Counted from the stretch's first letter, positions 1-64,000 are shown. The stretch: DNA of 64,000 nucleotides from Halobacteria archaeon HArc-gm2 (GCA_025517465.1 JAOPKE010000003.1:62001-126000), one strand, 5' to 3'. Numbers and translations: made by a program. The notes: a model not told the origin generated them from the sequence alone.

Positions 1-32
1 AGGTGAACACCGGGCGCCGTAGAACTGCCGTG

Positions 33-320
33 TTACCCAGTTTTCTCTGTCCAACTCCCCGAATTCTGGTGCCCGAATCGGTCCGGTGTTTTCAGCGTGA
101 AGTACCGTTCCGTCCACGTCGTCAACCATAGCGTGACGTCCTCGAACGGCGTGCCGTCGGGGTCGTCTGGAGTGACGTAGTCAGCGCGAACCCGCCCGTC
201 GACAGTGGCGAGTGCAGCGGTCGTCGTTGTCCGTGAGCGTACGAACGCCGTACACGACGACCGTGCCAGGTGAGAGAGATTTCGTCTCCCTCCGGTCGAA
301 ACAGCTATATTAGCATTCAC
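33..320 (-). CDS. possible small hypothetical protein upstream of ars operon
   Basis: An open frame of 95 codons runs opposite to the arsenic operon and would start inside its promoter region. I recognise no domain. The C-terminal half (acidic, with several Trp and Phe) looks more protein-like than the Arg/Thr-rich N-terminal half, so it may be the end of a decayed gene or chance coding. This is the only candidate in the first 340 bases; the rest of that stretch is the ars promoter. Confidence 0.2.
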   Translation of the reverse strand: MNANIAVSTGGRRNLSHLARSSCTAFVRSRTTTTAALATVDGRVRADYVTPDDPDGTPFEDVTLWLTTWTERYFTLKTPDRFGHQNSGSWTEKTG

Positions 321-337
321 TCATATTACCATTCACT
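306..337 (+). promoter_or_regulatory. ars operon promoter with paired CATTCACT repeats
   Basis: A TATA-like TATATTA lies at about 306-312, some 30 bases before the arsR start codon, which would give a nearly leaderless transcript. Two identical octamers CATTCACT sit at 314-321 and 330-337, 16 bases apart, directly after the TATA element. Their position is right for a repressor (probably ArsR itself) to block polymerase. The operator role is inferred. Confidence 0.5.
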
Positions 338-340
338 GAA

Positions 341-718
341 ATGGCTCCGAACGCTACCGAAACGGAATCCCAGTCCTGTCGACCCGACGACTCGGCCGAA
401 AACGCGTGTTGTACAGCCATTCCCGAGGTCGAGGAGGATGCGCTGGTCGCGGACGTCCAGTTGCTCTCGGCGCTCGGCAACGACACCCGGTACGAACTGG
501 TACGCCGTATCGGCGCCGCGGAGGGCAGCGTCTGCGTCTGCGACCTCGAAGCGGTCGTCGGCATCAGCCAGAGCGGCGTCAGCCAGGCTCTGTCGCGGCT
601 CTACTCGGCGGGGCTGGTCACGCGACGGAAAGAGGGGTCCTGGCGGTACTACGGACTGACCGACGACGCCGAACGGCTTCTGGACACGCTCGACGCGCTG
701 GGGAACGACGATGAGTGA
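341..718 (+). CDS. arsR: ArsR/SmtB-family arsenic-responsive repressor
   Basis: This 125-residue winged-helix protein should repress the operon until trivalent arsenic binds its cysteines. The helix-turn-helix covers about residues 40-105, with the recognition helix in the ISQSGVSQALSRLYSAG stretch. The family's metal-site motif appears as VCVCDL, with Cys65 and Cys67 at the start of the DNA-binding helix. Extra N-terminal cysteines (Cys13 and the Cys23-Cys24 pair) could be additional ligands. It overlaps arsM by 8 bases, so the two are co-transcribed. The cysteine pattern favours As(III) over nickel or zinc sensing. Confidence 0.85.
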   Translation: MAPNATETESQSCRPDDSAENACCTAIPEVEEDALVADVQLLSALGNDTRYELVRRIGAAEGSVCVCDLEAVVGISQSGVSQALSRLYSAGLVTRRKEGSWRYYGLTDDAERLLDTLDALGNDDE

Positions 719-1589
719 CACACCACCAGAGCAGTCGTCGCTCGACCGTGACGCCGATGAACAGCGCCGTCTCGTCAGAGAACGCTACGCCGACATTGCC
801 ACCGGCGACGGCGCGGATTCCTGCTGTGATGACGGGACGGGCAATGGGGAGAGCCGTCGTGAGGACGGGACTGGCGGCGGGGAGGGCTGTTGCGACGACG
901 GCACAGGCACGGACAGCGAACGACTCGGCTACTCAAAGGACGACATCGAAGCGGTCGCGAACGGCGCAGACCTGGGCCTCGGTTGCGGGAACCCCAAATC
1001 AATGGCCGACCTCGAACCGGGCGAGACGGTCCTCGACCTGGGCTCCGGTGCCGGCTTCGACTGCTTCCTCGCCGCGAACGAGGTCGGTGACAGAGGACAG
1101 GTCATCGGCGTCGATATGACGCCCGAGATGGTCGAGAAGGCCCGCGAGAACGTCGCAGTGAACGACGCGCGAAACGTCGAGTTCCGCCTCGGCGAGATCG
1201 AGTACCTTCCCGTGGCCGACGCCAGCGTCGACGTCGTCATCTCGAACTGCGTCATCAACCTCTCGCCGGCGAAAGGCCAGGTGTTCGCGGAGGCGTTCCG
1301 CGTCCTCGTTCCGGCCGGTCGCCTCGCCGTCTCGGACGTCGTGTTGACCGCGCCGCTTCCCGAGTCCCTCGAAACCGACCCGGACTCGGTGGCGGCCTGC
1401 GTCGCCGGTGCGTCGCCCGTCGCGGAGATCGAACGGCTGCTCATCGACGCCGGGTTCGTCGACGTCCGGATCGATCCGAAAGACGACAGTTCGGAGTTCA
1501 TCAACGAGTGGGACGACCAGCTCGACCCGAGCGAGTACGTCGTCGCGGCGACGATCGAGGCGCGGAAACCGGCGGCCGAGCGGGACTGA
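711..1589 (+). CDS. arsM: arsenite S-adenosylmethionine methyltransferase
   Basis: It should methylate As(III) with SAM in the cytoplasm, giving methylated or volatile arsenicals. The SAM site is LDLGSGAGFDCF (about residues 108-119), followed by the acidic VIGVDMTPEM strand. The three cysteines that bind arsenic in known ArsM enzymes are present: Cys92 (LGLGCGNP), Cys180 (VISNCVINLSP) and Cys230 (AACVAGASP). Residues 38-66 carry an unusual low-complexity insert in which a CCDDGTG unit occurs twice around a related EDGTG unit, adding two Cys-Cys pairs. The start overlaps arsR by 8 bases. At 292 residues it is slightly long because of the insert. Confidence 0.88.
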   Translation: MSDTPPEQSSLDRDADEQRRLVRERYADIATGDGADSCCDDGTGNGESRREDGTGGGEGCCDDGTGTDSERLGYSKDDIEAVANGADLGLGCGNPKSMADLEPGETVLDLGSGAGFDCFLAANEVGDRGQVIGVDMTPEMVEKARENVAVNDARNVEFRLGEIEYLPVADASVDVVISNCVINLSPAKGQVFAEAFRVLVPAGRLAVSDVVLTAPLPESLETDPDSVAACVAGASPVAEIERLLIDAGFVDVRIDPKDDSSEFINEWDDQLDPSEYVVAATIEARKPAAERD

Positions 1590-1601
1590 CCGTCGGGACC
1601 G

Positions 1602-2852
1602 ATGTCGGCGCACGCGGATCGGTCCAGCGACGGGTGGATCGACCGACCGAACGTCCGGATGCTGGCGGTCGTCAGCGCGACGCTGTTGCTGTCGGCGTTG
1701 CTCTGGTTCAACTACTCGGCGGTACTGCCGACCGTCTCCGATCGCTGGGGTCTCAGTGGCCTCCAGGCCGGCGTCGTCTACGGCGCCTTCCAGGCGGGGT
1801 ACCTCCTCGGGGTCGTCCCGTTCGGGGCGCTCGCCGACCGGTACACGCCGCGGCCGGTCATCGCAGTGGGCGCGACGGTCGCGGCGATCGGTAACCTCGC
1901 GTTCGGCGCGGTGGCGGACGGGTTTCTCGTCGGGACCGCGTTCCGCTTTCTCAGCGGCGTCGGGATGGCGGCCGTCTACGTCCCGGGGATGCGATTCGTC
2001 AGCGAATGGTTCGACCCCAGCGACCGCGGGATGGCGATGGGGGTCTACGTCGGGACCTTCTCGATCAGCAGCGGGCTGTCGTTCGTGTTGACCTCGTCGA
2101 TTGCCACGAGCGCTGGCTGGCGGACGGGCATCGTCGTGACGAGCCTACTCGCACTCTGTGCCGGACCGCTCGTGTACCTGCTGGGGCGGGACAATCCTGA
2201 CCGGGTGTCGAACGACGGCGGCTTCGATCGATCGCTTCTGACCGACTGGTCGTTTCTCGCCGGCGTCGGCGTCTACGGCGCACACAACTGGGAACTGTAC
2301 GGGATTCGTAACTGGCTCCCGGCTTTTCTCGTCTCGACGGCGGCCGTCGGATCGACCGCCGCGCCGGTCGCCACCGCCGGGCTGCTGGCCGGTCTCGTCA
2401 CGGTCGTCGGCGGCGCGGGAAACCTCGCTGGCGGCTGGCTGAGCGATCGAATCGGCCACTTTCGAGTGATAGCGGTCGCGCTCGCGTGTAGCGGCGTGGG
2501 AACGATCGTGCTCGCTGGGCTCACGTGGGAGTCGCTCGCGGTACTCGCTGCGGTCGTGCTCGGGTACGGGTTCGTGCTGACGATGGACAGCGCGCCGACC
2601 TCGACGACGATTACGCTGGTCGTCGACGACGACCAGCTCGGAACCGCGCTGTCGGTACAGGCCTTCCTGGGGACGCTCCCTGGCATCGTCTCGCCCGTCC
2701 TGTTCGGTGCGGCGCTCGACGCCGGCGGCTACGCGCTCGCGATGCCGACCCTCGGCGCGGGCGCGCTGCTCGGTGTCGGCGGCGTCTACCTCTTCTGGGC
2801 TGCGACCGGGACCCGGGCGCGGGCCGAGACCAACGTCGACGTCGCGGATTGA
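1602..2852 (+). CDS. MFS transporter in the ars operon
   Basis: This 416-residue polytopic protein has about twelve hydrophobic segments. The major facilitator signature between helices 2 and 3 is GALADRYTPRP (around residues 75-85), with a related GGWLSDRIGHFR in the second half. It starts 12 bases after arsM, so it belongs to the same transcript. Substrate cannot be read from sequence; context suggests export of arsenite or a methylated arsenical. It is not a recognisable ArsB or Acr3. An organic-anion or nitrate-type MFS that moved next to ars is the alternative. Confidence 0.75.
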   Translation: MSAHADRSSDGWIDRPNVRMLAVVSATLLLSALLWFNYSAVLPTVSDRWGLSGLQAGVVYGAFQAGYLLGVVPFGALADRYTPRPVIAVGATVAAIGNLAFGAVADGFLVGTAFRFLSGVGMAAVYVPGMRFVSEWFDPSDRGMAMGVYVGTFSISSGLSFVLTSSIATSAGWRTGIVVTSLLALCAGPLVYLLGRDNPDRVSNDGGFDRSLLTDWSFLAGVGVYGAHNWELYGIRNWLPAFLVSTAAVGSTAAPVATAGLLAGLVTVVGGAGNLAGGWLSDRIGHFRVIAVALACSGVGTIVLAGLTWESLAVLAAVVLGYGFVLTMDSAPTSTTITLVVDDDQLGTALSVQAFLGTLPGIVSPVLFGAALDAGGYALAMPTLGAGALLGVGGVYLFWAATGTRARAETNVDVAD

Positions 2853-2980
2853 CCACCGCCACGGTCAGAAACACTCCCGACACCGACGGCAGGAGGTTTC
2901 GGACGAGCCGGTAGCGACGGCGGTTCCGGTCCCTGTTCAGGAACGGGCTCGCAGTGAGACCAGCCGACGCTCGCGACGCC

Positions 2981-3997
2981 TCACCGGTCGTCCATAGCCC
3001 CCCGGGAGACCTGCTGAATACTGATGTTCGCCACGTTCGCCCCGTACTCGGCGGTTCGGCGAAGACTGTCGAGGAGGAGACCGGCGGTATGGGCTTCGCT
3101 GGGGACGTCGTGGTCGTAGAGGTCGCGGTCGAGCGTCTCGATCTCCGTGACGAGTTCGTCACGGTGCTCCAGGGCAAGGTGAGCGGCCTCGATACCGGCG
3201 TCCGCCAGGATGACGTCCGCCGCCTGGTCGACGATCTGGCGCGCGTCCTTGCCGAGCGAGACGATCCGGTCACCGAAGTCGGCCGGCAAGCCCGCGTCGG
3301 GATCGAGAGCGAAGCGGGCTATCTTCTCCGCGTGGTCGGCGATGCGCTCGAACTGCCGGCACGCGTAGTAGTACTCGAAGAGGTCGTCGCGGCCGTGGTC
3401 GAGTTTCTCCACCTCGTGGAGGTCGGTGAGCGCCCGTCGGAAGTGCCTGGTCACCATGGCGAACAGCTTGTCCGCCTCGGCGTCCCGGTCGACGACGCGT
3501 TCGGCCAGCCTCTCGTCGTCGTTCACGACGGCAGTAACGGCGTCGCGATGCATCGCGAGCGTCACGAGACGCAAGCGGAGCGCGCTCTTTCGAACCTCGA
3601 CGTTCTCCGCGTCGATGAGGTTCGTCAGCCGGATGCGGGTGTCCGTGACTTCGAGCAACTCGAAGCCCGAGAGTTCCTCGACGGTCTGTTCGACGGTTTT
3701 CCGTCTGTCCACGTCGTGTCCGCTCTGGTCGACGAGCGCCACCTCGTCGAATCCGACCGCGTGGAGGGCGTGGACGCGCTGTTCGACGGCGTTCTCTCCG
3801 CTGGTCGAGACGTCGACCGTCGCCGTACGGCGCTTTCTCGATCGGTCTGCCGACGCCTCGACGAGGAGCGATCCGTCACCGTTCGGGTGCAGTGACAGGA
3901 CGGATCCGGCGTCGATCCCGTTCTCGGTCGCCCACGACTTCGGCAACGAGACTGTGTACGTCGTTCCCCCAGAGAGCTGTACTTTGCGAGTCTCCAT
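2981..3997 (-). CDS. phoU: AbrB-PhoU phosphate uptake regulator
   Basis: The N-terminus (residues 1-45) is a SpoVT/AbrB-type DNA-binding domain with the motif TYTVSLPKSWATENGI. Residues from about 120 to 330 are helical PhoU repeats, with metal-cluster-type acidic pairs around FEYYYACRQFERIADHAEKIA. Haloarchaeal proteins of this layout tie phosphate sensing directly to transcription. The gene is divergent from a second PhoU-like regulator at 4192 and lies about 1 kb from the phosphonate cluster, so control of phosphate and phosphonate uptake is likely. No pst genes are in the window. Confidence 0.82.
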   Translation of the reverse strand: METRKVQLSGGTTYTVSLPKSWATENGIDAGSVLSLHPNGDGSLLVEASADRSRKRRTATVDVSTSGENAVEQRVHALHAVGFDEVALVDQSGHDVDRRKTVEQTVEELSGFELLEVTDTRIRLTNLIDAENVEVRKSALRLRLVTLAMHRDAVTAVVNDDERLAERVVDRDAEADKLFAMVTRHFRRALTDLHEVEKLDHGRDDLFEYYYACRQFERIADHAEKIARFALDPDAGLPADFGDRIVSLGKDARQIVDQAADVILADAGIEAAHLALEHRDELVTEIETLDRDLYDHDVPSEAHTAGLLLDSLRRTAEYGANVANISIQQVSRGAMDDR

Positions 3998-4061
3998 ACG
4001 GCACTACCTCGCGGAGACCCTACTGATGGTTTATATGAGAGGCACGTTCCAGTTCCATCCG

Positions 4062-4086
4062 ATATATATCCGTACCGTCGGTACGG
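4062..4086. promoter_or_regulatory. TATA element and palindrome between the two PhoU regulators
   Basis: In the 194-base divergent spacer, TATATATC (4062-4069) abuts a perfect inverted repeat: CCGTACC (4070-4076), a 3-base centre, and GGTACGG (4080-4086). Other AT-rich boxes occur at 4030-4036 and 4129-4136. The palindrome is well placed to bind a dimeric regulator controlling one or both genes. Its function is inferred. Confidence 0.45.
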
Positions 4087-4191
4087 AGGGACCGATCGAA
4101 CCCTCGGCGGAGGTCGTGACGATGGATTCTATATAGCCGTCCAGACAGTCTGTGGGATAGCCCTATAGCGAGCACACGTGCCCGGAAAAGT

Positions 4192-5106
4192 ATGTCCCGC
4201 AGAACGTGGCATCGGCCGAGAGACGCGACCAGACACGGCCGTGATGCGACACTCTCGCAGGTGATCGAGGCCATCGACCGGACGGCGCCGCCGACGAAGG
4301 CGGACTTGGCCGAGGCAGTCGGTATCTCCGAACAGTACGTCTCCGAACTGCTCCAGGAACTGAAACGGGACGGCGTCGTCAGGAAGGCCTACGTCGTCGA
4401 CGACGCGGCCGTGTTCGACACCGCGGACAACGTCTCGAAGTTCTTCGAGTCGACCGCGGACGCCGCCGGCGAGAACGGCCATCGCGCGCCCGGCAACGAC
4501 AGAGGGACGACCGTCCTCGAACTGCTCGAACGACTCGACGACGTGACCTCGACCCAGTACGAGGCGGCGCGACTCGCCTTCGTGGACGAGACGCCCGACC
4601 ACCCGGCCGACGGGCTCGAATCGCTCACCAACGAGCGATACTTCGCAGTGCTCGGCGAACTGAAGTCCTATACACTGACGACCGACTGGCCTGGAAACCG
4701 CGTCGCGTCCGACCTGGCGACGATCGCGACCAACCTCGAAATCGTCGGCGACCGGTCGTGTTTCATCGCCGACGTCGTCGACCGCCAGGATACCCAGACG
4801 ACTGGCGTCATCGAGGAACGCATCCTCGACGTCTTCGAGGCGGGCAGCCGGATCAACGGCTACCTCGTGGACGTCCTCTTCGAGGGAGATCTGGACGCCT
4901 ACGACGCGTTACACGCCGAAGAGGAGACCGTCCACCGCGACCTCGACGAGCTGTTCGAACTCGTCACCGCCTACGACCCGGAGCTGTACGGCTACCTCGT
5001 GACGGTGACGCGGGCGCTCGAACGCGCGATCTACTACTGGGTGGACGCCGCCGAGATCGCCGTGCGGCTTCACTCGGGGATCGAGCCCGACCACGCGATG
5101 ATCTGA
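4192..5106 (+). CDS. HTH-PhoU fusion regulator
   Basis: Residues about 20-65 form a winged or MarR-like helix-turn-helix (KADLAEAVGISEQYVSELLQ), and residues about 95-300 resemble helical PhoU repeats with acidic His/Tyr-rich helices such as YYWVDAAEIAVRLHSG. It differs from its divergent neighbour, which uses an AbrB domain for DNA binding. It probably senses phosphate status and regulates transcription. The gene runs towards the phosphonate cluster and ends 67 bases from the convergent acetyltransferase gene. Target genes cannot be named from sequence alone. Confidence 0.7.
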   Translation: MSRRTWHRPRDATRHGRDATLSQVIEAIDRTAPPTKADLAEAVGISEQYVSELLQELKRDGVVRKAYVVDDAAVFDTADNVSKFFESTADAAGENGHRAPGNDRGTTVLELLERLDDVTSTQYEAARLAFVDETPDHPADGLESLTNERYFAVLGELKSYTLTTDWPGNRVASDLATIATNLEIVGDRSCFIADVVDRQDTQTTGVIEERILDVFEAGSRINGYLVDVLFEGDLDAYDALHAEEETVHRDLDELFELVTAYDPELYGYLVTVTRALERAIYYWVDAAEIAVRLHSGIEPDHAMI

Positions 5107-5173
5107 TCGACGCACCGCCGCCGCTCCGTCACGATACGGGCAAGCGAATCACGCAAAAGGAGCGCCTGGTCAC

Positions 5174-5869
5174 TCAGTCGGACGCTTCCGCACCGGCCGT
5201 CTCGGGTGCGTACTGATCCAGGAACGCGTCGAGGTCCCGGAACGCCGCCAGTCGGTCGGCCAGCGTCTCGTGGTCCCAGTCCCACCACTCGGTCGCCTCG
5301 ATGAGGTCGGCGACGTCTTCGGGGAACCGCCGCCGGATCGGTTCGGCGGGGGCGCCCGCGACCACGGTGTAGGGATCGACGTCGCGTGCGACGACGGCAC
5401 CCGCTCCGACGACCGCGCCGTTGCCGATTTCGACGCCCGGAAGCACGATTGCACCGTGACCGATCCAGACGTCGTGGCCGACGGTGACCGGCTGGTCGGC
5501 GCGCCACTCGAAGATGGACTCGTCGTCCTCGCCCAGGTCGTACATCTCGGCGCGGTAGGTGAAGTGGTGGGCCGACGGCCGGTCGATGGGGTGGTTCGTC
5601 GGGCCGAGGCGGGCGTCCGAAGCGACGTTGCCGAACTTCCCGACCGTGGCGTAGTCGAGCTGGACGCGCTCCATCAGGTAGGTGTAGTCGCCGACGGCGG
5701 ACTCGTTGACCCGTGCCCCGGCGCGCACCTCCGTCCACTCCCCGAGCGTGCTCTTCGTGATCTGGACCGGCTCGTGGAGCGTCGGTTCGGGCGAGAGGCC
5801 ACCCACACGGTCCGCGCCGTGGGAGTCGACGTAGTAGCCATCGTCGGTCGCTTCGAAGGGCGTCGTCAT
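5174..5869 (-). CDS. hexapeptide-repeat acetyltransferase of the phosphonate cluster
   Basis: This 231-residue protein has left-handed beta-helix repeats: ARVNESAVGDYTYLMERVQ, then HDVWIGHGAIVLPGVEIGNGAVVGAGAVV. It matches the xenobiotic or phosphonate-associated acyltransferase group often found in C-P lyase operons. The catalytic-type His lies in the region LGPTNHPIDRPSAHHFTYR. It starts 4 bases after phnE, so it is the last gene of the phnD-C-E arm. It may acetylate an aminoalkylphosphonate, as PhnO does by a different fold; that role is inferred. Confidence 0.72.
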   Translation of the reverse strand: MTTPFEATDDGYYVDSHGADRVGGLSPEPTLHEPVQITKSTLGEWTEVRAGARVNESAVGDYTYLMERVQLDYATVGKFGNVASDARLGPTNHPIDRPSAHHFTYRAEMYDLGEDDESIFEWRADQPVTVGHDVWIGHGAIVLPGVEIGNGAVVGAGAVVARDVDPYTVVAGAPAEPIRRRFPEDVADLIEATEWWDWDHETLADRLAAFRDLDAFLDQYAPETAGAEASD

Positions 5870-5873
5870 CGGG

Positions 5874-6869
5874 TCACCGCCTCCCCCCAGCCGACTCGAC
5901 GATCTTGCGCGGGGCGGTGACGAACGCCTCCAGCACGCCGGTCTTCTCGACGTCGTCCTCGTCGCGCAGGTACGAACGCACGCGCTGGCTCGCCAGTTCG
6001 ACGGAGCCGGCGAGGACGACGACCAGGATGATGCAGGCCATCATCTCGGTGTAGTTGAACGTCTGCTTCTGGATGTTGAGTTCGAGACCGAGGCCACCGG
6101 CGCCGATGAGGCCGAGGGTGATGGCGACGCGGACGTTGTGTTCGAGGTCGAAGGCGATCCAGGCGATGAACTGGCGGAACACCTGGCTGAGCATGCCAAA
6201 GGAGATGACCTGGCGCGACCCCGCGCCGGTGCTCTCGACGCCCTCGATGGGACCGTCCGCTATCTCTTCGAGTTCGTCGGTGAACAGCCGTCCCAGGTAG
6301 CCCGTGGTGTCGACCATGATGGCCAGCACGCCGGTGAAGGGCGAGACGCCGCCGAGTGGGATGAAGATGAGCGCCCAGACCAGCGCCGGGATGGCGCGGA
6401 TCAGGCTCATCGTCCCCCTGAAGAGGAAGTTGAACGGGTACGGAACGACGCGCTCGCTGGCGAGGATGCCGAACAGCAGCGCCCCCGGGAGGCCGAGGAC
6501 GGTCCCGGCGAACGCGATGGCCATCGTCACCTGCGAGGCCTGGAACAGCTCCGCCTCCACCATGAAGTTCCAGTACTGGCCGACGTCGACGAACGGGACG
6601 CCGAAGTAGGTGGTCGGCGGGAAGTACTCGGTCAGCGCGTCGAAGAAGAAGGGCAACTGGGTGGCGAGCTGTGAGAGCGTGAACTCCGCCGTCTGGAGGC
6701 TCAGCAGGAACAACCATCCCCCGGCGACGACGCCGACCGCGGTCCAGAGCCGCCGGATCGTCTTCCGCCGCTTGAGTTCGGTGAGTTTCCGGTCGACGTC
6801 GGAGGTGCCGCTCTCGGCGAGCCCGAGGTAGGCACGGATCCCGCCGCCGGGCGGCGACTCCGAACTCAC
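5874..6869 (-). CDS. phnE: phosphonate ABC transporter permease
   Basis: This 331-residue inner-membrane permease forms the channel for phosphonate import. It has about six hydrophobic helices and the binding-protein-dependent permease loop near MLSQVFRQFIAWIAFDLEHNVR, which contacts the ATPase. The PhnE family core also shows in FRGTMSLIRAIPALVWALIF. The GTG start overlaps the phnC stop (GTGA), implying coupled translation. Only one permease gene is present, so it likely acts as a homodimer. The N-terminal 60 residues are a cytoplasmic extension. Confidence 0.88.
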   Translation of the reverse strand: MSSESPPGGGIRAYLGLAESGTSDVDRKLTELKRRKTIRRLWTAVGVVAGGWLFLLSLQTAEFTLSQLATQLPFFFDALTEYFPPTTYFGVPFVDVGQYWNFMVEAELFQASQVTMAIAFAGTVLGLPGALLFGILASERVVPYPFNFLFRGTMSLIRAIPALVWALIFIPLGGVSPFTGVLAIMVDTTGYLGRLFTDELEEIADGPIEGVESTGAGSRQVISFGMLSQVFRQFIAWIAFDLEHNVRVAITLGLIGAGGLGLELNIQKQTFNYTEMMACIILVVVLAGSVELASQRVRSYLRDEDDVEKTGVLEAFVTAPRKIVESAGGRR

Positions 6870-7675
6870 GCCTCGACCCTCCAGTCGTCACCGTCGGTCG
6901 GGGGCGACTCGCCGTTCGCGTCCGCGTCGACTGCGACGGGGTCGTCCGCCAGGCCGACCGTCTCGACGTCGCCGTAGAGGTCGTCGATGAGGTCGCCGGT
7001 GAGTTCGTCGCTCCCGACGTCGAACAGCAACTGGCCGTCGCGCAACCCGATGAACCGCTCGCCGAAGTGGGCCGCGATGTTCACCTGGTGGAGGCTCACG
7101 AGCGCCGTCACCTGGTGGACGGACGCGGCCTTCTTGAGGTAGCCCATCACCGTCTCGGCGCTGGACGGGTCGAGACTGGCGACGGGTTCGTCGGCCAGGA
7201 GGAGCGACGGGTCCTGGACCAGGGCGCGGGCAATGCCGACGCGCTGTTGCTGGCCGCCGCTCATCTGCGTGACACGCTGGTGTGCTTCGTCGAGGAGGCC
7301 GACGGTGTCGAGCGCTTCGAGGGCCCGTCGCTTGTCCGCACGGTCCTGCCACTGGAACAGGCTCTCGACGAACCCGGCCCGTTCGAGCGAGCCGGTGAGT
7401 GCGTTCAGGTACGCCGAGACGCCCTCGACGAGGTTGTGCTGCTGGAAGATCATCCCGACCGACGGCTGGGAGCCTTCGAGGGGCTCGCCGTCGAGGTAGA
7501 CGCCGCCGCTGGTCGGCTCCGTCAACCCGTTCACGCAACGCAGCAGCGTCGACTTCCCGGCGCCGGACTCGCCCAGCAGGACGACGAACTCGTCTTCGAT
7601 CTCGAAGGAGACGTCCTCGACCGCCGTGACGTCGCCGTACTCCTTCGTCAGGTTCTCTACGGTGAGTGTACTCAT
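6866..7675 (-). CDS. phnC: phosphonate ABC transporter ATP-binding protein
   Basis: This ATPase energises phosphonate import through PhnE. Walker A is [15 protein letters not shown], the signature is [15 protein letters not shown], Walker B is [13 protein letters not shown], and the switch His is in VSLHQVN. The VSLHQVN form and overall layout match PhnC rather than a generic importer ATPase. It is 269 residues, with an acidic tail of about 30 residues. It follows phnD by 28 bases and overlaps phnE by 4. Confidence 0.9.
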
Positions 7676-7703
7676 GATTGGAAAGTGTGCGTTGGCGACG
7701 GCC

Positions 7704-8726
7704 CTAGCCGAGATCGATGCCGAGGTCGTTGAGTCGCTTGATGACGGGTTCGTAGTTGTCCATCGTCGTCTTCTCGAGGGTCGTGAACGGCAGGTCGTTC
7801 TCGTTGTAGTCGTCGGGCAGGTACTCCTGTATCAACGCCTCGTCGGACGCGAGCAGTTGCTCGCGGATCTTCTCTTTCATCGGCGATTCCCACGACTGGC
7901 GCGCGTATATCGGCTGTTTGGGGATCGGGAAGGACCACCAGAACGGCCGGAGCGCCGTGCCCTCCTCGCCGCGATTGCCGGTGAACGAGTCCTCTTCTGC
8001 GACGCGGTCGGGGAGTTCCTGGTCCTCGGCGAGGTAGGCCATGCCGTTCCCGGACCAGGTGGTACATGCGTCGGCCTCGTCGTTCAGCACGCGCTGGACG
8101 GCGTCACCGTGGTTGGACCACGTCCCCTCGAAGTCGACCGGGTCCCCGTCCGGGGCGTCGCCGACGTCCAGGCCGGCCTCCTTGAGCGCGTAGACGGCGA
8201 AGATAGATCCGCTCGTCGAGAGCCGGTCGGCGAAGGCCATGTTTTTCCCCTCGATATCCGTCCGCTCGTCGATGTCCGAGTCGGGCTTCGTGAGCATCAT
8301 GGAGAAGTAGAAGGCCGTCCCGCCGGTGACGGCTGTCCCGAACAGGTCCATGATGTCCGGTTTCGAGATGAGCGTCACGTCGTCCATCCCGATCTCGGCC
8401 TGTTCGCTCTCGAGGGCCGTCCGCACTGCCGAGTAGTCCTGGGGGACTTCCATCTCCAGATCGAGGCCGTCGATTTCCCCTTCGAGCATGTCGTGAACGG
8501 GAGCGTACTGCGGCCGTACGTCCGACGGTGTGTCGGGAGTCAGCAGCATCGTTATCGGCTCACTTCCGCCGCCACCGAGCACGCCCGAACACCCCGCGAG
8601 ACTCGTGAGTGCGGCGGTCCCGGCTGCGCCACCGACCAGGAACCCGCGGCGACTCACCCGTCCCGTGTCCATCCCGTCCGTCCGTTCCCGTACACCCGAT
8701 CCGTCGGTGCTGGTCTCGTCCAACAT
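7704..8726 (-). CDS. phnD: phosphonate-binding lipoprotein
   Basis: This is the extracytoplasmic solute-binding protein of the PhnDCE importer. A twin-arginine signal (VSRRGFLVGGAAGTAAL) precedes a lipobox, LAGC, so it is exported folded and probably anchored by lipid. The PhnD-type region includes ITMLLTPDTPSDVRPQYAP and TWSGNGMAYLAED. I chose ATG at 8726; GTG at 8729 adds one residue. A TATA-like element at about 8746-8753 fits a leaderless transcript from that start. The gene is divergent from phnG across 226 bases. Confidence 0.88.
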   Translation of the reverse strand: MLDETSTDGSGVRERTDGMDTGRVSRRGFLVGGAAGTAALTSLAGCSGVLGGGGSEPITMLLTPDTPSDVRPQYAPVHDMLEGEIDGLDLEMEVPQDYSAVRTALESEQAEIGMDDVTLISKPDIMDLFGTAVTGGTAFYFSMMLTKPDSDIDERTDIEGKNMAFADRLSTSGSIFAVYALKEAGLDVGDAPDGDPVDFEGTWSNHGDAVQRVLNDEADACTTWSGNGMAYLAEDQELPDRVAEEDSFTGNRGEEGTALRPFWWSFPIPKQPIYARQSWESPMKEKIREQLLASDEALIQEYLPDDYNENDLPFTTLEKTTMDNYEPVIKRLNDLGIDLG

Positions 8727-8745
8727 CACCTGAACGGCCCGGAGT

Positions 8746-8925
8746 GGGTAGAATAACCGTTTGCTGCGTAAAGTCCGGAGGGACTTGTTCGGTCAGCGCC
8801 GTTGCAGTCTCGATCACCAGTTCCGCAGTGGCGGTCCATACTAGTCCGGACCGCTCGATCCGGGGGATGGATCGAACCGGCTCACGCTGGCGACGATGGA
8901 GAGTACGCAGTGAAGGCTTATCGGG
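8746..8925. promoter_or_regulatory. divergent phn promoter region
   Basis: The spacer between phnD and phnG carries a TATA-like GGTTATTC on the minus strand (8746-8753) and a CTTATC box on the plus strand near 8916-8921, about 32 bases before the phnG start. One short region therefore seems to drive both the transport arm and the lyase arm. No convincing palindromic operator was seen, and no phnF regulator gene is nearby. Confidence 0.45.
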
Positions 8926-8952
8926 CCGTTTCGGGTGGATTCGCTCGATCAC

Positions 8953-9396
8953 ATGGACGATCCACACGACCGGTCGGATAGATTCGAGTTGATCGCCGCT
9001 TGCGACGGCGACGCCCTCGAATCGGTCGCCGACCAGGTACTGGCCAGCGATCCGACGCTTGACGTACTCCAGGAACCGCGGCCACAGCTCGTGATGCAGC
9101 GCGTCGTCGAACCCGTCGAACGCCGGCCGTTCAACCTCGGCGAGGTCGTCGTCACGCCCGCGGAGGTCTCCCTCGACGGCGAGCGTGGGTTCGCGATGGT
9201 CCCGGGCAAGGCCGAACGGGCCGCTCTCTCCGGCGCGATCGTCGACGCCGCCGTCGCCGACCGCCACCCGATCGCCGACGAGGCCGTCGCCGTCCTGGAA
9301 CAGGCAGGCGAGGCGTACGAACGCGAGCGCGAACAGACGTGGGCGGAGAGTCGCCACACGACCGTCGAGTTCGAGACGATGGAGGACGACCTGTGA
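8953..9396 (+). CDS. phnG: C-P lyase core subunit PhnG
   Basis: PhnG is a core subunit of the carbon-phosphorus lyase complex and, with PhnH, PhnI and PhnL, attaches phosphonate to ribose from ATP. The family core reads PFNLGEVVVTPAEVSLDG followed by GFAMVPGKAERAALSGAIVDAA. I chose ATG at 8953 (147 residues), because the upstream GTG at 8935 adds six residues and crowds the TATA element. The stop overlaps the phnH GTG start. Confidence 0.85.
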   Translation: MDDPHDRSDRFELIAACDGDALESVADQVLASDPTLDVLQEPRPQLVMQRVVEPVERRPFNLGEVVVTPAEVSLDGERGFAMVPGKAERAALSGAIVDAAVADRHPIADEAVAVLEQAGEAYEREREQTWAESRHTTVEFETMEDDL

Positions 9397-9944
9397 GAGC
9401 GCTCGGCATCGACCCCGTGCACGACACGCAGACCGCGTTTCGCGCCCTGTGCGACGCGACGAGTCGGCCGGGGACCGTCGCCGACGTCGGCTCTTCGCCC
9501 GCCGATCACGCGATTCTCGCCACGCTCGTCGACCACGAAGTGCGCACGTGGACCGACGACGGAGAGCTCCGTTCAGCACTGGAGAGCCAGGGCCGCTTCG
9601 ACCCGATCGAACCGGCCGAGGCCGACCTGCTCCACACGCACGGCCAGCCCGACTGGGACGTCCGCGAGTGCAGCCACGGGTCGCTGGTCGAACCGAGCGA
9701 GGGCGCGACCGTCGTCTATCGCGTCGACGGCCTCGAAACGGGCCCGGACAGCGCGCTCACGACCGTCGAACTGATCGGGCCGGGCGTCGACGGGACGCGC
9801 CGCCTCAGTGCCGACCTCCCGGCCAGCGAACTCGAACGGCTCAGGGAAGCCCAGTCGACCTATCCGCGGGGCGTCGACGCCTACCTGACGAGCGGCGAGT
9901 ACGTGGCGGCCATCCCGCGGTCGAACGACCTGGAGGTGGTGTAG
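9393..9944 (+). CDS. phnH: C-P lyase core subunit PhnH
   Basis: PhnH is a structural subunit of the PhnGHIJ complex. The family's opening motif is present as THDTQ-like HDTQTAFRALCDATSRPGTV, and TTVELIGPGVDG is the conserved central strand region. The start is GTG at 9393, overlapping the phnG stop codon. A longer frame from 9339 would overlap phnG by 58 bases and is not needed. The length of 183 residues is close to the family norm (about 190). The phnI ATG follows the stop directly. Confidence 0.85.
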   Translation: MRALGIDPVHDTQTAFRALCDATSRPGTVADVGSSPADHAILATLVDHEVRTWTDDGELRSALESQGRFDPIEPAEADLLHTHGQPDWDVRECSHGSLVEPSEGATVVYRVDGLETGPDSALTTVELIGPGVDGTRRLSADLPASELERLREAQSTYPRGVDAYLTSGEYVAAIPRSNDLEVV

Positions 9945-11093
9945 ATGGGCTACGTCGCCGTCACGGCCGGCGAGGAGATCATCGAACGCGCCGAGGACCT
10001 CTTCGAGAAGCAGCGCCTCGACGACGACGCGCCCTCGCTCTCCGTCGACCAGGTCGACGGCCAGCTCTCGCGGCTGACCGCCCAGGCAATGAGCGAAGGC
10101 GGGCTGTACGCGCCGCGACTCGCCGCGCTCGCCGTCATCCAGGCCCAGGGTGACACCGTCGAGGCGTCGTTCCTCCTGCAGGCCTACCGTTCGACGCTGG
10201 AGCGGTGGGACGAGACCAACCCAGTCGACCCGTCGGATATGTTCGCGACGCGCCGGGTGTCGCCGGCCTACAAGGACGTCCCTGGCGGCCAGATACTCGG
10301 CCCGACCAAGGACTACACGCAGCGGCTCCTCGACTTCGACATCGAGGGTGCGGACGAGATCGACCCGACCGCGGACTGGGACCTCCCGGACGCCGAGCCG
10401 ACCACCGTCCGGAACGTCATGGACGTGCTCCGCGAGGAGGGGCTGGTCCACGAACCGGCGGCCGACGCCGCCGACTTGGACGACCCGGTCGACACGACCC
10501 GCGAACCAGTCACGCATCCGGCAGGCCGGGACGAGGTGCTCCAGGAACTCGCCCGTGGCGAGACCGGGGCCGTCACCGCGCTGGGCTACTCCGCGATGCG
10601 CGGCTACGGCCAGGTCCACCCGACGCTCGCCGAGGTCCGGGTCGGGAAACTTCCCGTCAGGATAACGCATCCCTACACCGGCGACGACGTCCGGGTCACC
10701 GACGTCGAGGTGAGCGAGTCCGAGGCCGTCGTGCCCGTGTACGCCAAGCGCGACGACCCGCAGTTCGCCTTCGGCTACGGCCTCACCTTCGGCCGAAACG
10801 AGCGCAAGACCATCGCGATGACCATCCTCGACGCGTCCATCCAGCTCGACAGCGAAGCAGAGCCCGCCGAGAACCCCGAGTTCGTCCTCGACGCCGTCGA
10901 CGGGCTGGATTCGTTCGGCTTCATCGAGCACCTCAAACTCCCCCACTACGTCACCTTCCAGAGCATCCTCGACCGCATCCGCGCCGTCAGAGAGGGTCGA
11001 GGACTCGACGCGGAAGTCGGGACGGCAGCCTCGTCGGCTGCAGACGGTGGCGACGCGCCGGCCCAGGCCCCGGAGGTGAGCGACGATGACTGA
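9945..11093 (+). CDS. phnI: C-P lyase core subunit PhnI (nucleosidase subunit)
   Basis: PhnI, with PhnG, PhnH and PhnL, converts MgATP and alkylphosphonate to ribose-1-alkylphosphonate triphosphate. Characteristic stretches are RLTAQAMSEGGLYAPRLAALA and RRVSPAYKDVPGGQILGPTKDYTQR near residues 45-125, and GFIEHLKLPHYVTFQS near the C-terminus. It has 382 residues, a little longer than the roughly 354 of the E. coli protein because of an Ala/Gly-rich tail. It starts right after the phnH stop and overlaps phnJ by 8 bases. Confidence 0.88.
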   Translation: MGYVAVTAGEEIIERAEDLFEKQRLDDDAPSLSVDQVDGQLSRLTAQAMSEGGLYAPRLAALAVIQAQGDTVEASFLLQAYRSTLERWDETNPVDPSDMFATRRVSPAYKDVPGGQILGPTKDYTQRLLDFDIEGADEIDPTADWDLPDAEPTTVRNVMDVLREEGLVHEPAADAADLDDPVDTTREPVTHPAGRDEVLQELARGETGAVTALGYSAMRGYGQVHPTLAEVRVGKLPVRITHPYTGDDVRVTDVEVSESEAVVPVYAKRDDPQFAFGYGLTFGRNERKTIAMTILDASIQLDSEAEPAENPEFVLDAVDGLDSFGFIEHLKLPHYVTFQSILDRIRAVREGRGLDAEVGTAASSAADGGDAPAQAPEVSDDD

Positions 11094-12174
11094 CGCTGGG
11101 GCGGACGCGGCCGACGGGACCGAGCCGGCGGCAGCCGCCGAGAGCGGGACGCAGATCTCGGCGACGTCCGTCGCGGACGCCGTCGACGACCTCTCGGGCG
11201 AGGGGCTCTCGGGGTACAACTACGCGTACCTCGACGAACACACCAAGCGCGAGGTCCGGCGGGCCATCCTGAAGGGAATCGCCATCCCGGGCCACCAGGT
11301 ACCGTTCGCGTCGCGTCCGATGCCGCTGGCCCGGGGCTGGGGCACCGGCGGTATCCAGGCGTCGCTCTCCCTGCTGGGGCCCGACGACGCCTTCAAGGTC
11401 ATCGACCAGGGTTCCGACGAGAGCGTCAACGCCGCCAACGTCCGGCGACTGGCCGAGACGACCGCCGAGGTCGAGACGACCACCGATACGACCGAGGCCG
11501 ACGTGATCCAGACGCGCCACCGAATCCCCGAGGAGGTCCTGGACGAGGACCAGATCCTCGTCCTCCAGGTACCCATCACCGACGCGCTCCGGAAGGTCGA
11601 CTCCTCCGACGCGGCGAATCGCCGGCGCCACGCCCACGCGAACTACGGGAAGATGTGGGTCCACCTCTACGAGAACGTCGTCGAGTGGGGCGAGATACAG
11701 ATCGCTGCCCGTTACCCGGCGATGGTCGCCGGCCGCTATCTCATGGACCCCTCACCTATCCCGCGCTGGGACCTCCCCAAACTCGACGACGCGGACAACC
11801 TGTTCGTCTTCGCGGCCGGCCGCGAGGCGCGCATCTACGCGGTCCCGCCCCACACCGACGTCGAGCCCCTGGCCTTCGAGGACAAATCCTTCCAGGTCGA
11901 GCGGTTCCCCGACCAGTCGTGTCACTCCTGCGGGTCGACGGACACCTACCTCACCGAGATAGAGACCGAGGAGGGGACCGAGTCCGACGGTGGCGACCGG
12001 CTCTACGTCTGCAACGACACCAGCTTCTGCCTGAAACGGCAGGACGACCCGGGCCTGGCCAAGGACCACCACCTCGACCGCGAGGGAGTGGACTGGGGGC
12101 CCGGAACGCCGGGCGGGCCAGCCGGTGCGGACCGCGATGAACTCGCCGAGGGCGACGGGGGTGACGACGCGTGA
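11086..12174 (+). CDS. phnJ: C-P lyase radical SAM subunit PhnJ
   Basis: PhnJ cleaves the carbon-phosphorus bond of ribose-1-phosphonate-5-phosphate by radical SAM chemistry, releasing alkane and a cyclic ribose phosphate. The cluster and thiyl cysteines of the family appear as Cys279-x2-Cys282, Cys309 and Cys315 (CNDTSFC); the E. coli protein has the equivalent C-x2-C-x21-C-x5-C. Here the middle spacing is x26, so there is a five-residue acidic insert. The protein is about 80 residues longer than the E. coli one, with low-complexity extensions at both ends. The stop overlaps the phnK GTG. Confidence 0.9.
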   Translation: MTDAGADAADGTEPAAAAESGTQISATSVADAVDDLSGEGLSGYNYAYLDEHTKREVRRAILKGIAIPGHQVPFASRPMPLARGWGTGGIQASLSLLGPDDAFKVIDQGSDESVNAANVRRLAETTAEVETTTDTTEADVIQTRHRIPEEVLDEDQILVLQVPITDALRKVDSSDAANRRRHAHANYGKMWVHLYENVVEWGEIQIAARYPAMVAGRYLMDPSPIPRWDLPKLDDADNLFVFAAGREARIYAVPPHTDVEPLAFEDKSFQVERFPDQSCHSCGSTDTYLTEIETEEGTESDGGDRLYVCNDTSFCLKRQDDPGLAKDHHLDREGVDWGPGTPGGPAGADRDELAEGDGGDDA

Positions 12175-13001
12175 CGCTGCTCGATGCCAGCGACCTGCGG
12201 CGGGTCTACGGCGACTCCTGTGGCGACTGCGTCGAATTGACCGGCGACGCGGCGGGGACGAACCAGTGTCCCGAATGCGGCGCCGTGGTGGCGTGTGCCG
12301 ACGTCTCGCTCGATGTCGAGCCCGGCGAAGTCCTGGGCATCGTCGGCGAATCCGGCTCGGGGAAATCCAGCGTCGCCGAGCTGCTCGCCCTCGAACGCGC
12401 GACCGATGGACAGGCAAGCGGCGACGTTCGGCTCGACGGCCACGACGGCAACCTCCTCGACGCCGACTACGAGACGCGCCACCGCCTTCGCAACGGCGCG
12501 GTCGGGCTCGTCCACCAGCACGTCCGCGACGGGCTCAACCTCGAGTTCACCGGCGGCGGCAACGTCGCCGAGAAGCTGCTGGCCGCGGGCTGGCGCAACT
12601 TCGGCGACGTCCGCGACCGCGTCCGCGACCTCTTCGAGGAGACGGAGGTCCCGGTCGAGCGGATGGACGACCCGACGGAGACGTACAGCGGCGGGATGCA
12701 ACGCCGGGTCCAGATCGCTCGCGCGCTGGCCACCGACCCAGACGTGGTGATCCTCGACGAACCGACGACGGGGCTCGACGTCAGCGTCCAGGCCCGCGTG
12801 CTGGACATGTTCCGGCGCATCCAGCGCGAGGAGGACGTGGCCGCCGTCGTCGTGAGCCACGACCTGGGCGTCGTCAGGCTGCTTGCCGACCGGACGCTGG
12901 TAATGCGCCACGGACGCGTCGTCGAGACCGGCCTGACGGACCGCGTCATGGAGGACCCGCACCACGAGTACACGCAGACCCTCATCAACTCAGTCATATG
13001 A
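12171..13001 (+). CDS. phnK: C-P lyase ABC-type ATPase PhnK with cysteine insert
   Basis: PhnK is an ABC-family ATPase that docks on the C-P lyase core rather than driving transport. Walker A is IVGESGSGKSSVAEL, the signature YSGGMQRRVQIARAL and Walker B VVILDEPTTGLDVS. Before Walker A lies an insert with Cys17-x2-Cys20 and Cys33-x2-Cys36, plus Cys42, resembling a zinc knuckle; the E. coli protein lacks it. The GTG start overlaps the phnJ stop, and the stop overlaps the phnL ATG by the ATGA arrangement. Confidence 0.87.
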   Translation: MTLLDASDLRRVYGDSCGDCVELTGDAAGTNQCPECGAVVACADVSLDVEPGEVLGIVGESGSGKSSVAELLALERATDGQASGDVRLDGHDGNLLDADYETRHRLRNGAVGLVHQHVRDGLNLEFTGGGNVAEKLLAAGWRNFGDVRDRVRDLFEETEVPVERMDDPTETYSGGMQRRVQIARALATDPDVVILDEPTTGLDVSVQARVLDMFRRIQREEDVAAVVVSHDLGVVRLLADRTLVMRHGRVVETGLTDRVMEDPHHEYTQTLINSVI

Positions 13002-13741
13002 CCGACGTTCTCACCGTCGAAGGACTCACCAAGACCTTCGACATGCACGCGCTCGGCGACAAACAGGTCGTCGGGCTCGACGACGTATCGTTCACCGTCC
13101 GCCGCGGCGAGTTCCTCGCTATCGTGGGCGAGTCCGGCAGTGGCAAGTCCTCGCTGCTGAAGTGTCTCTACCGGACGTACGAACCGACGGCCGGGTCGAC
13201 GGTCTACCACCCCGCAGACGCCGACCTGGCGACCTGTGACGACCGCACGGTGATGGCCATCCGGGACTCGACGCTCGGCTACGCGTCGCAGTTCCTCGAC
13301 GAGATTCCGCGCGTCCCGGCCATCGACGTCGTCGCCCGGCCGCTTATGGAGCGCGGGACGCCGGCGGCGCAGGCTCGCGACCGTGCCCGCGAGCTCCTGG
13401 ACGCGCTCGGGCTGCCAGAAGAACTGTGGGAGGCCTACCCGGCCACGTTCTCGGGCGGCGAGCGCCAGCGGGTCAACCTCGCGCAGGCGCTCGCGCCGGA
13501 GCCGGAGCTCCTCCTGCTCGACGAACCCACGAGCGCGCTCGACCCCGAGACGCGGACGGCGGCCATCGAGTTGCTCTCAGAGTCGACCGACGCGGAGACG
13601 ACGGTCGTCGGCGTCTTCCACGACCGCGACGTCGTCGAACGGGTCGCCGACCGCGTGGCCGTGCTCGACGGGGGCGAACTGCAACGCGTCGTCCCGGTCG
13701 CGGAGTTCGCTGCCGAGGAGGAAGAAGAGGTGGTCGCATGA
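12998..13741 (+). CDS. phnL: C-P lyase ABC-type ATPase PhnL
   Basis: PhnL is the second ABC-type ATPase of the C-P lyase pathway and assists the PhnGHI reaction. Walker A is IVGESGSGKSSLLKC, the signature FSGGERQRVNLAQAL, and Walker B LLLLDEPTSALDP. The PhnL-specific stretch is TLGYASQFLDEIPRVPAIDVVARPL. The true start is ATG at 12998; an open frame extends far upstream but lies within phnK. Both ends overlap neighbours by ATGA. The length of 247 residues is close to the family's usual size. Confidence 0.88.
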   Translation: MTDVLTVEGLTKTFDMHALGDKQVVGLDDVSFTVRRGEFLAIVGESGSGKSSLLKCLYRTYEPTAGSTVYHPADADLATCDDRTVMAIRDSTLGYASQFLDEIPRVPAIDVVARPLMERGTPAAQARDRARELLDALGLPEELWEAYPATFSGGERQRVNLAQALAPEPELLLLDEPTSALDPETRTAAIELLSESTDAETTVVGVFHDRDVVERVADRVAVLDGGELQRVVPVAEFAAEEEEEVVA

Positions 13742-14919
13742 GCCAGCGACCGCGGTCCACCGGTGAAACGGTAACTGACGCGACGTCGTCTTTCGCCGTG
13801 ACGAACGCCACCGTCGTCACGCCCGACGCGGTCGTCGAGGGCGGCGTTCGGATCGAGGGCGACCGCATAGTCGCCGTCGGTGACGTCGACGACGCCGACG
13901 CAGTGACCGTCGACGCCGACGGCCAGTACGTCCTGCCGGGCCTGGTCGACCTCCACGGCGACGACATCGAGTCCCACCTGCACCCGCGCGCCGGAGCGCG
14001 CATGGACACGCACATGGCGCTCGCGGCGGCGGACCGGGCGAACCTCGCGGCGGGCATCACGACGAAGTTCCACGCCATCTCCTTCGAGATCGACCCCGAT
14101 GCCGACCGGTCGCCCGAACTCGGGGCCGAGCTGACGGACGCCATCGAGTCGACGGACGACCTGCTGGCCGACCACCGCCTCCACGCGCGCTGTGAAGTCA
14201 CACAGGAGGAATGCGTCGACGCCGTCGTCGACGTGACCGAGGCCGGCAACGCCGACCTCGTGTCCGTGATGAGCCACGTCCCCGGCAAAGGACAGTTTCG
14301 GGACGAGGAGGCGTTCCTCCAGTACTACCGGGACTCCCACGACCACACCGTCGAGGAAGCCGAAGAGATGATCGCCGAGCGCGGGGACGTCTCGATGGAG
14401 ACCATCCGCGAGCGCATCGAGCGCGTCGTCGACTGTGCCCACGCGAACGGTGCCGTCACGGCGTCCCACGACGACGAGGACCCCGCAGAGGTCGAGCGTC
14501 TCGCCGAAGCGGGCGTCGACATCTCGGAGTACCCGATCACGATGGCGACCGCCGAACGGGCCCACGAGCTCGGGATGACCGTGACGATGGGCGCACCGAA
14601 CCTCGTCCGCGGGGAGAGCCAGTGGGGGAACCTCGCCACCGCCGACGCCATCGATGCCGGGGTCGTCGACGCGCTCGTTGCCGACTACCACCCGCTCTCG
14701 CTCCTGGCCGGGACCTTCGTCGAGACCGGTGAGCCGCTCCCCGAGCGAGTCGCGAGAGTGACGGCGAACCCGGCGAGTGCGGCCGGTCTCCCGGACCGCG
14801 GCCGTCTCGAACCGGGCGCGCGAGCCGACCTCGTCGTGGTGGACCGGAACCCGACGCCGACGGTGTCGCGGGCGTTCGTCGCCGGCGACCCGGTATACCG
14901 GGCGGAGGGGTCGCGATGA
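13738..14919 (+). CDS. phnM: ribose-1-phosphonate triphosphate diphosphatase PhnM
   Basis: PhnM removes pyrophosphate from alpha-D-ribose 1-alkylphosphonate 5-triphosphate, giving the substrate for PhnJ. It is an amidohydrolase-fold enzyme: the metal motif is LVDLHGDDIESHLHPR near residues 69-84, further ligands lie in KFHAISFE, MSHVPGKGQF and SHDDE, and the end of the barrel is VADYHPLSLL. I start at ATG 13738 (393 residues), overlapping the phnL stop; a longer frame would sit inside phnL. Its stop overlaps the next gene's ATG, so that gene is translationally coupled. Confidence 0.9.
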   Translation: MSQRPRSTGETVTDATSSFAVTNATVVTPDAVVEGGVRIEGDRIVAVGDVDDADAVTVDADGQYVLPGLVDLHGDDIESHLHPRAGARMDTHMALAAADRANLAAGITTKFHAISFEIDPDADRSPELGAELTDAIESTDDLLADHRLHARCEVTQEECVDAVVDVTEAGNADLVSVMSHVPGKGQFRDEEAFLQYYRDSHDHTVEEAEEMIAERGDVSMETIRERIERVVDCAHANGAVTASHDDEDPAEVERLAEAGVDISEYPITMATAERAHELGMTVTMGAPNLVRGESQWGNLATADAIDAGVVDALVADYHPLSLLAGTFVETGEPLPERVARVTANPASAAGLPDRGRLEPGARADLVVVDRNPTPTVSRAFVAGDPVYRAEGSR

Positions 14920-15719
14920 CGTCAGTCGGTGCTGCGATGGACGTCCGCTTCGGCGTCTCTGTCGAACAGTTCGTCGAGTACGTCACCGAGCTCGGGCTCT
15001 CCCACGTCGAACTGAAGCGCGAGTACCTCCACGGTCATCCCGACGCGCCCTCGCCGGCGGAACTCGGCACCATTGCCGACCGGTACGGCGTGTCCATCAC
15101 GTACCACGCACCGTTCCGCGACTGGAACATGGGAAGTTTCAACGACGCTGTGCGGGAAGCGTCCGTTTCACAGGTGAAGCAGACGCTCGACGACGCAGCG
15201 GCGGCCGGGGCGGGGGCCGTCGTCGTTCACGGCGGCGCCGTCCCGCATCGCTACCCCTCGTGGGTCAGGGAGAAGGCCGCCGAAAATGCCCGCCAGTCGT
15301 TGCGAGAGTGCGCCGAATACGCCCAGTTCGTCGGCGTTCCGCTCTGCCTGGAGAACCAGCCCGTCAGCGACGAGAAGCAGCGCTGCACGACGACGCCAGA
15401 CGACCTGGAATCCTCGCTCCGAGCGGCGGACGTCCTGCCCGAATATCTCGGCGTCACGCTCGACGTGGGGCATGCGAAGGTCAATGGCTACGACTGGCGC
15501 GACTTCGTCGACCGCTTCGGCGACCGAATTCGGGTGTGTCACCTCCACGACAACGACGGTACGGCCGACGATCACGAGCCGCTCACCGACTATCGTCAGA
15601 TAGTCGACGCCGTCCCGGCCGACTACTTCGTCTTCGAGACGAAGTCGGTCGCCGACGTCGCCCGGTGTCTGGGCGTCGACGAAGACGACATCGAAACCCC
15701 GCCGACCCGTTTCGGGTGA
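14916..15719 (+). CDS. TIM-barrel sugar phosphate isomerase/endonuclease IV-like protein in the phn operon
   Basis: The last gene of the lyase arm overlaps phnM by ATGA. The 267-residue protein has the xylose isomerase-like/AP endonuclease 2 fold with a set of metal ligands: His in TYHAPF, His in VVHGG, Glu in CLENQP, Asp and His in TLDVGHAK, His in HLHDNDG and Glu near the end in FETK. Classical operons end with phnP (a beta-lactamase-fold cyclic phosphodiesterase) and phnN, which are absent here. It may process the ribose phosphate made by PhnJ, but family members range from epimerases to nucleases, so substrate is inference. Confidence 0.75.
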   Translation: MTSVGAAMDVRFGVSVEQFVEYVTELGLSHVELKREYLHGHPDAPSPAELGTIADRYGVSITYHAPFRDWNMGSFNDAVREASVSQVKQTLDDAAAAGAGAVVVHGGAVPHRYPSWVREKAAENARQSLRECAEYAQFVGVPLCLENQPVSDEKQRCTTTPDDLESSLRAADVLPEYLGVTLDVGHAKVNGYDWRDFVDRFGDRIRVCHLHDNDGTADDHEPLTDYRQIVDAVPADYFVFETKSVADVARCLGVDEDDIETPPTRFG

Positions 15720-15865
15720 TCCCGTCCCGATACCTGACGACGTTACTCGACCGTTCCACTATCGACGCCGCTTCTGTCCGTCCGTTTTCGTCTAGTCGAG
15801 AATCTCTCGATGGCGTGGCGACGAATCTCCGCTGCCCTTCCGTGGCCTCGATACGATCACTACCA

Positions 15866-15914
15866 GGTAGTTACCAGTTACTACCAAAAATATCAGACTA
15901 TAGATATCATATAA
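15866..15914 (+). promoter_or_regulatory. promoter and inverted repeat before the phosphodiesterase gene
   Basis: GGTAGT (15866-15871) and ACTACC (15880-15885) form an inverted repeat, and ACCA recurs three times at near 11-base spacing across 15862-15886. A TATA-like ATATCATATAAAC follows at about 15904-15915, some 35 bases before the ATG at 15949. The arrangement suggests a regulator binding just upstream of the TATA box. The rest of the 229-base spacer shows nothing else. Confidence 0.45.
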
Positions 15915-15948
15915 ACGGTGATTAGCTCACTGGTCCCTGGTTCAGGCG

Positions 15949-16839
15949 ATGTCACGGGATACCGAGGGACGGACGAAGCACGTATCGCGACGGGGCGTTC
16001 TCAAGACCACTGGAGCGGTGCTGGGCACTGCGGCGCTCAGCGGGACGGCATCGGCGTCCAGAAACTGGGGGCGGGGCCGAGGCCGAAACGACGACCTCGC
16101 CATCACGGCCCACCGCGGATTCAGGGACGTCTTCCCGCAGAACACGGTCGCCGCCATCGAGGGGTCGTGTCGCCTCGGTGCCGACCGGATCGAGATCGAC
16201 GTCGAAGCGACGGCGGACGGCGAGATCGTCGTCTTCCACGACGCTGCGCTCGACGACCTCACGGACGAGGAGGGACTCGTCGCCGAAACGCCGTCCGAGA
16301 CGGTGCTGGAAGCAGAAATCCTGGAGTCGGGCGAGACGATTCCGACGCTCGCCGAGACGCTCGACGCGGCGTGGCCCAGGGTGACGATGAACATCGAGTT
16401 CAAGGATTCGGGCCCGCTCTCTTGGACGGAGTTCGCCGAGCGAACGCTCCAGATCGCGTCGCAGTACCGGGGCGAGTACTACGCATCCTCGTTCGACCCG
16501 GACGCGCTCAGGGCGGTCCGGAACGTCGATCCGGACGTCGCGGTGGCCCCGATATTCGGGCAGAACAAAGAGGAGAATCTGGCGATTGCCCGGGAGCTCG
16601 ACGCGGAGGCGGTCAACCCATCGACAGGGGTTCTCGACCAGGACCTCGTCGAAGCCGCACACGAGGAAGACCGGGACGTGAACGTCTGGACGATCGATAG
16701 CTGGCGAGAGGCGAGTACGCCCGTCGAACTCGGCGTCGACGGGCTGATCGCCGACTACCCTCACATGGCCACCTTCGCCACTCGTGAGAGTCGCGACGGC
16801 CGGCGAGGCTGGGGCAACCGCGGACGCGCAGGGAACTAG
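15949..16839 (+). CDS. Tat-exported glycerophosphodiester phosphodiesterase
   Basis: It should hydrolyse glycerophosphodiesters outside the membrane to glycerol 3-phosphate and an alcohol. The Tat signal SRRGVLKTTGAVLGTAALSG ends near residue 38. The GDPD catalytic pattern is complete: ITAHRGFRDVFPQNT (His and Arg), DRIEIDVEATADG (Glu and Asp) and VVFHDAAL (His). It stands 229 bases after the C-P lyase operon on the same strand with its own promoter. With PhoU and phn genes it points to phosphorus scavenging. A glycine/arginine-rich tail ends the 296-residue protein. Confidence 0.85.
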   Translation: MSRDTEGRTKHVSRRGVLKTTGAVLGTAALSGTASASRNWGRGRGRNDDLAITAHRGFRDVFPQNTVAAIEGSCRLGADRIEIDVEATADGEIVVFHDAALDDLTDEEGLVAETPSETVLEAEILESGETIPTLAETLDAAWPRVTMNIEFKDSGPLSWTEFAERTLQIASQYRGEYYASSFDPDALRAVRNVDPDVAVAPIFGQNKEENLAIARELDAEAVNPSTGVLDQDLVEAAHEEDRDVNVWTIDSWREASTPVELGVDGLIADYPHMATFATRESRDGRRGWGNRGRAGN

Positions 16840-16875
16840 CTTCGCGCCACGCTCCACGCAGATTCCCCACTTCTA

Positions 16876-17658
16876 CTATTTGGCTCCGCTCATTCGCCGT
16901 TCGACGGTCCGGCGGCGGTCCGTGATCCACTCACCCAGATCGGCGATTACGGAGAGGACGGGATACGTCTCGTCGAGCGCCTGGTACACGTACGCGGGGA
17001 CGTCCGGCGCAGACCGGGGAACCCAGAGCTTCCGGTGCTGCCGACGGATGGCAGCCTGTCTATCTGCAGCCACTTCGTCACATTCCGTTTGCAGGTTTTG
17101 CAGCGTCGACCGGCGCCCCTCGAGCGCGCTAAACGACAGATTCTCGTCCTCGTCGTCGACCGTTCCTTCCACCCGGTCCAAGATGCCGTGGATCCGTTCC
17201 TCGGTGTCGGCCAGCGACTCCCGCTCGGCGTCGAGCGTCGACAGAAATCGCTCCCGCTCGTCCAGCGCCTGTTCTGTCTTCGCGAGCACCGACTGCTTGC
17301 AGTACTCGCCGAAGTGCCCCTGGAGGAGCGCCGCTGCGACGTCCGCACCGAACTCGGCCTCGAGGCTCTCTACGTAACTGTCGCCGTACTCCTCGTCGTA
17401 GTGTGGGACGCTCATCACTGTCCCCACGTACGCGTCGCGGACGGTGGCCAGACCCGTCGTCTGGGGTGTCTGGAGCTGTCGTTTTGGGCCCTGCATGGGC
17501 GTCGGCTCGACGACGTCCACGTCCCGGACCCGGTCGAGGAAGGACGAGAGGGCGTCGCGCTCGTCAGTTGTTCGCTGTGTTTCGACGGCCAGGGCGCGCC
17601 GTGCGGCCTCAAGGGGGTCGTCCGGCGTTCGGTCCGCGCGGACCGGGTCGGCTGTCAT
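16876..17658 (-). CDS. DUF7260-type haloarchaeal hypothetical protein
   Basis: This acidic, largely helical protein of 260 residues resembles the haloarchaea-restricted DUF7260 family; its function is unknown. The middle (about residues 100-200) is heptad-rich and probably coiled coil, and the end has SVIADLGEWITDRRRTVERR. Start choice: a TATA-like element lies on the minus strand at about 17691-17699, so a leaderless transcript should begin near 17670. That favours the ATG at 17658 over the ATG at 17685, which is too close to the TATA box. No operon partner is visible. Confidence 0.65.
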   Translation of the reverse strand: MTADPVRADRTPDDPLEAARRALAVETQRTTDERDALSSFLDRVRDVDVVEPTPMQGPKRQLQTPQTTGLATVRDAYVGTVMSVPHYDEEYGDSYVESLEAEFGADVAAALLQGHFGEYCKQSVLAKTEQALDERERFLSTLDAERESLADTEERIHGILDRVEGTVDDEDENLSFSALEGRRSTLQNLQTECDEVAADRQAAIRRQHRKLWVPRSAPDVPAYVYQALDETYPVLSVIADLGEWITDRRRTVERRMSGAK

Positions 17659-17685
17659 TAGCCGAAACTCGTCGAACCCGTCCAT

Positions 17686-18166
17686 AAGGCGTTATAATAC
17701 TGCTACCGAGCGCTCAGGTCGGATCAGAACGGTACGTAGTTAGCCGCAGTCGAGTGGTGACTCTGAGTGGTACGTACTGTCGAAATAGAACGACTAGAGG
17801 ATTCCTTGTACCCACTCCAGCTGGGGCCGGTCGAGAGCGCCACCAGCGCCGAGTCGACACACATCTTTGAGGAGATCCAGAAACGGACATCCTCGTACGC
17901 CATTCGTATCACTGCTTCGAAGGGATCGATTCACCAGTTTCTGCACAGGGCGGCGACGGTGAGCCTCTCCGGCGTCGCCATCGCCTTCCGCTCGACGCGT
18001 CACATGCACTGCCCTGATTCATCGTGTCTGGGATAGCCGAACGCCTCGCCGAGCCCGCTCGTGACTGGCGTCTGTGGTCGACGGAGTCGTCTTTCGCTAG
18101 TTTCCCGTACTGGATATCGTCACTGGGCACCCGAGTTAGCGGATTTCAACTGGCAACTGATTTTGA
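17686..18166. other. gene-poor lower-GC stretch
   Basis: This 481-base interval between two minus-strand genes holds the promoter of the DUF7260 gene at its left edge and one weak 89-codon frame (17767-18036, plus). The composition is less GC-rich than the surrounding operons, and several short frames on both strands are interrupted. It looks like eroded or recently acquired DNA. I see no structured RNA, repeat or complete gene in it. Confidence 0.4.
17767..18036 (+). CDS. possible hypothetical protein or gene remnant
   Basis: This 89-codon frame starts with ATG and has a plausible protein-like composition in its first half (EIERLEDSLYPLQLGPVES). I recognise no domain. The second half contains a His/Cys-rich end without a clear zinc pattern. 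It sits in a gene-poor stretch and has no obvious promoter, so it may be the remains of a larger gene or a chance frame. Confidence 0.2.
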   Translation: MVRTVEIERLEDSLYPLQLGPVESATSAESTHIFEEIQKRTSSYAIRITASKGSIHQFLHRAATVSLSGVAIAFRSTRHMHCPDSSCLG

Positions 18167-19264
18167 TTATCGGTCGTCGCCCGTTACGTCGATGGCGACC
18201 AGTTCACCCATCACACCAGCGTAGAGTTGTCCATCCGATACGAGTATACACGAGGTGGGGTATTCGGTCTCCACGTACCACCGCTCAGTGCCGTCGTGTG
18301 AGAACGCATAGACCCCGTGGTCGGTCCCGGCATACACCCCGCTCGCGTCGGCAAGCGGGCTCGCGAAATCGGAATCCCTGACAGTGTAATCCCAGCGCAT
18401 CTCACCGCTATCCTGGTCGTATGCAACGAGGCGGCCGTCGTCATTCTCGTCTGGGTACGTTCCGACGTATACCTGTTCGTCTCCCGTGGTTATTCCGGAG
18501 GGGCTGATAGCCGGTGTCTCGGCGGTCCAGTTGACGGATCCGGTCGAGCGATCGAGAGCCACCAGACGGCCAATTTCTTGGTCGCGGCCAGTTGCTGCAT
18601 ACACAGTGTCGGCGGCGACGACCGGTGGACGACCCTCCCACTCGAGGTCGTGTTGCCAGCGCGACGTTCCATCAGCGTCCATGCAGTGGACCACGCCAGC
18701 AGCCTCGTTACAGGCGACGACGCCGTCGTCAGTCGGAGCGAGGGACAGTTCCTCTCGGGCACCGATCGCTGTCAGCCACTCTTCCGTCTCGGAACTCCGG
18801 GAGACAGAAATGAGATCTGACCCCCCAGCGTAGACGTGGCTTCCCGTGGCCACCACGGATGACATCGCAGCCGAGCCTGCGGTCCACAGATCGGACCCGT
18901 CTTGCAGGGAAAGAGCGCGCACGCCGTCGCAGCTGGGTACGTATATGCGCTGGCTGTCTGCGGCAACTGCCTTCCGCAAACAAGTGGTTTCGTCAGAGTG
19001 GAGATTCGGTTCGTCCTCGACGTGTCGAGACCATCTCTCCTCGCCGGTCCCCGTCTCGATCGAGTACAGGTCTGTGCCCGTGGAGAAGTACAGCGCGTCG
19101 TCAACGATTGCGATATCGTAGGAAACAGGCGAGCGATGCCAGATGATTCGGTCGTGGGACAGCGTCGCCTGTGGACCGCTCGAATACGAACACCCTGCCA
19201 GCAACGATCCGAAGGTGGCGCCTGTAGCTGTGAGTAGTTTCCGCCGTTCAAACGAGCTAGCCAT
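18167..19264 (-). CDS. Tat lipoprotein with PQQ-like beta-propeller repeats
   Basis: The 365-residue protein begins with a short Tat-like signal (ERRKLLTATGATFG) and a lipobox, LAGC, placing the mature lipoprotein outside the membrane. The rest consists of PQQ-type propeller blades, seen as recurring motifs such as LYSIETGTGEERW, LVALDRSTGSVNW and LVAYDQDSGEMRW, and is similar in build to BamB-like scaffolds. No catalytic residues or cytochrome motif are evident, so it is more likely a binding or scaffold protein than a dehydrogenase. Codon use is less GC-biased than its neighbours. Confidence 0.75.
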   Translation of the reverse strand: MASSFERRKLLTATGATFGSLLAGCSYSSGPQATLSHDRIIWHRSPVSYDIAIVDDALYFSTGTDLYSIETGTGEERWSRHVEDEPNLHSDETTCLRKAVAADSQRIYVPSCDGVRALSLQDGSDLWTAGSAAMSSVVATGSHVYAGGSDLISVSRSSETEEWLTAIGAREELSLAPTDDGVVACNEAAGVVHCMDADGTSRWQHDLEWEGRPPVVAADTVYAATGRDQEIGRLVALDRSTGSVNWTAETPAISPSGITTGDEQVYVGTYPDENDDGRLVAYDQDSGEMRWDYTVRDSDFASPLADASGVYAGTDHGVYAFSHDGTERWYVETEYPTSCILVSDGQLYAGVMGELVAIDVTGDDR

Positions 19265-19750
19265 CGCTTCGGTATGTGATATCGGTGTGAAAAGTAATTT
19301 CGTTTATCCCGGATCTGAAAAAACAAGACTCTTCGAATGGAAATTTGCTAGAACGGAACCGGAAATTAGAACCGGGTTCGACAGGCCCCCAACGGTCTTC
19401 GCGTCACGTGCACCGGCTGGACTCATTGTGTCGTGGGTACCCAGAGCCCCTGTCGAGGCGGTCGGCAGGGTCCCACTCGGGTGAATAGCGACCTTCGTCG
19501 TTCCACGCGTAGTATCGGACGTGTGTCTCTCCATAGCTGGGGAACCGCGGATGGTCAGCGACGATGTAGGTGGGCCTGGTTTCACTACTGAGGGTCACAG
19601 TAGCTTCGTCTTTCGGGGTTTCGAAGTTGCCCACGTGCGTCGAATCGAGGACCGTTCCGTTGGCGTCGTAGAGGCGCACATCACTGGCCGGTTTGGCTCG
19701 CCACCGGAAGTCAGCCAAATTTTTACTGCCACTACCAGCACGTTCGGTAC
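19265..19750. other. intergenic region with remnant and promoter
   Basis: This 486-base stretch between two divergent genes contains AT-rich sequence at 19290-19360 (likely the promoter side of the lipoprotein gene), the minus-strand remnant described separately, and a TATA-like AAATTTTTAC at about 19717-19726. The last lies 25-30 bases before the GTG at 19751 and probably drives the downstream gene without a leader. Confidence 0.45.
19404..19705 (-). pseudogene. C-terminal remnant of a secreted-type protein
   Basis: The minus strand has an open frame whose translation looks like a beta-rich domain (ASDVRLYDANGTVLDST, then VTLSSETRPTYIVADHP). No credible start codon lies near its beginning: further upstream the frame runs into the promoter and first codons of the oppositely oriented gene at 19751. 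I therefore read it as the surviving tail of a truncated gene. The left limit is the stop codon; the right limit is approximate. No family was recognised. Confidence 0.35.
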
Positions 19751-21028
19751 GTGGTCTCCCGCAGCCAGGCACGGAACTATCGCCCGCTGCCGAAACTCCT
19801 CGCGGTCGTCGTGGCGAACGCCCTCCCGCTCGTCGGCGTCGGTCTGCTCGGCTGGAACCTCGCCGCGCTCGTCACGCTCTACTGGCTCGAACTCGGTGTC
19901 CTCTCCCTGTGGGCGCTGGCCCGGGCCCTGTTCGCCGGTCGCCCCTCGGAATTCGACGGAGACCCGCTGATCGCTGGGGCACTCGCCGCCAAGCCCGTCG
20001 GGATACCCGTCCCGTGGACCGGGCTGTGCATCCATCTCTCGTCGCTCCTGGTGCTCCCAGTCGGCGTCGGTCTCCTCGCACTCGTCTGGTTCTTCGCCGG
20101 CGCCATGACCGTCGGCGTGCTCGGCCCCGTCGCACTCGGTCCGGACGTGCTGACGTCGGTGGTGGTCGCCGGGTTCGGCATCGTCCTCAGCGAGGGCGCC
20201 TCGACGGTCCACGACTACTTCTATCGCGGCGGCTACCGCGAGCACAGCGCCCAGACGGCGATACAGGGCGTCTTCGTTCGCGGCGCGGTAATCGGTCTCG
20301 GGGGGATGGTCACGGCGATGGTCGTGGGCCTCGGTGTGGGCTCGGTGTCGATGGACGACCATATCAGAGCCGTCGACCCCTCAATCGTCGGGGTACCGCT
20401 GTTGGTGGGGATCGTCCTCGTCAAGTTCGGCTTCGATCTCGCGAGCCTGTACCGGGACCGCCTGACCGAATTCGACGAGGCGACCTTCATCCAGTTCGGG
20501 TGGGCGTACGACCCGCCCACCAGCGACGGGGTCGAGCCACTCCGGGCGGACTCGATCACCCGAGTACGGCCGACCGTTCTCGGCCGGTTGCTCGGTGGCG
20601 TCTCGATTGCACACGCCCGACGCCATCCCAGTGGCTGGGTCGGCGGCGCGTTTCTCATCCTCGTCGCAGGACTCTTCGCGACCGGGCAGGCCTGGGACGT
20701 CGTCCTCGTCTTCGCCGTTGGTGGGCTCCTCGTCCCGCTCGGGGTCGGTACACTCGACTACTGGCTGCGGTACGGCGGCGTCGAGTATCGCGTCGCCGAG
20801 GACCGAATCGTCGCCTGCGACAGATTGTTCCGGACGCGACTGTGGCGCGTCGAACGGTGGGACGAGACCGGCGTGCGCGTCGAACGCGACCGACTGGACG
20901 CGTGGCTCGACACGTCGACGGTCGTCATCGAGTGTCCCGACGAGGACCATCGGCTACCGCGTCTCCGGGAGCCAGCGCCGGTTCACGAGGTCTTCGACCG
21001 GCGAACTGGCGAGGCGTGGGCCGGCTGA
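19751..21028 (+). CDS. DUF6498 polytopic membrane protein
   Basis: This 425-residue integral membrane protein has about eight hydrophobic segments and resembles haloarchaeal DUF6498 proteins, whose function is unknown. The N-terminal half holds three pairs of helices, including ALPLVGVGLLGWNLAALVTLYWLELGVL. The C-terminal 80 residues are soluble and beta-rich (VEYRVAEDRIVACDRLFRTRLW), like a small PH-type domain. GTG at 19751 is supported by a TATA-like element about 28 bases upstream. No partner genes suggest a pathway. Confidence 0.65.
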   Translation: MVSRSQARNYRPLPKLLAVVVANALPLVGVGLLGWNLAALVTLYWLELGVLSLWALARALFAGRPSEFDGDPLIAGALAAKPVGIPVPWTGLCIHLSSLLVLPVGVGLLALVWFFAGAMTVGVLGPVALGPDVLTSVVVAGFGIVLSEGASTVHDYFYRGGYREHSAQTAIQGVFVRGAVIGLGGMVTAMVVGLGVGSVSMDDHIRAVDPSIVGVPLLVGIVLVKFGFDLASLYRDRLTEFDEATFIQFGWAYDPPTSDGVEPLRADSITRVRPTVLGRLLGGVSIAHARRHPSGWVGGAFLILVAGLFATGQAWDVVLVFAVGGLLVPLGVGTLDYWLRYGGVEYRVAEDRIVACDRLFRTRLWRVERWDETGVRVERDRLDAWLDTSTVVIECPDEDHRLPRLREPAPVHEVFDRRTGEAWAG

Positions 21029-21207
21029 GGAGTGAGGGACAAGCCACCGAAGCCGAGTGCGGAAGCCGACAGCGACGGTGGTGACGTCATCACGAGTGGG
21101 GCGCCGTGCATCGAGAGACCGCCGATCGTGTCGATCGCGGCGTCGGCCGGGACAGGCAGTACCACACCAGCCCAACACTCAAGCACCCTCTCGCTGACAC
21201 GAACGGT

Positions 21208-21984
21208 ATGAACGATCCGGACGGGGAGAACCGAAAACTGTGGGACGAGTGGAGCGACGAGTTCCAGGCGCTCTGGAACGCGGACACCGACGAGGGCGGG
21301 CTCCCCCCGGTGTACTCCCCGCTGCCGGACCCCGAGGACCTGGCAAAGTGGCAGGCCGAGCGACTCCCCGACCGCGAGGATCTGGATTTCGTGGAACTGG
21401 GCTGTGGCGGCGGACAGGGAACGGTCGGGACAGCCAGCGAGGGCGTGGGCACCGCCGTCGGCGTCGACTTCTCGTTCCAGCAACTTCGCCACGCGACCCG
21501 CGTCAGGAACGTCTACGGCGCCGACGCCCAGTTCGTCACCGGCGACGTGGCGGACCTGCCGCTGGCCGACGGCGCGTTCGACCTGGCCTACTCGGGGTAC
21601 GTCTACTTCATGGTCGAAGACGTCGACGGGGCGCTGGCCGAAGCGAGGCGCGTGCTCCGGGACGGCGGACTCCTCACGTTCCAGATTCCACATCCGTTTC
21701 ACGAGCAGTTCGACCCGGCGACCGTGGAACTCGAGCGGAGCTACCACGACACCGGCCCGCGACGCGACAAGAACGACGATATCCTCCACGACGACATCGT
21801 CGTCTTCGACCGGACGATCGGCGACCTCCACGGCGCCCTCGTCGACGCCGGATTCACGGTCCGGGAGCTGTTCGAAACCCCGCGGAGCGACGACCCGGAC
21901 GACTACGACGAGGACGACAGCACGTCGCCGGAACTGCTGGCGATGGTGCCGCGGACGCTCGGCTTCTGGGCGGTCGCGGAGTAG
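21208..21984 (+). CDS. class I SAM-dependent methyltransferase
   Basis: A Methyltransf_11-type enzyme of 258 residues. The SAM-binding motif I is VELGCGGGQGT, the acidic motif II lies in AVGVDFSFQQL, and motif IV is FDLAYSGYVYFMVED. The C-terminal part (HPFHEQFDPATVELERSYHDTG) is typical of small-molecule methyltransferases, but the substrate is unclear. I start at ATG 21208 because the upstream extension to 21106 is Arg/Asp-rich and not family-like. It stands alone. Confidence 0.75.
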   Translation: MNDPDGENRKLWDEWSDEFQALWNADTDEGGLPPVYSPLPDPEDLAKWQAERLPDREDLDFVELGCGGGQGTVGTASEGVGTAVGVDFSFQQLRHATRVRNVYGADAQFVTGDVADLPLADGAFDLAYSGYVYFMVEDVDGALAEARRVLRDGGLLTFQIPHPFHEQFDPATVELERSYHDTGPRRDKNDDILHDDIVVFDRTIGDLHGALVDAGFTVRELFETPRSDDPDDYDEDDSTSPELLAMVPRTLGFWAVAE

Positions 21985-22315
21985 CGCGCGGTCCGGCGGC
22001 TGGTCGGAGCCACCCCAGACCTGACAGCACAAAGATACTCAGATCTGTGTCAACAAGTAATTTAACAACACCAGTTGTTGTCCAAGTTGGTTCCGCACAC
22101 CAGTATTGACCATGCGTGTGTGTTGCGGAGCCCCAGGCTGCCCTTCACGCCCGGTTCGTCACGCGACGTACTCAACCCTGGCGTGAAGCACTCCCACCCA
22201 CCGTTTCTGTGATGCGCGCTACGACGTCGTCTGACCGCCGTTGCCGATCCCGCCCGCGGCGCCCAAGACGAAAGGCATCTCGTCATCGAAGTCGAACTTC
22301 TCGCTCGTGGAGACC
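21985..22315. other. intergenic stretch with two hairpins, possible insertion-sequence scar
   Basis: This 331-base region between convergent genes contains no credible gene. An AT-rich hairpin AACAAC-ACCA-GTTGTT lies at about 22063-22078, and CTTCACGCC (22143-22151) pairs perfectly with GGCGTGAAG (22180-22188). The second structure and its CACTCCCACCCACC flank look like the right end of an IS200/IS605-type element, but no transposase or TnpB frame remains. The hairpins could equally be terminators for the two converging genes. Confidence 0.35.
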
Positions 22316-23356
22316 TCAGGCTTCGACACGTACCATCACCTTGATCGCCTCCCGCTGGTCCATCGCCTCGTAGCCTTCCGGGACGCCGTCGAGGTCGACA
22401 GTCTTCGTGAATATGGGTGACGGGTCTAGCGTTCCCTGGAGCACGTCGGCCATGAGTTCCTCGGCGTACTGTCGTACCGGCGCGGGACCACCGGTGAACG
22501 AAGCGTTCCTGAAGAACAGCTGTTCGACGAACTCGGCACTCTCGACGTGGGGGACACCGACGTACCCGACGTGTCCACCGGGGCGGACCACCTTCGCGGC
22601 AGTCTCCAGCGCCGCTTCGGCACCGACGCACTCGAGGACGTGATTCGCGCCGCCGTACGTGAGTTCCCGGGCCTCCTCGACGGCCTCCTCGCCGCGGGCG
22701 GAGACGACCTCTGTCGCGCCGAACTCCCGGGCGAGTTCGAGGCGGTCCTCGTGGTGGCCCATCGCTACGATACGCTCGGCGCCGAGGCGTTTTGCGGCGA
22801 GCACGCCGCAGAGGCCGACCGCGCCGTCGCCGACCACGACGGCCGTGTCGCCGGCCTCGACGTTCGCACAGACCGCGGCGTGGTGGCCAGTTCCCATGAC
22901 GTCCGTCAGCGGGAGCAGGGATTCGAGGGCGTCCTCGTCGTCGGCGTACCGGTCGGGAACGCGGACGAGCGTGCCGTTGGCGTGGGGCGAGCGGACGTAC
23001 TCGCCCTGTGCGCCGCCGTTGTCCTCGTTCCAGGAGGCGCCGTTGACACAGGCGGTGTGGAGTCCCTTGCGGCAGAACTCACACTCGCCGCAGCTGATCG
23101 CGAACGGAGCGAACACGCGGTCGCCCGGTTCGACGTGGCGGACCTCGTCGCCCACCTCCTCGACGACCCCCATCGGTTCGTGGCCGACGGGTGCGCCATC
23201 GGCCCTGTCCTCCTTACCGCGGTAGAACCAGAGGTCAGACCCGCAGATCGCCGTGTGGGTGATCCGAACGATGGCGTCCGTCGGGTCCTCGATTTCGGGC
23301 CTGTCTCGCTCTTCGATACTGATGTCGCCTGGGCCGCGATACACTGCTGCCTTCAT
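22316..23356 (-). CDS. zinc-dependent alcohol dehydrogenase-like protein
   Basis: A medium-chain dehydrogenase of 346 residues. Catalytic-zinc ligands are in AICGSDLWFY and GHEPMGVVEEVGDEV; the structural zinc site is CGECEFCRKGLHTAC with all four cysteines. The NAD(P)-binding stretch is GDTAVVVGDGAVGLCGVLAAKRLGA. It resembles the glutathione-independent formaldehyde or threonine-type dehydrogenases often annotated as zinc-dependent alcohol dehydrogenase in haloarchaea. Substrate cannot be set from sequence. It is divergent from the MATE pump across 166 bases. Confidence 0.82.
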   Translation of the reverse strand: MKAAVYRGPGDISIEERDRPEIEDPTDAIVRITHTAICGSDLWFYRGKEDRADGAPVGHEPMGVVEEVGDEVRHVEPGDRVFAPFAISCGECEFCRKGLHTACVNGASWNEDNGGAQGEYVRSPHANGTLVRVPDRYADDEDALESLLPLTDVMGTGHHAAVCANVEAGDTAVVVGDGAVGLCGVLAAKRLGAERIVAMGHHEDRLELAREFGATEVVSARGEEAVEEARELTYGGANHVLECVGAEAALETAAKVVRPGGHVGYVGVPHVESAEFVEQLFFRNASFTGGPAPVRQYAEELMADVLQGTLDPSPIFTKTVDLDGVPEGYEAMDQREAIKVMVRVEA

Positions 23357-23522
23357 CGTTCACCTCAGAATGCGTGACCGACTGGCAAGTGTCCGACGCT
23401 ATACGGGCGGCGTGTTCAAATGGCACTCCGAGTCGAGCGCGGCCGACACGATCTAGCGTTCGGACCGGCCGACCCCGAAAGTTCGAAACGCTGATTCGCC
23501 CGTTTCCCGTCTCCCGAGGTGG

Positions 23523-24893
23523 ATGGTCGACTACGACCGGCTGTTCGGGCTCTGGCGGCGGACCGTCTCGCTGTCCTGGCCGATTAGCGTCCAGCAGGCG
23601 CTGACGACGCTGATGCGGACGGTCGACGTCGTCGTCGCGGGGCTGTTCGCGCCGGCGTACGTCACCGCCATCGGGCTCGCCGACCTGTACGCCCAGGTCC
23701 CGTTGCGGATCGGACTCGGGCTGGGAACGGGCGCCATCGCCCTGTCGAGCCAGGACACCGGCCGGGCGGCCACGGCGACCCGTGACCGGGCGATCACCCA
23801 GGCGTTCCTGATCGGCGCACTGGCGGGTCTGCCGCTCGTCGTCCTCGGACTACTGTTCTCGGACGCCTTCATCGCCGTCCTCGGCGCCGAGGCCGAGGTC
23901 GTCAGGCTCGGTGCGCAGTACCTCACGCTCGTGTTCGCCGCCGCGCCGATGCGCATCGTCGGCCTGGTCGGCGCCCGGTCGCTCCAGGGCACGGGCGACA
24001 CGATCACGCCGATGGTCGTCAACGGCGGCGCGAACCTCTGCAACGCGGTCGCGACGGTCGTGCTCGCGCTCGGGCTCGGACCGGTCCCGGCGTTCGGCAT
24101 CGTCGGCATCGGGCTGGCGACGCTGCTGGCGCGGACCGTCGAGGCCCTGGCGATAACGGGGGCTATCGCGAGCGCCCGGACCGACCTCTCGTTCGCCCGG
24201 CCGCGGTCGCTCACTATCACCCGCCAGATCGTCGGCGTCAGCCTCCCGAACCTGGCCGAGGGGATGAGTGCGTCGCTCGCGAACTTCCCGTTCAACGCGC
24301 TGTTGCTCGTGTTCGGGACGGAGGTCAACGCCGCCTATCACATCGGACGCCGGATCTACCAGCAGCTCGCGGGGCCGATCTACCGGGCCGTCAACACCGC
24401 CGCGAGCATCACCGTCGGGCAGTCGCTGGGCGAGGGTGACCCCGCAGGCGCGCGCTACGCCGGGTTCGCCATCGCGGCACTGAGTATCCTCACGATGGGG
24501 GCCGCGGGCGTCGTCCTGGTCGCCGGCGCCGGCCCCATCGCGTCGGTGTTCACCGACGACCCGGAGACGCTCGCGTACGCGGCCGCGTTCACCCGCGTGT
24601 TCGGCGTCTCGATGCTGTTCTTCGGGGTCTTCTTCCCCTTCGCCGGCAGCCTGCGCGGCGCCGGCGACACCCGGACGCCCTTTTACGCGCGGGCCATCGG
24701 GACGTTCGTCTTCATGCTCGGTGGGTCGTACCTGCTCGCGATTCCGCTGGGCTGGGGCCTGTCCGGCGTCTACGTCGGCCTCGTCCTGAGCTACGTCTGC
24801 TGGGCGGTCATCGCCGTCGGCGGCTTCGTCTGGGGCGACTGGGCCGACCGCGCGGCCGGGATGATGGCCGAGCGGGCCGAGGTCTCCGATTGA
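23523..24893 (+). CDS. MATE family efflux transporter
   Basis: This 456-residue protein has about twelve membrane helices in two MatE halves, which should export cationic compounds using sodium or proton gradients. Family-like segments are LSWPISVQQALTTLMRTVDVV at the start, RIVGLVGARSLQGTGDTITPM before the middle loop and FPFAGSLRGAGDTRTPFYAR in the second half; the LQGTGDT and LRGAGDT pair marks the internal duplication. It is one of two MATE genes in the window and shows no TetR operator like the other. Confidence 0.85.
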   Translation: MVDYDRLFGLWRRTVSLSWPISVQQALTTLMRTVDVVVAGLFAPAYVTAIGLADLYAQVPLRIGLGLGTGAIALSSQDTGRAATATRDRAITQAFLIGALAGLPLVVLGLLFSDAFIAVLGAEAEVVRLGAQYLTLVFAAAPMRIVGLVGARSLQGTGDTITPMVVNGGANLCNAVATVVLALGLGPVPAFGIVGIGLATLLARTVEALAITGAIASARTDLSFARPRSLTITRQIVGVSLPNLAEGMSASLANFPFNALLLVFGTEVNAAYHIGRRIYQQLAGPIYRAVNTAASITVGQSLGEGDPAGARYAGFAIAALSILTMGAAGVVLVAGAGPIASVFTDDPETLAYAAAFTRVFGVSMLFFGVFFPFAGSLRGAGDTRTPFYARAIGTFVFMLGGSYLLAIPLGWGLSGVYVGLVLSYVCWAVIAVGGFVWGDWADRAAGMMAERAEVSD

Positions 24894-24924
24894 TAGAGCC
24901 GGTCGTAACGACGGTCGCCGTGCC

Positions 24925-26049
24925 TCACTCCAGCTTCGCGGCCCGCTCGTCCTCGCTCGCCCGCTCTGCTTCGTCCAGCCGAACAGAGGTCCCCCGCTCG
25001 CTGGACTCGTAGACGGCGTCGATGACGCGCTGGACCAGCAGGCCCTCCTCGACGTGGTTCATCGCGGGGCGCTCGCCCGATCGCACGCCGTCGAGGAAGG
25101 CGGCGGCCTCCTCCACGTACCGGTCCCGGTCCGGGTCGCCCGAGAGCGTCGTGTCCCGGTGGTGGTCCAGGGCGCGGTCGTCGGAGCCGAGGACTTCGAG
25201 TTCGTCGCCGCCGATGGCGAGGCGGGCACCGCCTTCGGTGCCGCGGACGTGGAACTCGTGGTCGGGCTCGCGGTTCGTCGCCCACGCGACCTCCAGCGAG
25301 ATGGTGGTGTCGTCGGCACAGCGCAACAGGAGGGTCGCAGAGTCCTCGACGTCGCGCTCGCCCTCGGTTGCGTCCCAGCCACCGGCGAAGTCGTCGGGGT
25401 CGACGTAGGACTCGCCGCTGATGAACGTATCACGGGTGACGCCGGAGACCTCGACGACGTCGGGGAAGCCAGCCAGGTAGAGCGCGTAGTCGATGGCGTG
25501 GACGCCGATGTCGATGAGCGCGCCGCCACCGGAGAGGTCCTCGTTCGTGAACCACGAGTCGAGGCCGGGGATGCCGCGGCGGCGGACGAACGCGCCCTCG
25601 ACGGCCTCGACGTCGCCGAACTCGCCGTCGGCCTGGTAGGCCCTGAACAGCGACGGCGCGGCGGCGAAGCGGTTGCTGAACCCGACCATGCAGAAGGCGT
25701 CCGATGCCTCGTCGGCGGCGACGATCCGTTCGGCGGCGGGCAGCGAGTCGGCCAGTGGCTTCTCGCAGAGGACGTGGATATCGCGTTCGAGGGCGGCCGT
25801 CGCGGCCGGTTCGTGGAACGCGTTGGGCGTCGTGATGACGACGGCGTCCAGGTCGAGTTCGTCGTACATCGCCACGTGGTCGTCGAATGTCACCGCGTCG
25901 AAGGCGGCGGCGAACTCGTCGCGGGCCTCGGTGACGACGTCCGAGCCGCCGACCACGTCGGCGCCGAGCGCGGCGAGGTTGCTTGCGTGCTGAGTGCCCA
26001 TCCCGCCGAGACCGACGATGCCGACGGCAGGGGAATCGGAAGTTGACAT
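24925..26049 (-). CDS. Gfo/Idh/MocA family oxidoreductase
   Basis: The 374-residue protein has the N-terminal Rossmann fold with GIVGLGGMGTQHASNLAALG and the EKP motif in HVLCEKPLADSLPAAE; the C-terminal half is the alpha/beta substrate domain with DIGVHAIDYALYLAG. Members oxidise or reduce sugars such as inositol, glucose-fructose or sugar nucleotides. The real start is ATG at 26047-26049; the longer frame adds a non-homologous 12-residue leader. It is convergent with the MATE gene and divergent from the histidine kinase. No sugar operon surrounds it. Confidence 0.82.
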   Translation of the reverse strand: MSTSDSPAVGIVGLGGMGTQHASNLAALGADVVGGSDVVTEARDEFAAAFDAVTFDDHVAMYDELDLDAVVITTPNAFHEPAATAALERDIHVLCEKPLADSLPAAERIVAADEASDAFCMVGFSNRFAAAPSLFRAYQADGEFGDVEAVEGAFVRRRGIPGLDSWFTNEDLSGGGALIDIGVHAIDYALYLAGFPDVVEVSGVTRDTFISGESYVDPDDFAGGWDATEGERDVEDSATLLLRCADDTTISLEVAWATNREPDHEFHVRGTEGGARLAIGGDELEVLGSDDRALDHHRDTTLSGDPDRDRYVEEAAAFLDGVRSGERPAMNHVEEGLLVQRVIDAVYESSERGTSVRLDEAERASEDERAAKLE

Positions 26050-26216
26050 TACGTATCCGTCTCTCGTCCACCAACATGAATCCATCTTATATCGAGATTG
26101 AGAAAACGTGCCGACCAGCTCGACGCCAATCGGTTACGTCCCGCCGCGACGGGGCAGGTGCGTCGGGAACTGTCCTTTCGCCAGGCGTTTATTGGCGGAT
26201 GCCCTCTCCTGGAACC

Positions 26217-29200
26217 ATGGGACCATCGGGCTCGGCGCCGGACGTCACGCGGGAGGACGCCCTCGGCGTCTTTTCGGGACTGGCTGAGCCACACACGCCG
26301 CTCACGACCGGGGACGTCGCCAGCACGCTGGAGTGTAGCGAACAGGCCGCGGAACGACGGCTGCGGGCGCTCGCCGACGACGGCGCCGTTCGGACGCGAC
26401 AGGTCGGCGACGGCCTGCGGGTGTGGTGGCAGCCGGCCGACGCGGACCTGACCACCAGTCACCGGTCGACGCTGGCGGAGTTCGGCGCGTTCGTGCGCGC
26501 TGTCGATGAGTACGCCATCTTCACGCTCGGGGCGGACGGGACCGTCGCCAGCTGGAACGACGGCGCCGAACGGATCAAGGGGTACGCGGCCGCCGAAATC
26601 GTCGGCGAGCACTTCTCGACGTTCTACACGGACGAGGACGTCGCGGCGGGCGTCCCCGAGGCCAACCTCGAAACCGCGGCCGAACGAGGACGGGTCGAGG
26701 ACGAGGGGTGGCGCGTCCGTGCGGACGGGACGCGGTTCTGGGCGGACGTCGTCGTCACGGCCATCCGCGACGACGAGGGGGACCTCGTCGGCTTCACGAA
26801 GGTCACCCGTGACAAGACTGAACAGCGAGAGTACGAACAGCAACTGCGCCGGGAACGCGACCTGACCGAACAGATCCTGGAGACGGTCCCGCTGAGTATC
26901 TCCCTGGTGGAAGCCGACGGCCAGTTCGTCCGGGCCAACGAGCAGACGCTTGACCGGGTGGGACTCGACGAAGACGAGCTGATGGACGCGAACGTCAACG
27001 CGTGGGACCTGTACGACGCCGACGGGGACCCGATACCGGTCGCCGAGCGACCGTGGGAGCGGGCGCTCGCGGCCGGGGAACCGGTCACCGGGTTCGAGTG
27101 TCAGATCGACCTGTCGACGCTCGGACGGCGGTGGCTCTCGGTCAACGCCGCACCGCTCGGCGACGGGGAAGACGCGGGCGACGACCGGGTCGTGGTCACC
27201 GTCGAGGACGTGACCGACCAGAAGGAACGCGAACGACAGCTGCGGCGCGAGCGCGACCAGACCGCGCAGCTGTTGCGGACCGTCCCGGTCGGCATCGCCG
27301 TCCAGAACGCCGACCGCGAGACGCTGCGAGCCAACGAACACGTCCAGGCGGAGATGGGACTCTCGGAGCAGGAGTTCCGCGAACAGCCGGTCGACGAGGG
27401 AGAGTGGCAGATATACGACGTCGACGGCGACCCGCTCGGCCCCGAGGAGACGCCGTCGGCGCGTGCCATCGAACAGGAGGCGCCGGTGTTCGACGAGGAA
27501 ATCGTCATGGAGTCGCCCGACGGCGAACGGACCCACTATCGGATAAACGCCGCGCCGCTGTTCGACGACGACGGGGCGGTCGAACGGGTCGTCCTCGCCG
27601 GCGAGGACATCACCGAGCTGAAACTGCAGCAGCGACAGCTCGAGCGCCAGAAGTCGGAGCTGGAGACCGAGCTCGGCGAAATCTTCGAGCGAATCTCGGA
27701 CGCGTTCTACGCCCTCGACGACGAGTGGCGGTTCACGCACGTCAACGAGCGAGCCGCCGAGATCGTCGGCCACGCGCCCGACGAGTTGCTCGGGCAGGTC
27801 GCCTGGGACCAGATCCCGGGCGGCCGGGACGGCGCGTTGGGTGAGCGGTTCCGGACGGCGATGGACACCCAGGAGCCGATCACCTTCGAGGAGTACGTCC
27901 CCGTCTCCGACGTGTGGCTGGAGTTCAACGTCTATCCGTCGGAGTCGGGGCTCTCGACGTACTTCCGGGACGTCACCGAGCGCAAGGAGCGCGAACGGGA
28001 ACTCGAACGGACCGAGCGCCGCTACCGCGCACTCGTCGAGAACTTTCCGAACGGGGCGGTCGCGCTCGTTGACGAGGACCTGTACTACCAGACCGTCGGC
28101 GGGAGCCCGACCGACGTCGCCGACCGGACCGTCGAGGAGGTGGAAGGAGGATACGTCGGCGACGTCCTGCCCGACGAACTGGCCGACGAACTCGTTCCGC
28201 ACTACGAGGCCGCCATCCGCGGTGAACGCGGCGAGTTCGAGGCCGACGTCGGCGAGCGCATCTTCCAGTTCCGGGTCGTCCCCGTCCGCGACGCCGCGGG
28301 CGACATCTTCGCCGCGCTGGGCATGTCCCAGGACGTCACCGACCAGAAGCGACGGGAACGGGAACTGACGAAGTACGAAACCATCGTCGAGACGGTCAAC
28401 GACGGTATCTACGTGAAAGACGACGACGGCTACTTCACGATGGTCAACGACGCCTACGCGGAGCTGACGGGGTACGACCGCGAGGAACTCGTCGGCGCCC
28501 ACTCCTCGCTCGTGGTCGACGAGGCGGCCATCGAACAGTCACGCGCACTGGAAGCGGAGATGGAACGTGGTGACAACCCGACGATGGAGGCGACAATCCA
28601 GACGGCCGGCGACGAAGCGGTCCCGGCGGAGGCGACGTTCACCACGTTCGAGACGGGCGACGGCGAGCGGAATCACGTCGGCGTCGTCCGGGACATCTCC
28701 GAGCGCCTGGCACAGCGGCGCCGGCTCGAAGAGTCCGAACGCCGGCACCGCACCCTCGTGGAGAACTTCCCGGACGGCGCCGTGGGCCTGTTCGACGAAG
28801 ACCTGGAGTACACCGCCGTCGGGGGCCAGTTGCTCGACGCGGCGGGAGTCGGCAAAGAAGACCGAGTCGGGAGCACTGTCTCGGACGTGTATCCGGACGA
28901 CCTCGTCGAGACCATCGAACCGCACTTCGAGTCAGCCCTCGACGGCGAGTCGAACACCTTCGAGGCCGAGCTCCACGACCGTCACCTGCTGGCGCACACG
29001 CTCCCCGTCACGAACGCCGACGACGAGGTGTTCGCCGGGATGCTGGTAGTCCAGGACGTCACCGAACAGGTCGAGCGCGAGCAGCGCCTCGAAGAACTCG
29101 TCGACCGGCTGGAGGCGTCCAACGAGCGCCTCGAACAGTTCGCCTACGCCGCCTCCCACGACCTCCAGGAGCCGTTGCGGATGGTGTCGAGCTACCTCCG

Positions 29201-29861
29201 GCTGATCGAGCAGCGCTACGCCGACGAACTCGACGACGACGGCCGGGAGTTCATCGACTACGCCGTCGACGGCGCCGACCGGATGCGCGACATGATCGAA
29301 GGATTGCTCCAGTACTCCCGGGTCGACACGCGCGGCGACCCGTTCGGTCCGGTCGACCTGAACGCGGTCCTCGCCGACGTTCGCGACGACCTGCAGGTGC
29401 GCATCGACGAGACCGACGCCGACATCGACGCCGAGGACTTGCCCGTCGTCGAGGGCGACAGGGGACAGTTGCGCCAGGTGTTCCAGAACCTGCTGGACAA
29501 CGCCATCGAGTACAGCGGCGACGACCCGCCCGAGATAACCGTGAGCGCCCAGCGGCGGGGCGACTGGTGGGAGATTTCGGTCACCGACCAGGGGATCGGC
29601 ATCGACCCTGCCGACGCCGACCGGGTCTTCGAAGTGTTCCAGCGCCTCCACGCCCCCGACGACCACGCTGGGACGGGCATCGGGCTGGCGCTGGTCGAGC
29701 GAATCATCGAGCGCCACGGCGTCCACGCGCGCGAAGTGCGCGTGGGCTCGGCAGACGAGCAGAGCGAGTCCGTCGGTGGCGACATCTGGGTCGCCTCCGA
29801 ACCCGGCGAGGGGGCGACGTTCACGTTCACCCTCCCGGCCGCAGGTGAGCGCGATGAGTGA
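26217..29861 (+). CDS. multi-PAS sensor histidine kinase
   Basis: This 1214-residue cytoplasmic-looking kinase has no clear membrane helix. Order: an HTH-like N-terminal segment (residues 1-75, [20 protein letters not shown]), seven PAS domains (about 91-199, 217-335, 349-466, 485-590, 599-708, 718-831 and 838-951), a HisKA domain with phospho-acceptor His981 in SHDLQEPLR, and an HATPase domain with N box NLLDNAIEY (about 1092) and [11 protein letters not shown]5 and PAS7 are alike ([11 protein letters not shown] and [11 protein letters not shown]), showing duplication. About 19 extra residues interrupt the ATPase after ERHG. ATG 26217 avoids the long unlikely leader. It overlaps the response regulator by 8 bases. 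Confidence 0.85.
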
Positions 29862-30309
29862 CGGACGCGCGGCGAGCGGTCCGGCAGACATCCTGCTCGT
29901 CGAGGACAACCCCGGCGACGTTCGTCTCACGCAGGAGGCCCTCGACGCCGGTCGCTTCCACAACACGCTCCACGTCGTGACCGACGGCGTCGACGCGCTG
30001 GACTTTCTCAACCGGCGCGGCGACTACGCCGACGCGCCCCGGCCCGACGTCGTCCTCCTCGACCTGAACCTCCCGCGGATGGACGGCGACGAGGTGCTCG
30101 CGGCGATTCGCGACGACGAGGACCTCCGGTCACTCCCCGTCGTCGTCCTGACGAGTTCGCAGGCCGACGAGGACGTCCGGCGGTCCTACGAACTGCAGGC
30201 CAACGCCTACCTGAGCAAGCCGGTCGACCCCGACGAGTTCGTCGACGTGATGCGGTCGTTCCAGGAGTTCTGGCTCTCCGTGGTTCGGCTCCCCGGGAAC
30301 GGGGACTAG
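29854..30309 (+). CDS. single-domain response regulator (Rcp1-like)
   Basis: This 151-residue receiver protein is the likely partner of the kinase it overlaps by 8 bases. The acidic pocket is [15 protein letters not shown], the phospho-acceptor Asp is in [17 protein letters not shown], the Thr/Ser switch is in [12 protein letters not shown], and the Lys is in [12 protein letters not shown]. There is no output domain, as in the Rcp1 proteins of phytochromes and many haloarchaeal response regulators, so signalling probably continues by protein contacts or phosphotransfer. Confidence 0.88.
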
Positions 30310-30318
30310 CCCACGCGG

Positions 30319-30358
30319 CCGCCGAACGGCGGCACCTGGGACGACCGCCGAACGGCGG
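30319..30358. terminator. tandem GC hairpins after the kinase-regulator pair
   Basis: Two identical 14-base hairpins, CCGCCG-AA-CGGCGG, lie at 30319-30332 and 30345-30358, 26 bases apart, just after the response regulator stop codon and about 60 bases before the next gene. They could end or pause transcription, although no T-run follows. They may also be a short tandem duplication. Confidence 0.35.
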
Positions 30359-30421
30359 CGCGGTGGACGGGCGCCGAGCGGAGGGTTGATTCGACGTGAC
30401 CCGTTTGTCTCTCGTAGCCAG

Positions 30422-31450
30422 ATGGACCTCTCTATCGTCGACATCGCGCCCGTCCGAAGCGGAGAGACGGCGACGGACGCCTACGAGGACACCGTCGAAC
30501 TCGCGCAGGCGGCCGAGCGCCTGGGTTACTCGCGGTTCTGGGTGGCCGAACACCACGGCGTCTCGGACGCGATCGCGAGCGCGACGCCCGAGGTACTGAT
30601 CGCCCACCTCGCGGCGAAGACCGACGACATCCGCGTCGGGTCGGGGACGGTGCTCCTGAACCACTACAGTCCGTTCAAAGTGGCCGAGACGTTCGCCTCG
30701 CTCGACGCGCTCGCGCCCGGCCGGGTCGACCTCGGCCTGGGGCGGGCGACGGGGATGCCCGCCGTGGACCGAGCGCTGGCCGGAGGGCGGTCCCCTCGTA
30801 CTGCCGGCGACGACCACGCCGAGAAGATCGAGGAGGCGGCGCGACACGTCTACGACGCCTACCCCGACGACCACCCCTACGCCGACATCCGGATCCCGCG
30901 GTCGGCCGACGACGTCCCCGAGGTGTGGGTGCTCGGCTCAAGCCCGTCGAGTGCGAAGATCGCCGCCGACCTCGGCCTCCCCTATGCCTTCGCCGCGTTC
31001 ATCCGACCGACCGTCGCCGCGACGGCCCTCGACACCTACCGCGAGCGCTTCCAGCCCTCCGAGTTCGACGAGGGCCTGGACGAACCCCACAGCATGCTCG
31101 CGGCCAACGTCGCCTGCGCCGAGACCGACCACGAGGCCGCGCGCCTCCGAGCCTCCTCCGAAGCGGCCTACCAGCGCATGGCCCGCGGCGCGTTCGGCCC
31201 GCCCCCGACCGTCGAGGAAGCCGTCGACGAGATCGGCGGCGTCCCGGAGCCGACGCCGACCTCGCTGGCACCGAGCGAGTGGCCCCGCGCCATCTCCGGC
31301 AGCCCCGAGACCGTCGGGACGCTGCTGGCGGAGATGACCGCCCAGGTCGGTGCCGACGAGGTGGTCGTCCAGAACCTGATCGAGGACCCCGAGGCCCGGA
31401 TCCGCTCGCACGAACTCATCGCCGAGGGGGTCGGGATCGACGGTCGGTGA
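30422..31450 (+). CDS. LLM-class flavin-dependent oxidoreductase
   Basis: A luciferase-like monooxygenase of 342 residues, related to the MsnO8-type group. The N-terminal core is AERLGYSRFWVAEHHGVSD, followed by GSGTVLLNHYSPFKVAETFASLD and RVDLGLGRATG, which line the flavin site; WVLGSSPSSAKIAADLGLPYAFA is the conserved central segment. It uses reduced FMN or coenzyme F420; which one cannot be told here. The start is ATG 30422, since the upstream 12 residues are not family-like. No substrate-specific neighbours are present. Confidence 0.82.
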   Translation: MDLSIVDIAPVRSGETATDAYEDTVELAQAAERLGYSRFWVAEHHGVSDAIASATPEVLIAHLAAKTDDIRVGSGTVLLNHYSPFKVAETFASLDALAPGRVDLGLGRATGMPAVDRALAGGRSPRTAGDDHAEKIEEAARHVYDAYPDDHPYADIRIPRSADDVPEVWVLGSSPSSAKIAADLGLPYAFAAFIRPTVAATALDTYRERFQPSEFDEGLDEPHSMLAANVACAETDHEAARLRASSEAAYQRMARGAFGPPPTVEEAVDEIGGVPEPTPTSLAPSEWPRAISGSPETVGTLLAEMTAQVGADEVVVQNLIEDPEARIRSHELIAEGVGIDGR

Positions 31451-31486
31451 GAAGGCGACTTTGTTCCCTCGAACGACAGGATAGGC

Positions 31487-31747
31487 ATGGGTATCGAACG
31501 GCGATTGGCACGCGCCACCGCGACCCTGCTGCTGGGCTGTGCGGGGGCCGCGGCCGTCGTCAGCGTCGGCGTCGTCGGGTTGATACTCGTCGACGGACTC
31601 ACGGGGTTCAGACTGATGGCCGCTCTGGCGGCGTTCGAGGTCGCCGTGGTCGCCGGCATCTCCGGCTATGTGCTCCGGAAAGCCGTCGCCGGCCAGCTGC
31701 TCGCCCTCGACTCGCGGGCCGACCCGGTCTATAGAGGCGGGCAGTGA
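31487..31747 (+). CDS. small two-helix membrane protein
   Basis: An 86-residue protein with two strongly hydrophobic segments (about residues 11-36 and 41-65), a basic N-terminus (MGIERRLARATA) and a short hydrophilic tail. I recognise no named family; similar small membrane proteins are common in haloarchaea. It starts 36 bases after the flavin oxidoreductase, so it may be co-transcribed. Confidence 0.5.
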   Translation: MGIERRLARATATLLLGCAGAAAVVSVGVVGLILVDGLTGFRLMAALAAFEVAVVAGISGYVLRKAVAGQLLALDSRADPVYRGGQ

Positions 31748-31815
31748 GGCCACGACAGGGACACAGGAACTAAATATTGCCACCGAATAGTAGCAATCGT
31801 AACGAGGGTCCGATC

Positions 31816-32364
31816 GTGTCCACTATCCAGGATCTCCCGTCCGAGAACATCACCAGCGAGGATACCCATCCCTCCATCATTCGTCCCGAAGAGGAACGGG
31901 AGATCGACGAATCGGCTGAGCCGGAACCGACGTTCATCTACGTCGGTGAATACGCCGGCAAAGCAGCGTACTTCAGTCCGCTTCGACAGTCCGTCGTGCT
32001 GGGCGAGGTCCGTCGAGGCGAGTTCACCGAAGACGGGTATCTACCGGCGCCTGATGCAGAGCGCCTCGAGGACCACCTCCGGAACTTCATCACTACCGCC
32101 AGGGACGAAGACGTCGAGTTCTCACTCTCGAAGCAGGCAGCTGCCCTGTTGTATGGCGACCTGCTCGCCGAGAGCGAGTGGCTCCCGGAGAAGCAGGCCA
32201 AGGTCTACCTGCTACGGTCCGTGTTCGGGATCGATCGCCAGCGCACGGCGACAGTACTGGGTATCGCACCGAGCACCGTGGATTCGCACCTCCGTGCCGT
32301 AACGCCGAAAGTGAACGCCGCGAAAGACCTCACGACTGCTCTTCAGGACTTGCGGAATCTATAG
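31816..32364 (+). CDS. HTH protein of an accessory pair
   Basis: This 182-residue protein ends in a LuxR/sigma-region-4-like helix-turn-helix: KQAKVYLLRSVFGIDRQRTA then TVLGIAPSTVDSHLRAV. The N-terminal half is acidic and has a short beta-rich segment (FIYVGEYAGKAAYFSPLRQSVVLGEV). GTG at 31816 is the chosen start; TTG at 31777 is possible. It precedes a metallopeptidase gene by 49 bases on the same strand, and codon use is less GC-biased than in the surrounding genes. It probably binds DNA and may be regulated by the peptidase, as in ImmR-ImmA pairs, though its fold differs from ImmR. Confidence 0.55.
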   Translation: MSTIQDLPSENITSEDTHPSIIRPEEEREIDESAEPEPTFIYVGEYAGKAAYFSPLRQSVVLGEVRRGEFTEDGYLPAPDAERLEDHLRNFITTARDEDVEFSLSKQAAALLYGDLLAESEWLPEKQAKVYLLRSVFGIDRQRTATVLGIAPSTVDSHLRAVTPKVNAAKDLTTALQDLRNL

Positions 32365-32413
32365 CGTTAAGTTCAACTAACCCCTCTGTGAAAAATATCC
32401 ACGATCAATCGCG

Positions 32414-33262
32414 ATGTCGTCCGGTGACGACCGTGTATATTCCACGGACAAATTCGAACCGACAGCTATCGAGACGATAGACGGAGGCTTCGAGCGACTG
32501 GGGGGCCGAAATACGCCATTCACGCTTCGGGAAGCTTCGCCAGAGGCAGCGGAACTGAAACGACGCGCAGCAGCGATTCACAGCGAACGGCCTCGGCAAG
32601 AGCGGCGTCGCGACGAACTGAGACACGAACCGATTACACTCGATCTCGAGACGTGGCGGGAAAACGTGGACGAATTCGATGTTCCCGGCGTCGATACGAT
32701 TCCAGCGGCCCTCCGACAGCGACGAGCGGATGCCGCTGCCGAAATTGCCCAGTCGCTGTTCGACATAGGGACTATCGAGCGAGGAGTCGAATTCGCGGAT
32801 AGTTCCGTCCATGGCCGCTACTTCAGGGGCGACGGTCCAGTCGAGGTAGGGACTTCAGCCGACGACTTTCCCGGATGGCAGATGGGCGTAACGCTGGCCC
32901 ACGAAATCGGTCATGGCGTCGACGACCACATCGAGGTGAAGACCGGGTATGCTTCCGCACGCGGAGACCTGTTCGAGAATGAGAGACAGCTTAGCGAGGC
33001 GACCAGACTATCCGAACGGCTCCGTGGTCCGATGGCCCAGAGTGATATTCCCGGCGTGACGGACTATCGAAGGCATCCGACCGAAAAGGCAGCCGACACG
33101 TTCGCAGCGATGCTTATCGAACCGGAGCGGTCCCGGGAGTTAGCGCCCAGCGTCACCACACGATTCCAGTCGTACTTCGCACAATTTTTCGAGCGGTTTG
33201 ACGATCGAGTCGAAGCACTCGACGCGGCCTGGATGAATCGGGAACACCGGGGTTCGTTCTAG
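32414..33262 (+). CDS. HExxH zinc metallopeptidase, ImmA/IrrE-like
   Basis: This 282-residue protein has a zincin active site: His163-Glu164-x2-His167 in LAHEIGHGVDDH, with a likely third ligand Glu224 in HPTEKAADTFAAML, the spacing and Ala/Phe pattern seen in ImmA/IrrE-type peptidases. The N-terminal 120 residues are charged and helical with no recognised domain. There is no signal peptide, so it should act in the cytoplasm. An AT-rich TATA-like box at about 32388-32397 may give it its own promoter. With the HTH gene before it, a cleavage-controlled regulator is plausible. Lower GC suggests transfer. Confidence 0.55.
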   Translation: MSSGDDRVYSTDKFEPTAIETIDGGFERLGGRNTPFTLREASPEAAELKRRAAAIHSERPRQERRRDELRHEPITLDLETWRENVDEFDVPGVDTIPAALRQRRADAAAEIAQSLFDIGTIERGVEFADSSVHGRYFRGDGPVEVGTSADDFPGWQMGVTLAHEIGHGVDDHIEVKTGYASARGDLFENERQLSEATRLSERLRGPMAQSDIPGVTDYRRHPTEKAADTFAAMLIEPERSRELAPSVTTRFQSYFAQFFERFDDRVEALDAAWMNREHRGSF

Positions 33263-33350
33263 CGTCGGTTACCGACCGCGATGGGAATTTTTCTGGAACA
33301 CGCACCGATAATACGGCGGGATAGCCGTGGGATGGGAAACAGAGAATCGC

Positions 33351-34121
33351 TCACACCGCCTCGACGCGCTCGAAGAGGTACGTCCCGGCGGCGACCATCA
33401 CGACCGACGAGAACAGGAGCGCGCCCAGATCCACGACGAGCGGGTACGTCGACGTCCCGACCAGCACCGCTCGCAACCCGTCGACGCCGTAGGTCAGGGG
33501 ATTGAGGAGCGCGAGGAACTGGACCGGGCCGGGGAGGCTCGAAATCGGGTAGATCGCGCCCGAGAGGAAAAAGAGCGGGAAGATGACGAACTGGACGACG
33601 AGGTTGAACCCCTCGCTGTCGCTGAACTGGGAGGCCAGGGCGACGCCGAACCCGACGAACGTCACCGCGATCAGGAGGAGGAAGACGAGCGCCAGCGGGA
33701 GCGACAGGAGACTCACGGGCCGGAACCCCAGCGGGATGGAGAGCAGGAGGATCAGAATCGCCTGGACGAGCGCCGTCGTGGACCCGCCGGCGATGCGGCC
33801 CAGGACGATGGAGGTGCGGCTGATCGGGGCGACGAGGATCTCCTTGAGGAAGCCGACCTCCTGGTCCGAGAGGATGGAGAGGCCGGCGAAAGAGGCCCCG
33901 AACAGCATCGTGAACCCGATCATCCCCGGAACCAGGAACTGGAGGTAGTCGACGCCCTCGGGGAGGCCGGGGATCGCCGCGCCGCTGAAGCCGAACGCCA
34001 GGAAGACGAGGAAGAGCAGCGGCATCGCGATGGAGCCGATGATTCGCGAGGGCGCCCGGAGGAATCGCGTGACGTCGCGGCGCCAGAGCGCGTAGACGCC
34101 GAGCGGGTCGACGAGGTTCAT
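33351..34121 (-). CDS. ABC-2 type drug exporter permease
   Basis: This 256-residue membrane protein has six hydrophobic segments and the ABC-2 signature around LSILSDQEVGFLKEILVAPISR, typical of DrrB/NodJ-type exporters. The start is ATG at 34119-34121, overlapping the stop of the ATPase gene by ATGA; the longer frame lies inside that gene. With the ATPase it should pump a hydrophobic compound out. Transcription starts upstream of the ATPase at a probable TetR operator, so the pair is likely inducible by its substrate. Confidence 0.82.
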   Translation of the reverse strand: MNLVDPLGVYALWRRDVTRFLRAPSRIIGSIAMPLLFLVFLAFGFSGAAIPGLPEGVDYLQFLVPGMIGFTMLFGASFAGLSILSDQEVGFLKEILVAPISRTSIVLGRIAGGSTTALVQAILILLLSIPLGFRPVSLLSLPLALVFLLLIAVTFVGFGVALASQFSDSEGFNLVVQFVIFPLFFLSGAIYPISSLPGPVQFLALLNPLTYGVDGLRAVLVGTSTYPLVVDLGALLFSSVVMVAAGTYLFERVEAV

Positions 34122-35101
34122 CTCTCGGCCTCCGTCGCAACCGGGCGTTCGGCGTCGCCGGTCTCGCGCTCCTCGATGGTCGCGCCGGTGAGCGAGAGGA
34201 ACACCGTCTCCAGGTTCGGCCGGCGGAGGTCGACCGACGTGATGGTGACGCCGGCGTCGTCGGCCAGGCGGACCAGGTCGGCGATGCGCGCCTCGCCGCG
34301 TTCGACCGTGACGGTGACGCCCTCGTCGGTCCTGGTGTACTCGGTGACCCACGACTGTTCGTCGAGCCGGTCGGTGAGGGCCCCAGTCGACCCCTCGACG
34401 GCGAGCGTCACGACGTCGCCGCCGAGCGACGCCGTGAGGGCGGCCGGGGTGTCGATGGCGGCTATCTCGCCGTCGTCGACGACCGCGACGCGGTCGCAGA
34501 GGTGTTCGGCCTCCTCGATGTAGTGGGTGGTCAGCACGATGGTCACCCCGGCCTCCCGGTTCATCCGCTGGATGTACTCCCAGGTGTCCCGGCGTGTCCG
34601 CGCGTCCAGCCCGACCGTCGGCTCGTCGAGGAAGAGCACCGCGGGCTCGTGGAGGAGGCCGCGGCCGATCTCCAGGCGGCGCTTCATCCCGCCCGAATAG
34701 GTCCCGACGGGGTCGTCGCGTTCGTCGGCGAGTCCGACGAGGTCGAGTATCTCGTCGATCCGCTCTGTCCGCTCGCGGCGGTCCATCCCGTACAGCCGTG
34801 CGTGGAACGCCAGATTCTCCGCACCGGTCAGTTCCTCGTCGAGCGCCGGCTCCTGGAAGACGATGCCGAGGCTGTCGCGGACGGCGGCCGTCTCCGATTC
34901 GACGTCGTGGCCGTCGACCGTCGCGGTCCCGGCGGTCGGCCGCAGGAGCGTGACGAGCACGTTGATGAGCGTCGACTTGCCGGCCCCGTTCGGCCCGAGC
35001 AGGCCGAATATCTCCCCGTCGTCGACGGTGAACGAGAGGTCGTCTACCGCCGTCACGTCGCCGAACGTCCGGGTCAGTCCGTCGACGGAGATGGCTACCA
35101 T
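34118..35101 (-). CDS. DrrA-like ABC exporter ATPase
   Basis: The 327-residue ATPase drives the ABC-2 permease that follows. Walker A is LLGPNGAGKSTLINVL, signature YSGGMKRRLEIGRGL, Walker B VLFLDEPTVGLDART and switch ITIVLTTH-like VTIVLTTHYIEEAEH. The C-terminal extension of about 90 residues matches the daunorubicin-resistance DrrA group. The palindrome TACTGAC-N6-GTCAGTA lies 16 bases before the ATG and overlaps the TATA element, so it is probably repressed by the TetR protein encoded 3.8 kb away. Confidence 0.85.
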   Translation of the reverse strand: MVAISVDGLTRTFGDVTAVDDLSFTVDDGEIFGLLGPNGAGKSTLINVLVTLLRPTAGTATVDGHDVESETAAVRDSLGIVFQEPALDEELTGAENLAFHARLYGMDRRERTERIDEILDLVGLADERDDPVGTYSGGMKRRLEIGRGLLHEPAVLFLDEPTVGLDARTRRDTWEYIQRMNREAGVTIVLTTHYIEEAEHLCDRVAVVDDGEIAAIDTPAALTASLGGDVVTLAVEGSTGALTDRLDEQSWVTEYTRTDEGVTVTVERGEARIADLVRLADDAGVTITSVDLRRPNLETVFLSLTGATIEERETGDAERPVATEAER

Positions 35102-35117
35102 GGGATCGACCGGTCGT

Positions 35118-35137
35118 TACTGACTAATCGGTCAGTA
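35118..35137 (-). promoter_or_regulatory. TetR-type operator at the DrrAB-like exporter
   Basis: A perfect 7-base inverted repeat, TACTGAC and GTCAGTA, separated by 6 bases, lies 16 bases before the exporter ATPase start and overlaps its TATA-like sequence (TATACT on the minus strand). The same core, TGACTAA-N3-GTCAGTA, occurs before the MATE leader ORF at 39092, and a weaker copy occurs before the TetR gene. The sharing makes TetR control likely. Confidence 0.6.
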
Positions 35138-35285
35138 TAGTCGTGGGGACCTCTCATCGCGGGGTCGTTCGTGGTCAAGGCTACGCAGACGTTCCGTCGG
35201 CACTCACCTGAATCTTACCATTCAATTAGCTGTCAACCGGCACCACCACTTATACCACCCGAGCAACGATGGTGGGTAGAATCCC

Positions 35286-36029
35286 GTGCCAGCGATCCAG
35301 ATAGACGACCTCACCAGGGCGTACGGAGACGTGACCGCGGTCGAGGAGCTCTCGCTCACTGTCGCCGAGGGGGAACTGTTCGGTCTCCTCGGGCCGAACG
35401 GAGCGGGCAAGACCACGACGATGGAAGTGCTCACCGGCCAGATAGCGCCCGACAGCGGGCAGGTCGCGGTACTCGGCGTCGACCCGGTCGCGGAACCCAC
35501 GGCGGTCCGCGAACTCGTCGGCGTCCTCCCCGAGAAGGAGTCGCCGCCGAGTTTCATGACGCCGCGGGAGTACTTCGACTTCGTCGGGTCGGTCCGTGGA
35601 CTCGACGACGAGACGGTGGACGAGCGGACCGACACCTGGGCCGAGCGCCTGGGCTTCGCCGAGAAGCTCGACACCATGGCGACGGACCTCTCCCGGGGCC
35701 AGCAACAGAAGGTGATGATCGCCGGGGCGTTCTTCCACGAGCCCGCGGTCGTGTTCATCGACGAGCCGCTGGCCAACCTCGACCCCATCGTCCAGGAGCG
35801 GGTCAAGCGCTTCCTGCGAGAGTATCGCGAGGCCGGCAACACCGTCGTCATCACGACCCACGACGTGGACGTGGCCGCCGAACTGTGTTCCCGCGTCGGC
35901 GTCGTCCACGGCGGCGGCCTCGTCGCAGACGTACGCCCGTCCGAGCTCCCGGCCGACGAGACGCTGCTGGACGTGTTCCTCGACCGCGTCGACGCGACCG
36001 TCGAGCGGGGTGTCGCCGCGGATGACTGA
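35286..36029 (+). CDS. ABC transporter ATPase
   Basis: A 247-residue ATPase: Walker A LLGPNGAGKTTTMEVL, signature DLSRGQQQKVMIAGAF, Walker B VVFIDEPLANLDP and switch VVITTHDVD. It pairs with the large permease that follows (overlap 8 bases) as an ABC-2 type system. GTG at 35286 is preceded by an AT-rich ACTTATACC box near 35248. No operator like that of the adjacent exporter is seen, so it is regulated separately. The substrate is unknown; these two-gene units are common in haloarchaea. Confidence 0.82.
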   Translation: MPAIQIDDLTRAYGDVTAVEELSLTVAEGELFGLLGPNGAGKTTTMEVLTGQIAPDSGQVAVLGVDPVAEPTAVRELVGVLPEKESPPSFMTPREYFDFVGSVRGLDDETVDERTDTWAERLGFAEKLDTMATDLSRGQQQKVMIAGAFFHEPAVVFIDEPLANLDPIVQERVKRFLREYREAGNTVVITTHDVDVAAELCSRVGVVHGGGLVADVRPSELPADETLLDVFLDRVDATVERGVAADD

Positions 36030-37491
36030 CGGGCGGACCCGCCGGGTCTTCGTCGAGATGCTCCGCGAGGAGTGGCGCATGCACAGCCACCTCTTCCGCG
36101 GCGGTCACTTCGCGTTGTTTCCCGTCCTGATCGCCGCCCTCACAGCGGGCGCGGCGTGGCTGCTCGTCACCACCGGCACCGGCCCGGGGACCGTCTTCGC
36201 CGGCCTCCACGCGCTCGCGTTCGTCTTCGGCCTCCACACCGGCTCGATCGGCTTCGTCGGCCGCGACGCGCTCCGGAACCTGCTGGGCGACCTGACGCTG
36301 CTGGTCTTCACCGCCCGGACGCTCCCGCTCTCCCAGGACCGGCTGCTCGGTATCTTCGTCGTCAAGGACCTGGTCTACTACGCGATTTTGTTCCTGCTCC
36401 CGATGGCGCTCGGGACGGGCGCCGCGGTCGCAGTCGCCAGTGGGGGCGGTGGCGTCGCCGGCGGCCAGGGAGTCGCGGAGGGGCTTCCAGCGGCCGGCAC
36501 CGCGCTCGGGCTCTGGGCGACGCTCACGCTGACGTTCGTGCTCGGCATGGGCGCGACCATCGCCGCCCTGGGAATCACTCGCCGGGGGGTGCCGGGCTGG
36601 ACGCTCCTGGCCGCGCTCGGCGCGGCGGTCGGCGTCGCCGTCGCCGGGAACCTCGACGTCGCGGCCTACACGCCCTACGGCGTCTTTCTCGACGCGACGC
36701 TGCCACGGGTCGGCGCGTCGCTCGCCCTCGTCGCGGCGGTCTTCGTGGTCGGCGCGCTCACCTTCGACGCGAGCGCACGCCCGGCGGCCCGCACCGTCGC
36801 CCCCGCGTTCCGCCGGTGGCGCGACCGCGTCGGCGACCCCGTCGCGACCAAGACGCTGCTGGACGTCCACCGCAGTTCCGGCGGGTTCGGCAAGGTGCTG
36901 TTCTCGGCCGCCGTGCTCCTCGGCGTCACCGCCAGCCTGATCGACCTCGCCGGCCAGATAACGGGCGTCTCGCCCTCGGTCGGAGTCTCCTTCGGCGCCA
37001 TCCTCGGCCTCTCCGGGTTCACGACGTACAACTGGCTCACCCAGTCCGACGACGTCGACTCGTACCTCGTCCACCCGCTGTCGGTCGAGGACGTCTTCGC
37101 CGCGAAGTTCCGGGCCTTCCTCCTGCTCGGCCCGCTCGTCGGCCTCGCCTTCTACGCCGTCGCACTCGCCTGGCGCGGCGGCCCGATTCTCGAAGCACTG
37201 GTCGGCGCCGTCCTGCTCGTCGGCGTCGCCTGCTACATCTTCGGGACGACAGTGTACCTCACCGGGCTCTCGCCCAACGAGTTTCTCTTCGACACCGGGC
37301 TGTTCGCCGTGTTCGGACTCGCGATGGTCCTGCCGCTCGTTCCCATCCTCGTCGTCGGCTTCGCCCTCGCGCCAGTCTCCACGGGCCTGCTCGCCGCACT
37401 GGGCGCCGGCGGCCTCGTCCTCGCGCTCGCGGGCGTGGGTCTCTATCGCCGGTCGCTGGCGAAGTGGCCGGCTCGATACCGGGAGCGATGA
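36022..37491 (+). CDS. large ABC-2 type permease
   Basis: This 489-residue membrane protein has about twelve hydrophobic segments in two similar halves and follows its ATPase with an 8-base overlap. The N-terminal MLREEWRMHSHLFRGGHFAL helix and repeated Ala/Leu/Val-rich segments fit a haloarchaeal ABC-2 permease. The start is ATG 36022; the GTG at 36010 adds four residues. It has no extracellular domain large enough to suggest a substrate. Confidence 0.7.
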   Translation: MTDGRTRRVFVEMLREEWRMHSHLFRGGHFALFPVLIAALTAGAAWLLVTTGTGPGTVFAGLHALAFVFGLHTGSIGFVGRDALRNLLGDLTLLVFTARTLPLSQDRLLGIFVVKDLVYYAILFLLPMALGTGAAVAVASGGGGVAGGQGVAEGLPAAGTALGLWATLTLTFVLGMGATIAALGITRRGVPGWTLLAALGAAVGVAVAGNLDVAAYTPYGVFLDATLPRVGASLALVAAVFVVGALTFDASARPAARTVAPAFRRWRDRVGDPVATKTLLDVHRSSGGFGKVLFSAAVLLGVTASLIDLAGQITGVSPSVGVSFGAILGLSGFTTYNWLTQSDDVDSYLVHPLSVEDVFAAKFRAFLLLGPLVGLAFYAVALAWRGGPILEALVGAVLLVGVACYIFGTTVYLTGLSPNEFLFDTGLFAVFGLAMVLPLVPILVVGFALAPVSTGLLAALGAGGLVLALAGVGLYRRSLAKWPARYRER

Positions 37492-37503
37492 CCGCAGCTC
37501 GGG

Positions 37504-38073
37504 TCAGAATATCGTGACCGCGCCGCCGATCAGGCCGATGGTGACGACGAGCCGGCCGAGACTCCCGACGAACGTCGCGGCGGCGAAGCGGACGTAGTCC
37601 CGTTCGAGGACGGCGAAGGCGTATATCGAGATGGTGTCCGGGAAGAACGGGACACAGAGCGCGCCGGCGAGGCCGGCGTAGCCGTACCGCTGTGCGAGCT
37701 GGACGGACTGGTTCTCCGACCACTCCATGACGTCCCACCGCGACCGGCGGAGCCAGCGGACGACCGGGCCGGCCTGCTTGACCTCCTGACCGACGTGGAA
37801 CGCGAGGACGCTGCCGGCGGCCTTGCCGGTCGCGCTGACGAGCATGATCACGCCGAGGCGGCCCGACTGCGACAGGCCCAGATCCAGCGGCGCCGCGAGC
37901 ACGATCTCGCTGGGACCGGGCAGGACGAAGGCGATCAGGAACGAGTACGCGAAGACGATACCCACGCCGGGCCAGCCGGTCGCCGACTCGACGAGCGCCT
38001 CGAACCCCCCGGCGAGCGTGGCGATGATCGTCTCGAGCGAGAGCGACAGGACCAGCGGCGCCGCCCCTGTCAT
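37504..38073 (-). CDS. VTT/DedA-like membrane protein (YqaA type)
   Basis: A 189-residue protein with about five hydrophobic segments and the VTT (SNARE-associated) pattern: FVLPGPSEIVLAAPLDLGL near the N-terminus, GKAAGSVLAFHVGQEV in the middle and AGALCVPFFPDTISIYAFAVL in the second half. Relatives include YqaA and DedA, linked to lipid flipping or membrane homeostasis. It stands convergent to the ABC permease and has no operon partner. Confidence 0.75.
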   Translation of the reverse strand: MTGAAPLVLSLSLETIIATLAGGFEALVESATGWPGVGIVFAYSFLIAFVLPGPSEIVLAAPLDLGLSQSGRLGVIMLVSATGKAAGSVLAFHVGQEVKQAGPVVRWLRRSRWDVMEWSENQSVQLAQRYGYAGLAGALCVPFFPDTISIYAFAVLERDYVRFAAATFVGSLGRLVVTIGLIGGAVTIF

Positions 38074-38350
38074 CGTCCCACCGTCCGCCGTGGGGCGCGG
38101 TCGACGAGTGGCTCGCTAGTGACGGTGTGTCGCGCCGACGGGGACGGCCACGCGATGGAGAGCACGGACGAGCGGACGGTCGTCATTTCGGTGGGGAACA
38201 CTCCGTGGACCGGATAGATGAGTCCGGCGATATCGGCCACGGTCTGTCCCGTCGGCGTCGTCCGTCTCCGCCAGGTGAGGACAGTCCCAGCCCGTCGGCG
38301 TCTCCCCCGGGAGCGCACCGCGGACCGGCCCCCTGACGCCGGGCGCCCGG

Positions 38351-38950
38351 TCACGCGTCCTCCGCGAGGACGGCGTCCACGTATTCGTCGGCCGCGCGTC
38401 GCGCGGTCTCGAGCGCCGCCGCGTCGTCGAAGACGACGGTGCGGGTCCGGGCACCGTCGACGATAGTCATGAGCGCCGACGCCGCGTGCTCGGCGTCGAC
38501 GTCGGCGAACACGCCCGCCCCGATCCCGTCGTCTATCACCGTCCGGAGCATGTACCGGACGTACTCGTCGTTCTGCCGGAACCGCTCGGCGAAGGCCGCC
38601 TCGTACGGCGCCTGGCTCCGCATCTCCAGGAGCGCGATCGACAGGTCGTAGTGGTCCTCCGGCGCGAGCAGGAGCTGGTCGAGCAGTAACTCCAGGCGCC
38701 GTTCCGGGTCGGTCGTCTCCACCTCGTGGATGGTCTGGACGAACTGGTCGAGGACGAAGTCGAGAAACGCCGCGAGCAGTTCCTCCTTCGTGTCGTAGTG
38801 GTAGTGCACCGCGGCGGTCGACTTCCCGTACTCGTCGGCGATCTGTTTGATCGTGAGGTCGGCGTAGCCGTGCTCGCGAAGCGCCCGGTAGGTCGCGCCC
38901 ATGATCTCCTCGTCGGGATCCGAGGCGGACCGTTCCGGCGGGTCGGACAT
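38351..38950 (-). CDS. TetR/AcrR-family repressor
   Basis: A 199-residue repressor. The N-terminal helix-turn-helix is YADLTIKQIADEYGKSTAAVHYHYDTKEELL (about residues 30-60), typical of TetR, and the rest is the helical ligand-binding domain. A TGAC-N6-GTCAG site 36-50 bases before its start and stronger copies before the DrrAB-like exporter and the MATE leader ORF suggest that it represses both pumps and itself. The ligand is probably a hydrophobic drug-like compound. It is divergent from the MATE pump across 343 bases, which also hold the leader ORF. Confidence 0.85.
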   Translation of the reverse strand: MSDPPERSASDPDEEIMGATYRALREHGYADLTIKQIADEYGKSTAAVHYHYDTKEELLAAFLDFVLDQFVQTIHEVETTDPERRLELLLDQLLLAPEDHYDLSIALLEMRSQAPYEAAFAERFRQNDEYVRYMLRTVIDDGIGAGVFADVDAEHAASALMTIVDGARTRTVVFDDAAALETARRAADEYVDAVLAEDA

Positions 38951-38985
38951 TGGTAGTACGTTCGTCCCCGTCGGGAAAACAGTTG

Positions 38986-39000
38986 TGACCCGCCCGTCAG
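38986..39000 (-). promoter_or_regulatory. degenerate operator before the TetR gene
   Basis: TGACCCGCCCGTCAG matches the TGAC-N6-GTCAG core shared with the operators at 35118 and 39092, but without the extended outer bases. It lies 36-50 bases before the TetR start codon, a position suited to weak autoregulation. Inferred from similarity only. Confidence 0.4.
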
Positions 39001-39091
39001 GTACCCCGACTGCCTCTAGACTGTGTCGTACTCCCCCTGATCGCGGATTCAGTCAATCAGATCCCATCGCCGTCACCTTCCGAAGGGCTTT

Positions 39092-39108
39092 TGACTAACT
39101 AGTCAGTA
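39092..39108 (+). promoter_or_regulatory. TetR-type operator before the MATE leader ORF
   Basis: TGACTAA-CTA-GTCAGTA lies 18 bases before the ATG of the 55-codon leader ORF, nearly the same distance as the matching site before the DrrAB-like exporter. The inner part TGACTA-AC-TAGTCA is also a perfect palindrome. Repression by the divergent TetR gene product is inferred. Confidence 0.6.
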
Positions 39109-39126
39109 AGTTTCCTATCGACCGAC

Positions 39127-39294
39127 ATGGACGACGCTTTCCCTGCCGATATTCCGGATGCGACGTGCCCTCCCCCGTCGAGTCGCGACGACGGCTCCCG
39201 TGCGCCCGATAGCGGAACGATGGCCGCGAACCGGCCGACTACCGCGGTTTCCGCGTCGAGCCACGGCGCCGAACCGGCGGAGGGCGGTCGCTGA
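39127..39294 (+). CDS. 55-residue leader peptide coupled to the MATE gene
   Basis: ATG at 39127 opens a 56-codon frame ending at 39292-39294, where its TGA overlaps the MATE ATG (ATGA). The product starts MDDAFPADIP and ends AEPAEGGR; it is Pro/Ser/Arg-rich and hydrophilic, with no domain. The operator 18 bases upstream, at the same spacing as at the other controlled gene, shows that the transcript most likely starts just before this frame. It could be a leader peptide that couples translation of the pump. It is too short for usual gene callers. Confidence 0.45.
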   Translation: MDDAFPADIPDATCPPPSSRDDGSRAPDSGTMAANRPTTAVSASSHGAEPAEGGR

Positions 39295-40730
39295 TGGGAG
39301 TCCGCAGTCGCATCAGTGCCCTGTTCAGGGGACCCGAAGAGTTCGACCTCACGTCTGGGAGCATCGGCAAGCCGCTCTTCTTCCTGTCGATGCCCATCGT
39401 GGTCACGAACCTCTTCCAGACCGCCTACAACCTCGCAGACACGTTCTGGCTCGGCCAGTACAGCACGGACGCGCTGGCGGCCATCAGCTTCGCGTTCCCG
39501 ATGGTGTTCCTGCTCATCTCGCTGGGGATGGGCATCTCCGTCGCCGGGAGCGTGCTGGTCGCCCAGTACACGGGCGCGGGCGAGGAACGCGAGGCCGAGT
39601 ACGCCGCCTCGCAGACGATGACCTTCGCTGCCATCGCGTCGGTGCTCCTCGGGGTGACGGGCTACTTCCTCGTCGAGGAGTTCCTCGCGGTGATGGGCGC
39701 GTCCCAGGACGTCCTGCCGATGGCGACCGACTACATGGAGGTCATCTCGCTGGGGCTACTGTTCATGTTCGGGTTCGCCGTCTTCGTCGCGCTCATGCGC
39801 GGCTACGGCGACACCATCACGCCGATGCTCGTGATGTTCGGCTCCGTCGTGCTGAACATCGTCCTCGACCCATTCCTCATCTTCGGCTGGTGGGTGTTCC
39901 CCGAACTCGGCATCGAGGGCGCCGCCTACGCGACGGTGTTCTCGCGCGCGCTCGCGCTCGTCGTCGGCCTCGCGATCATGTTCCGCGGGACACACGGCAT
40001 CGAGATCCACCTCAGGGACATGGCGCCCGACACGACGTACCTGCGCCGCCTCGTCGGGATCGGTCTGCCCGCCTCCGTCGAAGGCACCGGCCGGGCGCTG
40101 TCGATGAACCTCCTGCTGTTCATCGTCGCCCTGTTCCCGGACACCGTCGTCGCGGCCTACGGCATCGGAACGCGCGTGTTCTCGGTGATCGTGTTGCCCG
40201 CGATCGCCGTCGCCCGCGGCGTCGAGACGATGACCGGCCAGAACATCGGGGCCGACAGACCGGACCGGGCCGCGCAGGCAGCGGGACTGGCCGCGAAGCT
40301 GCTCTTCGGCATCCTCACCGCTGCCGGCGTCGTCGTCTTCTTCCTCGCTGCCCCCATCGCCGCCGTGTTCACGACCGACCCCGCGGTGGTCGGCGTGGCC
40401 GCCCAGTTCCTGCGCTACGTCGCGCTGACGTTCGGGTTCATCGGGATCACGCGGGCGTACACCGGGAGCTTCCGCGGGGCCGGCAAGACGCTCACCGCGG
40501 CGGCCATCTCGGTGCTGATGCTCGGCGTCGTCAGGTTCCCCATCGCGTGGGTGGCGGCGGGCGATATCGGCGAGACCGGCATCTGGCTGTCGTTCGCCCT
40601 CTCCAACGTCGCCGGCGCGGCCATCGCCTACGCCTGGTATCGCCGCGGCACCTGGCGCGACGGCGACCTCACCGAACCGGCCGTCGACGTCGACGACCAC
40701 GGCGTCGAGGCCGTGTCGACAGACGACTGA
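39294..40730 (+). CDS. MATE family efflux transporter (TetR-controlled)
   Basis: A 478-residue multidrug exporter with about twelve helices. Family features include GKPLFFLSMPIVVTNLFQTAY at the first helix, MRGYGDTITPMLVMFGSVVLN and FRGAGKTLTAAAISVLMLG, the paired loops of the two halves. Expression is probably induced when the divergent TetR repressor releases the operator at 39092. The 185 bases between operator and start hold the leader ORF whose stop overlaps this ATG. It is clearly different in sequence from the MATE at 23523. Confidence 0.87.
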   Translation: MGVRSRISALFRGPEEFDLTSGSIGKPLFFLSMPIVVTNLFQTAYNLADTFWLGQYSTDALAAISFAFPMVFLLISLGMGISVAGSVLVAQYTGAGEEREAEYAASQTMTFAAIASVLLGVTGYFLVEEFLAVMGASQDVLPMATDYMEVISLGLLFMFGFAVFVALMRGYGDTITPMLVMFGSVVLNIVLDPFLIFGWWVFPELGIEGAAYATVFSRALALVVGLAIMFRGTHGIEIHLRDMAPDTTYLRRLVGIGLPASVEGTGRALSMNLLLFIVALFPDTVVAAYGIGTRVFSVIVLPAIAVARGVETMTGQNIGADRPDRAAQAAGLAAKLLFGILTAAGVVVFFLAAPIAAVFTTDPAVVGVAAQFLRYVALTFGFIGITRAYTGSFRGAGKTLTAAAISVLMLGVVRFPIAWVAAGDIGETGIWLSFALSNVAGAAIAYAWYRRGTWRDGDLTEPAVDVDDHGVEAVSTDD

Positions 40731-40980
40731 CGACTGACGATGGCGACCGGAAACCGGCGAATCGACCCGCGTTCCGTCCGCCAGTACCGGCTCCTCGATC
40801 CGGAACGCGGAAGCGTCACCAGCCCCTGTACCATACCAGCAACCGATATGACACACCGATACGCGGACCGATGCTCCGGCGAGACCGGCCGGACAGTCCG
40901 CTCGCCCCCGTCCGTCGCGCCCGAGACCCGTCATCGACCACATTACCTTAGTAGCGAGGGGATCTAACGGTGACCAGAGG

Positions 40981-42033
40981 ATGACGTCCGTATCACCCGT
41001 CGAACCAGATCTCGAGTGGTGTCACGACGCGGTCCAGGGCGTGTCGCGCACGTTCGCTCTGACCGTCGACGTCCTGGAAGAGCCGATGTCGTCGCACGTC
41101 TGCCTGGGGTATCTCCTCTGTCGCGTCGCCGACACCGTCGAGGACGCCGGGCACATCCCGCCGGACGCACAGGTTCGACTGCTACGGACGTACGACGCCG
41201 CGCTCGACCCGGACGACGACGTGACGATGACCGAGTTCCGGGCCGACGTCGACGAGTGGCTGCCAGCGCCCGAGGAGCGCAACGACGACTGGGCGGTCGT
41301 CGCCGAGTCACCCACCATCTGGGCGACCTTCGCCGACCAGCCCCAGCCGGTCCACGACGCCGTGATCCCGCCGGTCCGGGAGATGGTCGACGGGATGGCG
41401 ATGTTCGTCGACCGCCACGCCGACGTCGGCGGACTCCGCATCGACGACCGCTCGGAACTCGAGGAGTACTGTTACTACGCCGCCGGCACCGTCGGCACCC
41501 TCATCACGAACCTGCTCACGCGCGGCGAGATCTCCAGGGAGCGCGCCCGGACGCTCCGGGAGACCGCCGAGGAGTTCGGCCTCCTCCTGCAACTGGTCAA
41601 CGTCTCGAAGGACGTCTACGACGACTACACCGAGGAGAACAACGTCTACCTCCCCGCCGAGTGGCTCGAAGACGAGGGGATCGACCAGGACGCCGTCGTC
41701 GACCCGGACAACCGACAACCGGCCGCCCGCGTCGTCCACCGGACCGCCTCCCACGCCTCTACCTTCCTCGACGACGCCCAGGCCTACCTGGAGGCGATGC
41801 CGCTGGCCCACGGCAACACCGTCTCGGCGTGGTCGGTGCCGTACCTGCTCGGCGTCGGCACGCTCCGCGAACTCCGCTCGCGGCCCGAAGACGCGCTGAC
41901 GGAGGCCGGCGTCTCGGTGTCCCGGCAGGAAGTGATGGCGCTGATGGGCGCCGCCAGCAAGACCGGTCGCGACTCGCTCGCGGATCTGCGCGAGACCGTC
42001 GCCCGCAAGCCGTACCACCACACGGTCGACTGA
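40981..42033 (+). CDS. squalene/phytoene synthase family enzyme (probably squalene synthase)
   Basis: This 350-residue prenyl synthase should join two farnesyl diphosphates to squalene. The motif AVQGVSRTFALTV near residue 17 and the first aspartate motif DTVED (residues 51-55) are as in squalene synthases; the second motif lies in LVNVSKDVYDDYTEENNVYLP near residues 203-223. SRTFAL favours squalene over phytoene synthase. Squalene and its derivatives are normal haloarchaeal membrane lipids. A 250-base spacer without genes precedes it. The following DMT transporter gene is 62 bases away. Confidence 0.82.
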   Translation: MTSVSPVEPDLEWCHDAVQGVSRTFALTVDVLEEPMSSHVCLGYLLCRVADTVEDAGHIPPDAQVRLLRTYDAALDPDDDVTMTEFRADVDEWLPAPEERNDDWAVVAESPTIWATFADQPQPVHDAVIPPVREMVDGMAMFVDRHADVGGLRIDDRSELEEYCYYAAGTVGTLITNLLTRGEISRERARTLRETAEEFGLLLQLVNVSKDVYDDYTEENNVYLPAEWLEDEGIDQDAVVDPDNRQPAARVVHRTASHASTFLDDAQAYLEAMPLAHGNTVSAWSVPYLLGVGTLRELRSRPEDALTEAGVSVSRQEVMALMGAASKTGRDSLADLRETVARKPYHHTVD

Positions 42034-42095
42034 CGATTCTTCTCCCTCGGCGCGGTATCGAGAAGGCTAACCGTCCCGCACTCTCGACCTGATCC

Positions 42096-43022
42096 GTGGA
42101 CGAACGGTTCACGACGGTCGGGTTGTTCGCCGTTCTCGCAACCCTCTGGGGCCTGTCCTTCCTGGCGATAGCCGTCGGTCTGGAGACGCTCGAGCCGGTG
42201 CTGTTCGCGGCCTACCGCTACGACGTCGCCGCGGTCCTCCTGCTCGGGTACGCCCTCGCCCGGACGACGGACTGGCGACCAGTGGGCGCGGCCAACGTCG
42301 GCGCCATCGTGGGTGGCGGCCTCTTCCTCGTCGCGGGGAACGCGTTCCTCTTCGTCGGCCAGCAGACCGTCCCCAGCGGCGTGGCGGCGATTATGCAGAG
42401 CCTGGTTCCGATCGTCACCTCGCTGTGGGCGCTCGGCCTCCTGCCCGAGGAGCGCGTCTCCGCGACCGGCGCGGTCGGCATCCTGCTGGGCTTCGTCGGC
42501 GTGGGCCTCATTGTCCGGCCCGACCCCGCAAACCTGCTGGGGAGCGACGTCGTCGGCCGCGTCCTCGTCTTTCTCCAGGTCGCGAGCGTCGCGCTCGGTG
42601 GCGTTCTCGTCCAGCGCGCGAAGCCGACACTGGGCAACGCCGCGCTCTCGGGGTGGTCGATGCTCGTCGGCGGGATTATCCTGCATACGACCAGTCTCGC
42701 CCTCGGCGAGACGTTCGCGCTCCCGACGACGGCAAGCGCGGGCGCGGCGGTCGCCTATCTCGGCGTGTTCGCCACCGCCATCGCCTTCTTCATCTACTTC
42801 ACGCTGCTGGAGGTCCGGGGCGCCCTGGAGACGTCGCTGGTCGCGTATCTGGTTCCGGTGGTCGCCACCGTCGTCGGCGTCGTCGTCCTCGACGAGGAGA
42901 TAACGGCGCTGACCGTGGTCGGCTTCCTCGTCGTCTTCGTCGGCTTCCTCGTCCTCAAGCGGCGGGCCATCGCCGACCTGGTCGACGAGGTACAGGGCTC
43001 GGTCGGACAGGCCGGCGACTGA
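42096..43022 (+). CDS. EamA/DMT family transporter
   Basis: This 308-residue protein has ten hydrophobic segments in two EamA repeats (about residues 5-140 and 150-285), the usual build of drug/metabolite transporters. Typical stretches are LWGLSFLAIAVGLETLEPVLFAAYRY in the first repeat and DEEITALTVVGFLVVFVGFLVL at the end. The start is GTG 42096. Substrate and direction are unknown. It shares orientation with the squalene synthase gene and could be co-transcribed. Confidence 0.82.
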   Translation: MDERFTTVGLFAVLATLWGLSFLAIAVGLETLEPVLFAAYRYDVAAVLLLGYALARTTDWRPVGAANVGAIVGGGLFLVAGNAFLFVGQQTVPSGVAAIMQSLVPIVTSLWALGLLPEERVSATGAVGILLGFVGVGLIVRPDPANLLGSDVVGRVLVFLQVASVALGGVLVQRAKPTLGNAALSGWSMLVGGIILHTTSLALGETFALPTTASAGAAVAYLGVFATAIAFFIYFTLLEVRGALETSLVAYLVPVVATVVGVVVLDEEITALTVVGFLVVFVGFLVLKRRAIADLVDEVQGSVGQAGD

Positions 43023-43061
43023 CGGGGCTCGCGAGCGGACGACACCGGCTACCTGCCCGGC

Positions 43062-43730
43062 TCAGAGAAGTACCGCCAGCACCGCGAGCGCGACCACGGC
43101 AGCGGCGACGCCGTTCGCGCCGCGGGCCAGCCGTGGGCCGTGGGCCGAGGTGACGGCCCGGGCCCAGATCCGCGCCGACAGCACGAGGCCGACGACGAAC
43201 AGCCAGGTCCGGCCGTCGAGGACGCCGCTACCGTCGAAGTACGCGGGCGGCCGGCCCTCGACGAACGACAGCGAGTGGCCGCCCAGCGCGGCGGCGAGCG
43301 TGGCGTCCGTCGTCGCCGCGATACCGGCCGCGATGACCACGCTGGCACCGTAGACGAACAGCCAGGGAACGGCACACCAGGCGACCGCCGCCAGCGTCTG
43401 GCGCGGGGTGCCCGTCCCACCGGCCAGCCTGGCGCCCACGTGAGTAATCGTGGCCAGGACGAGCCACGGTGCGAACGCGACGCCGACGTTCACCGCGAGG
43501 TTGAGCGGTGCGGCGCTCTGGACCGACAGGGCACCGTCGCCGGTCGCGAATTGGAGCGAGTGGGCCGAGGTGTCCCCGAGCGCGACGGCCATCAACGGTA
43601 CCGACTGGACGGCCACGACGACGCCGAGCGCGAAGACGACGAGCGCCGGCGCCAGCAGCGACGGCCGGTCGGGCACCTCCGCGAACGCGTCGGCCGGGCG
43701 GACGAACAGGGTTCGGAACCGAGTCGTCAT
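43062..43730 (-). CDS. Yip1-type membrane protein
   Basis: A 222-residue protein with five hydrophobic segments and a Yip1-like start (FVRPADAFAEVPDRPSLLAP), a family of unknown function in archaea. It lies 38 bases after a related gene on the same strand, so the two form an operon; both have the FxxP-type opening and the same membrane pattern, suggesting paralogues. No soluble domain is visible. Confidence 0.6.
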   Translation of the reverse strand: MTTRFRTLFVRPADAFAEVPDRPSLLAPALVVFALGVVVAVQSVPLMAVALGDTSAHSLQFATGDGALSVQSAAPLNLAVNVGVAFAPWLVLATITHVGARLAGGTGTPRQTLAAVAWCAVPWLFVYGASVVIAAGIAATTDATLAAALGGHSLSFVEGRPPAYFDGSGVLDGRTWLFVVGLVLSARIWARAVTSAHGPRLARGANGVAAAVVALAVLAVLL

Positions 43731-43769
43731 CGGGCTGTCAGTCGACCGGCCCCGACTTAGTCGCCACGG

Positions 43770-44399
43770 TCACCCCAGCACGAACAGATAGAACGTCGTC
43801 AGTTCGATGGCGAGCGCCGGGAGGACGGCCAGCGTCGCCTGGCGGGTCGTGACGCGACGGCCGACCGCGGTGGCGATGACCCAGCACCCGAAGGCGACGA
43901 TAGCGGCGACGGGGTAGAGCACGTCCACGGCGGCCATCGCCGGGCCGGACTGGACGGCCTCGATCCACGCCGCGTTCTCGGCGGGTGTCACTGGGGGCCC
44001 CGTTGTGGTCGCGTTGGTCACCAGCGCGCCGAGCCAGAACAACTGGACGACCAGCCCGGGGACCAGCCCCCAGGCGAACAGCGTGGCGTACCGGGTGAAC
44101 GACCCCGTTCCGTCGAAGCGGGTCGTTATCCCGTAGGCGATGCCGGCGTACAGGAGCCAGAACAAAAACGGCGTCGCGAAGCCGAGAACCACGCTGGCCA
44201 GGGCGAGCGCCGGCGCCTCGACGACGCCGGTCCCAGTCGCCAGCGCGACGACCGGCTGGTCGCCCCGGGGCATCCGCGCGGCGAGCACCAGGTTCGCGAC
44301 CAGCGGCGTGCAGGCGATGGCCGTGACGACCGCCAGCCCGCGCCAGCGCGGTCGCTGGCGTTCGGCCTCGAAGAACGCTCGAACGGGCCCGACGAGCAT
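43770..44399 (-). CDS. Yip1-type membrane protein, paralogue
   Basis: A 209-residue membrane protein with five hydrophobic segments beginning MLVGPVRAFFEAERQRPRW, similar in build to the next gene. The start is ATG at 44397-44399; the longer frame adds 18 unlikely basic residues. It is the first gene of the two-gene unit. Function is unknown. Confidence 0.58.
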   Translation of the reverse strand: MLVGPVRAFFEAERQRPRWRGLAVVTAIACTPLVANLVLAARMPRGDQPVVALATGTGVVEAPALALASVVLGFATPFLFWLLYAGIAYGITTRFDGTGSFTRYATLFAWGLVPGLVVQLFWLGALVTNATTTGPPVTPAENAAWIEAVQSGPAMAAVDVLYPVAAIVAFGCWVIATAVGRRVTTRQATLAVLPALAIELTTFYLFVLG

Positions 44400-44669
44400 G
44401 GCTGTCAGGGGACACGTTCGGAAACGGACCGGATTACGGTGTCGATTCGGCACTCTCGTCGGTGCGGCTTTACGGCGATTGCCGGGATCGTTTTCGCACG
44501 CTTCGCAAGAATTTGCGTATCACCCAAGAGGGGGGACGGATATCGTTCGACGCTTCCGTACCCGACGAACAGGTGTTCCGGGACGCACCGATGGCGGACG
44601 GGCTCGATCATCTCGTGATGAGTCGAGCGTGGCCACACGTTTTTACGATAGCACGGGGAAATTCCGGGT

Positions 44670-44963
44670 ATGGCCGAACGGGACTCCCGGCGGATCGCTC
44701 ACGACCGGCTGAGTGAACCCCACATCAGGGACCGTCGGATCAGCGTCCGCCAGGTGTACGCGCTCGTTGAGGAGCGAGGCGAGGCGCCCGAAGCCGTCGC
44801 AGACCGGTTCGACCTCGACGTCGCGGACGTCTACTACGCACTGGCGTACTACCACGACCATCCGCGAGAGATGAGCGAGGTCCTGTCGGAACGCGACCGG
44901 AACGTCGAAGCGTTTCGGGAGACCGTCGACCGCCCGGACGGCGTCGACCCGGACGCGGCTTGA
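44670..44963 (+). CDS. DUF433 antitoxin-like protein
   Basis: A 97-residue DUF433 protein with an HTH-like core (RRISVRQVYALVEERGEAPEAVADRFDLDVADVYYALAYYHDHP), a family of antitoxins paired with PIN-like proteins. The gene is one base before the next gene, the usual toxin-antitoxin arrangement. It probably autoregulates. A TATA-like TTTTTACGAT lies at 44640-44649, about 25 bases before the start, so the transcript is likely leaderless. Confidence 0.78.
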   Translation: MAERDSRRIAHDRLSEPHIRDRRISVRQVYALVEERGEAPEAVADRFDLDVADVYYALAYYHDHPREMSEVLSERDRNVEAFRETVDRPDGVDPDAA

Positions 44964-44964
44964 G

Positions 44965-45309
44965 ATGAGTGGATGGCAGTTTCTGCTGGACGAGAACGTC
45001 GACCCGAAGACGGCATCGTATCTCCAGAAAGAGGGAATACCGGCAGAACACGTCCGCGACGCGCTCTGGCAGGGAGCGACCGACGAGGGCGACGTGTTGC
45101 CGTACGCCCGGGAGAACGAACTGGTGGTCGTGACCAGCGACGTCACTGACTTCGGTGACCTCCCGGCGGACGCTCACGCGGGCGTCGTGTTACTCCACGA
45201 CGATACGATGCCCGCCTATCGAATCGCGTCGGCGCTCATCACGATGATCGACGCGTACCCCAGTCACGACGCGTTCGCAGGGCGCGAGATACTGGACGCC
45301 TGGCTCTGA
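44965..45309 (+). CDS. DUF5615 PIN-like toxin candidate
   Basis: This 114-residue protein matches the DUF5615 PIN-like fold: FLLDENVDPKTASYLQKEG holds the N-terminal acidic metal residues and VVVTSDVTDFGDLP the second acidic cluster. It starts one base after the DUF433 gene, giving a complete MazF-unrelated toxin-antitoxin pair. If active, it should be a metal-dependent RNase. Target unknown. Confidence 0.77.
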   Translation: MSGWQFLLDENVDPKTASYLQKEGIPAEHVRDALWQGATDEGDVLPYARENELVVVTSDVTDFGDLPADAHAGVVLLHDDTMPAYRIASALITMIDAYPSHDAFAGREILDAWL

Positions 45310-45413
45310 CGAGCGCGTGACGCCTCAGTGACTTCCGGCTATGGCAGTGACCGGTGAAAACCGACGCCGGAGTGGAACGAAGTGGAGGGGGAAACGTCAG
45401 CGTGGGACTGCCG

Positions 45414-46553
45414 TCAGTCCCGGAGCGCCTCGACGGGCCGGGCGTTGGCGGCCTTCCAGGCGGGGTAGAGCCCGCTGAGGAAGCTCGCAAGCGTCCCGAA
45501 GACGAATCCCATGGCCGCGTACTGGAGGGCCTCGGCGGTGAACGCAAGGGGATCCGCCAGCAGTTCGGCGTTGATCGCCATCCCCAGGAGGATGCTGAGG
45601 ACCACCCCGAGGAGGGCACCACCGAGCCCCAGCAAGACGGCCTCGGCGAGCATCAGTCGGAGGACGTCGAGGCGGTGGTAGCCGACCGCACGGAGGACGC
45701 CGATCTCCTCCCTGCGCTCGATGGCCGACATCAACATCACGTTGAAGATGCTGACCGAGGCGACCACGAGCGAGATGCCCCCGATGGCCAGGAGGAACGT
45801 GTTGATCGTGGCCATCTGCTGGTTGAACTGGTCGATCAGCTGTTCGGCGTCGTTGACCTCGTAGCGCTCGTCGCGTCCGGGGTTGAGCGACCCATCCAGA
45901 TCCTCCGAGGTCTCGAAGGCCTCGTTCGGGCTGTCCGTCCGGACCATCAGGAGGTCGTAGGTCGACCGGTCGAACTGGGACGGTGGCAAGAGGACGGCGT
46001 TGTCTGTCCGGACGAACGATGACTGCGGGGTGGGTTCGAGGACGGCGAGGATCCGGTGACGCTCGCCGTCGACGACGACGCTGTCGCCCGTCTGAACGTC
46101 GAGGCTGTCTGCCAGATCGGGCCCGACCAGCGCGCCGGAGCGCCAGTTGTCCGGAATCTGCCCGGTGTCCGCCGTCGCGAACTCGCCCGGGTGCGAGAAC
46201 CCGTATATCGTCGCCCCGGTACTGGCCTTCTTCGCCTCGACGCCGGCGCTCTCCTGTTGCATCGTGTACACGGGATGGTCCACGTACTGCCGGACTTCCT
46301 CGAGGTGTCGCTCCTCGAAGGCCGCAAAGTCCGCGTCCTCGCCGGGCATCAGCCAGACGCTCTGGGTGACGGTATCGGCGCTCTGGAGGATCGACTGCTG
46401 GAAGGCGACGCCGCCCATGCCAAGCGACGCGATGGCGAGGACGCCGATGGTGATGCCCGCCATCGCCAGCGCCGTCCGGGCGCGCGCTCGCGAGAGGTTG
46501 CTCCGGGCGAACGCGAGCATCGGGAACCGGCGACCGAGCCAGTTGTCGATCAC
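45414..46553 (-). CDS. MacB-like ABC transporter permease
   Basis: A 379-residue membrane protein of the MacB/FtsX type: an N-terminal helix (TALAMAGITIGVLAIASLGM), an extracellular domain of about 200 residues (MacB_PCD) and three C-terminal helices including SIFNVMLMSAIERREEIGVLRAVGY, the FtsX signature. The GTG start overlaps the ATPase stop. With the LolD-like ATPase and the exported protein upstream it forms a three-gene unit that moves or senses something at the outer surface. Confidence 0.85.
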   Translation of the reverse strand: MIDNWLGRRFPMLAFARSNLSRARARTALAMAGITIGVLAIASLGMGGVAFQQSILQSADTVTQSVWLMPGEDADFAAFEERHLEEVRQYVDHPVYTMQQESAGVEAKKASTGATIYGFSHPGEFATADTGQIPDNWRSGALVGPDLADSLDVQTGDSVVVDGERHRILAVLEPTPQSSFVRTDNAVLLPPSQFDRSTYDLLMVRTDSPNEAFETSEDLDGSLNPGRDERYEVNDAEQLIDQFNQQMATINTFLLAIGGISLVVASVSIFNVMLMSAIERREEIGVLRAVGYHRLDVLRLMLAEAVLLGLGGALLGVVLSILLGMAINAELLADPLAFTAEALQYAAMGFVFGTLASFLSGLYPAWKAANARPVEALRD

Positions 46554-47218
46554 GACTCGATCCTCCCGTTGACGAGTTCGACGACCCGGTCGGCGTACTC
46601 GGTGACCTGGGGGTCGTGGGTGACCGTGGCGATGGCCACGTCGTCCTCGGCGGCGATGCGGCCGAACACGTCGAGCACCTGCTCGCTGGTGTCCTGGTCG
46701 AGGTTCCCCGTCGGCTCGTCGGCCAGCAGGATCTCGGGCTCGTTGACGAGCGAGCGCGCGACGGCGACGCGCTGCTTCTGGCCGCCCGACAGTTCGTTGG
46801 GGTAGTGGTCCAGCCGGTCGGCCAGCCCGACGCGTTCGAGCAGGCTCTCCGCGCGGTCGATCAACTCGGAGCGGTCGCCGTGGACCAGCCCCGGGACGGC
46901 GACGTTCTCCCGCGCAGTCAGCGTCGGCACCAGGAAGAAGCTCTGGAAGACGAAGCCGACGGTGTCCCGGCGGAGGTTCGTCCGCTCGCGCTTCGACAGC
47001 TCGGAGAGTCGCTCGCCGGCCACCGTCACGGCCCCCTCGGTGGGGACGTCGAGCATCCCCAGCAGGTTCAACAGCGTGGACTTGCCGCTCCCGCTGGGGC
47101 CGACGACGGCGACGAACTCGCCGGGGTCGACCGACACGTCGACGCCCTTGAGCGCGCGCAGCGTCTTCGACCCGGACTCGTACTCCTTGACCGCGTTCGC
47201 GGCGCTGATCACAGCCAT
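46550..47218 (-). CDS. LolD/MacB-type ABC ATPase
   Basis: A 222-residue ATPase: Walker A VVGPSGSGKSTLLNLLGMLD, signature LSGGQKQRVAVARSL and Walker B ILLADEPTGNLDQD, all characteristic of the LolD/MacB/FtsE group. The start is ATG 47218; a GTG at 47227 is possible. It overlaps the permease gene by 4 bases and follows the exported protein gene by 9 bases, so all three are one operon. Confidence 0.87.
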   Translation of the reverse strand: MAVISAANAVKEYESGSKTLRALKGVDVSVDPGEFVAVVGPSGSGKSTLLNLLGMLDVPTEGAVTVAGERLSELSKRERTNLRRDTVGFVFQSFFLVPTLTARENVAVPGLVHGDRSELIDRAESLLERVGLADRLDHYPNELSGGQKQRVAVARSLVNEPEILLADEPTGNLDQDTSEQVLDVFGRIAAEDDVAIATVTHDPQVTEYADRVVELVNGRIES

Positions 47219-47227
47219 CGTGACCAC

Positions 47228-48403
47228 CTACCGGTACCGCCGCCAGCCGAGGCCACCGACGACGGCCACGACGACGAGGCCGCCGAGCGCGGGCACGAGC
47301 AGGCCGGAGTTGCGCTGGGTCGACTGGTCCGGCGTCGTCCGCGGCGTGTACTCGACGTCGATGGTCCGCGTGACCTGGTCGCCGTCGACGGTGTAGCTGA
47401 GCTGGAGCGGGATGGTGACGGTCTCGTTGGTCTCCTCGGTGAGGCGACCGTGGACCTCGAAGGAGGAGTAGTCGCTCGCGGCGACCTCGCCGACGAAGAA
47501 CGACGCCTGGTTCTGGGCCGGCGCGACGCGGTCGCCGTTCTGGACGGCCACCTTCACGCTGGAGGCGTTGGTCGACCCGACGTTGCTCGCGCTCCCGCGG
47601 ACGACCACTTCCTGTCCCTCCTGGGTCACGCGCTTGCCGGTGACGTCGATCTCGGCCGGCTGGCCCTGGTCCTCGACGGTGGCCGACAGCGTCTGCGACA
47701 CGCTCCGGGACTCGCCGTCGGCGGTCAGGTAGGTCAGCTCCGCCTCGACGGTCTTGGTCCCGGTCGAGACGTTCCGGACGGGAACGTCGACGACCGCCTC
47801 GTTCCCGGGCTGGAGTGAGGAGACGACGTGGCGGTCTTCCAGGAGCGTGACGTCGTCGCTCGCGAGTTCGACCGTGACGCCGCGGACCTCGTTCGGCAGG
47901 CCGTTCGCGACCGTCAGCGAGAGGTCGGTCTTCCCGGTGGCGCTGGCCTGGCCGGCCGACAGCGACGTCGCGGGATGGGACTGACCGACGGAGACGGTCA
48001 CTGGCCGCACTATCTCGACGACGTCGCCAGTGCTGGAGACGAACCGGAGGTGGACGTAGCGGTCGAACTCGCCGGTCTGGTCGAACTCCTCGGTGAGGTT
48101 CACGGCGACGGCCTCGCCGCCCTGGACGAACTGCGAGGGGTTCTCGCTGTCCACCGCGTCGTTGCTGCCGTTCCTCGTCTCCTGGAGCTCCACCCGCTGG
48201 AGCTTGTAGGGCTGGCCGTCGTCGTGCATGCTCTCGACGGTGGTCGAGACGGTGACCTCGCTCCCCGGCGGGGCCGGGTCCGGCGTCGCCTCGACGTCGA
48301 CGCTGATAAAGGCCGCACCCGCTGCGGCCGCGGGACCCGCGCCGACCGTCACCGCACTCGCGAGAACGAGCGCGGCGAGTGCGAGGGTGGCGGCGCGCTT
48401 CAT
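47228..48403 (-). CDS. exported S-layer-type (COG1361) partner of the ABC system
   Basis: The 391-residue protein has a Sec-type signal (residues 1-28), several CARDB-like beta-sandwich domains (PPGSEVTVSTTVESMHDD, then LSLTVANGLPNEVRGVTVEL and VVVRGSASNVGSTNASS) and a C-terminal transmembrane helix (GLLVPALGGLVVVAVVGGLG) with a basic end. It is likely anchored in the membrane with its domains outside. First gene of the ABC operon, it may capture the substrate or act as a partner of the MacB-like permease. Confidence 0.75.
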   Translation of the reverse strand: MKRAATLALAALVLASAVTVGAGPAAAAGAAFISVDVEATPDPAPPGSEVTVSTTVESMHDDGQPYKLQRVELQETRNGSNDAVDSENPSQFVQGGEAVAVNLTEEFDQTGEFDRYVHLRFVSSTGDVVEIVRPVTVSVGQSHPATSLSAGQASATGKTDLSLTVANGLPNEVRGVTVELASDDVTLLEDRHVVSSLQPGNEAVVDVPVRNVSTGTKTVEAELTYLTADGESRSVSQTLSATVEDQGQPAEIDVTGKRVTQEGQEVVVRGSASNVGSTNASSVKVAVQNGDRVAPAQNQASFFVGEVAASDYSSFEVHGRLTEETNETVTIPLQLSYTVDGDQVTRTIDVEYTPRTTPDQSTQRNSGLLVPALGGLVVVAVVGGLGWRRYR

Positions 48404-48551
48404 ACGATCACCCCCGGCGGGCGCGTCCGGACCGGTGGGAGGGCGATACTACGGAGTGCTGGGGGTCGCGTCGTCATTGCGTCCTGACTGAAACACCCGT
48501 ACAAGAAAACCAGCCTCGCACAGTTTCTGGGTCGGAAAGCGTGACGCGCGC

Positions 48552-48562
48552 TTTTTTATACC
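48552..48562 (+). promoter_or_regulatory. TATA box of the winged-helix/DUF7521 operon
   Basis: TTTTTTATAC lies at about 48552-48561 in the 235-base divergent spacer, leaving a leader of about 50 bases before the ATG at 48639. The other direction, for the exported protein gene at 48403, shows no equally clear box. Confidence 0.4.
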
Positions 48563-48638
48563 CGGACCGAACAGTCGCAGGTGTACCGTGTCTCCAGACC
48601 GTCCATCGACTCGGGGCGACCGACGGTAACCACGAGCG

Positions 48639-48986
48639 ATGAGCGAGGAAACCGAGCTGGCGACGGTCGTCGAACTGCTCGACGACGAGTACGCCCGGGC
48701 CATCCTCGCGGCCACGAGCATCGAGCCAATGTCGGCGTCAGAACTGGCCGAGCGGTGTGACGCCTCGCCGCCGACCGTCTACCGACGGCTCGACCGTCTC
48801 CGCGATGAGGACCTGGTCGAGGCCGCCCAGCAACTGGACCCGGAGGGCCACCACTACGAGGTGTTCAGCGCCCGCCTCGCTCGCCTGGAGGTCGAACTGG
48901 ACGACGGGGACTACGAGGTAGCCATCGAGCGCCGCGAACGCGACGCGGCGGACCGCTTCACCGAACTGTTCGAGGGACTCAAATGA
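48639..48986 (+). CDS. winged-helix transcriptional regulator
   Basis: A 115-residue ArsR/MarR-like regulator: SASELAERCDASPPTVYRRLDRL is the helix-turn-helix near residues 32-54, followed by a short wing and a helical tail. No metal ligands are seen. It overlaps the next gene by 4 bases (ATGA) and lies with two DUF7521 membrane proteins, a recurring haloarchaeal arrangement. It is divergent from the MacB-type operon, which it might control. Confidence 0.75.
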   Translation: MSEETELATVVELLDDEYARAILAATSIEPMSASELAERCDASPPTVYRRLDRLRDEDLVEAAQQLDPEGHHYEVFSARLARLEVELDDGDYEVAIERRERDAADRFTELFEGLK

Positions 48987-49303
48987 CCGGGTTCGTGCTC
49001 CAGTCGACGGCCGGATCCGCCACGATGCTGAGCCTCCTGACGTTCCTGGGCATCCTCGTGTCCGTCGTTCTGTCGGTGGTTATCCTCGTGAAGGGAGTCC
49101 AGGGCTACAGACAGACGGGCGACGCCGCCCTGCCCGGGCTCGCCGCCGGCATCCTCCTCCTGAGCGGCGCGCCGCTGCTCCTGAACGTCTTGCTCACCTC
49201 GCTGACCGGGACCGGCCTCGGGACGGTGACCGTCCTGACCGACCTGACCCAGCTGCTCGGGCTCGCGCTGATCACCTACGTCATCTACGAGACTGGACCA
49301 TGA
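48983..49303 (+). CDS. DUF7521 family small membrane protein
   Basis: A 106-residue protein with three hydrophobic helices (residues about 14-38, 51-73 and 82-103) and a short basic loop, GVQGYRQTGD. It overlaps the winged-helix gene by 4 bases. Its second copy follows 55 bases later. Function is unknown; membrane placement with a regulator suggests sensing or membrane stress. Confidence 0.62.
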   Translation: MTGFVLQSTAGSATMLSLLTFLGILVSVVLSVVILVKGVQGYRQTGDAALPGLAAGILLLSGAPLLLNVLLTSLTGTGLGTVTVLTDLTQLLGLALITYVIYETGP

Positions 49304-49358
49304 CTCGAACAACTCGCACCGATCGGACAGCCACAGTTACTACCGAAGGTGTCCCACT

Positions 49359-49667
49359 GTGACCGGACTCTCGCTCGGCACCCTCGCGCTCCAGGCGGTC
49401 GGCGTCGGCCTCTCGACGGTCACCGCGACGGTGACGGCGCTGGTCGGCGCGTTCGTCGCCTACCAGGGCTACCGGGGCTACCGCCGCAACGACAGCCGCC
49501 CGATGCTGTACCTCGCGGTGGGTATCCTGCTGCTCACGACTGTCACCTTCCTCGTCCAGCAGGTGGTCGGCCTCGCCACCGGTGGCGCCGTCACGGCACA
49601 GTTCGCGGCGCTGACCGTCAGCATCGCAGGGCTGCTGGCCGTGCTGTACTCCTTCACCGGCGCCTAG
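49359..49667 (+). CDS. DUF7521 family small membrane protein, second copy
   Basis: A 102-residue protein with three hydrophobic helices and the loop AYQGYRGYRRNDSRPMLYLAVG, clearly similar to the previous gene. The GTG start is at 49359. The pair probably arose by duplication and forms one operon with the winged-helix gene. A long nested palindrome follows 12 bases after the stop. Confidence 0.6.
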   Translation: MTGLSLGTLALQAVGVGLSTVTATVTALVGAFVAYQGYRGYRRNDSRPMLYLAVGILLLTTVTFLVQQVVGLATGGAVTAQFAALTVSIAGLLAVLYSFTGA

Positions 49668-49678
49668 TCTCTCGAGTC

Positions 49679-49760
49679 ATAGTGGTGGTTGTAACTTTTT
49701 ACCGACGTTCGATAGCACCGGCCACGTCGAACGTCGGTACGGGCTTACAACCACCACTAT
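49679..49760. repeat. 82-base nested palindrome between convergent genes
   Basis: ATAGTGGTGGTTGTAA (49679-49694) is perfectly complementary to 49745-49760, and inside it TACCGACGTTCGA (49700-49712) is complementary to 49727-49739. The arms give 29 base pairs with 5-base internal bulges and a 14-base loop. It ends at the last base of the convergent CDF gene's stop codon. AGTC flanks it on both sides (49675 and 49762), possibly a target duplication. It could be a non-autonomous mobile element (MITE) or a bidirectional terminator. Confidence 0.65.
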
Positions 49761-50686
49761 CAGTCCTCACTGTCTTCAGCAACCACGTACCGGTCCACCT
49801 CCTCGTCGCGCTTCCACTCGCCCAGCTCCTTCGGGTCGACGTGGACGAACGCGTCGTCGACCTCCGGCAGGTCCTCGATGGCCTGGACGACGGCCGACTC
49901 GATGTCGTGGGCCTCCCGCAGCGTCTTGTCGCCCTCGACCTCGACGTGGAGGCTGACGTCGATCTCCGGGCCGACGTAGTGGGCGATGGCGTCGTGAGCG
50001 CCCTCGACGTCGGGGTGGTCGAGCGCGCGCTGGATGATCTCGCCCCGGAGGTCCTCGGGCGGGGCGGCGCCGACGAGGTAGTCGACGTTGTCCCGGACCA
50101 CCTCGTAGCCCGTGTAGACGATGCCGACGGCGACGACGATGGCGGCGATGGGGTCGAGGACCGGGTAACCGGCCGAGGCGCCGAGGACGCCGACCAGCGC
50201 GGCCGCGGCCGTCAGGATGTCGTTGCGGTTGTCCTTGGCCGTCGCGACGACGGCCGGGGAGTTGCGTTCGGTCCCGATGGCGAGACAGTAGCGGTAGAGG
50301 GCGTACTTCAACGCGGCCGAGAACAGCAGGACCGCGACCGCGGCCGGCCCGCGCGAGACGGTGACGTCGCCGCTCAGCAACGACTGGCTGGCCTGCCAGA
50401 CGATGGCGCCGCCTGCGGCGAAGATGCCGACGGCGACGAACAGCGAGACGAAGGGCTCGATGCGCTCGTGGCCGTGGGGGTGCTCGAAGTCCGGCGGCTG
50501 GGTCGTCAGGTAGATTCCCGCGACGATGACCAGGCTGTAGGTCGCGTCGGCGAGGCTGTTGACCGCCTCGGACCCGACGGCGAGGCTGCCGGTGGCCTGC
50601 CAGACCAAGCCCTTGAGGACGACGAGCAGGACGTTGGCGGCCAGGATGACGAGGGCGACCCGGCGGAGCGCGGCCCGGCGCGACAT
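49760..50686 (-). CDS. cation diffusion facilitator transporter
   Basis: A 308-residue zinc, iron or manganese exporter. It has six membrane helices with SLADATYSLVIV in helix 2 and the conserved HPHGHERIEPF loop, DNRNDILTAAAALVG in helix 5, and a C-terminal cytoplasmic domain (about residues 215-300, DVEGAHDAIAHYVGPEIDVSLHVEV) that senses metal. Length and layout are normal. The metal cannot be fixed from sequence. Its stop codon touches the nested palindrome. It has no operon partner. Confidence 0.85.
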   Translation of the reverse strand: MSRRAALRRVALVILAANVLLVVLKGLVWQATGSLAVGSEAVNSLADATYSLVIVAGIYLTTQPPDFEHPHGHERIEPFVSLFVAVGIFAAGGAIVWQASQSLLSGDVTVSRGPAAVAVLLFSAALKYALYRYCLAIGTERNSPAVVATAKDNRNDILTAAAALVGVLGASAGYPVLDPIAAIVVAVGIVYTGYEVVRDNVDYLVGAAPPEDLRGEIIQRALDHPDVEGAHDAIAHYVGPEIDVSLHVEVEGDKTLREAHDIESAVVQAIEDLPEVDDAFVHVDPKELGEWKRDEEVDRYVVAEDSED

Positions 50687-50772
50687 GGGGCTGAGTGTAA
50701 CCGGCCCCCCGACAAAGCCGCTTCGACAGCGCCGTTACGACAGGGACGCTGCGGCGCCGCCGCTTCGACGCG

Positions 50773-51630
50773 TCAGGGCTCGGGCCGGGGCCTGGCCGCG
50801 AACGTCAGCAGGCGCGGACTGAACGGGTCGTACACCGACTGGTGGCACTGACAGTACACCATGTCCTCGGCGCCGAACTTCCCGCTCCCGCTGGCCTTGA
50901 AGGACGGAACGCAACAGAAGTGGGTGCACTTGTCGAGCCACGCGATAAAGCCCTCGGCCGTGGCGGCGTCGAGGAACGTCCGGACGGTCTCGGGGAGCCT
51001 GGCGTACTCGCCTTCGCCGGCGACCATCTTCGGCACCTCCGGGCTCCGCATCACGATGACCGGGATGTCCGTCAAGTCCTCGCCCTCGGAGCGCCAGTAA
51101 GCCTTCGCGGGCTTTCCGAGTCCGGCCGTCCCGACGCCGTTGCCCCACTCCTCGTAGTCGGAGAAGTGCTCGACGCGGAGTACCTCGCGGGAGTCGAGCT
51201 CCCCCTGCCAGCTGTAGGTACCACCCGCGCGGAGGAAGTCCTCCTGGTCGGCCGTCGGCTGGATCCCCTCGGCGCGCTCGACGCCGCAGAACTGGAACCA
51301 CCTGACGGAGTAGGTGAGCCCGCCCAGTTCCTCCTCGGCGCTCTGGTAGGTGCTCCCGTCCTCCGTTTCCTTCTCGACGGTCTCGGGATATCGGCCCTTC
51401 AGCTCGCCGTCGTCGATTTTGATCGGGATCAGCGGCATCCCGCGCGGGGCCGGCCCGGCGGTGTTGGCGATGCCGACGAACTGGGTCGACCCGGCGTCGA
51501 TACCCGACTCGTTCGTGGTCACGTCCGCGACGACGCTACCACCCGTGGCGCCCGCGGAGGCGACGCCGCTGCCGACCATTCCCTTGACGAACCGCCGTCG
51601 ACCTGACTGTGGAGGGTATTTGTCGCTCAT
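50773..51630 (-). CDS. Rieske 2Fe-2S protein with Tat signal
   Basis: A 285-residue Rieske protein. The N-terminal SGRRRFVKGMVGSGVASAGA is a Tat-type signal or anchor, placing the cluster domain outside. Box 1 is CTHFCC and box 2 CQCHQS, giving the two Cys and two His cluster ligands and the disulfide cysteines. It resembles the subunit of cytochrome bc1-like or halocyanin-linked electron transport, but no cytochrome b or halocyanin gene is adjacent. The start is ATG 51630 (GTG 51636 is possible). A 21-base palindrome lies 47 bases upstream. Confidence 0.83.
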   Translation of the reverse strand: MSDKYPPQSGRRRFVKGMVGSGVASAGATGGSVVADVTTNESGIDAGSTQFVGIANTAGPAPRGMPLIPIKIDDGELKGRYPETVEKETEDGSTYQSAEEELGGLTYSVRWFQFCGVERAEGIQPTADQEDFLRAGGTYSWQGELDSREVLRVEHFSDYEEWGNGVGTAGLGKPAKAYWRSEGEDLTDIPVIVMRSPEVPKMVAGEGEYARLPETVRTFLDAATAEGFIAWLDKCTHFCCVPSFKASGSGKFGAEDMVYCQCHQSVYDPFSPRLLTFAARPRPEP

Positions 51631-51676
51631 TGGCACAGTGCTGACGACGGACAGGTGGACAAAAGATCCATCCAGT

Positions 51677-51697
51677 GATTTCCAGATCCTGGAAATC
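51677..51697 (-). promoter_or_regulatory. perfect palindrome before the Rieske gene
   Basis: GATTTCCAG and CTGGAAATC form a 9-base inverted repeat around ATC, 47 bases before the Rieske start and just upstream of a TATA-like ATCTTTTG on the minus strand (about 51659-51666). It lies between the HIT and Rieske genes. It is a strong candidate for a dimeric regulator site, possibly an activator because it is upstream of the TATA box. Confidence 0.5.
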
Positions 51698-51725
51698 GTG
51701 GCGGTTCGAGTGCTCCGTCAGGCGA

Positions 51726-52265
51726 TCAGTCGAACGCGACGGCCGTGTCCTGGTCCGCGACGGTGGCGCCGTCCTGCTCGGCGAATGCCCCGTGGAGGCG
51801 CTCGTAGGTGTCCGCGATGGCCTCGACGATGACCTGCGTGTCGCCGACGACGGGCATGAAGTTGGTGTCGCCCTCCCAGCGCGGGACGACGTGAGTGTGG
51901 AGGTGGTCGTCGATGGAGCCGCCCGCGGCCCCGCCGCCGAGGTTGAGCCCCGCGTTGAACGCGTCCGGACCGAGGGCCGCTTCCAGTGCGTCGAAGGTCC
52001 GCTGCTTCAGTCTTGCGTGGCCGAGCAGCGTGGCCTCGTCCAGGTCTCGATAGTCGCCAGTGTGGTCGAACGGGATGACCATCGCGTGGCCCGGGTTGTA
52101 CGGATAGTTGTTCAACAGCACGTAGGCGTGGTCGTTGCGCGCGACGACGCGGTTCGCCCGGTCGTCCTCGCGTGTCGGCAAGTCACAGAAGACGCACTCC
52201 ACGTCGACGTTCGGGTCGTCGCGTTCGACCCACTCGATGCGCCACGGCGCGAACACCTGATCCAT
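51726..52265 (-). CDS. HIT family hydrolase
   Basis: A 179-residue histidine-triad protein. The catalytic motif is HLHTHVVPR (His-x-His-x-His) near residues 119-127, and CVFCDLP near the N-terminus resembles the zinc cysteines of the HIT/GalT-like group. LNNYPYNPGHAMVIPFDHTGDY is the usual first-half motif. It likely cleaves nucleotide phosphoramidates or dinucleoside polyphosphates such as Ap4A. The start is ATG at 52263-52265; the longer frame adds a basic 23-residue leader. Confidence 0.85.
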   Translation of the reverse strand: MDQVFAPWRIEWVERDDPNVDVECVFCDLPTREDDRANRVVARNDHAYVLLNNYPYNPGHAMVIPFDHTGDYRDLDEATLLGHARLKQRTFDALEAALGPDAFNAGLNLGGGAAGGSIDDHLHTHVVPRWEGDTNFMPVVGDTQVIVEAIADTYERLHGAFAEQDGATVADQDTAVAFD

Positions 52266-52473
52266 ACACGGGGGTGCAGCGGGGGCCGTTAAATGGCTTC
52301 GGCGTCCGGCCAGCGACCTCCTATAAAAACCCACCGGCCGTTCACTGATTGTTCGGGCGATCTGGACGATTAGAACTGCCCCTGAACTGTCTCGGCATAG
52401 CTAAGCCCGTAGTTCACCACAACCCATCCCCGCCTTGCGATAAACCGTCTGAACGACCCATAACGGTTCCCCC

Positions 52474-52482
52474 TTTTTATGC
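52474..52482 (+). promoter_or_regulatory. TATA box of the zinc-ribbon gene
   Basis: TTTTTATGC lies about 27-35 bases before the ATG at 52509, the distance expected for a leaderless haloarchaeal transcript. It supports the short gene as real. Confidence 0.45.
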
Positions 52483-52508
52483 TACTATCTGGCCTCTAAT
52501 CGGACAGG

Positions 52509-52706
52509 ATGGCAGCGACAAACAGCGCACGGGACATGACGGAGCCGTGTTCCAACTGTGAGCGGACGACGCCACACGACGTCTCCGTCGAGATACTGAC
52601 CGAGAGTGCCCAACCCGAGAACGCGGAGTTCTCCCGCGAACCGTATCGGGTGAGCGAGTGCATGGTCTGCGGTACGACCACCAGCACCCGCATGAACAAC
52701 GCGTAG
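52509..52706 (+). CDS. small zinc beta-ribbon protein (DUF7835-like)
   Basis: A 65-residue protein with two CxxC pairs: PCSNCERTTPHDV (Cys14, Cys17) and ECMVCGTTTSTR (Cys51, Cys54), which should bind one zinc. It matches small haloarchaeal DUF7835-type zinc-ribbon proteins of unknown function. The TATA box about 30 bases upstream supports leaderless translation from this ATG. It is a stand-alone gene. Confidence 0.72.
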   Translation: MAATNSARDMTEPCSNCERTTPHDVSVEILTESAQPENAEFSREPYRVSECMVCGTTTSTRMNNA

Positions 52707-52739
52707 GCCATCCCACAGGCGATCTCACCGCCACATCCC

Positions 52740-52763
52740 CACACCCACACCCACACCCACACC
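52740..52763. repeat. (CACACC)4 simple repeat
   Basis: Four perfect copies of the hexamer CACACC follow the zinc-ribbon gene. The remaining 269-base spacer to RaSEA shows nothing else. It is a probable slippage site of no evident function. Confidence 0.6.
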
Positions 52764-52975
52764 CCTTACCGTGGCGTCGACGGCACCCTGCCGTCACGTG
52801 AGTCACCCTGTTTCTCGAAACAGCGAAACCAAACAGTCGAGAGTCGTACGTCCGAGACGGTCACTTCTGCCTGGAGACCGTGAAAGTACGGCGACCGCAT
52901 CGTCTCCAGCGTCGCCGATCAATCCCGCTCGAAGCAACGAGTCCCTCACCAGTTCAGTTCCCGTTCGGCCCCCTT

Positions 52976-54052
52976 CTAGCGCGCCAGTGGCATCGAGTAA
53001 CCCGTCTCGCGGTCCATCACGACCTCCCAGGTGCGTTCGCACTCGCACTCGACCTGATCGAAGACTGACGGGTCCTGGCGCAGGTCGAAGTCCTTGATCG
53101 CTCGCTGGGCGCGGTCGTCGCAGTCGCCACAGTTGTGCGGGCCGCGGTCGCTGCCGTGGCCGACGGGGTCCGAGACGACGATGACGTCGGCGTCGGCCGT
53201 CGACTCCAGTACGTCACACACCGACCAGAGCCACGGCGGACGGTAGCCGCCGTCGTGGTAGAGCTCCGCGACCATCGTGTAGTTCTGGACGTTGCAGGGG
53301 TTCATCGAGACGGTGTGACACCCCTCCACGTCGGCACAGCGGCGGACGGACCGCTTCATGTCTTCGACGGCTTCGGACTCGCTGAGGAACGGCGGCTTCA
53401 TCAGAAGGTAGGCCTTCACGCCGCCGCCGGCACGCTGGGCTGCCGCCGCCGCGTCCTCGAAGTCTTCGAACTCGAAGTACTTGTTCACGCAGTCCCGGCG
53501 AACTCTGTCGGTGGCGGTCTCCAGGCCGACGGCGACGTCGGTTTCGAGACCGTTGTCCACGAAGTCGGCGACCTTCTCCTCGGAGACGAAGTCGGGCAGC
53601 GACTCGACGACGATGCGGTCGCGGTCGGCGAACGTGTCGGCGATGGCCTTTCGCGTCTCTGCGGGGACTTCGCGCTCGTCGAGGAAGCTCCCGGAGGTGT
53701 ATATCTTGATGAGACCCGATGGTTCGTCGGCGTTCTCGTTCTCGTGGTCGAGGCAGTGCTGGACCTGGGCCATGAGGTCCTCGTGGGCGACGCTGCCGCC
53801 CTCGACGCTCTCGGCGACGTAGCCACACATCGTACAGCCGCCGGCGCGGGCCCACCGGCAGCCGCCGGTGTTGAGGATGATCGTCAGGCTCTGGTAGACG
53901 CCGTCCGGCGTGTTGTCCTCGTCCAGCCAGACGCGGGTGGGCTCGCGGGGGTCGTAGGACGCGTCGTTGCGCGAGCGGAACTCCCGCATCGCCTTGTTGT
54001 GGGCGTCCATGCCCTTGCCCTGCTCGTAGACTTCGGGACTGGGCGTGCTCAT
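52976..54052 (-). CDS. archaeosine biosynthesis radical SAM protein RaSEA
   Basis: A 358-residue radical SAM enzyme of the ELP3-like family that, with ArcS, forms archaeosine at position 15 of archaeal tRNA. The cluster cysteines appear as the CX7CX2C form in GGCRWARAGGCTMCGY near residues 64-79, as typical for RaSEA rather than CX3CX2C. The SAM/substrate part includes IVESLPDFVSEEKVADFV and MNPCNVQNYTMVAELYHDGGYRPP. It works after ArcS adds lysine to preQ0-tRNA. ArcS and ArcTGT genes are 4 and 9 kb away. Confidence 0.88.
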   Translation of the reverse strand: MSTPSPEVYEQGKGMDAHNKAMREFRSRNDASYDPREPTRVWLDEDNTPDGVYQSLTIILNTGGCRWARAGGCTMCGYVAESVEGGSVAHEDLMAQVQHCLDHENENADEPSGLIKIYTSGSFLDEREVPAETRKAIADTFADRDRIVVESLPDFVSEEKVADFVDNGLETDVAVGLETATDRVRRDCVNKYFEFEDFEDAAAAAQRAGGGVKAYLLMKPPFLSESEAVEDMKRSVRRCADVEGCHTVSMNPCNVQNYTMVAELYHDGGYRPPWLWSVCDVLESTADADVIVVSDPVGHGSDRGPHNCGDCDDRAQRAIKDFDLRQDPSVFDQVECECERTWEVVMDRETGYSMPLAR

Positions 54053-54347
54053 TAGCGGGTTCTGGGCACCGCACGCGTAAAACCGGCCCGGTCCGGCGGC
54101 TCGTCATCGCTCGCTCGTTACTACTCGTCCGTCTCGAAGGCCGCGAGCGTCGCGTCCCCGAACCCGATGGACACCGTCGCGTCGACATCTCCGGAGCCGA
54201 AACCACGGACCGTGGTATCGCAGGTATCCGTGCCTATCGTGGCTGAATCTGGCCTACTTGTCACCCGCAGCGCTACAGGACACTATTATTCTAGTATTCT
54301 AACTGTAAAACATAGATTTATGTTGTGTCTAATTATAATCAAATCCG
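54053..54347. other. spacer with AT-rich promoter and a possible gene remnant
   Basis: The right end (54285-54345) is AT-rich with a TATA-like region around 54310-54340 and should drive the PKD-protein gene. On the minus strand a frame at 54121-54282 encodes a short acidic end (GFGSGDVDATVSIGFGDA) that looks like the tail of a larger protein. No start codon with a promoter is visible, so it is probably a remnant. Confidence 0.35.
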
Positions 54348-55613
54348 ATGGTAGATAACAACCAGGAGACAGGTGGTGCGGATGGAATCGGATCGAGTAC
54401 GCGGCGCGGCGCGCTCGCAACCTTTGGAACGGCAGCTGGCGTCCTGCTCGGGACGAGCGGCATGGCCAGTGCACAGGCGAGTGGACTATCAATCTCGGTC
54501 GATCCCGACCCGCCGACTGTCGGCGGCGAAACGACGTTCACCGGGAATGCGGCCTTCGTCGACGAGTGGCGGTGGTTCATCGCACGACCCGACGGAACGA
54601 TGGTGCGGAAAACCGGACAGACAGTGACGGTCACGTTCGAGCAGACTGGCAACTATTCGGCGGGCCTCTTCGCGAAGTTTAGCGACGGCGAGGTCAAGGA
54701 CGTCGCGAAGGAGGGGACGATCGAGGAAAGCGGTGACGGCGAGACAGGTGACCCGGTGGCGAACATCACTTATTCGCCACAGGACCCTGTGACGAACCCG
54801 GTCACGTTCGACGGGAGCGGCTCCAGTTCGCCGGCGGGCGACGATCTGGGGTACCACTGGTACCGAAAAGAAGGAGAACCCGACTCCGAGGAGGATAGCT
54901 TCGTGTTACACGAAACGGGGGAGACGTACGAGGCGACGTTCGAGCCCGGAACCACGTGGTCTGTCAAGCTCAAGGTGACCGACTCCGAGGCCAACGCTGG
55001 TACGGAGACAGTCACCTTTACGCCAGAGAGTGTAGAACCAGTGGCGAACATCGACTATTCACCAAAAGACCCAGTCTATAGTCCGATCACGTTCGACGGA
55101 AGCGGATCTACCGTGCCGAGCGGAACGATCGAGAGCTACGACTGGTACTTCAGGAACACTGACGCGAATCCAGACAGAGATACGTTCGATAATCCGAAGA
55201 AGAGTGGCGAAACACTCGAATTCGGGCTCGCAGATGGAAACACGTATGAAGTCGGGCTAGAGGTTACCGCTTCGAGCGGGGACACCGCGAGGGAAACGGT
55301 CACGCTCGACGTGATCGACGCGACTCCGACGGGAGTGATCACTATCTACCCAGACGAGATCTCACCGACGAATCCCGTTACGCTGGACGGAAGTCAATCG
55401 ACGACTCCCGTCGGAAACATTGTCAGTTACGAGTGGTCAGTGGAGTCCTACGACAGCGACAACAACCTGATTGACTCGTACGAATTGTCAGGTGAGACTG
55501 TTGAAAAGAACTGGCAGGCCGACGTCATTCACGACGTGTCTCTCACGGTGACGAACGAGGCTGGCAAAAGTCACTGGGTGAACGACTCGTTCCGACCGAT
55601 GGACTCGGAGTAA
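54348..55613 (+). CDS. Tat-exported protein with PKD repeats
   Basis: A 421-residue protein with a Tat signal (STRRGALATFGTAAGVLLGT) and four beta-sandwich repeats of PKD or related type. Three clear units open with ITYSPQDPVTNPVTFDGSGS, IDYSPKDPVYSPITFDGSGS and ITIYPDEISPTNPVTLDGSQ; the first unit (VDPDPPTVGGETTFTG) is divergent. Each is about 95 residues. There is no membrane anchor or catalytic motif. It is likely a cell-surface or secreted adhesion-type protein. It stands alone between RaSEA and the AglM gene. Confidence 0.72.
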   Translation: MVDNNQETGGADGIGSSTRRGALATFGTAAGVLLGTSGMASAQASGLSISVDPDPPTVGGETTFTGNAAFVDEWRWFIARPDGTMVRKTGQTVTVTFEQTGNYSAGLFAKFSDGEVKDVAKEGTIEESGDGETGDPVANITYSPQDPVTNPVTFDGSGSSSPAGDDLGYHWYRKEGEPDSEEDSFVLHETGETYEATFEPGTTWSVKLKVTDSEANAGTETVTFTPESVEPVANIDYSPKDPVYSPITFDGSGSTVPSGTIESYDWYFRNTDANPDRDTFDNPKKSGETLEFGLADGNTYEVGLEVTASSGDTARETVTLDVIDATPTGVITIYPDEISPTNPVTLDGSQSTTPVGNIVSYEWSVESYDSDNNLIDSYELSGETVEKNWQADVIHDVSLTVTNEAGKSHWVNDSFRPMDSE

Positions 55614-55775
55614 CTGTCACTGGTCTCGTCCATTTTTCAGCGGTCGCACCGTATTCACGGTTACCGAACTTCGACACGACATCCTCTCTTTTCCTCCCTT
55701 CTACCATGCTTGCCGAACGGAGAACAATCGCGCAGGGTGGACAGTGACGCGGTTGTGTTATCTTGATCGGACCGA

Positions 55776-57071
55776 TTACCACGTCAGCCCTTCATACGTG
55801 ATCCCTTCGCGCCGCTCGACGATGTGCCGACCATCGACCACCACAGGTCCGGCCATCGCGTCGAACTCGGCGTCGAGGGCGGCGAACTCGTCCCAGTCGG
55901 TGGCGACGACGGCACCGTGGGCGCCGTCGAGGGCGTCGGCAGCCGAGTCGGCGGCCTCGAATTCGACGTCGGGGGCGTACTCGCGGAGCGACTCGACGGC
56001 GACGGGGTCGTAGGCGACGACGTCGGCGCCGCGTTCGCGCAGGCCCTCGATGACCGGGATCGCGCGCGTGCCGCGAACGTCGTCGGTCCCGGGTTTGAAC
56101 GAGAGGCCGAGGACGGCGACCTTCTTCCCGGTCACGTCGACGTGGTCGTCGAGCAGGGAGAGGAGGCGTTCTGGCTGGGCGTCGTTGACCTCGACCGCGG
56201 CGTCGAGGACTGCGGGCTCGTAGCCCACGTCCCGCGCAGCGGCCCTGATGGCGTCGACGTCCTTTGGAAAGCAGCTTCCCCCCCAACCGAGCCCCGCGCG
56301 AAGGAATCGTTCGCCGATGCGGTCGTCGAGACCGATGGCGTCGGCCACCTCGTAGGCGTCGACGTCGTACTCCTTGCAGACGTTGCCCAGGTCGTTGACG
56401 AGGCTGACCTTCGAGGCGAGGAAGGCGTTGTTGGCGTACTTTATCATCTCCGCCTCCCGGATGCCGGTCCGGACGACGGGGGCGCCAGTCTGCTCGACGA
56501 GGGGCTCGTAGACGGCGTCGAGGGCGTCGTAGGCGCTCTCTTCGTCGGCGCCGAAGACGATCTTGTCGGGGTCCATGAAGTCCTCGACGGCGGTGCCCAT
56601 CCGGAGGAACTCGGGGTTCATCGCGACTTCGAACTCCTCGCCGCGGGTGACGTCGCCGCCGGCCTCGATGGCCGGGACGACGCTCTCGTCGGTGCTGCCC
56701 GGAATCACCGTACTCTTGACGACGACGAGGTGGCCGTCGGCGTCGGTGAGTACCTCTCCGAGCGATTCGGCGGCGGCTTCCATGATCGAGAGGTCGATGC
56801 TCCCGTTCTCGCGCGAGGGCGTGGGCAGCGCGAGAAAAGTGACGTCCGTCTCCCGGATGGCGTCGTAGTCCGTTGTCGCCCAGAGTCGGTCGCCGGCGTA
56901 CTCGGCGATCAGGTCCGCGAGGCCCGGTTCGTGGATCGGCGCCTCGCCGTCGTTGATGGTCGCGACGACGTCCTCGTCGACGTCGACGTTGACGACCTCG
57001 TGCCCCAGGTCCGCGAGACAGGCCGCGAGCGTCGTGCCGACGTAGCCGCTCCCGACGATGCTGACGTTCAT
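55776..57071 (-). CDS. aglM: UDP-glucose/UDP-sugar 6-dehydrogenase (AglM type)
   Basis: A 431-residue NAD-dependent dehydrogenase making UDP-glucuronic or related acids for glycans. The Rossmann site is [20 protein letters not shown], the catalytic Cys lies in [12 protein letters not shown], and the C-terminal domain has [20 protein letters not shown]. In Haloferax, AglM supplies UDP-glucuronate for S-layer N-glycosylation. The start is ATG 57069-57071; the longer frame adds an unrelated leader. It is divergent from a nucleotidyltransferase gene (147 bases), which likely makes its substrate. The gene symbol rests on similarity and context. Confidence 0.85.
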
Positions 57072-57218
57072 GGGCGGTGGTTGACAGGGACCGGACTTGA
57101 TAATTCGGTTTGTACTGCCGGGTGCGCCCGCGTCGCGCGAGTGCGGCCGGCCGTCGGCGGTGCCGACGGGGTGGAGTATCGACAAGAGTTTTACGGGCTT
57201 GCGGTCCACTGTGGGAAC

Positions 57219-57974
57219 ATGCAAGCTGTGGTCCTCGCCGCGGGGGAAGGCACTCGCCTGCGCCCGCTCACGGAAGACAAGCCGAAAGGGATGGTCGAAG
57301 TCGACGGAAAGCCCATCCTAACCCACTGTTTCGAACAGCTCGTCGACCTGGGCGCCGAGGAACTGCTCGTCGTCGTCGGCTACAAGAAGGAGGTCATCAT
57401 CAGCCACTACGACGACGAGTTCCAGGGCGTCCCGATCACCTACGCCCACCAGCGCGAGCAGAAGGGACTGGCCCACGCCCTGCTTACCGTCGAGGAACAC
57501 ATCGACGGCGACTTCATGCTGATGCTGGGCGACAACATCTTCGAGGCGAACCTCCAGGACGTGCTCAACCGTCAGCGCGAGGACCGCGCCGACGCCGCCT
57601 TCCTCGTCGAGGAAGTGCCGTGGGAGGAGGCCTCCCGCTACGGCGTCTGTGACACCAACAAGTACGGCGAAATCGTCGACGTCGTCGAGAAGCCCGAGGA
57701 CCCGCCGTCGAACCTGGTGATGACCGGCTTTTACACGTTCACGCCCGCGATCCTCCACGCCTGCCACCTCGTCCAGCCCTCCAACCGCGGCGAGTACGAG
57801 ATATCAGACGCCGTCGACCTGCTCATCAAGAGCGGGCGCACCATCGACGCCATTCGGATGGACGGCTGGCGGATGGACGTCGGCTATCCCGAGGACCGCG
57901 ACCGGGCCGAGGAACTGCTCGGCGACGTTGAAGGGAGCGCTGACGAGGCTGCGACCGCGGACAGCGCAGAGTAA
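57219..57974 (+). CDS. aglF: sugar-1-phosphate nucleotidyltransferase (AglF type)
   Basis: A 251-residue enzyme that should make UDP-glucose from glucose 1-phosphate and UTP. The signature [20 protein letters not shown] holds the GxGTRxxPxT and PK motifs, and MLGDNIF is the metal Asp site. It is shorter than RmlA/GlmU-type enzymes and lacks the C-terminal beta-helix, matching AglF of haloarchaea. It starts at ATG 57219, a long upstream frame being antisense to the dehydrogenase. The acidic tail is short. Divergent from aglM; both likely serve glycan synthesis. Confidence 0.83.
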
Positions 57975-58013
57975 CTGGCGCTTCGGTTTCGATTTCGAAC
58001 CCTTCTCGGGCTG

Positions 58014-59774
58014 CTACCGCTCCTCGCCGTGGCGCACCTCGCAGGCGACGCCCCGGGTCGACTCGGCCATCTCCGGGCCGGACATCTCGGCGCGGCCGAC
58101 GGCGAAGGCGGAGGGGCCTTCCACGACCACGTCGTCGCCGACGCGGATGTCGTCGCTGGCGTCGACAACGCCCGGCGCCAGCACGCTCCCGTGGGGGACG
58201 AAGTCGTCGATTTCGACGCGCTTGACCGGAACGTCCGAATCGACCCACCGTCGGGCGCCCTCGATGCCGAACGCGAGGACGCCGTACTCCTGGGCGAGCG
58301 CGGCGAGTTGCGCGCCCTCGGCGTCGTGGGCCCGAAGCTGGGGATAGCGACCCTCGGTCGTCAGGACGTCTTCGGGAAAGAGCGCGTCGCCGGCACCCTC
58401 ACCGAACTGGTAGTCGGCGACGGCGCGGATCGTGTTGTGCTCGCGCTCGCGTTTCATGTACTTCGGGTAGCCGTCCATGGCCTCGGCGAGGTTCGAGAGG
58501 GACTCGCTCGTCGTCGGGTGGTCGACGGCGGTGTAAGTGAACTCGGCGTCCAGGGAGTCCTCGACCCGCTCGCATATCTCGCGGTACCCCTCGCCGGGGA
58601 CGTGGACGACGACCTCGGGGTAGTCGTTGCGTTCGAGGTACCGCTCCAGGACGTCGCTGACGAACTCGATCTCGTTGGCGGTCCACCGTCCCGTCACCAC
58701 CGAATCGTAGTGCTGGGCCGGGTAGGTGAGTTCGAGTTCCTGGGGGACGACGCCGATGGGCGAGGTCATCGAGAGCATATGGCCGCGGAACTGGATGGCG
58801 TCGTGGAGCTGTTTGTGGCTCTGGGAGTCGCTGTAGGGCTTGCGGGCCGAGCAGGGGACGATCACCAGGGGCTGCTCGTCGAACCGGCAGCGGTAGCGGG
58901 TGGTGACGCGCTCGGCGAAGCGCTGGATCTCGACGCGGCGCAGGGTGTCCTCCGTCGCAGCGGTGATCTCCTCGCGCCGGAGGACCGGGGTGCGCTGTTC
59001 GAGGTAGCCGTACTGCTGATCCAGGCGTCGCATCGTCGCCGTGAGCCACTGGTCCTGGCGGACCTGCCCCTCGATGTAGTCCCGCAGGCGGCCGTCCCGG
59101 ATCCGTCGGCGGACGCGCTTCAGTTCGGCCTCGAGCGCGTTGACGTTGTGCTCGACGCAGGCCGCGCGGTCGAACTCCTCGCGGGAAACCTGACACGCCG
59201 GACACGAGCAGGGGAGTTCGTCCAGGTCTTCGAGGAAGTACGCCTCGTCGGTCGTCAGGTAGCGCCCCTGGGTCCCGCGGACGACGGCGCGGTCGGTGTC
59301 GACCAGGTCGACGCCGGCGTAGACGAGCGTGGCGACGTTCCTGGGAGTTGCGACGCCGGGGAGGTACAGTGCCGTGTCGGCGGGCGTCGCCTCGCGCGTC
59401 CGGACGACGGCGTCGACGAACGCGCTCGCGTGGCCGACGTAGCCGGTCGCGCCCGAGAGGACGTACGCGTCGGCCCCGTGGTCCGCAGCGGTGTCGGGCG
59501 AGACGACGGCGGCGCTCGGGTAGTCGACGTCTGGGTAGTCGACGGCGAAAGCGTCCTCGACCTCGTCGGGCGTTCCCGCGGGGAGCCCGCGGTGCGGGAG
59601 GACGGTGAGAACCGAATCGTCGCCCCCGGGGACGTCGCGGTCTTCGGGCCAGAGGCTCCCAGCGTCCGCGACGACGTCGTCCGCGAGGCGGGGCGTGACG
59701 TGGGCGTCGGCCAGGCGGAGTTCGCCCACCCGCGCGGCCCCGTCGCGCTCGTGGACTTCGAAGTACTCGGTCAT
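58014..59774 (-). CDS. arcS: archaeosine synthase alpha subunit ArcS
   Basis: A 586-residue protein that transfers lysine to preQ0 at position 15 of tRNA; RaSEA then forms archaeosine. Residues about 1-300 are TGT-like (DEAYFLEDLDELPCSCPACQ with a CxCxxC-type zinc site), and the central part has the ArcS signature VPCSARKPYSDSQSHKQLHD. The C-terminus is a PUA RNA-binding domain (VPHGSVLAPGVVDASDDIRVGDDVVVEG). The start is ATG 59772-59774; the longer frame adds 47 non-family residues. Stop and start regions do not overlap neighbours. Confidence 0.87.
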   Translation of the reverse strand: MTEYFEVHERDGAARVGELRLADAHVTPRLADDVVADAGSLWPEDRDVPGGDDSVLTVLPHRGLPAGTPDEVEDAFAVDYPDVDYPSAAVVSPDTAADHGADAYVLSGATGYVGHASAFVDAVVRTREATPADTALYLPGVATPRNVATLVYAGVDLVDTDRAVVRGTQGRYLTTDEAYFLEDLDELPCSCPACQVSREEFDRAACVEHNVNALEAELKRVRRRIRDGRLRDYIEGQVRQDQWLTATMRRLDQQYGYLEQRTPVLRREEITAATEDTLRRVEIQRFAERVTTRYRCRFDEQPLVIVPCSARKPYSDSQSHKQLHDAIQFRGHMLSMTSPIGVVPQELELTYPAQHYDSVVTGRWTANEIEFVSDVLERYLERNDYPEVVVHVPGEGYREICERVEDSLDAEFTYTAVDHPTTSESLSNLAEAMDGYPKYMKREREHNTIRAVADYQFGEGAGDALFPEDVLTTEGRYPQLRAHDAEGAQLAALAQEYGVLAFGIEGARRWVDSDVPVKRVEIDDFVPHGSVLAPGVVDASDDIRVGDDVVVEGPSAFAVGRAEMSGPEMAESTRGVACEVRHGEER

Positions 59775-60143
59775 GGTCGTCCTGGGGCGCGGGACGGCAA
59801 TTAACTTGTTATCCCCGGCCGGGACCTCACCGGCGACTCCCTGCCCGTCCGCGGTCGGCTCGATGGCTCTCACTAGTCGACCGCGTTCGGTGGTTGTCCA
59901 CGTCGATCCGGTCACGCCCGGAGTGCCCCCTGTCGACGCTTCCTCTGGCGGTTAGCTCTGCTTACGAGTCGGTGTCGTGGGATACGATCACGTTTCTCGT
60001 CCGATCGCCATCGGGGTGGTCTAGACTACTCTGGACCTCGATCCGGAAAAGCCGCCGCAGTCTATCGGTTCCGGCGTTCCCGCGTTCGGTTCGCGGTACG
60101 CTGCGTTTTCTTTTGGAACTCGGGGACGACGGTCGAACGAGAC
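59775..60143. other. 369-base divergent spacer
   Basis: The left part contains an AT-rich AATTAACTTGTTA at about 59797-59809 that probably serves as the promoter of arcS on the minus strand. The right end (60100-60118, GCGTTTTCTTTTGG) may drive the cupredoxin-dehydrogenase gene. No credible small gene, hairpin or repeat was seen in between. Confidence 0.45.
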
Positions 60144-62339
60144 ATGTCTCCGGACGATACACTCGACGAAGACGACCGACGACAGGCGGAACCGGACGCG
60201 CGGACGTCGCGACGGTGGTTCCTGGCAGCGACGGGGCTGACGGGACTGGCCGGCGTCGGCGGGTTCGCGTTCGCACAGCAATCCTCGAACACCTACGAGT
60301 TCGGCGGCGAGGTCGCGGGCTGGCAGGCCCGGTCGCCCGCCGCCATCGAGGGCGAGACCAACCCGACGCTGGACCTGGCGGCCGGCACGGAGTACGAGGT
60401 AGTCTGGGAGAACCTCGACGGCGCGCCCCACAACTTCGTGATTCAGGACGCCGACGGCGACCGGATCGTCGGCACCGAAATCGTCGACGAGCAGGGCGCG
60501 ACCCTGTCGTTGACGTTCACTGCGACCGAGGAGATGGCCCAGTACATCTGTACGATCCACCCGTCCTCGATGGTCGGCGATATACAGATCACCGGCGGTG
60601 AGTCGGCGACTGGAACCGGCGGAACGGCGACGCCGCAGGCCGACCGGTTCGTTCCCGAGGGCCCGACCGTCGGCGTCCAGCGAGTCGCCGACGGCCCGCT
60701 GACGAGCCCCGTCGCTATCCGATCTGTCCCGGGGATGGACGGGGCGCACGTCGTCGTCGACCAGCCGGGACAGCTCTACTTTCTGGCGGACGGTGAGTTG
60801 CAGCCTGACCCGCTGCTCGACGTCGGCCCGACGCTCGCCTTCGGGCGGGAAGGCGGCTTCGACGAACGGGGGTTGCTCGGCCTGGCCTTCCACCCCGAGT
60901 TCGAGGAGAACGGGCGGCTGTTCCTCCGGTACAGCTCCGTGGACCCGTACAGCGACGACGGGCTCGTCGGTCCGGGCGACCGCGAGTTCCCCGACGACTG
61001 GGACCACGTCGAAGTGCTCTCGGAGTTCCGGGCGGTCGGCACCGGGTCCCAGCTCGGGGTCGACGCCAACTCCGAGCGAGTGCTGCTCGAAGTACCGAGC
61101 CCGCAGTTCAACCACAACGGCGGCGCGGTGACGTTCGGTCCCGATGGCTACCTCTACACCACCGTCGGCGACGGCGGCAACGCCAACGACGTCGGTCTCG
61201 GTCACGTCGCAGACTGGTACGACGGGAACGAGGGCGGCAACGCCCAGAACGTGCGGGCAAACCTCCTCGGGAAAGTTCTCCGGGTGGACGTCGACGCCGG
61301 TGCGTCGGCGGGCGACGACGAACCGCCGGGGAGCGGGCTTCCCTACGGCGTCCCCGACGACAACCCTTTCGTCGGCACCGGGGGGATGGACGAAATCTAC
61401 GCCTATGGGCTGCACAACCCCTGGCGGATGTCCTTTGACGGCGGAACCCTGATCGCGGCAGACGTCGGCCAGGACCTGTACGAGGAGGTCGACGTGATTG
61501 AGGCCGGCGGCAACTACGGCTGGAACGTCCGCGAAGGGTTCCACTGCTTCGACGCAGCGAACCCGACCGAACCGCCAGCGGAGTGTCCATCTTCGGCCCC
61601 CGACGCTCCGCCCCACGACGGCCGGCCGCTCCGCGACCCAGTCCTCGAGTATCCCCACACCTACGACGGGACGAGCGTGGGGATTTCGATCACCGGCGGC
61701 TATGTCTATCGCGGCGACGAACTCTCCGAACTGTCTGGCCGGTACGTCTTCGGCGACTGGTCCACCAGTTTCGCCGAACCCCGGGGTCGGATCTTCGTCG
61801 CGACGCCGGACGGCGGCGGGAGCGGGACCGAGACAAGAGCCGCGACCGCGACCAGCGCTGCGACTGGGACCGAGACCGGCGCCGGAAGTCCCTCGGCGAC
61901 CGCGACCGCGAGTCCAGCGGGCGAAGGCGGGGAGGCGACGCCCGGGAGCGGCGGTGACGACCAGTTGCTCCCGTCCGACCAGCCCTGGCCCTTCGAAGAA
62001 GTCCTGATCGAGGGCGGCGAAGGCCAGCAGCTCAACCGGTTTATCAACGCCTTCGGCCAGGATTCGGACGGGAACCTCTACGTCCTCGCCAGCCGCACGG
62101 GGCGGATCACCGGCGACGGCGGCGAGGTGTACCGGCTCGTCCCGGCCGGTGACGGCGACCAGATCAGCCAGCCGGAGATGGAGACGCCGATGCCCGGAGC
62201 CGACGATGGCGGTGAAGGTGCAGGCGAGAGTGCGGGCAACGAGACGACGAACGAGTCGGCGGGCACCGAGGCGGGGAACGAGACGACGGCTACCGAGACG
62301 ATATCGACCGACCAGACGCGGACGACGGAGGGGATCTAG
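60144..62339 (+). CDS. cupredoxin-glucose/sorbosone dehydrogenase fusion with Tat signal
   Basis: This 731-residue protein begins with a Tat signal ([20 protein letters not shown]), followed by a blue-copper (plastocyanin/halocyanin-like) domain at about residues 45-150: His in APHNFVIQD, Cys and His in YICTIHPSS and Met in SSMVGD are the copper ligands. Residues about 180-560 are a glucose/sorbosone dehydrogenase propeller with [20 protein letters not shown] and [13 protein letters not shown], whose known members use PQQ. A Gly/Thr/Ala-rich linker and tail follow. The copper domain may accept electrons from PQQ. Its last codon shares CTAG with the convergent tRNA gene. Confidence 0.82.
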
Positions 62340-63823
62340 CTGGACGAATCGCCGTCCCGTCGCTCGGCGAGGTTCCGAACCTCGACCCGGTCGGGCACCC
62401 GGTCCAGCGCCGACGGCGGCCAGCGGTCGTGGCCGAGCGTGAACTCGGCGTCGGGGTTCAGTTCGACGAGTCGGGCGAGCCCGTCGGCCGCCGCCTGGTA
62501 GGCCTGCGGTTCGAGCGCCTCCGGCACCTCCGCCGTGAAGGGGTACGTCTCGCTCAACTCCCGAGGATAGGGACCGAACGGCGCGGCGATGCGCCAGTTC
62601 TCGTCGAACTCGTCGCCCCGGCTCCCCTCGGTGACGAACACGTCGCCGGAGAGGTCGAACCGGTCGAGGCGACGGTGGTGACGCACGACTTCGGGCCGGC
62701 GGGCGCTCTCCGTCGAGAGGTAGAAGAACGTGTCCTTGGAGACGGGATCAGTCTCCTCCAGCTGGTCGGCGTGGTGGAGTAAGGTGCGGTACCCGTCGAG
62801 CATGTCCGGGTGGGCGCGGGCGCGCGACTCGACGAGTTCCAGCAGGTCGCCGTCGCGGATGGCCTGCTTGATCGTTCGAATCTCGCCGTAGGTGACGTGG
62901 AGGTTGTGGCGGGCGAGCAGTTCCTCCGTCTCCCGGTCGCTCATCTTCCGCAGGGCCTCGGGCGTGTACTCGGCGCAGACCGGGCACTGACACGGGAAGT
63001 ACTCCATGTCGTCGAGGTGCTCGGTTCCTCGGACGGTGAGGTAGCGCCCGTCGCGGGCGTACAGCGCGTAGGCGGCCGAATCGAACAGGTCACAGCCGAG
63101 CGCGACGGCCAGCGCGAACATCATCGGGTGGCCCGCGCCGAAGAGGTGCACAGGCCTATCCTCGCCGAGGCCGCGTTTGCAAGCGGCGACGACGTCGACC
63201 AGGTCGGCGTAGCGGTACTCGTTCATCAGCGGGACGACGGCGCCCAGCGGGAAGACGTCCAGCGAGGTGCCGTCGGCGTGTTCGGCGGCGGCCTCCCGGA
63301 GGTCGGGGTAGGTCGACCCCTGGACCGGCGCCGTGACGAGCATCTCGCCGACGTCGACGGTCTCGGCGAGTTCGAGGCGCTCCTGCGTGGTCTGGAGTTC
63401 CTCCTCGGCCTGCTCGCGCTCGACGTCTGGCGGTGTCGGGATGTCCACCGGCGTCCCGATGTCGCTCCCGATGTCGTGCTGGAACTGCAGAATCTCCTCG
63501 GTGGTGACGGTGATGTCTCCGTACTCGGCGAGCTGGAACGACCCGGAGTCGGTCATGATCGCCCCCGAAAAGTCCAGCAGGTCGTGGAGGCCCTGTTCCA
63601 GCGCTGGCTCGCGCAGGTCGTCGCTTCCGTGGAGGACGTAGCTGTTGGTGATCAGGATCTCGGCACCGAACTCGGATTCGAGGGTCGCCGGCGACACGGT
63701 CTGGACGTGGGGGTTGACGACCGGGAGGAGTGCGGGGGTCTCGACCGTGACGCCGCGACGGGGAACGGTGAGTTCGCCCAGCCGCCCCGCGGCGTCGTAG
63801 TGGCGGACCTCGAAGTGACTCAT
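62336..63823 (-). CDS. tgtA: archaeosine tRNA-guanine transglycosylase ArcTGT
   Basis: A 495-residue enzyme that exchanges guanine at position 15 of archaeal tRNA for preQ0, the first committed step of archaeosine formation. The nucleophile-type Asp and base pocket appear in [14 protein letters not shown] and [14 protein letters not shown], and the zinc site is [13 protein letters not shown] with a later His ([12 protein letters not shown]). It is shorter than the 580-residue form with a C-terminal PUA, as in other haloarchaea. It converges with the dehydrogenase; both stops overlap in CTAG. Confidence 0.9.
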
Positions 63824-63886
63824 TGGATAGTTTGGGGGCGAGTGGACGCCTAAGGATTGCGTTCTCTGGGCCGGTTGCGACGTGGC

Positions 63887-64000
63887 TCAGAACTCGGTCC
63901 AGTCGACGACGGGGACGTCGTCGATGCGGTCGAAGTGGTCGACGTTGGCACGGTCGATGTTGTCAAGGACCGACGTATCACAGCGATTCATCGTCACTCC
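63887..64000 (-). CDS. partial CDS at window end, PIN/VapC-like tail
   Basis: The last 114 bases hold the C-terminal 37 codons of a minus-strand gene that continues beyond the window. The end of the product (ANVDHFDRIDDVPVVDWTEF) resembles the C-terminus of VapC-type PIN-domain ribonucleases, which usually end with a D-x-FxRIxGLxVxxW pattern. The catalytic acidic residues would lie outside the window, so this is tentative. Confidence 0.4.
   Translation of the reverse strand, partial: GVTMNRCDTSVLDNIDRANVDHFDRIDDVPVVDWTEF

Follow-up and report, generated by a model that had tools for sequence, protein, structure and literature searches.

Phosphonate catabolism by the C-P lyase pathway is best described in E. 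coli, where the genes form the operon phnCDEFGHIJKLMNOP. PhnI-GHL, PhnM and PhnJ convert the phosphonate to 5-phosphoribosyl 1,2-cyclic phosphate (PRcP), which is then opened by PhnP, a phosphodiesterase of the metallo-beta-lactamase fold. According to section 5.3 of a review of 2023 (PMC10574752), bacteria without phnP often have rcsF, which encodes a 2H (DUF1045) phosphodiesterase and is also a non-orthologous gene of operons that lack phnP; we observed a DUF1045 gene in Paracoccus. The same section gives Haloquadratum walsbyi and Natronomonas moolapensis as archaea without phnNOP (section 5.3) and records no published case of archaeal phosphonate consumption as of 2023 (PMC10574752). It makes no mention of a TIM-barrel partner of archaeal phn operons, and no report of such a partner was found in the open-access literature. 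As far as these sources extend, it was known before that haloarchaeal phn operons have no phnNOP, and the barrel as a candidate partner is the new part.

The window analysed is a stretch of 64,000 nucleotides from Halobacteria archaeon HArc-gm2 (JAOPKE010000003.1:62001-126000). Pfam and NCBIfam models place phnG-H-I-J-K-L-M contiguously at 8953-14919 on the plus strand, in the same core order as in E. coli, followed by a gene for a TIM barrel of the xylose-isomerase/endonuclease IV (EndoIV) type, hereafter the barrel (Table 1). By comparison with the E. coli operon, the haloarchaeal locus is without phnF, phnN, phnO and phnP and has the EndoIV-fold barrel coupled to phnM instead; the phnD-C-E transporter genes and a TIGR03308 transferase gene lie divergently upstream of phnG, outside the span covered by an initial annotation of this DNA. 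That annotation had described phnGHIJKLM as all present and overlapping. Their presence was borne out by the family models, and overlap holds at every junction from phnG to the barrel gene except phnH/phnI, where the two genes abut. The initial annotation was also right in its coordinates and, for the last gene, in the ATGA overlap with phnM, the length of 267 residues and the fold class, AP_endonuc_2, for which PF01261 scored 109 bits against a gathering score of 31.1, placing the protein in this superfamily.

Table 1. Features of the phn locus in the window, with strand and basis of assignment.
Feature	Coordinates	Strand	Basis
PhoU-family/HTH regulator	4192..5106	+	64% to LDB05_RS22020, annotated as PhoU family regulator
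phosphonate-associated hexapeptide-repeat transferase	5174..5869	-	TIGR03308 305 bits, cut-off 202
phnE, phosphonate permease	5874..6869	-	68% to annotated PhnE
phnC, phosphonate ABC transporter ATPase	6866..7675	-	76% to annotated PhnC
phnD, phosphonate-binding protein, divergent	7704..8729	-	60% to annotated PhnD of Natrinema salinisoli
phnG	8953..9396	+	ATG start at 8953; PF06754 84 bits; TIGR03293 111 bits, over cut-off
phnH	9393..9944	+	GTG start; GTGA overlap with phnG; PF05845 and TIGR03292 over cut-off
phnI	9945..11093	+	PF05861 445 bits
phnJ, radical-SAM C-P lyase	11086..12174	+	PF06007 432 bits; cysteine motif CX2C-X26-CX5C at 279-315
phnK, ABC-type ATPase	12171..13001	+	GTG start; best NCBIfam match TIGR02323 PhnK, under cut-off
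phnL, ABC-type ATPase	12998..13741	+	best NCBIfam match TIGR02324 PhnL, under cut-off
phnM, ribose 1-methylphosphonate 5-triphosphate diphosphatase	13738..14919	+	NF011990 456 bits, cut-off 233
EndoIV-type TIM barrel, proposed cyclic ribose phosphate phosphodiesterase	14916..15719	+	PF01261; ATGA overlap with phnM; nine invariant ligands; AlphaFold2; linkage

Three of the proteins scored under their equivalog cut-offs (PhnK 217 of 303 bits, PhnL 239.7 versus 256.3, and PhnM 361 of 391 with TIGR02318), although the corresponding model was still the best or second-best named match for each, and PhnM was over the PRK15446 cut-off (456 versus 233). PhnJ has the four-cysteine motif C279-X2-C282-X26-C309-X5-C315, as a C-P lyase should, and its glycine region reads IPG..QVPF. 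An alternative start of phnG is possible at an in-frame GTG (8935). A gene for a PhoU-family/HTH regulator adjoins most haloarchaeal phn loci.

PhnP and PhnN had been noted as absent from the window, and neither was over cut-off anywhere in the genome: the best matches to the curated PhnP model (TIGR03307) were 57 and 37 bits against a cut-off of 272, and to PhnN (TIGR02322) 25 bits against 156. Among 73 genomes, none had PhnP over cut-off; the best matches per genome (28-68 bits) were weak metallo-beta-lactamases, equally good in genomes with and without phnJ, and no PhnP-like protein tracks phnJ. Similarly, PhnN was over cut-off in none of the 24 phnJ-positive genomes tested (best 27 bits, cut-off 156). 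Even so, PRcP could be a substrate of some generic metallo-beta-lactamase that resembles the PhnP model only weakly. A gene for a Tat-signal glycerophosphodiester phosphodiesterase (GDPD; window 15949-16839) lies 230 bases past the barrel gene, and few relatives have it close to their phn genes; it was rejected as the missing phosphodiesterase on its Tat-type N-terminus and its lack of conservation at the locus.

The distribution of the barrel was examined in 391 genomes of the class Halobacteria, 38 of which have phnJ. A close homologue of the barrel (identity of approximately 60% or higher across the aligned portion) was present in all 38 phnJ-positive genomes and in none of the 353 phnJ-negative ones (Fisher 1e-53, a descriptor only, as it assumes independent genomes, which these are not). 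Since 18 of 86 genera have phnJ, in a scattered pattern, common descent within a handful of strains is no explanation of this linkage. The coupling to phnM described by the initial annotation is likewise conserved, with the order GHIJKLM-barrel found in all readable haloarchaeal phn loci; two loci cut by contig ends (G299 and G345) and one damaged locus (G313) stand outside this count. The 4-base phnM/barrel overlap was identical in 35 of 38 measured junctions, a set that includes loci from named records, a few of which duplicate sampled genomes. The linkage of the barrel gene to C-P lyase is near-absolute in Halobacteria. At the damaged locus (L114), a search of the 10 kb from phnJ to a barrel gene without its N-terminal part gave no phnK-L-M, and this operon is probably inactivated. 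The HArc-gm2 genome itself has, on contig C4 (L174:10477-11038), a relic phnM end beside a frameshifted N-terminal half of a barrel gene, with TFIIB-like and ArdC-like genes nearby; this is the trace of a second phn locus, lost or moved.

The barrel had been credited with a full set of metal ligands, which the alignment confirmed: H64, H105, E146, D183, H186, H209, D218, H220 and E241 are invariant in 50 of 50 sequences (32 operon barrels and 18 paralogues). We take these nine residues, matched by motif, to be the counterparts of the trinuclear zinc ligands of EndoIV; profile alignment with EndoIV 5zhz gave the common motifs HAP, VHGG, LEN, D-x-x-H and VH, the last three ligand positions being equated by motif only. 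Other positions, namely E36, F67, W70, S74, P110, P149 and W194, are specific to the phn barrels. While the fold and the nine-residue ligand set are common to the barrel and endonuclease IV (Nfo), the barrel scored far under the cut-offs of that family (20.3 versus 129.65 bits for TIGR00587; 48.8 versus 244 for NF002198) and is linked to phosphonate genes, not to DNA repair. Its best-scoring named family is CbiR (NF041277; 70.4 bits, under the cut-off of 105), the model of which matches all 50 barrel members. CbiR likewise has the AP_endonuc_2 fold and carries out metal-dependent hydrolysis of the phosphoribosyl bond in cobamides (PMC7733943). By contrast with CbiR, the barrel has no adjoining cobamide genes; its neighbour is phnM in every locus that could be read.

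A confident AlphaFold2 model of the barrel (pLDDT 93) was compared with solved structures by Foldseek, which ranked MJ1311 (3wqo) first, epimerases next and EndoIV after them. MJ1311, a D-tagatose 3-epimerase-like protein of unknown function, is also, among solved structures, the nearest in sequence (81 bits), with the aligned motifs HAPF, VVHPG, LEN, FDIGH and DEH; the control genome of Methanocaldococcus jannaschii gave no PhnJ match. The AP_endonuc_2 fold class also includes isomerases, epimerases and a dehydratase. The E-D-H-E ligands of the single-metal site of sugar isomerases and epimerases, a class defined by its activity as well, are present in the barrel as a subset of the nine. Since MJ1311 and the epimerases rank above EndoIV, the fold alone is not decisive; nor does the ligand site alone pinpoint PRcP as the substrate, as close paralogues in phnJ-negative genomes retain all nine ligands.

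Taken with its genomic linkage, the ligand set and the match to CbiR make it fairly probable that the protein encoded at 14916-15719 is the cyclic-phosphate phosphodiesterase of the operon and a non-orthologous replacement of PhnP. PhnI-GHL, PhnM and PhnJ would make PRcP in this archaeon as in E. coli, and in the barrel, water would be activated at a metal cluster of the EndoIV type, for which the nine invariant residues (His, Asp and Glu) would be the ligands; we infer PRcP as the substrate, the cyclic phosphodiester of which would be opened, with ribose 1,5-bisphosphate as the simplest product. The barrel is probably the missing enzyme because it was found in every sampled relative with the pathway. 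The proposed reaction and its position in the pathway are the same as for PhnP, from which the barrel differs in having an unrelated fold, as it does from the 2H fold of RcsF. The EndoIV fold was not previously linked to PRcP opening in the literature examined; if the assignment is true, it joins the other, unrelated folds that carry out this reaction, and proteins now annotated as sugar isomerases gain a function. Overall, the locus represents a known pathway in variant form, in which sequence comparison has placed a new family of candidate enzymes at a known gap. For the archaeal C-P lyase pathway, the gap at the cyclic sugar phosphate now has one named candidate with near-absolute linkage and a readable active site, the role of which bears on a possible release of methane from methylphosphonate by hypersaline archaea.

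Beyond ring opening, ribose 1,5-bisphosphate would have to be handled without PhnN, and the downstream route that we infer could run through a HAD phosphatase. A HAD-IA hydrolase gene lies directly 3' of the barrel gene in 18 loci, about half of the operons. In HArc-gm2, a relative is encoded on contig C1 (L175:5892-6569) between a pst transporter cluster and phoU, a placement identical in the sister genome G138; both relatives have 55-59% identity to the phn-operon HAD protein (58% for the one in HArc-gm2), and the pst-phoU gene is consistent with a phosphate-starvation phosphatase. The alternative onward route, in the species that have it, would be ribose-1,5-bisphosphate isomerase, an enzyme of a pathway already described in haloarchaea (PMC9700705). 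This isomerase was rejected as a universal step after the barrel, as strong matches (E below 1e-100) were found in 19 of 38 phnJ-positive genomes only and none in HArc-gm2. Complementarity of the isomerase and the HAD gene was not significant (p = 0.33), and HAD relatives were absent from the isomerase loci examined for comparison with the published RuBP phosphatase. Given the varying placement of the HAD gene and the partial distribution of the isomerase, ribose 1,5-bisphosphate is probably used in more ways than one.

The initial annotation had put the barrel forward as the best candidate either for PRcP opening or for an alternative ribose-phosphate conversion, and this functional reading is well supported by the genomic evidence as a candidate role. 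Between the two, we favour phosphodiester hydrolysis on the nine-ligand site, on CbiR as the nearest model and on what appears to be independent recruitment. It is unlikely that the barrel instead isomerises or epimerises a sugar phosphate once the ring is open, such as ribose 1,5-bisphosphate to ribulose 1,5-bisphosphate, with PRcP opened by an unlinked metallo-beta-lactamase. The public annotation is 'sugar phosphate isomerase/epimerase', epimerases dominate the fold search, and the half of phnJ-positive genomes without the known ribose-1,5-bisphosphate isomerase, this one included, leave room for another such enzyme. However, the other half have that isomerase and yet retain the barrel; the aligned tagatose/psicose epimerases keep the E, D and H ligands but not H64 and H105; and no PhnP-like protein follows phnJ in its distribution.

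A hydrolytic barrel may also do more than open the ring. PhnPP, a PHP-family cyclic phosphate dihydrolase, hydrolyses both ester bonds of PRcP, and a barrel acting in this manner would give ribose 5-phosphate and phosphate directly. A multi-metal site would be capable of both steps, there is no PhnN, and some operons have no HAD phosphatase; we nevertheless consider such a dihydrolase unlikely, as the HAD phosphatase directly after the barrel in around half of the operons would then be superfluous. An action upstream of the lyase, on phosphonate esters or other imported phosphodiesters that feed the lyase or the phosphorus supply, is suggested by the Tat-signal GDPD gene downstream, by distant relatives in agrocinopine-like and ugp-type transporter operons, and by paralogous haloarchaeal barrels found with an ECF-type transporter and a phosphatase. 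This is very unlikely given the strict co-occurrence with phnJ and the coupling to phnM, not to the transporter, and the GDPD is not a conserved neighbour. PRcP opening by the barrel is the reading that we retain.

Paralogous barrels (46-57% identity, with the nine ligands) were found in approximately 20 haloarchaeal genomes, nearly all phnJ-negative (L075-L094, e.g. L072:7390-12762). More than half of these loci encode a 2-phosphosulfolactate-phosphatase-like protein (PF04029) and/or an ECF-type transporter (CbiQ, a double ATPase and a membrane protein), and they are likely to represent an unknown phosphodiester or cofactor salvage system. In the tree, the paralogous group lies inside the phn barrel group, with a root that rests on long branches. 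A non-haloarchaeal archaeon, G397, has phnDCE-GHIJKLM followed within 16 bases of phnM by a gene for a 304-residue barrel, which keeps the same ligands at 25% identity to the window barrel and groups with rhizobial barrels, apart from the haloarchaeal ones (99/95 support; long branches). Because the G397 barrel falls in a different branch of the superfamily, recruitment to archaeal phn operons probably happened twice. The use of a barrel is not universal in archaea, since in G509 a pdxS-like reading frame, and no barrel, comes after the phn cluster, and that genome encodes a PhnP-like protein (78 bits). A wider reading, which we offer only tentatively and regard as doubtful, is that archaea have on two or more occasions taken up an EndoIV-fold enzyme for the completion of the C-P lyase pathway, one that may convert PRcP all the way to ribose 5-phosphate and phosphate, and that the sister group with its ComB-like phosphatase and ECF-type transporter marks a second, unknown haloarchaeal pathway of phosphodiester salvage.

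Among bacteria, the Agrobacterium plasmid pAt2 encodes a distant barrel of the rhizobial type with EndoIV-like ligands (L153:5959-6855), annotated 'TIM barrel protein', in an operon with two glycerophosphodiester-phosphodiesterase-family genes, an inositol-monophosphatase-family gene and a sucrose phosphorylase gene; by analogy, this gene set can be read as resembling catabolism of agrocinopine, a sugar-phosphodiester opine. On the Thermus thermophilus plasmid pVV8, genes for a TIGR00282 metallophosphoesterase and a nine-ligand barrel lie 2-3 kb past the phn cluster (L156:11732-14057). This barrel, approximately 3 kb after phnM, was not counted as a case of phn linkage, as the sister plasmid pHB5002b does not keep this arrangement and has no barrel at that position.
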